A DNA stretch of 14,020 nt, from the NCBI GenBank assembly GCA_024684665.1, contig JAIKWN010000090.1:1-14020 (forward strand), in the 5' to 3' direction. The DNA comes from Clostridiales bacterium (lineage in GTDB: Bacteria; Bacillota_A; Clostridia; Christensenellales; Aristaeellaceae). Shown piece by piece: positions 1 to 14,020 of this stretch. The notes under the pieces were generated by a model. It saw only the letters and a program-made list of their open reading frames with translations, made no database searches and was not told where the DNA came from. Each line of letters opens with the position of its first letter. Positions within the stretch are counted from its first letter, which is position 1. The translations under genes and the position numbers were made by a program.

Positions 1-263
1 TCCATCTACCTGCCACATTTACCCCGCATGATTCCGTGTAGCTATTGGGCTTCGACTTGTCTTGGAGCCTTACCCTCATGCAGACCCTTATATGTGGTTT
101 CTGTTCGTCAGGCCAGAGGTTTGCCCGTGGTTAGTCTGTTCTCACATCCGGCTTCCTTCAGATTCCACCTCACGATGGACACCCTTGCCTTCGGCTGTAC
201 CCTTCCCACTACCGGGCGGGTTCGGGACTTTCACCCGTTAGAAACGTGCGCCGCCGGGCGCAC
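1..263 (-). mobile_element. Group II intron, bacterial class C, 5' part (cut by window edge)
   Basis: On the minus strand the element begins at 263 with GTGCGCCCGG, the group II 5' consensus (GUGYG). The domain I hallmark GGTGAAAGTCC follows at 235-225. Further on come AAGGGTGTCC, GTGGAATCTGAAGGAAGC and GCAAACC, in the same order as in the class IIC intron of Oceanobacillus iheyensis as I remember it. The similarity runs to the window edge near the end of domain I, so domains II-VI, the reverse transcriptase/maturase ORF (normally in domain IV) and the 3' splice site would lie at positions below 1. The insertion site directly behind a terminator hairpin is the known target preference of class C introns. 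Short ORFs crossing this stretch on the plus strand are artefacts of structured RNA. Whether the intron is intact or mobile cannot be judged here. Confidence 0.88.
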
Positions 264-299
264 AAGAATAGCAGCTTCTCCCGTACAAGGGAGAAGCTG
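264..299 (-). terminator. Rho-independent terminator of the 728-aa membrane protein gene; intron target
   Basis: A perfect 11-bp stem (CAGCTTCTCCC / GGGAGAAGCTG, 272-299) closes a 6-nt loop. It lies 17 nt behind the stop codon of the minus-strand gene ending at 317. On the minus strand it is followed by CTATTCTT, and the group II intron starts right after that. The U-rich tail is short and is probably split by the intron; the rest may lie in the 3' exon outside the window. Confidence 0.85.
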
Positions 300-316
300 T
301 TTCATTCTGTTCCAGT

Positions 317-2503
317 TCATCGTTCCTTCCGCCGTCCAGGTACAGGGAGCAGGAGGGCAATCAGCGCTAGCAGGGAAATCATGTCGCAGAACCGCCAGGC
401 AAGTTTCCCTGCATAGCGGATGAAAACCGTTCTTTCTCCCCCGCCAGCGGGGATCGCAATACCGAGAGTATTGAATTGCGTCTGGGAAATGGGGAGCCGC
501 CGTCCATCTTCCCATGCTTCCCAGCCGTCAAAGGCAAAGACGGGAAGTGTCACGCTGCCACCCGCCTGCGCGGATATCCGAAGCTTCAGGTTCGTGCCAG
601 CCCGGTCAAATCCAAGGACCTCAGCGCCCTCCGAAGTCAACTCGCCCGTCATCGTCCGCGAATCCGTCCGCGGAAGAGAATAATCGAAAAACCGCATCCC
701 CTGTTCGGATACCCGGTTGTAGATCATGAGCTTTTCTTTCCGGGTTTCCCGTGTCAGCATCGGAATCACGGAAGACAGGCAGAAAGCAAGTACCAGAGCA
801 ACTGCCAGCAGCTGCCCCGCGGCATTCGCGCGCTTTTCCCGCCCTTCTGCCAGCCAGCTGAGAATTTGCGTCAATGCCCATGCCCCACACAGGGAAAAGC
901 ACAAATCTACGATCATAAGCAGACGCCAGGGAAACTGGAGATAAGAAACAGCACGCAGGACGAGGCCGGGAAGCGCACCCCAGGGGAAGAGCGTAGAAGC
1001 CGCCAGTACGCAAAGCGTCCCAAGAACGAGCGCACCCAGGGAAATGCGCGCGCCGGGATCCCGTTTCTCTCCCCGCTCACGCAGCAGGAGCAGAAGGGCA
1101 AGACAGAGCAGCGCGGATAAGAGAAGCGGTGCACCGACTTCGTAGCCCCGGGAGCGCAGCGTCGAATCATACCGTTTCTGAGCCAGGTCATAACCAGTCC
1201 CGGAGAGGAGCTGGGCCGGCGCCATGGCCCCAGCGGAAAGCGATTTCACCATATCCTCGCCGGTGACCCCTTGCCGCAGGAAGGTCATCACAGGCGCCGC
1301 CAGGCAGACGCCCAGCAGGGCCGTGCAGAAAAACGCGAGCAGAAGCCGTGGAAGCCTCCTCTCCCGTAAAAGCCGGGGGAGCATCGGCAGGATGATCAGG
1401 AGCGAGAGCACTGCGGAAAGCGCCGTTGTCACGAGATGCGCATGCAGCAGTGCCGCTGCGGAGAGCGCGAGACGCGGCCACCGTCCGGCATCTCCATTCG
1501 TCACTTCGTACAGTTCTGCACAGAAGAAGGGCAGGAACGCCATAGCCAGCGATTCACCCACCGCGCTGCGGGTATATACGTCCGTCAGCCGGTACACAGC
1601 CAGCGTATAGAGAACCGAGCAAACCGCGCCCGCAAACGCGCTCCCAAACACGCGTCTTCCGAGATGATACGCCCCCAGCGCTGTTACAAGATTTACGGCA
1701 ATCAACAGCGCATGCACGGCATACTGGATGCTTGCGCCGGCGATGATCATGAACGCAGAGGGATAGAGAAAGGCGGAAGGATAAAAAGCCGTCACCACGG
1801 AACCGTAACCCTGGTTCATATAAGTAGCATAGCGGACCGGAAACTGTCCGGAGCGCAGTCCTTGCGTCAGAGCCGACAGCCGCTCCAGATGGAAAAGCAT
1901 ATCGTCCCCGATGCCGAGATTGTCCTTCAGGCAGGGTATACTCGCCATCAAAGCGGCAAAAAGAATGCAGACCAGTAGCGAAGAAGATATCCGCCGCGCA
2001 ATCCATTCCCCGAAAACCAGGAAAACCGCAATTGTAGCCAAAAAGAAACTTATCGTAAAAAGCCTGTCCGTACAGGCTCCACCTGTGAGGGTCATCGCCT
2101 CGCACCTGAGAAATGTCCCGGCCCCATAGTCCGCTTCGGCGCGGAAGTTGTTTGCCTCGTTAAAGAGCAAAAAGGACACTTCGCCGGAAGCGTTCTCCGG
2201 CGACACGATAAACGACGCCGGTTCGAAATCAACGCCGTTATCACTCAACAGGCGCACAGTGTTCTCCGCATCTGTTGCAAATGAATAGCGCAGGCGGTAT
2301 CGCCCAGCACGCAGCACCATCCCGGGGCCTTCGGTAACGAGCCCGAAATCGCCCGCCTCCCGTACCGTAAGGGACAGCGTTCCATTCCCCACCAGGTCGT
2401 AGTGTTTCTGCATGCGCGGCGGCAGGATAATCCAGACGGCCGCGATCAGCAGAAGGCAGGAGAGGGCAAGGATCCGGAAAACCCGGTTCCGTTTCTTATC
2501 CAT
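317..2503 (-). CDS. Polytopic membrane protein, GT-C/YfhO-like (PTPS_related family)
   Basis: This 728-residue protein has an N-terminal anchor (about 8-28) and a beta-rich domain (about 35-145) with no membrane segments. A long series of hydrophobic helices runs from about 148 to 590, followed by a second soluble domain and a final helix before RRKER. The loop around 198-210 (GDDMLFHLERL), the GYG...FYP stretch (232-242) and DVYTRSAVGE (308-317) fit the membrane family called '6-pyruvoyl-tetrahydropterin synthase related'. That family resembles GT-C glycosyltransferases using lipid-linked sugars. The acidic pair D200/D201 is where a GT-C catalytic residue would sit, but this is inference. 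The substrate is unknown; a role in cell-surface polysaccharide or lipid glycosylation is plausible. It is the last gene of an operon, 24 nt after the zinc-ribbon gene. A GGAAGGA site about 10 nt before the ATG supports the start. It is a paralogue of the gene at 3247-5463. Confidence 0.85.
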   Translation of the reverse strand: MDKKRNRVFRILALSCLLLIAAVWIILPPRMQKHYDLVGNGTLSLTVREAGDFGLVTEGPGMVLRAGRYRLRYSFATDAENTVRLLSDNGVDFEPASFIVSPENASGEVSFLLFNEANNFRAEADYGAGTFLRCEAMTLTGGACTDRLFTISFFLATIAVFLVFGEWIARRISSSLLVCILFAALMASIPCLKDNLGIGDDMLFHLERLSALTQGLRSGQFPVRYATYMNQGYGSVVTAFYPSAFLYPSAFMIIAGASIQYAVHALLIAVNLVTALGAYHLGRRVFGSAFAGAVCSVLYTLAVYRLTDVYTRSAVGESLAMAFLPFFCAELYEVTNGDAGRWPRLALSAAALLHAHLVTTALSAVLSLLIILPMLPRLLRERRLPRLLLAFFCTALLGVCLAAPVMTFLRQGVTGEDMVKSLSAGAMAPAQLLSGTGYDLAQKRYDSTLRSRGYEVGAPLLLSALLCLALLLLLRERGEKRDPGARISLGALVLGTLCVLAASTLFPWGALPGLVLRAVSYLQFPWRLLMIVDLCFSLCGAWALTQILSWLAEGREKRANAAGQLLAVALVLAFCLSSVIPMLTRETRKEKLMIYNRVSEQGMRFFDYSLPRTDSRTMTGELTSEGAEVLGFDRAGTNLKLRISAQAGGSVTLPVFAFDGWEAWEDGRRLPISQTQFNTLGIAIPAGGGERTVFIRYAGKLAWRFCDMISLLALIALLLPVPGRRKER

Positions 2504-2527
2504 GGCAAGCCGTTCCTTCCGTTTTCC

Positions 2528-2890
2528 TCAGGCATCCGTAGCATCTTCAGCGGGCCCGTCCTCTGCTGTCCCGGAAGTTCCTTCCTGTTTGTCTTCTCCG
2601 AAAAGCTCCCGGGCAAGGGTCTCCGCCTCCTCCAGGCGCGCAAAAGGAACGAAGAAATCCGTCACCTCCAGCCGGGTGCCGATGATAGAGGAGATACCGG
2701 CGCCCAGTTCTCCCTCCGCCAGGCAAGGGATGCCCTCCTGACGCAGGATATCCTCGTACATTTCCGAAAAGACACCGGACATGCGCACAGCCAGGCACGG
2801 ATCCCCCGCTTCAGGTACCCGCGTTTTTCCTTTGCAGTCCGGGCAGGTATCTCCCTCTAAAAGCGTTCGGCATTTCGGACAGTACTGCAT
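2528..2890 (-). CDS. Small zinc-ribbon protein with DUF2007-like domain
   Basis: A 120-residue soluble protein. It opens with a zinc ribbon, C4-P-K-C7 and C16-P-D-C19, which should bind one zinc ion. A compact alpha/beta segment follows (about 31-98: CLAVRMSGVFSEMYEDILRQ, then a conserved-looking IPCLAE stretch). Its layout resembles the DUF2007 'putative signal-transducing' fold, in which a short ferredoxin-like domain follows or precedes a zinc ribbon. The tail (100-120) is acidic and low in complexity. The start is well supported: TAAGGAGG, which contains the stop codon of the preceding 53-residue gene, lies just upstream of the ATG. Co-transcription with two membrane-protein genes suggests a cytosolic adaptor or regulator for them, but no function is known. 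Confidence 0.8.
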   Translation of the reverse strand: MQYCPKCRTLLEGDTCPDCKGKTRVPEAGDPCLAVRMSGVFSEMYEDILRQEGIPCLAEGELGAGISSIIGTRLEVTDFFVPFARLEEAETLARELFGEDKQEGTSGTAEDGPAEDATDA

Positions 2891-2900
2891 AGCTTCCTCC

Positions 2901-3062
2901 TTACAGGGTCTTAATAAAGTCGACGGCGTTCTTGATTGTAAGCAGCGCCCAGTACAGGCAGATGAGCCACCAGACGTTCTTCTTTTTCACCTGACCGATG
3001 AATACGACGCCAGCCACCACCATCAGCAGAAAAATCAGGATTTTCGTTGTCATAACGTGCAT
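2901..3062 (-). CDS. 53-residue two-helix membrane peptide
   Basis: A short gene on the minus strand. It is predicted to encode 53 residues: MHVMTTKILIFLLM, then a hydrophobic run, a basic turn GQVKKKNVWW, a second hydrophobic run (LICLYWALL) and the tail KNAVDFIKTL. This gives two membrane helices joined by a positively charged loop, so the loop should face the cytosol and both ends should face outward. AGAAAGGA lies about 5 nt before the upstream ATG (3062); a second in-frame ATG at 3053 would give 50 residues but is more distant. The stop codon TAA is part of the ribosome binding site of the zinc-ribbon gene, so translation is probably coupled. It is the first gene of the operon. I recognise no family. 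Confidence 0.7.
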   Translation of the reverse strand: MHVMTTKILIFLLMVVAGVVFIGQVKKKNVWWLICLYWALLTIKNAVDFIKTL

Positions 3063-3138
3063 CTTTTTCCTTTCTGAGGATTCTTTTTAGAAGCTGCGAA
3101 ACCAGCAGACAAGAGTTCTTCGCCGGTTTTGCCTTCCC

Positions 3139-3168
3139 ATTCTACCATCCCCACCCCCTGCAGCGCAA
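3139..3168 (-). promoter_or_regulatory. Promoter of the 53-aa / zinc-ribbon / 728-aa operon
   Basis: On the minus strand TTGCGC (3168-3163) and TAGAAT (3144-3139) are 18 nt apart, and the -10 is preceded by TGG, an extended -10 form. It lies about 75 nt upstream of the first gene. It is back to back with the promoter of the divergent 738-aa gene. Confidence 0.5.
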
Positions 3169-3200
3169 GCAAAACGCCGCTTCCTTTCCGGCGTCCGCTG

Positions 3201-3209
3201 TGGTATCAT
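3201..3209 (+). promoter_or_regulatory. Extended -10 promoter of the 738-aa membrane protein gene
   Basis: TGGTATCAT (3201-3209) is a good extended -10 element about 38 nt before the ATG at 3247. The -35 region is weak (TTCCTT at a 17-nt spacing), as is common for TG-extended promoters. Confidence 0.5.
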
Positions 3210-3246
3210 AAATGCGCAATACCGAAAGAACCCGGGAGGCCCGACC

Positions 3247-5463
3247 ATGAACAAGCGCCTGATTGCCGCCGCGCTGCTGCTAGAGGCTTTGCTGATCGTC
3301 CTTTTCACACTGCCCCTCATCCGCTTTACCCCGGAAGAAATCCCGCTGGCCTTTTCCCATTGGGAATGCCCGGAAGGGCGCTTCGACGAAGGCTGGGGCT
3401 TTTCCCCGGAAGAAGGCGCAAAGCCCAGCGAAGTTTTTCTTGAAAGCCCTTCTCTTTCCCTGGAAAAGGGCGACTACCTGCTCACCGTGGAATATGAAGC
3501 GGAGGCGGACCAGAGCCTGCGGCTGCTGGACGAAAACAATTACGGTCTTCTTCTTCCGGAAGGAACCGTTCATCTCTCCCGCAGCACAAAAACGGCGGCG
3601 ACCCGTGTGCGCGCGGATGCTGGCATCCCCGCCCTGCGCGTGCGCATGGGATATTCCGGGGAGGGTGCCTATAACGTGCTCTCCGTACGCATGGAGACGG
3701 ATTCTGCCGGCTTTGTCCGCAGGCTTGTATGCCTTATCCTGCTTGCCCTTGCGATGGATTTCTTCCTTCTGTGTCCCCGGCTGCGCATCCCCGCCGCCGC
3801 GGCGCTCGGAATCGCGCTCCTTTCTTCTCTGCCGCTCTTCATGGACAAGTTCGCGGACGGGCACGACTGTGCCTTCCATCTGATGCGCATTGAGGCCCTG
3901 GCGGACGGACTTGCCCGGGGCCTTTTCCCTCTGCGGCTCTCAGCTTTGCATTTGGACGGCTGGGGGTATCCGACTTCCATATACTACGGCGATCTGCTGC
4001 TCTGCATTCCTGCTGCGCTGCGCCTTTTGGGATTCTCTGTAACAGGTGCCTACAAGGCATACGTCTTTTTCGTGAACCTTGCGACCGCCGCGGTCGGGTG
4101 CGCCTGCTTTGCCAGGATCGCCGGGGATAAAAGGCGCGGATGCCTGCTGTCCCTTTTATACTGCACGGCCGGTTACCGGATGATGGATATATACGTCCGC
4201 ATGGCCGTGGGGGAATATACCGCCATGCTTTTCTTCCCGCTCATCCTTGCTGGGCTCTGGGACCTGCTTTCAGAGAATCCCCGGGGACGTCGGCTCGCGG
4301 ACGACGCGCTGCTGCTCTCCTTCGGGTTTTCCGGGCTTGTGACCTGCCATCTCATCAGCACGGAGCTGGCCCTCGCCGCCTGCATCCTCACCTGCGCATG
4401 TCTACCCCACCGCTCCCTGCGCCCCCGGAGCCTGATGACGGTCTTTGCGGGGGCGGTCTCCGCGCTGCTGCTCTCTGCGTTCTTCGCCATTCCGCTGCTG
4501 GACTACCTGCGAAACGTTCCGGTCTCCATCACCTCGGTGCCCAATCCCAACGCACAGCGCATCCGGGTGGAAGGAGCGTACATATCGCAGCTCTTCGCCC
4601 TTTTCCAGTCTCCTTTCGGCGGGGAAGGGTACAACACCCCGGCCGGTCGCTTCACCCTCTCCCCTGGGCCGGCGATCCTCGCGCTGCCCGCGGCGTTCTG
4701 GCTGCTGATAAATAAGAAAGGCGGCCGTCGTCTTGCCATTCTTTCTGCCTTTTCGCTCTTCTTCCTCTGGGCATCCACAGCTCTCTTCCCATGGGACTGG
4801 ATCGAGGAAACACGCCTTGGTTTCCTCTGCGGGATCCAATTCCCCTGGCGCTGCCTTGCGATCGCCATCCCGCTGCTCTGCCTGCTGACCGCGGAACTGC
4901 TGCAACTTCCCGCCTGCCCTAAGGAGGCGGAACGATGGATTCTTCTCACCTGCCTGCTCTCCGTCTTTGTCTTCACCGGGCAGTATGCTCAGGAGGGAAC
5001 ATTCATCGAACCCTTTGACCGCCAGGAAGTCATCCTCTCATCGGACGAGGTGGGCGGCGGCGAATACATGCGCTATTCTCCCGAGAACGACCGGGTTGCG
5101 GACGATGAGCGGGAAGCGCTCGCTTCCTCCGTGGAATCCCGGAACCTCGATTGGCTGGAGGTTACTTCCCGGGACGGTTTGTCCTTTACGCTGGACGTGA
5201 TGGCAAGCCTTGAAGAAGACGGCGAGATCCGGTTGCCGGTCTTCAATTACAAGGGTATCACCGCCCGGGATGCGGACGGAAATCTGCTTACCGTTTCCGA
5301 CGGAATCAACTGCCGTGCGATTGTCACCGTCCCCGCCGGCTTCGACGGGCAGGTTTCGGTTTCTTTTGAAGAACCGCGTCCCTGGAAAGCAGCCTCGTTT
5401 GTCAGCCTGGCGGCATTTCTCGCGCTTATAGTCGGCTGCTGTATAAAGAGAAAATCACACTGA
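3247..5463 (+). CDS. Polytopic membrane protein, GT-C/YfhO-like (PTPS_related family), second copy
   Basis: A 738-residue protein with the same plan as its divergent neighbour. It has an N-terminal helix (about 6-24), a soluble beta-rich domain (about 35-150), many membrane helices (from about 157), a C-terminal soluble domain of about 150 residues and a last helix before KRKSH. The shared landmarks are DGHDCAFHLMRIEAL (204-218), GWGYPTSIYYGDL (238-250) and DIYVRMAVGEY (314-324). Each has a counterpart in the other copy, so the two are paralogues that have diverged strongly. The family resembles GT-C glycosyltransferases, so transfer of a sugar from a lipid carrier outside the cytosol is the best guess. 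The donor and acceptor are unknown. GGGAGG lies 7 nt before the ATG. The sequence shows no frameshift. It appears to be transcribed alone. Confidence 0.85.
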   Translation: MNKRLIAAALLLEALLIVLFTLPLIRFTPEEIPLAFSHWECPEGRFDEGWGFSPEEGAKPSEVFLESPSLSLEKGDYLLTVEYEAEADQSLRLLDENNYGLLLPEGTVHLSRSTKTAATRVRADAGIPALRVRMGYSGEGAYNVLSVRMETDSAGFVRRLVCLILLALAMDFFLLCPRLRIPAAAALGIALLSSLPLFMDKFADGHDCAFHLMRIEALADGLARGLFPLRLSALHLDGWGYPTSIYYGDLLLCIPAALRLLGFSVTGAYKAYVFFVNLATAAVGCACFARIAGDKRRGCLLSLLYCTAGYRMMDIYVRMAVGEYTAMLFFPLILAGLWDLLSENPRGRRLADDALLLSFGFSGLVTCHLISTELALAACILTCACLPHRSLRPRSLMTVFAGAVSALLLSAFFAIPLLDYLRNVPVSITSVPNPNAQRIRVEGAYISQLFALFQSPFGGEGYNTPAGRFTLSPGPAILALPAAFWLLINKKGGRRLAILSAFSLFFLWASTALFPWDWIEETRLGFLCGIQFPWRCLAIAIPLLCLLTAELLQLPACPKEAERWILLTCLLSVFVFTGQYAQEGTFIEPFDRQEVILSSDEVGGGEYMRYSPENDRVADDEREALASSVESRNLDWLEVTSRDGLSFTLDVMASLEEDGEIRLPVFNYKGITARDADGNLLTVSDGINCRAIVTVPAGFDGQVSVSFEEPRPWKAASFVSLAAFLALIVGCCIKRKSH

Positions 5464-5512
5464 AAAAGCATACCGGCTACCCCCAGGAGCAAGTCTTTGG
5501 TTTGCAAATTTC

Positions 5513-5543
5513 CTTGAATCCCTTAGCATCCCTATGGTATGAT
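5513..5543 (+). promoter_or_regulatory. Promoter of the kinase-CYTH gene
   Basis: TTGAAT and TATGAT (5538-5543) are 18 nt apart, and the -10 carries an upstream TGG (extended -10). Transcription would start near 5550, about 50 nt before the ATG at 5602, inside the stem of the hairpin described next. Confidence 0.6.
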
Positions 5544-5544
5544 A

Positions 5545-5585
5545 AACCCGCAAAGCGATTCTCCCGCTTTCCGCGGGTTCTTTTC
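5545..5585 (+). terminator. Terminator behind the 738-aa gene, overlapping the next promoter
   Basis: Outer arms AACCCGC (5545-5551) and GCGGGTT (5573-5579) enclose inner arms AAAGCG and CGCTTT, with a 2-nt bulge. CTTTTCC follows. It lies about 80 nt after the stop of the 738-aa gene and would stop read-through into the kinase gene. The same DNA includes the predicted start point of the kinase transcript, which would lack the 5' outer arm and so escape termination. Confidence 0.65.
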
Positions 5586-5601
5586 CTTGAAGGAGCGTCC
5601 C

Positions 5602-6696
5602 ATGAGCATCACAAAAATCGTCATCACCGGCGGTCCCTGTGCCGGGAAGTCCACCGCCATGAGCTGGATCCAGAACGCCTTCACTGAGAAGGGATACACG
5701 GTCCTCTTCGTCCCGGAGACAGCAACGGAGCTGATCGGAGGCGGCGTCTGCCCATGGACCTGCGGCAGCAATGTCGAATACCAGAAATGCCAGATGCGCC
5801 TGCAGCTGACGAAAGAGCAGCTTTTCCTACAGGCGGCAAAGACCATGCCGGGAGAAAAGATCCTTGTGGTCTGCGATCGGGGGGCACTCGACAACCGGGC
5901 TTATATGAACGACGAAGAATTTGCCAAAGTACTTTCCGATGTGGGGGAGAGCGAGATCGAACTGCGGGACAGCTACGACGCGGTCTTCCACCTGGTCACC
6001 GCCGCCAAAGGTGCGGAGCAGTTTTATTCCAACGCCAACAACGAAGCCCGCTACGAAAGCATCGAGGAAGCCAGGGATCTGGACGACCGGCTGCTGGCCG
6101 CCTGGAGCGGGCATCCCCATCTCCGTGTCATCGACAACGCCACCGATTTCGGCGACAAGATGATGCGCCTCATTTCGGAGGTTTCTTCCTTCCTGGATGA
6201 GCCGGAGCCCTATGAGATCGAACGCAAGTTCCTGATCGCCTATCCGGATCTCGAAAAACTCGAAGCCTTCCCCGGATGCCGCAGGGTGGAGATCATCCAA
6301 ACCTACCTGAAGCCTAGGAATGGCTGCGAGGTACGGGTTCGGCAGCGTGGGATGGACGGGCACTACATCTACTTTGAAACCATGAAGCGCGATGTGGAAG
6401 AACCATCCACGGGGCGCCGCGTCGAGGTGGAGCGTCGGCTCACCCAGGACGAGTACCTGCAGCTTCTCATGGAGGCGGACACCACGAAACACGCCATCCG
6501 CAAAACTCGCTACTGCCTTGCCTACGACCGGCAAGTCTTCGAGATCGACGTCTATCCCTTCTGGAATGACCAGGCGATCCTCGAAATCGAGCTTCACGAC
6601 GCGCAGGACGAAATCCGCTTCCCGCCGATGGTCACGATCCTCCGGGAAGTCACGGGCGAGAAAGAATTCCGTAACTCCGCCCTGGCGGCGAGATAA
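5602..6696 (+). CDS. P-loop nucleotide kinase/ATPase fused to a CYTH domain (TTD14-like)
   Basis: A 364-residue cytosolic protein. The N-terminal half (about 1-195) is a P-loop domain with Walker A GGPCAGKST (10-18) and a Walker B-like strand VVCDRG (89-94). It is close to the AAA_28/NadR-like kinase group. The C-terminal half (about 202-355) is a CYTH (triphosphate tunnel) domain with the EIERKF signature (205-210), repeated basic and acidic residues such as EVRVRQR (243-249), and ILEIEL (326-331). This pairing is known in bacterial proteins and in animal TTD14, which binds GTP and phospholipid. The substrate in bacteria is not established; a role with nucleoside triphosphates or polyphosphates is likely. 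The start at 5602 is chosen over an in-frame ATG at 5539 because AAGGAG lies just before it and the earlier ATG is inside the -10 element. It appears monocistronic. Confidence 0.88.
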   Translation: MSITKIVITGGPCAGKSTAMSWIQNAFTEKGYTVLFVPETATELIGGGVCPWTCGSNVEYQKCQMRLQLTKEQLFLQAAKTMPGEKILVVCDRGALDNRAYMNDEEFAKVLSDVGESEIELRDSYDAVFHLVTAAKGAEQFYSNANNEARYESIEEARDLDDRLLAAWSGHPHLRVIDNATDFGDKMMRLISEVSSFLDEPEPYEIERKFLIAYPDLEKLEAFPGCRRVEIIQTYLKPRNGCEVRVRQRGMDGHYIYFETMKRDVEEPSTGRRVEVERRLTQDEYLQLLMEADTTKHAIRKTRYCLAYDRQVFEIDVYPFWNDQAILEIELHDAQDEIRFPPMVTILREVTGEKEFRNSALAAR

Positions 6697-6756
6697 TGCG
6701 GTGTGAACAGCCGCCCCCTCTTCGCAGGTTCGTGGCATTTATCACAGTATAACGAA

Positions 6757-6797
6757 ACGGAAGCGGCCATTTGTCATCCGGCAAATCCCGCTTCCGT
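6757..6797. terminator. Shared bidirectional terminator between convergent genes
   Basis: Perfect 10-bp outer arms, ACGGAAGCGG (6757-6766) and CCGCTTCCGT (6788-6797), hold an inner ATTTG/CAAAT stem. It lies 60 nt after the stop of the kinase-CYTH gene on the plus strand and 3 nt after the stop of the macrodomain gene on the minus strand. U-rich tails exist on both sides (CTGTTATTCT on plus, TTTCGTTATACT on minus). Confidence 0.75.
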
Positions 6798-6800
6798 CTG

Positions 6801-7898
6801 TTATTCTCCGAGGATGGGCTGTCCGTATTTGAACAGCGCCGCGTTGATCTCGTATATGTCGTAGTTCCGCTGGGTGACAAAGTAAGAAACGATGAGATCG
6901 AAGGTGTTGCTGGGTGAAATAGCAATCTCCGCCCGGGAAAGCAGGTCGGTCATCGTCGGAAGATCCAGCTGCAACGCGATGGCGAAAGCTACCGCCGTTT
7001 TCTTCTTGGGCCGGTAATCCTCTTTACACCGGATGCGGGAGAATACCTTCCGGTCGATGTTCGCCTTTTTATAAACCGTTACGTCGTCCATTCCGCTCTC
7101 ATCGATCAGCTTCAAAAGCCGCTGCTGGAAGGTTTCTTCCTTGTTCGCCAGGACCTCATCCAGCGTCTTTTCGCCAGCGTCCGGAAATGCGCCGTAAACG
7201 GCCATTGACGGAGCCGGTTCCGAAGCGTCGTCTCTGAGTTTCCTGACGGAGCGTCTCCTGACCGTTTCTGCTTCCCGGTAATACTGATCTGCCGCAAGTC
7301 TTCGTTCTTCTTCATAAATCCGCTGACTCTCCACTCTCGTTTTGCGGAACTCCGCTTCCCGGATCCTGCGGGCGGAATGGTCGTCGATGTATTCCTCGAT
7401 CCCGCTGACGACCTGCCTGGACAGTTCCAGCGCCCCGCGGTCGAAAACCACGAGAGTCACCGTCATCTCGTGCGTCAGCAGGAATCTTCCAATCTCCGAA
7501 AGCGCGATCTGGAGCGCTTCATCCTTCGGGAATCCATAAACGCCGGTGGCAATCATTGGGAAGGCGATGCTTTCGCAGGAAAGATCCGCTGCGAGCGCAA
7601 GGGAATTTGCGTAACAGGAGGCAAGCGTTTCCCGCTCCCCATGCGCGCCGTCCACCCATGAAGGGCCCACCGTATGGATGATGAACCTGGCCGGCAGATG
7701 AAAAGCAGGCGTATGTGCGGCCTGACCGGGCGCGAGTTCCCCGATCTTTATCCGTTCCGCAAGCAGTTCTTTCTCTCCCGCCGCCATGTAAATCGCCGTA
7801 TCGACGCCGCCCCCGATGATCGGTCTCGGATTCGCGGTGTTTACGATGGCATCCGCGCAGACCCGCGTTATATCATTGCGGACGATCTGAAAAGACAT
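6801..7898 (-). CDS. Macrodomain protein with charged linker and C-terminal HTH-like domain
   Basis: A 365-residue cytosolic protein. Residues 1-170 are a macrodomain: DAIVNTAN (16-23), GGGVDTAIYMAAG (29-41), IIHTVGP (73-79) and the substrate loop MIATGVYGFP (115-124). With both Asn residues and the GGGVD acidic residue kept, it looks able to hydrolyse ADP-ribose esters or related bonds. A charged, Arg/Glu-rich stretch (about 172-222) is probably helical or coiled. The C-terminal part (about 245-363) is helical, with VYKKANIDRKVFSRIR (275-290) laid out like an XRE-type helix-turn-helix. Binding to DNA is not shown, and the domain may instead be a protein-interaction module. GGGAGGGG lies 7 nt before the ATG. 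It is the last gene of the operon with the kinase for thiamine and the flavodoxin, 60 nt behind the latter. It differs in class from the zinc macrodomain at 11300. Confidence 0.88.
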   Translation of the reverse strand: MSFQIVRNDITRVCADAIVNTANPRPIIGGGVDTAIYMAAGEKELLAERIKIGELAPGQAAHTPAFHLPARFIIHTVGPSWVDGAHGERETLASCYANSLALAADLSCESIAFPMIATGVYGFPKDEALQIALSEIGRFLLTHEMTVTLVVFDRGALELSRQVVSGIEEYIDDHSARRIREAEFRKTRVESQRIYEEERRLAADQYYREAETVRRRSVRKLRDDASEPAPSMAVYGAFPDAGEKTLDEVLANKEETFQQRLLKLIDESGMDDVTVYKKANIDRKVFSRIRCKEDYRPKKKTAVAFAIALQLDLPTMTDLLSRAEIAISPSNTFDLIVSYFVTQRNYDIYEINAALFKYGQPILGE

Positions 7899-7958
7899 GG
7901 GATATCCCCTCCCGTCGATTTCTGAGTCAGGGGGTTACACCGTCTCCCGCTTACCCTT

Positions 7959-8369
7959 TTACCCCAGGATCTTCTTCGCAAAATCCGCCGCAGCTTTCAG
8001 GTCCGCCTCATCCGGCTTTCCCTTGTGAAGGCCCTTGAACTCGCCCCTGCAGTGAAACTCCCGCTCGTCCATCGGAATTCCGGCCTTATCCGCTTCGGCC
8101 TTGACTTTCCTGTAGGTCGAATTCAGCAGCGCCGCCGTACCGAAGTTGACGATCCTGCCAACGCAATCCTTTTTCAAAGACGCGACAAAGTCTTTCACTT
8201 CTTTGTCGATCGTGAATGCGTAGTAAGAATTCCCAAGGAAGAGAACGTCCACGGGTTCTGTCACGGGCGCACTGATCGGCAGCGCCTGGACTCCGACGGC
8301 TTTCGCTATTGCCTCCGCAAGCTTTTTGGTGTTTCCCGTTTTCGTATAATACCTGACTGCAATCTTCAT
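7959..8369 (-). CDS. Small flavodoxin-like protein
   Basis: A 136-residue flavodoxin-fold protein. The N-terminal strand and phosphate-binding loop, IAVRYYTKTGNTKKLAEAI (3-21), match the FMN phosphate loop T-x-T-G-N-T. The middle segment DVLFLGNSYYAFTIDKEVKDF (41-61) is where flavodoxins of this group stack on the flavin. FGTAALLNS (76-84) forms the second flavin loop, and FHCRGEF (105-111) is typical of this subgroup. It should carry electrons through FMN, but the partners are unknown. The start at 8369 is chosen because AAGGAGG lies 8 nt upstream; a longer in-frame reading from 8450 would overlap the preceding gene and has no such site. It sits between thiamine pyrophosphokinase (59 nt upstream) and the macrodomain gene. 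Confidence 0.85.
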   Translation of the reverse strand: MKIAVRYYTKTGNTKKLAEAIAKAVGVQALPISAPVTEPVDVLFLGNSYYAFTIDKEVKDFVASLKKDCVGRIVNFGTAALLNSTYRKVKAEADKAGIPMDEREFHCRGEFKGLHKGKPDEADLKAAADFAKKILG

Positions 8370-8428
8370 TTGCGCGACCTCCTTATTTGATCTGTCGGAA
8401 CCGTCGAACCGAATCTCCGGTCCCCTGT

Positions 8429-9061
8429 TTATATCGGATCTTTCCTGCACTTCACCAGCAGGGCTTTTCCAACTCCCACCGAAACCTCCGCAACCTTTCC
8501 GGGCAGTACCTCGTTGCTGATCCCGTACTGGTATTCGCAGGTAATTTCCCCGTCTTCAAGCGGATACTTCGCATTCCGGATGCGGATCCCCTTTGCGGTT
8601 CCGGAAATGTTCAGAAGCGAGAAATACGCGTATTCCTCTCCGATGAAAACCGGCGCCTCTGAAACGACCTCTATCTCAGACCAGTCGTCGATGATCCGCC
8701 CCTTCCTGCCGGACGCATCCAGCCAGAGCAGGATGGAGAGATTGCCGATCGTGTGGTCCAGCCGCCGCCCGGTCACGCCCACCAGGAGGAATTCCCCAAA
8801 TCCGCGTCGCAGGGCTTCCCGTACGGCATAGACTGTATCCGTATCGTCTTTTTCGCGGGGGAGAACGATCGTTTCAATCTCCAAATGCGGGTTCTCATGC
8901 GAATCGAAATCCCCCACGATCAGATTCGGTTTCGCCTTCAGCACGTCCATATGTACAAGACCGCTGTCACAGTAGACGATAAAGTCGTCGTTCCGGAGTT
9001 CCTCCCGGATCAGATCATAATTCCCGATATCCGATCCGCCGACGATGACGCACCTTCCCAT
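8429..9061 (-). CDS. thiN: Thiamine pyrophosphokinase
   Basis: A 210-residue enzyme of the usual length for this family. It moves a pyrophosphate from ATP to thiamine to give the cofactor thiamine diphosphate in the cytosol. The N-terminal Rossmann-like half contains GGSDIG (8-13), VGDFDS (49-54) and EKDDTD (70-75), which bind magnesium, ATP and the pyrophosphate. VGVTGRRLDHTIGN (94-107) is the family signature, with T97 in place of one glycine of the common GGR form. The C-terminal half is the beta-sandwich that completes the thiamine pocket (YFSLLNIS at 146-153, then GIRIRNAKYPLE at 158-169). It is the first gene of the operon, with GGAGG about 8 nt before the ATG. No TPP riboswitch fold is visible in its leader. 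The symbol is by family. Confidence 0.93.
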   Translation of the reverse strand: MGRCVIVGGSDIGNYDLIREELRNDDFIVYCDSGLVHMDVLKAKPNLIVGDFDSHENPHLEIETIVLPREKDDTDTVYAVREALRRGFGEFLLVGVTGRRLDHTIGNLSILLWLDASGRKGRIIDDWSEIEVVSEAPVFIGEEYAYFSLLNISGTAKGIRIRNAKYPLEDGEITCEYQYGISNEVLPGKVAEVSVGVGKALLVKCRKDPI

Positions 9062-9101
9062 ATTTTACACCTCCGGGTTCTCTAATGGAATCCGCTACCC
9101 T

Positions 9102-9130
9102 ACTATAGCATACTGCGGCATACCGCACAA
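9102..9130 (-). promoter_or_regulatory. Promoter of the thiamine pyrophosphokinase operon
   Basis: On the minus strand TTGTGC (9130-9125) and TATAGT (9107-9102) are 17 nt apart, and TGC precedes the -10, an extended form. It lies about 40 nt before the ATG at 9061. Confidence 0.65.
9108..9127. promoter_or_regulatory. Candidate operator inside the pyrophosphokinase promoter
   Basis: TGCGG-CATA-CCGCA (9114-9127) is an inverted repeat lying between the -35 and -10 elements. GCATAC also occurs twice with a 10-bp period (9108 and 9118), which puts both copies on the same face of the helix. A repressor bound here would block RNA polymerase. No regulator gene is adjacent. Confidence 0.35.
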
Positions 9131-9230
9131 GAATCCTCCTATCCTTTAAAACAGGGAAGCCCAATCGGACACCTGCCCGGAATGCGACCCCTTCTTTTCC
9201 GGTCTTCTCCTTCAGTGTGCATTTTCTTGC

Positions 9231-9258
9231 TTGATTTATCGCCGAAAACCTTTAGAAT
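9231..9258 (+). promoter_or_regulatory. Promoter candidate of the nuclease-to-sirtuin operon
   Basis: TTGATT (9231-9236) and TAGAAT (9253-9258) are 16 nt apart on the plus strand, about 90 nt before the first ATG at 9348. It diverges from the pyrophosphokinase promoter about 100 bp away, so the two operons could share regulation. Confidence 0.45.
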
Positions 9259-9347
9259 GTTAACAGACAGCATAACCTTGGCGGTCAGCCGGGTACAGAA
9301 GCAAAAGAACTGCCGGTTCGTGAGGAAAAGTGGCGGCGGAGGAACTG

Positions 9348-10085
9348 ATGGGCATCACAAAAACAGACTTCATGCGCGGGATGCAGTGCCGCAGGATGCT
9401 CTGGCTGGACAAACACAAGCCGGGGCTTCGCGTCATTCCTCCGGAAACCCAGGCCAGGCTTGACGCCGGGAACGATTTCGGCGACCGCGCCATGGGCATG
9501 TTCGGTCCGTATGAGGAGATGACCGTTTACCGTCCTGGCACGAGGATCCCCGACAAGAAGAAAATGGCGGAAAAAACATCGCGCCACTTGGCCCTCGGAA
9601 CGCCGGTGATCTGTGAGGCCGCGTTTCTCAATTACAACAATTACTGCGCAGTGGATATCCTGCGCAAGACAGATTCGGGCTACGATTTCTACGAGGTCAA
9701 AAACAGCCCCGCGGTGCACGATCAGTTTATCCGGGACGCGGGATTTCAGTACTACATCATCACCCGCTGCGGACTGAAAATCGGGCGTATCTTCATCGTC
9801 ATCCACGGTCCGGATGAGGAAAACCCTTTCGTCCCCGTCGAGATCACGAAGCAGGCAAAAGGCTGCTACCGGTGGATCAACGACAACATCTGGGATCTGA
9901 ACCGGATGCAGAAAGAAGCCAATGAAGTGCAAACCAACCCCGGCGAGCAGTGCACGAACCCTTATGAATGCTGGTACTATGGGTACTGCCACGGGCTGAC
10001 GCCCCCGGAAGGGCAGATCCGGATGGAAATGAACTTTCCTGAGGCATCGGGCATCTCAAAAGCAGGAGGATATGAAAGTGAGTGA
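9348..10085 (+). CDS. Cas4/RecB-like PD-(D/E)XK nuclease with probable 4Fe-4S cluster
   Basis: A 245-residue protein. The N-terminal ITKTDFMRGMQCRRMLWLD (3-21) is the opening typical of DUF2779/Cas4-like nucleases and contains C14. The catalytic core shows E90, AVDIL with D103, then YEVKNS with E116 and K118 (the (D/E)xK motif), and FQYYI with Q134. Near the C-terminus C202, C208 and C214 follow (QC...EC...YCHG). One N-terminal and three C-terminal Cys is the 4Fe-4S layout of Cas4 and AddB. It should act as a metal-dependent DNA nuclease. It resembles the N-terminal half of DUF2779 proteins without their C-terminal half. The ATG at 9348 has GGAGG 5 nt upstream; a GTG at 9330 would add six residues. 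It leads the operon and overlaps the next gene by 14 nt. No CRISPR or other cas gene is near. Confidence 0.75.
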   Translation: MGITKTDFMRGMQCRRMLWLDKHKPGLRVIPPETQARLDAGNDFGDRAMGMFGPYEEMTVYRPGTRIPDKKKMAEKTSRHLALGTPVICEAAFLNYNNYCAVDILRKTDSGYDFYEVKNSPAVHDQFIRDAGFQYYIITRCGLKIGRIFIVIHGPDEENPFVPVEITKQAKGCYRWINDNIWDLNRMQKEANEVQTNPGEQCTNPYECWYYGYCHGLTPPEGQIRMEMNFPEASGISKAGGYESE

Positions 10086-10842
10086 ATCATTTACCATCAT
10101 GGACGATGAAATTGCGCTCAGCGCGGTTCTTGAGCGCCCAGCAGAGGAAAACAGTCCGCTGATCATCGTCCTGCATGGCTTCACCAGCGCCAAGAACAGG
10201 CCGCACACGCTCGCAGCCTGCGAGGCGATGCGCGGCGCAGGGTTTGCCACGCTGCGCTTTGATCTGTACGGGCACGGGGAAAGTGGCGGTGAGTTCCGGA
10301 AGCATACCCTGTACAAATGGATTTCCAATACACTGGCGGTGATCCGGTATGCCAGAAGTCTCGATTTTGTCACGGAGATCTGGCTTTCCGGCCATTCGCA
10401 GGGCGGGCTGGTTGCCTCTCTCGTTGCGGGTATGGAACCGGATCACATCAAAGGACTGATCCTCCGGGCTCCGGCTTTCACAATTCCGGCCGGATCTCGG
10501 GAAGGAAATCTGCTGGGTTACCATTTTGATCCCCTTCGGATTCCGGACGAGATCAAAACAATCAAAGCCCTGACGCTCGACGGGGAATATGTCCGAGTCG
10601 CGCAAACCTTGTACGTCGAGGAAGCGATAGACCGTTTCCGGGGGCCAGTCCTCATTCTCCACGGCAGCGGGGATGATACGGTACCGGTACAGGATTCCAT
10701 AAAGAACGCCAAGCGGTACCAGAACTGCCGGCTGGAGATCCTGAACGGCGAAACCCATCATTTCGATCAGCATCTCGAGCAGATGCAGTCCATCATTCGG
10801 ACATGGCTCGTAAGCACTCGTTCGTCGGAGCAAAAATGCTAA
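10072..10842 (+). CDS. Alpha/beta hydrolase, cinnamoyl/feruloyl esterase type
   Basis: A 256-residue cytosolic hydrolase with no signal peptide. HGFTS (35-39) is the oxyanion-hole loop. DLYGHGESGG (64-73) follows. GHSQGG (107-112) contains the nucleophile S109. D201/D202 (HGSGDDTVP) and H229/H230 (GETHHF) complete the triad. APAFTIPA...HFDPLRIPDE (133-160) fits the inserted lid subdomain of cinnamoyl esterases such as LJ0536 of Lactobacillus johnsonii. The natural ester is unknown. Translation is coupled to the nuclease gene by a 14-nt overlap. The ATG at 10072 is only 2 nt behind AGGAGG. The in-frame GTG at 10078, 8 nt behind it, is better spaced, so the true start may be two codons later. 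Confidence 0.85.
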   Translation: MKVSESFTIMDDEIALSAVLERPAEENSPLIIVLHGFTSAKNRPHTLAACEAMRGAGFATLRFDLYGHGESGGEFRKHTLYKWISNTLAVIRYARSLDFVTEIWLSGHSQGGLVASLVAGMEPDHIKGLILRAPAFTIPAGSREGNLLGYHFDPLRIPDEIKTIKALTLDGEYVRVAQTLYVEEAIDRFRGPVLILHGSGDDTVPVQDSIKNAKRYQNCRLEILNGETHHFDQHLEQMQSIIRTWLVSTRSSEQKC

Positions 10843-10904
10843 TCATTCCTTCGGGAATTCACTCACGAAAATCACCAAAGATTCCGAAAAAGGAGGGTCC
10901 TATC

Positions 10905-11276
10905 ATGAACAAGGTCCATACGGAAAAAGCGCCCGCCGCGGTCGGGCCGTATTCTCAGGCCGTCGTGGCCAACGGGATGGTCTATACTTCAGGCCAGATT
11001 GCCCTTGACCCCGCGACGGGAGAGCTCGTCGGAAAAACGATTGAAGAACAGGCCGAACAGGTGATGAAAAACCTTGTCGCGGTCCTTGAGGCAGCAGGAA
11101 CAAAACCGGAGAACGTAGTCAAGACACTCTGTTTCCTGACGGACATCCGTGATTTTGCCGCCTTCAATGAAGTATATGCGAAGGTTTTCACCGAAAAGCC
11201 CGCCAGGTCCTGCGTGGGCGTCCAGGCTCTGCCCAAAGGCGCACTTTGTGAAGTGGAAGCCGTTGCTGCACTGTAA
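10905..11276 (+). CDS. ridA: RidA, reactive enamine/imine deaminase
   Basis: A 123-residue protein of standard length for the RidA (YjgF/YER057c/UK114) family. It forms trimers and hydrolyses reactive enamines and imines, such as 2-aminoacrylate made by PLP enzymes, to keto acids and ammonia. AAVGPYSQAV (11-20), YTSGQIALDP (27-36) and the block PARSCVGVQALPKGALCEVEAVA (99-121) carry the archetypal Arg (R101) and Glu (E116), so it is predicted to be the active subgroup. AGGAGG lies 7-8 nt before the ATG at 10905; an upstream in-frame ATG at 10803 lies inside the hydrolase gene and lacks such support. It is 62 nt downstream of the hydrolase gene and 23 nt before the zinc macrodomain gene. Membership in an ADP-ribosylation operon is unusual for RidA. 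Confidence 0.93.
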   Translation: MNKVHTEKAPAAVGPYSQAVVANGMVYTSGQIALDPATGELVGKTIEEQAEQVMKNLVAVLEAAGTKPENVVKTLCFLTDIRDFAAFNEVYAKVFTEKPARSCVGVQALPKGALCEVEAVAAL

Positions 11277-11299
11277 CCGGACTGACAACGAGGAATAGT

Positions 11300-12079
11300 A
11301 TGACCCAGCAGGAAAGATGCCTGTGGCTCATTCAGGCGTTGCTACATGAGATGCCGCAGTACAGGAATATGCTGATCCCTTCGCTTCCGGATCACCGCTG
11401 GCGGCTGCTGCGCAGCCTGATGAACGTGCGGCCGCCAATGCCGGCGACGGAAGAATTCCTTAAAGTTCAGGATGCGTATCTGCGGCAAATGACCCTGGAA
11501 AAAGGCATCGTGGACGCTTCTTTGCTCACCCCATGCCGGCGGAATCCGCGCATCGTTTTATGGCAGGGGGATATTACCACCCTGCGCTGCGGCGCCATCG
11601 TAAACGCCGCCAACAGCCAGTTGCTGGGTTGTTTTTCTCCCTGCCACGGATGCATCGACAACATCATCCATACAATGGCCGGCGTTCAGCTGCGCCTGGC
11701 CTGTCATGACCTGATGCAGAAGCAGGGATATGAGGAACCCACCGGGCAGGCGAAGATCACCCCTGGCTTCAATCTCCCCGCCGGATATGTGCTGCATACC
11801 GTGGGGCCGATCATTAACGATGATGTAACGACAGAGGATGAACGCCTGCTGGCCTCCTGCTATGAGAGCTGCCTACGGCTCGCCGACGACAACGGCCTCA
11901 CTTCCGTTGCCTTCTGCTGCATCTCGACCGGCGTATTCCGCTTTCCGGCAGAACGGGCTGCGGAGATCGCAGTGGATACCGTAGAGAGACTCCTCCGCGA
12001 AAGGGCGGGCATGCAGTGCGTCATCTTCAACGTCTTCAGGGACAGTGACAGAGAGATCTATCAGGAGCTACTGAACTGA
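11300..12079 (+). CDS. Zinc-dependent macrodomain, protein ADP-ribosyl hydrolase
   Basis: A 259-residue cytosolic enzyme. Residues 1-80 form the N-terminal helical extension typical of this class. From about 83 the macrodomain runs WQGDITTLRCGAIVNAAN (88-105), HTVGP (166-170) and CISTGVFRFP (207-216). The segment LLGCFSPCHGCIDNIIH (108-124) is the signature of the Zn-macro class, whose zinc ligands are two Cys and one His (C111, H116 and C118 are candidates). Family members remove ADP-ribose from proteins modified by M-class sirtuins. Here the sirtuin gene follows at a distance of 27 nt, which supports this role. GAGG lies about 6 nt before the ATG. Target proteins are not known. The GcvH-like target of the Staphylococcus and Streptococcus systems is not encoded in the window. 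Confidence 0.9.
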   Translation: MTQQERCLWLIQALLHEMPQYRNMLIPSLPDHRWRLLRSLMNVRPPMPATEEFLKVQDAYLRQMTLEKGIVDASLLTPCRRNPRIVLWQGDITTLRCGAIVNAANSQLLGCFSPCHGCIDNIIHTMAGVQLRLACHDLMQKQGYEEPTGQAKITPGFNLPAGYVLHTVGPIINDDVTTEDERLLASCYESCLRLADDNGLTSVAFCCISTGVFRFPAERAAEIAVDTVERLLRERAGMQCVIFNVFRDSDREIYQELLN

Positions 12080-12106
12080 AAGAACTGGCAGTAGGGAGCG
12101 ATCAGG

Positions 12107-12991
12107 ATGGAAAAAAGGATTCAGGCATTGAAAGAACGGATCCGACAGGCGGACGCCGTCTTGATCGGCGCGGGCGCGGGCCTTTCCACCGCCGCCGGAT
12201 TCGTGTATGCCGGGGAGCGGTTTGAAAAATACTTCCAGGATTTCGGACAGAAATACGGCTTCCGCGATATGTATTCCGGAGGCTTCTATCCCTATTCAAC
12301 GCAGGAAGAATTCTGGGCTTACTGGAGCCGGTATATCTGGATCAACCGGTATATGGACGCCCCGAAGAGCACGTACAGCGACCTCTTCCGGCTGGTTAAG
12401 GACAAAGATTCCTTCGTACTGACAACCAACGTGGATCATTGCTTCCAGAAAGCCGGCTTTGACAAAAAGCGGCTGTTCTACACGCAGGGCGACTACGGCC
12501 TGTTCCAGTGCACGTTGCCCTGCTGCCAAAGAACCTGGGACAATGAAGAAACCGTCCGGGAAATGATTCTGTCCCAGGGGTATAAAATCGGTGATCATAA
12601 CGATCTGATCCCGCCGGAAGGAAAAGCCGCAGTAATGTCCGTGCCTTCCGCGCTGCTCCCCATTTGTCCCAACTGCGGGCGGCCCCTGACCATGAACCTC
12701 CGTTCGGACGACAAGTTCGTGGAGGACGCCGGCTGGCACAGCGCGGCAGCAGAATATAAAGCCTGGGTGACCCGGCATCAGGATCGGGCCACGGTCTGTC
12801 TGGAAATCGGTGTGGGTTACAACACCCCCGGCATCATTAAATACAGCTTCTGGCAGCAGGTATATCAGAACGAAAAGGCCACGTATGCCTGTCTGAACAT
12901 GGAAGAAGAGCAGGTCCCGAAGGAAATCCAGGACCGTTCCATTCTCATCGCGGGGGACTCCCATCAGATCATTCAGGAGCTGCTCGCATGA
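12107..12991 (+). CDS. M-class sirtuin (SirTM), protein ADP-ribosyltransferase
   Basis: A 294-residue NAD-dependent enzyme. GAGAGLSTAAGF (21-32) is the NAD loop. The class-specific DMYSGGFYPY (54-63), TTNVDH (106-111) and YTQGDYGLFQC (125-135) follow. In ordinary sirtuins a catalytic His sits 8 residues before the first zinc Cys. Here Q127 occupies that place, as in SirTM proteins, which lost deacylase activity and instead ADP-ribosylate proteins. N108 is the other expected active residue. Zinc is held by C135, C139 or C140, and C187/C190 (CPNC). The late segment ICLEIGVGYNTP-like region (230-241) closes the NAD pocket. It is the last gene of the operon, followed by a terminator. The GGGAG site is about 8 nt before the ATG. 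Known members modify a GcvH-like carrier; none is visible nearby. Confidence 0.9.
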   Translation: MEKRIQALKERIRQADAVLIGAGAGLSTAAGFVYAGERFEKYFQDFGQKYGFRDMYSGGFYPYSTQEEFWAYWSRYIWINRYMDAPKSTYSDLFRLVKDKDSFVLTTNVDHCFQKAGFDKKRLFYTQGDYGLFQCTLPCCQRTWDNEETVREMILSQGYKIGDHNDLIPPEGKAAVMSVPSALLPICPNCGRPLTMNLRSDDKFVEDAGWHSAAAEYKAWVTRHQDRATVCLEIGVGYNTPGIIKYSFWQQVYQNEKATYACLNMEEEQVPKEIQDRSILIAGDSHQIIQELLA

Positions 12992-13042
12992 CCCAGCTAC
13001 ACGGGACAGCATACAGAGATATCCCCATCTTAAAACACTTAA

Positions 13043-13086
13043 GCCCGCAATCCGGTGCGAATCCGGACTGCGGGCCAGTTTTTCTT
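13043..13086 (+). terminator. Terminator of the nuclease-to-sirtuin operon
   Basis: A 13-bp stem with one mismatch (GCCCGCAATCCGG / CCGGACTGCGGGC) and a 7-nt loop is followed by CAGTTTTTCTT. It lies about 50 nt behind the sirtuin stop codon. On the minus strand it is followed by a weaker T-rich run and might also end the membrane-protein remnant. Confidence 0.9.
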
Positions 13087-13108
13087 ACTGAATTCCCTCG
13101 TGATCCTT

Positions 13109-13379
13109 TTATCCGATCAGAAGTCCCGTAATCAGGGCGAACACAACTGCAAAGGCCAGATAAACCAGGGACCGCTTCCAGCCCGGCACGATCTTCAGTG
13201 TCCCCAGGAAGAGCAGCTGCGGATTCAGGAGGATGCTGCTCATCATGAACGCTGCAAGATAATCGTCCTTCACGCCCTGCACGGCAGGATGCCCAAGCCC
13301 AACAGGGCGCGATCTGCCGGATCTGAACATCCAGGTAATACCACGGATAAACTGCTTCCCGTTCGATCCAGTCCCACAT
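13109..13379 (-). pseudogene. Remnant of a small or permease-like membrane protein gene, frameshifted
   Basis: An ATG at 13379 starts 2 nt after the stop of the DUF362 gene (TAACCATG). The first codons read MWDWIEREAVYPWYYLDVQ, which looks like a genuine N-terminus. Around 13300 coding character moves to another frame, which reads VKDDYLAAFMMSSILLNPQ (from about 13275), then a hydrophobic segment ending FALITGLLIG and a stop at 13109. The total of 271 nt is one base off a whole number of codons, as expected if a deletion or single indel joined two parts. The AAFMMSSILLNP segment is reminiscent of permeases of the DUF318/ArsP group (about 300 residues), but this is weak. It could also be a short intact membrane protein with a sequencing error. 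Confidence 0.4.
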
Positions 13380-13381
13380 GG

Positions 13382-14020
13382 TTATTTGTGCACCACAACC
13401 AGCTGATAGGCCCGGCTGCCCAGGCCGTTTTCCTCGCCCGCTTCCAGCGTGTGCAGGCCGTTGCGGCTCTTGATGCGCCGCACCAAGCTGGCGCTGTCCG
13501 GCATGGCAAACACCAGGTCGATTGCCGCCTGATCGATGGCCAGCGGATCAAGAGAAGCCAAAATGCCGATGTCGTGCATATCCGGTTCGGCAGGATTCCC
13601 GTCACAGTCACAGTCCACGGACAGGCGGTTCAGCACGCTGATATAGACGATGTCTTCGCCCATGGCGTCGTTTACGCCCTTCGCGGCGTCCGCCATGGCC
13701 TCCAGAAAAGGATCCTGTTCGCCCCAGATGCCGCCGCTGGTCTTGGTGCCGCCGGAGTGAATCCATACTTTGCCCATGGAGGACCCAAAACCGATGGAGA
13801 TGTTCTTGATCGCTCCGCCGAAGCCCGCCATGGCGTGGCCTTTGAAGTGGGTCAGCACCAGGAAGGAATCGTAATCCGCAAAATGGCCGCCCACAAAATC
13901 AACGCTGATCCGCTTGCCGCCCTCGATGGGGAGTTCCATACTGCCTTCTTCATCGAGGATGTCCAGTTCCGCCACGTCCAGAAGGCCGTTTTCCTTTGCC
14001 TGCTGCCGGTGCATCGCGGT
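13382..14020 (-). CDS. DUF362 domain protein, C-terminal part (continues beyond the edge)
   Basis: About 212 residues of a reading frame that stays open to the window edge, so the annotated ATG at 14014 need not be the start; members are usually about 370 residues. The conserved segments are FLVLTHFKGHAMAGFGG (51-67), IKNISIGFGSSMGKVWIHS (69-87), LSVDCDCDGNP (131-141), DIGILASLDPLAIDQAA (147-163) and RNGLHTLEAGEE (184-195), counted from that ATG. DUF362 (PF04015) proteins often carry iron-sulphur clusters and have no settled function; the visible part shows the DCDCD Cys pair. The membrane-protein remnant follows it with almost no gap. There is no frameshift within the visible part. Confidence 0.85.
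   Translation of the reverse strand, partial: TAMHRQQAKENGLLDVAELDILDEEGSMELPIEGGKRISVDFVGGHFADYDSFLVLTHFKGHAMAGFGGAIKNISIGFGSSMGKVWIHSGGTKTSGGIWGEQDPFLEAMADAAKGVNDAMGEDIVYISVLNRLSVDCDCDGNPAEPDMHDIGILASLDPLAIDQAAIDLVFAMPDSASLVRRIKSRNGLHTLEAGEENGLGSRAYQLVVVHK

Follow-up and report, generated by a model that had tools for sequence, protein, structure and literature searches.

The sirtuin and macrodomain genes that close a run of five + strand genes at 9348-12991 of the window, by which we mean the whole 14,020-nt stretch of DNA analyzed here, most probably form an ordinary writer/eraser pair of the independent type, in which the nuclease, hydrolase and RidA genes ahead are lineage-specific neighbours and the pair itself has moved there from an HxlR/box/DUF1848 setting; the window would then hold one more orphan pair of a class M sirtuin (SirTM) and a zinc macrodomain (Zn-Macro). 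From homology and motifs, SirTM would transfer ADP-ribose from NAD to a target protein, and Zn-Macro would strip it from the target with the assistance of zinc. The target is probably encoded away from the pair and is probably not GcvH-L, RidA, the hydrolase or the nuclease. Judged from relatives, the host is probably an uncultured Clostridia bacterium of gut or rumen.

The ORF listing and family scans gave five same-strand genes with the spacing described in the first-pass annotation: a putative Cas4-fold PD-(D/E)XK nuclease of 245 aa (9348-10085), an alpha/beta hydrolase of the S33/Hydrolase_4 type (10072-10842; PF12146, 3e-22; GHSQG at residue 107), a RidA-type enamine/imine deaminase of 123 aa (10905-11276; TIGR00004, 167 bits), a Zn-Macro with an N-terminal extension, predicted to be an ADP-ribosyl hydrolase (11300-12079), and a SirTM, predicted to be a protein ADP-ribosyltransferase (12107-12991). 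The ORFs of the nuclease and the hydrolase overlap by 14 nt, and the gaps that follow are 62 nt (hydrolase to RidA), 23 nt (RidA to Zn-Macro) and 27 nt (Zn-Macro to SirTM, a gene linkage as in class M sirtuins). The RidA ORF can be extended to a start at 10803, where the gene itself probably does not begin. By eye, the ribosome-binding sites are good before the nuclease, the hydrolase and RidA and weaker before Zn-Macro and SirTM. The strong terminator reported after SirTM was also recovered, as a hairpin at 13043-13076 (−25.6 kcal/mol, z −4.85 in the + strand fold) with TTTTT behind it, which is a probable terminator and perhaps a bidirectional one; the terminator listing puts the hairpin on the − strand. 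Gaps of 23 and 27 nt are what a single transcript would show, which makes co-expression of RidA with the pair conceivable. Promoter-like sites in the window were not above chance (one found vs. 2.7 expected), and the word operon is thus a statement about spacing alone.

Both enzymes carry the signatures of their classes. SirTM matched the solved Streptococcus pyogenes SirTM (PDB 5a3a) with an E value of 4e-62, while it had no match in Pfam and only weak ones to deacylase models. The HG of sirtuins is replaced by QG, with Q127 (YTQGDYG) in the place of the catalytic His and aligned with the QG of 5a3a, and the class motif GVGx[NT]TP is present as GVGYNTP at 235, together with the conserved residues N108, R199 and N264. 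Zn-Macro scored 346 bits against the NF003163 model (cut-off 272) over nearly its whole length, and contains the zinc loop Cx4HxC as CFSPCHGC (residues 111-118), NAAN at 102 and Dx3H as DNIIH at 120. Its closest solved relatives are 5kiv, 8rsl and 8rsi, and its ~80 extra N-terminal residues, which may correspond to the three-helix extension of the class, align with both 5kiv and the NF003163 model. On the strength of these motifs and alignments, SirTM is assigned to the class M sirtuins and Zn-Macro to the zinc macrodomains. Our literature search found no activity test of a clostridial SirTM.

To see where the pair is placed in other genomes, we compared loci of relatives with at most 82% identity to the window SirTM, all from other species, so that a gene order confined to the genus of the window would be missed. 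One set comprised the best 80 of at least 583 SirTM matches (one genome per species; 59 of the 80 loci include at least 4 kb upstream), and the other 36 loci from the clade to which the window SirTM belongs. In the SirTM tree, the window protein groups with L001, L002 and L018 in a supported clade. A shared box, AAAGTGCGTACTT, lies upstream of SirTM in relatives, often with an HxlR regulator. With at most one mismatch, it was found in 35 of the 80 loci (the best 80 of at least 583), compared to a mean of 0.4 in ten order-1 Markov sets. In the window's clade, the box was present with at most two mismatches within 700 nt upstream of SirTM in 22/36 loci, DUF1848 followed SirTM in 19/36, HxlR was present in 17/36, a Zn-Macro match in 25/36 (that of L235 being only 41% and downstream) and p115, a protein that fills four of the eight Zn-Macro/SirTM gaps examined, in 10/36. 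The usual setting in the clade would accordingly read HxlR - Zn-Macro - [box] - (p115) - SirTM - DUF1848, with HxlR presumably binding the box, and the pair would seem to be controlled through the sensing of redox state or electrophiles. As for p115, it matched no family in Pfam or NCBIfam, its predicted model (pLDDT 87.3) matched no solved fold (best E 1.8) and a 35-row alignment showed no conserved lysine, so nothing marks p115 as a lipoyl-type carrier. Our literature search did not find the links of the box, HxlR, DUF1848 and ACGX to SirTM.

None of this setting was found in the window: it contains no homologue of HxlR, DUF1848, p115 or the ACGX radical SAM protein, no match to the 14-base box with three or fewer mismatches, and no match to the 13-base box with one or none. 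Two 13-base matches have three mismatches, one of them at 11235-11247, inside the end of the RidA gene and ~50 nt before Zn-Macro; we take it for a chance match because three-mismatch matches are expected in such a window (0.69 in the control, for the longer form). The pair of the source genome appears to have left the box, the regulator and DUF1848 behind and now sits behind RidA.

The nuclease matched no family in Pfam or NCBIfam, and a sequence search against the PDB returned nothing. Its AlphaFold2 model (pLDDT 88.8) gave Cas4 (8d3l) as the best Foldseek match (E 7e-6), with a moderate TM of 0.5, and D103, E116, K118 and four cysteines are invariant across 33 aligned sequences. The protein is 35-37% identical to the N-terminal parts of four proteins of ~500 aa, and the one of these that was scanned carries PF11074. 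Judged from the predicted fold and these residues, it is a stand-alone relative of the N-terminal half of a DUF2779 protein, with the Cas4 fold, catalytic D/E/K and cysteines of the Fe-S type. Cas4 and DUF2779 nucleases share the PD-(D/E)XK fold and the four-Cys pattern with it, whereas the C-terminal half of DUF2779 is lacking and no CRISPR gene was found in the window.

It had been proposed that the five genes form a variant system with RidA or the nuclease as the substrate of SirTM and Zn-Macro as the eraser of the mark, and that the whole serves defence or a stress response. We regard this as very improbable. It draws on the tight same-strand spacing, the Cas4 fold of the nuclease and the lack of GcvH-L in the window, and also on the co-occurrence of the short-form nuclease with SirTM by genome (SirTM in 21/25 genomes with the nuclease vs. 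55/175 others, without correction for kinship); since the two genes do not lie together, this pattern is what membership of the same clade would give. At one of 20 nuclease loci, L122, a macrodomain gene lies ~0.9 kb from the nuclease, but it has no zinc loop. (The L122 macrodomain is about equally close to the window's second macrodomain, at 41%, and to Zn-Macro, at 40%.) Against the proposal, nuclease, hydrolase and RidA genes were near SirTM in none of the 80 loci (the best 80 of at least 583 matches) and in none of the 36 loci of the window's clade; hydrolase, RidA and SirTM were near none of the 20 nuclease loci, and the other four window genes near none of the 30 hydrolase loci. We therefore rejected all three as members of the system, and the nuclease probably lies near the pair by chance. 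The order nuclease-hydrolase-RidA-ZnMacro-SirTM did not recur among the best 80 of at least 583 SirTM matches, and is thus, as far as examined, unique to the source genome, an outcome that the first-pass annotation had itself named as counting against its proposal. A defence system was likewise rejected: PADLOC found no complete system among six window proteins, its matches being Cas4 (E 0.0017) and, for RidA, the C-terminal, RidA-like part of PD-T4-2_B (E 7e-37), and none of the 13 window proteins scanned with Pfam matched a cas1 or cas2 family. The comparison argues against putting further work into RidA and the nuclease. A weaker association, that RidA, Zn-Macro and SirTM are co-transcribed as stress genes and share only their timing while the pair tunes a distant target, is unlikely as well. 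RidA clears reactive enamines and imines, and the short gaps, the single strong terminator and the HxlR-type box ahead of the pair in relatives would suit such timing, but the promoter count, the lack of recurrence and the lack of a good box in the window do not.

That the pair stands in the window without GcvH-L or LplA2 was confirmed, with neither family found by Pfam among the 13 window proteins. In eight relatives, the sequence between Zn-Macro and SirTM was inspected by eye, and no hidden GcvH-like gene was recognised. The extended SirTM operon of Lactobacillales and Staphylococcaceae has homologous SirTM and Zn-Macro but adds GcvH-L, LplA2 and OYE- and LLM-type oxidoreductases, none of which was found in the window. 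The absence does not make a new variant, since independent pairs were already described in 2015 (PMC4518038, in the portion available). Such independent or 'minimal' operons, as the available portions of Rack 2015 (PMC4518038) and, for MorMacro, Ariza 2024 (PMC11490716) present them, likewise have adjacent writer and eraser genes, the class signatures and no neighbouring GcvH-L or LplA2; the window differs in having nuclease, hydrolase and RidA ahead on the same strand, an arrangement unseen in the relatives examined. As with the extended operons, the target might still be a lipoyl protein, GcvH or a different one, whose gene lies at another place in the genome, and GcvH is present in 15/49 SirTM genomes, including G001 and G002 from the SirTM clade nearest to the window. 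We consider this improbable: no GcvH was seen in the other 34/49, some of which may be false absences as many are drafts, and it was near SirTM in none. In the available portions of the published work, canonical GcvH was not modified by SirTMs (PMC4518038, PMC11490716), and the Zn-Macro of a minimal operon left GcvH-L modified (PMC11490716). The earlier suggestion that a different protein is the target is accordingly likely to be right.

Candidate partners with strong gene linkage, namely the ACGX peptide with its radical SAM enzyme, DUF1848, p115 and the HxlR regulator with its box, make the target question testable in gut commensals. The ACGX system (radical SAM/SPASM protein TIGR04340 and ACGX-repeat peptide TIGR04341), absent from the window, lies 0.5-3.2 kb from SirTM in many relatives, often with Zn-Macro, a nitroreductase and a PNPOx/ferredoxin protein. 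It is conceivable, though rather unlikely, that the clostridial independent pairs, the family that includes the pair of the window, constitute a separate redox regulon, in which an HxlR-type regulator acts through its box on SirTM and Zn-Macro as well as on flavin/nitroreductase enzymes and a dedicated substrate rich in sulfur, and from which the window has lost the cassette. In cassette-bearing genomes, the substrate would be the ACGX-repeat peptide, which is rich in cysteine and would be processed by its own radical SAM enzyme, in the position that lipoyl-GcvH-L has in the extended operon; for the window's clade, DUF1848 or p115 would be the counterpart. The reported cleavage of ADP-ribose from cysteine by Zn-Macro would be the reason for the zinc. 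Of the 20 genomes behind loci L001-L021, only 3 were found to have the ACGX system, and the labels for radical SAM protein, DUF1848 and box are spread across the SirTM tree with barely more clustering than after shuffling. In the family of Blautia sp. An249, SirTM lies at most 3.2 kb from the ACGX radical SAM gene in 23/38 genomes with the latter. The link is weaker in the family of G007, which includes G002: the radical SAM gene is present in 24/200 genomes, and SirTM in 16 of these 24 (Fisher p 0.003, which ignores kinship), within 5 kb in 7.

Five genes on the plus strand at 9348-12991 encode, in order, a nuclease, an alpha/beta hydrolase, RidA, a zinc macrodomain (Zn-Macro, a predicted ADP-ribose eraser) and a class M sirtuin (SirTM, the predicted writer), and ORF calling bore out the one-strand arrangement, overlap and gaps described by the first-pass annotation. 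The pair it had named was equally well founded, and both identities are secure at the level of sequence: the macrodomain scores 346 bits against NF003163 (cut-off 272), has Zn-Macros as its closest solved structures and carries the motifs Cx4HxC, NAAN and Dx3H, and the sirtuin matches SpySirTM (5a3a; E 4e-62), has Gln in place of the catalytic His of other sirtuins and also contains GVGYNTP. The nuclease matched no family in Pfam and NCBIfam scans; the fold nearest to its AlphaFold2 model is Cas4, and it aligns at 35-37% with the N-terminal half of larger proteins (~500 aa), the one of these that was scanned carrying DUF2779. A strong hairpin followed by a T-run was located 3' of SirTM, where a strong terminator had been claimed. 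As for the operon itself, the gene spacing is the one feature that argues for a single transcript; promoter-like sites in the window are no commoner than chance.

To describe the setting of such pairs, we scanned genomes with the window SirTM as query and retained the best 80 of at least 583 loci, including as much as 8 kb of flanking sequence per side, with a homologue threshold of E 1e-5; at least 4 kb of upstream sequence was present in 59 of them. Zn-Macro (E below 1e-20) occurred in 52 of these 80 best loci; in 29 its end lies no more than 150 nt ahead of SirTM. Homologues of the nuclease, the hydrolase and RidA were absent from all 80 and likewise from the window's own SirTM clade, represented by 36 loci (21 retained in the initial scan plus a later 15). 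In the family of genome G007, which also holds a genome of the window's nearest SirTM clade (G002), the nuclease or a longer DUF2779-type relative was present in 33 of 200 genomes; 25 genomes had the short form, defined by a score of at least 370 bits. None of the 20 loci examined from these 25 genomes had the hydrolase, RidA or SirTM near the nuclease; in one of them (L122), a macrodomain gene that lacks the zinc loop lies ~0.9 kb from the nuclease homologue, at 8643-9158 on the minus strand. Similarly, a hydrolase homologue was present in 42 of 200 genomes, and no other window gene lay within ~1.5 kb of it in the 30 loci examined. SirTM was present in 21 of the 25 short-form nuclease genomes vs 55 of the 175 others, and because the two were never found as neighbours, we read this co-occurrence as shared clade. 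The order nuclease-hydrolase-RidA-Zn-Macro-SirTM therefore does not recur in any of the four sets (0/80, 0/36, 0/20 and 0/30), and the suggestion that RidA or the nuclease is the target of the pair is not supported.

The missing GcvH-L and LplA2 had been taken as the sign of a possible variant system. Bacterial SirTM and macrodomain genes are described as forming independent or extended operons (Rack, PMC4518038), the independent kind being named minimal by Ariza (PMC11490716), so a pair without GcvH-L and LplA2 is not new and the writer/eraser pair of the window is of a known kind. The latter paper also shows that a minimal-operon Zn-Macro fails to demodify GcvH-L and states that the targets of other SirTM systems are still elusive. 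GcvH was detected in 15 of the 49 genomes that carry 50 of the 80 best loci, and shares a contig with SirTM in only one of the 15 (G218), 114 kb apart; since many of the 49 genomes are drafts, GcvH may have been missed in some of the 34 without a match.

The value of the finding is indirect, in that the relatives supply candidate partners, together with a likely control circuit, for a class of SirTM pairs. A shared upstream motif with 13- and 14-base forms, the box AAAGTGCGTACTT, occurred with at most one mismatch in 35 of the 80 best loci (of at least 583), whereas ten order-1 Markov sets gave 0.4 on average. Of these 35 loci, 33 have it upstream of SirTM at a distance of no more than 4.5 kb. 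An HxlR-type regulator is among the neighbouring genes in 36 of the 80; a representative matched PF01638 and fell below the cut-offs of the NCBIfam RrpA/RrpB models. In the window's SirTM clade (36 loci), 22 loci have the box, counted at up to two mismatches in the 700 nt before SirTM; DUF1848 follows SirTM in 19, and HxlR is present in 17, a Zn-Macro match in 25 (the L235 one lies downstream and reaches only 41%), the small protein p115 in 10 and the radical SAM gene rSAM_ACGX (TIGR04340) in three. The 200 genomes of the G007 family included 76 with SirTM, 73 with DUF1848 and 50 with both (Fisher p 2e-11, ignoring kinship), and DUF1848 directly followed SirTM in 13 of the 27 genomes with SirTM at 70% identity or more, a count that leaves aside two further genomes with only SirTM fragments at that identity. 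Proteins of the p115 group are ~112 aa long and match no known fold or family; their genes precede SirTM, in most cases standing behind the box in the interval that separates Zn-Macro from SirTM (L017:7593-7928, plus strand; also L003, L006, L008, L021, L229-L232 and L236), and some homologues start with an apparent signal peptide.

In the window itself, we found no 14-base box with up to three mismatches, no 13-base box with up to one, and no homologue of HxlR, DUF1848, p115 or rSAM_ACGX. The 13-base form at three mismatches occurs twice, once inside the end of RidA ~50 nt before Zn-Macro, and both matches were taken for chance. In the SirTM tree the window protein clusters with those of loci L001, L002 and L018 (96/89); DUF1848 follows SirTM in L001 and L002, the latter of which also carries the box, with an HxlR gene ahead of Zn-Macro, and L018 is cut at a contig end. 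We infer that the window pair lost an HxlR/box/DUF1848 setting and moved to its present place behind RidA.

A further setting involves rSAM_ACGX, which 16 of the 49 SirTM genomes carry; in 13 of those 16 its distance to SirTM is no more than 3.2 kb. In the family of G232 (the Blautia sp. An249 genome of locus L046), 299 genomes were drawn, of which 142 had SirTM, 38 rSAM_ACGX and 33 both, vs SirTM in 109 of the 261 without rSAM_ACGX (Fisher p 1e-7, ignoring kinship); the two genes were within 3.2 kb in 23 of the 38. The link was weaker in the G007 family (rSAM in 24 of 200 genomes, SirTM in 16 of the 24, seven within 5 kb), and the rSAM, DUF1848 and box labels are scattered over the SirTM tree. 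An ACGX peptide adjoins rSAM in 27 of 30 loci. In twelve loci picked for rSAM-SirTM closeness (L211-L221 and L228; 11-16 kb inspected), we found HxlR in 12, an ACGX-like peptide in 11, the box in 10, a nitroreductase in nine, a PNPOx/ferredoxin protein in eight and Zn-Macro in eight. A frequent layout is HxlR, box, ACGX, rSAM, nitroreductase, PNPOx/ferredoxin, Zn-Macro and SirTM, with losses and rearrangements. The likeness of this cassette to the extended operon may be functional: flavin oxidoreductases, SirTM and Zn-Macro are common to both, and the cysteine-rich peptide could be the counterpart of the small sulfur carrier, lipoyl-GcvH-L. Around the rSAM_ACGX of G307 (L195), an ACGX-repeat tail is, by eye, apparently fused to a ~200-aa flavoprotein-like domain, which would suit a redox role of this repeat. 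Literature coverage that omits most subscription journals and bioRxiv returned no paper on SirTM or macrodomain/sirtuin with radical SAM, none on HxlR with macrodomain and sirtuin, none on DUF1848, and none apparently relevant under the ACGX names.

In L222, L223, L225, L226, L227 and L219:2806-4600, two to four SirTM-like genes stand side by side. They diverge from the window SirTM (28-36% identity) and are possibly another SirTM class; the first five loci contain no Zn-Macro match. Elsewhere in the window, 317-2503 (minus strand) and 3247-5463 (plus strand) encode large, membrane-protein-like paralogues, 26% identical, that matched no family in a Pfam scan. A second macrodomain gene (PF01661, without the zinc loop) lies at 6801-7898 on the minus strand, opposite to the pair and near flavodoxin and thiamine pyrophosphokinase genes, its ~190-aa C-terminal part lacking a Pfam match.
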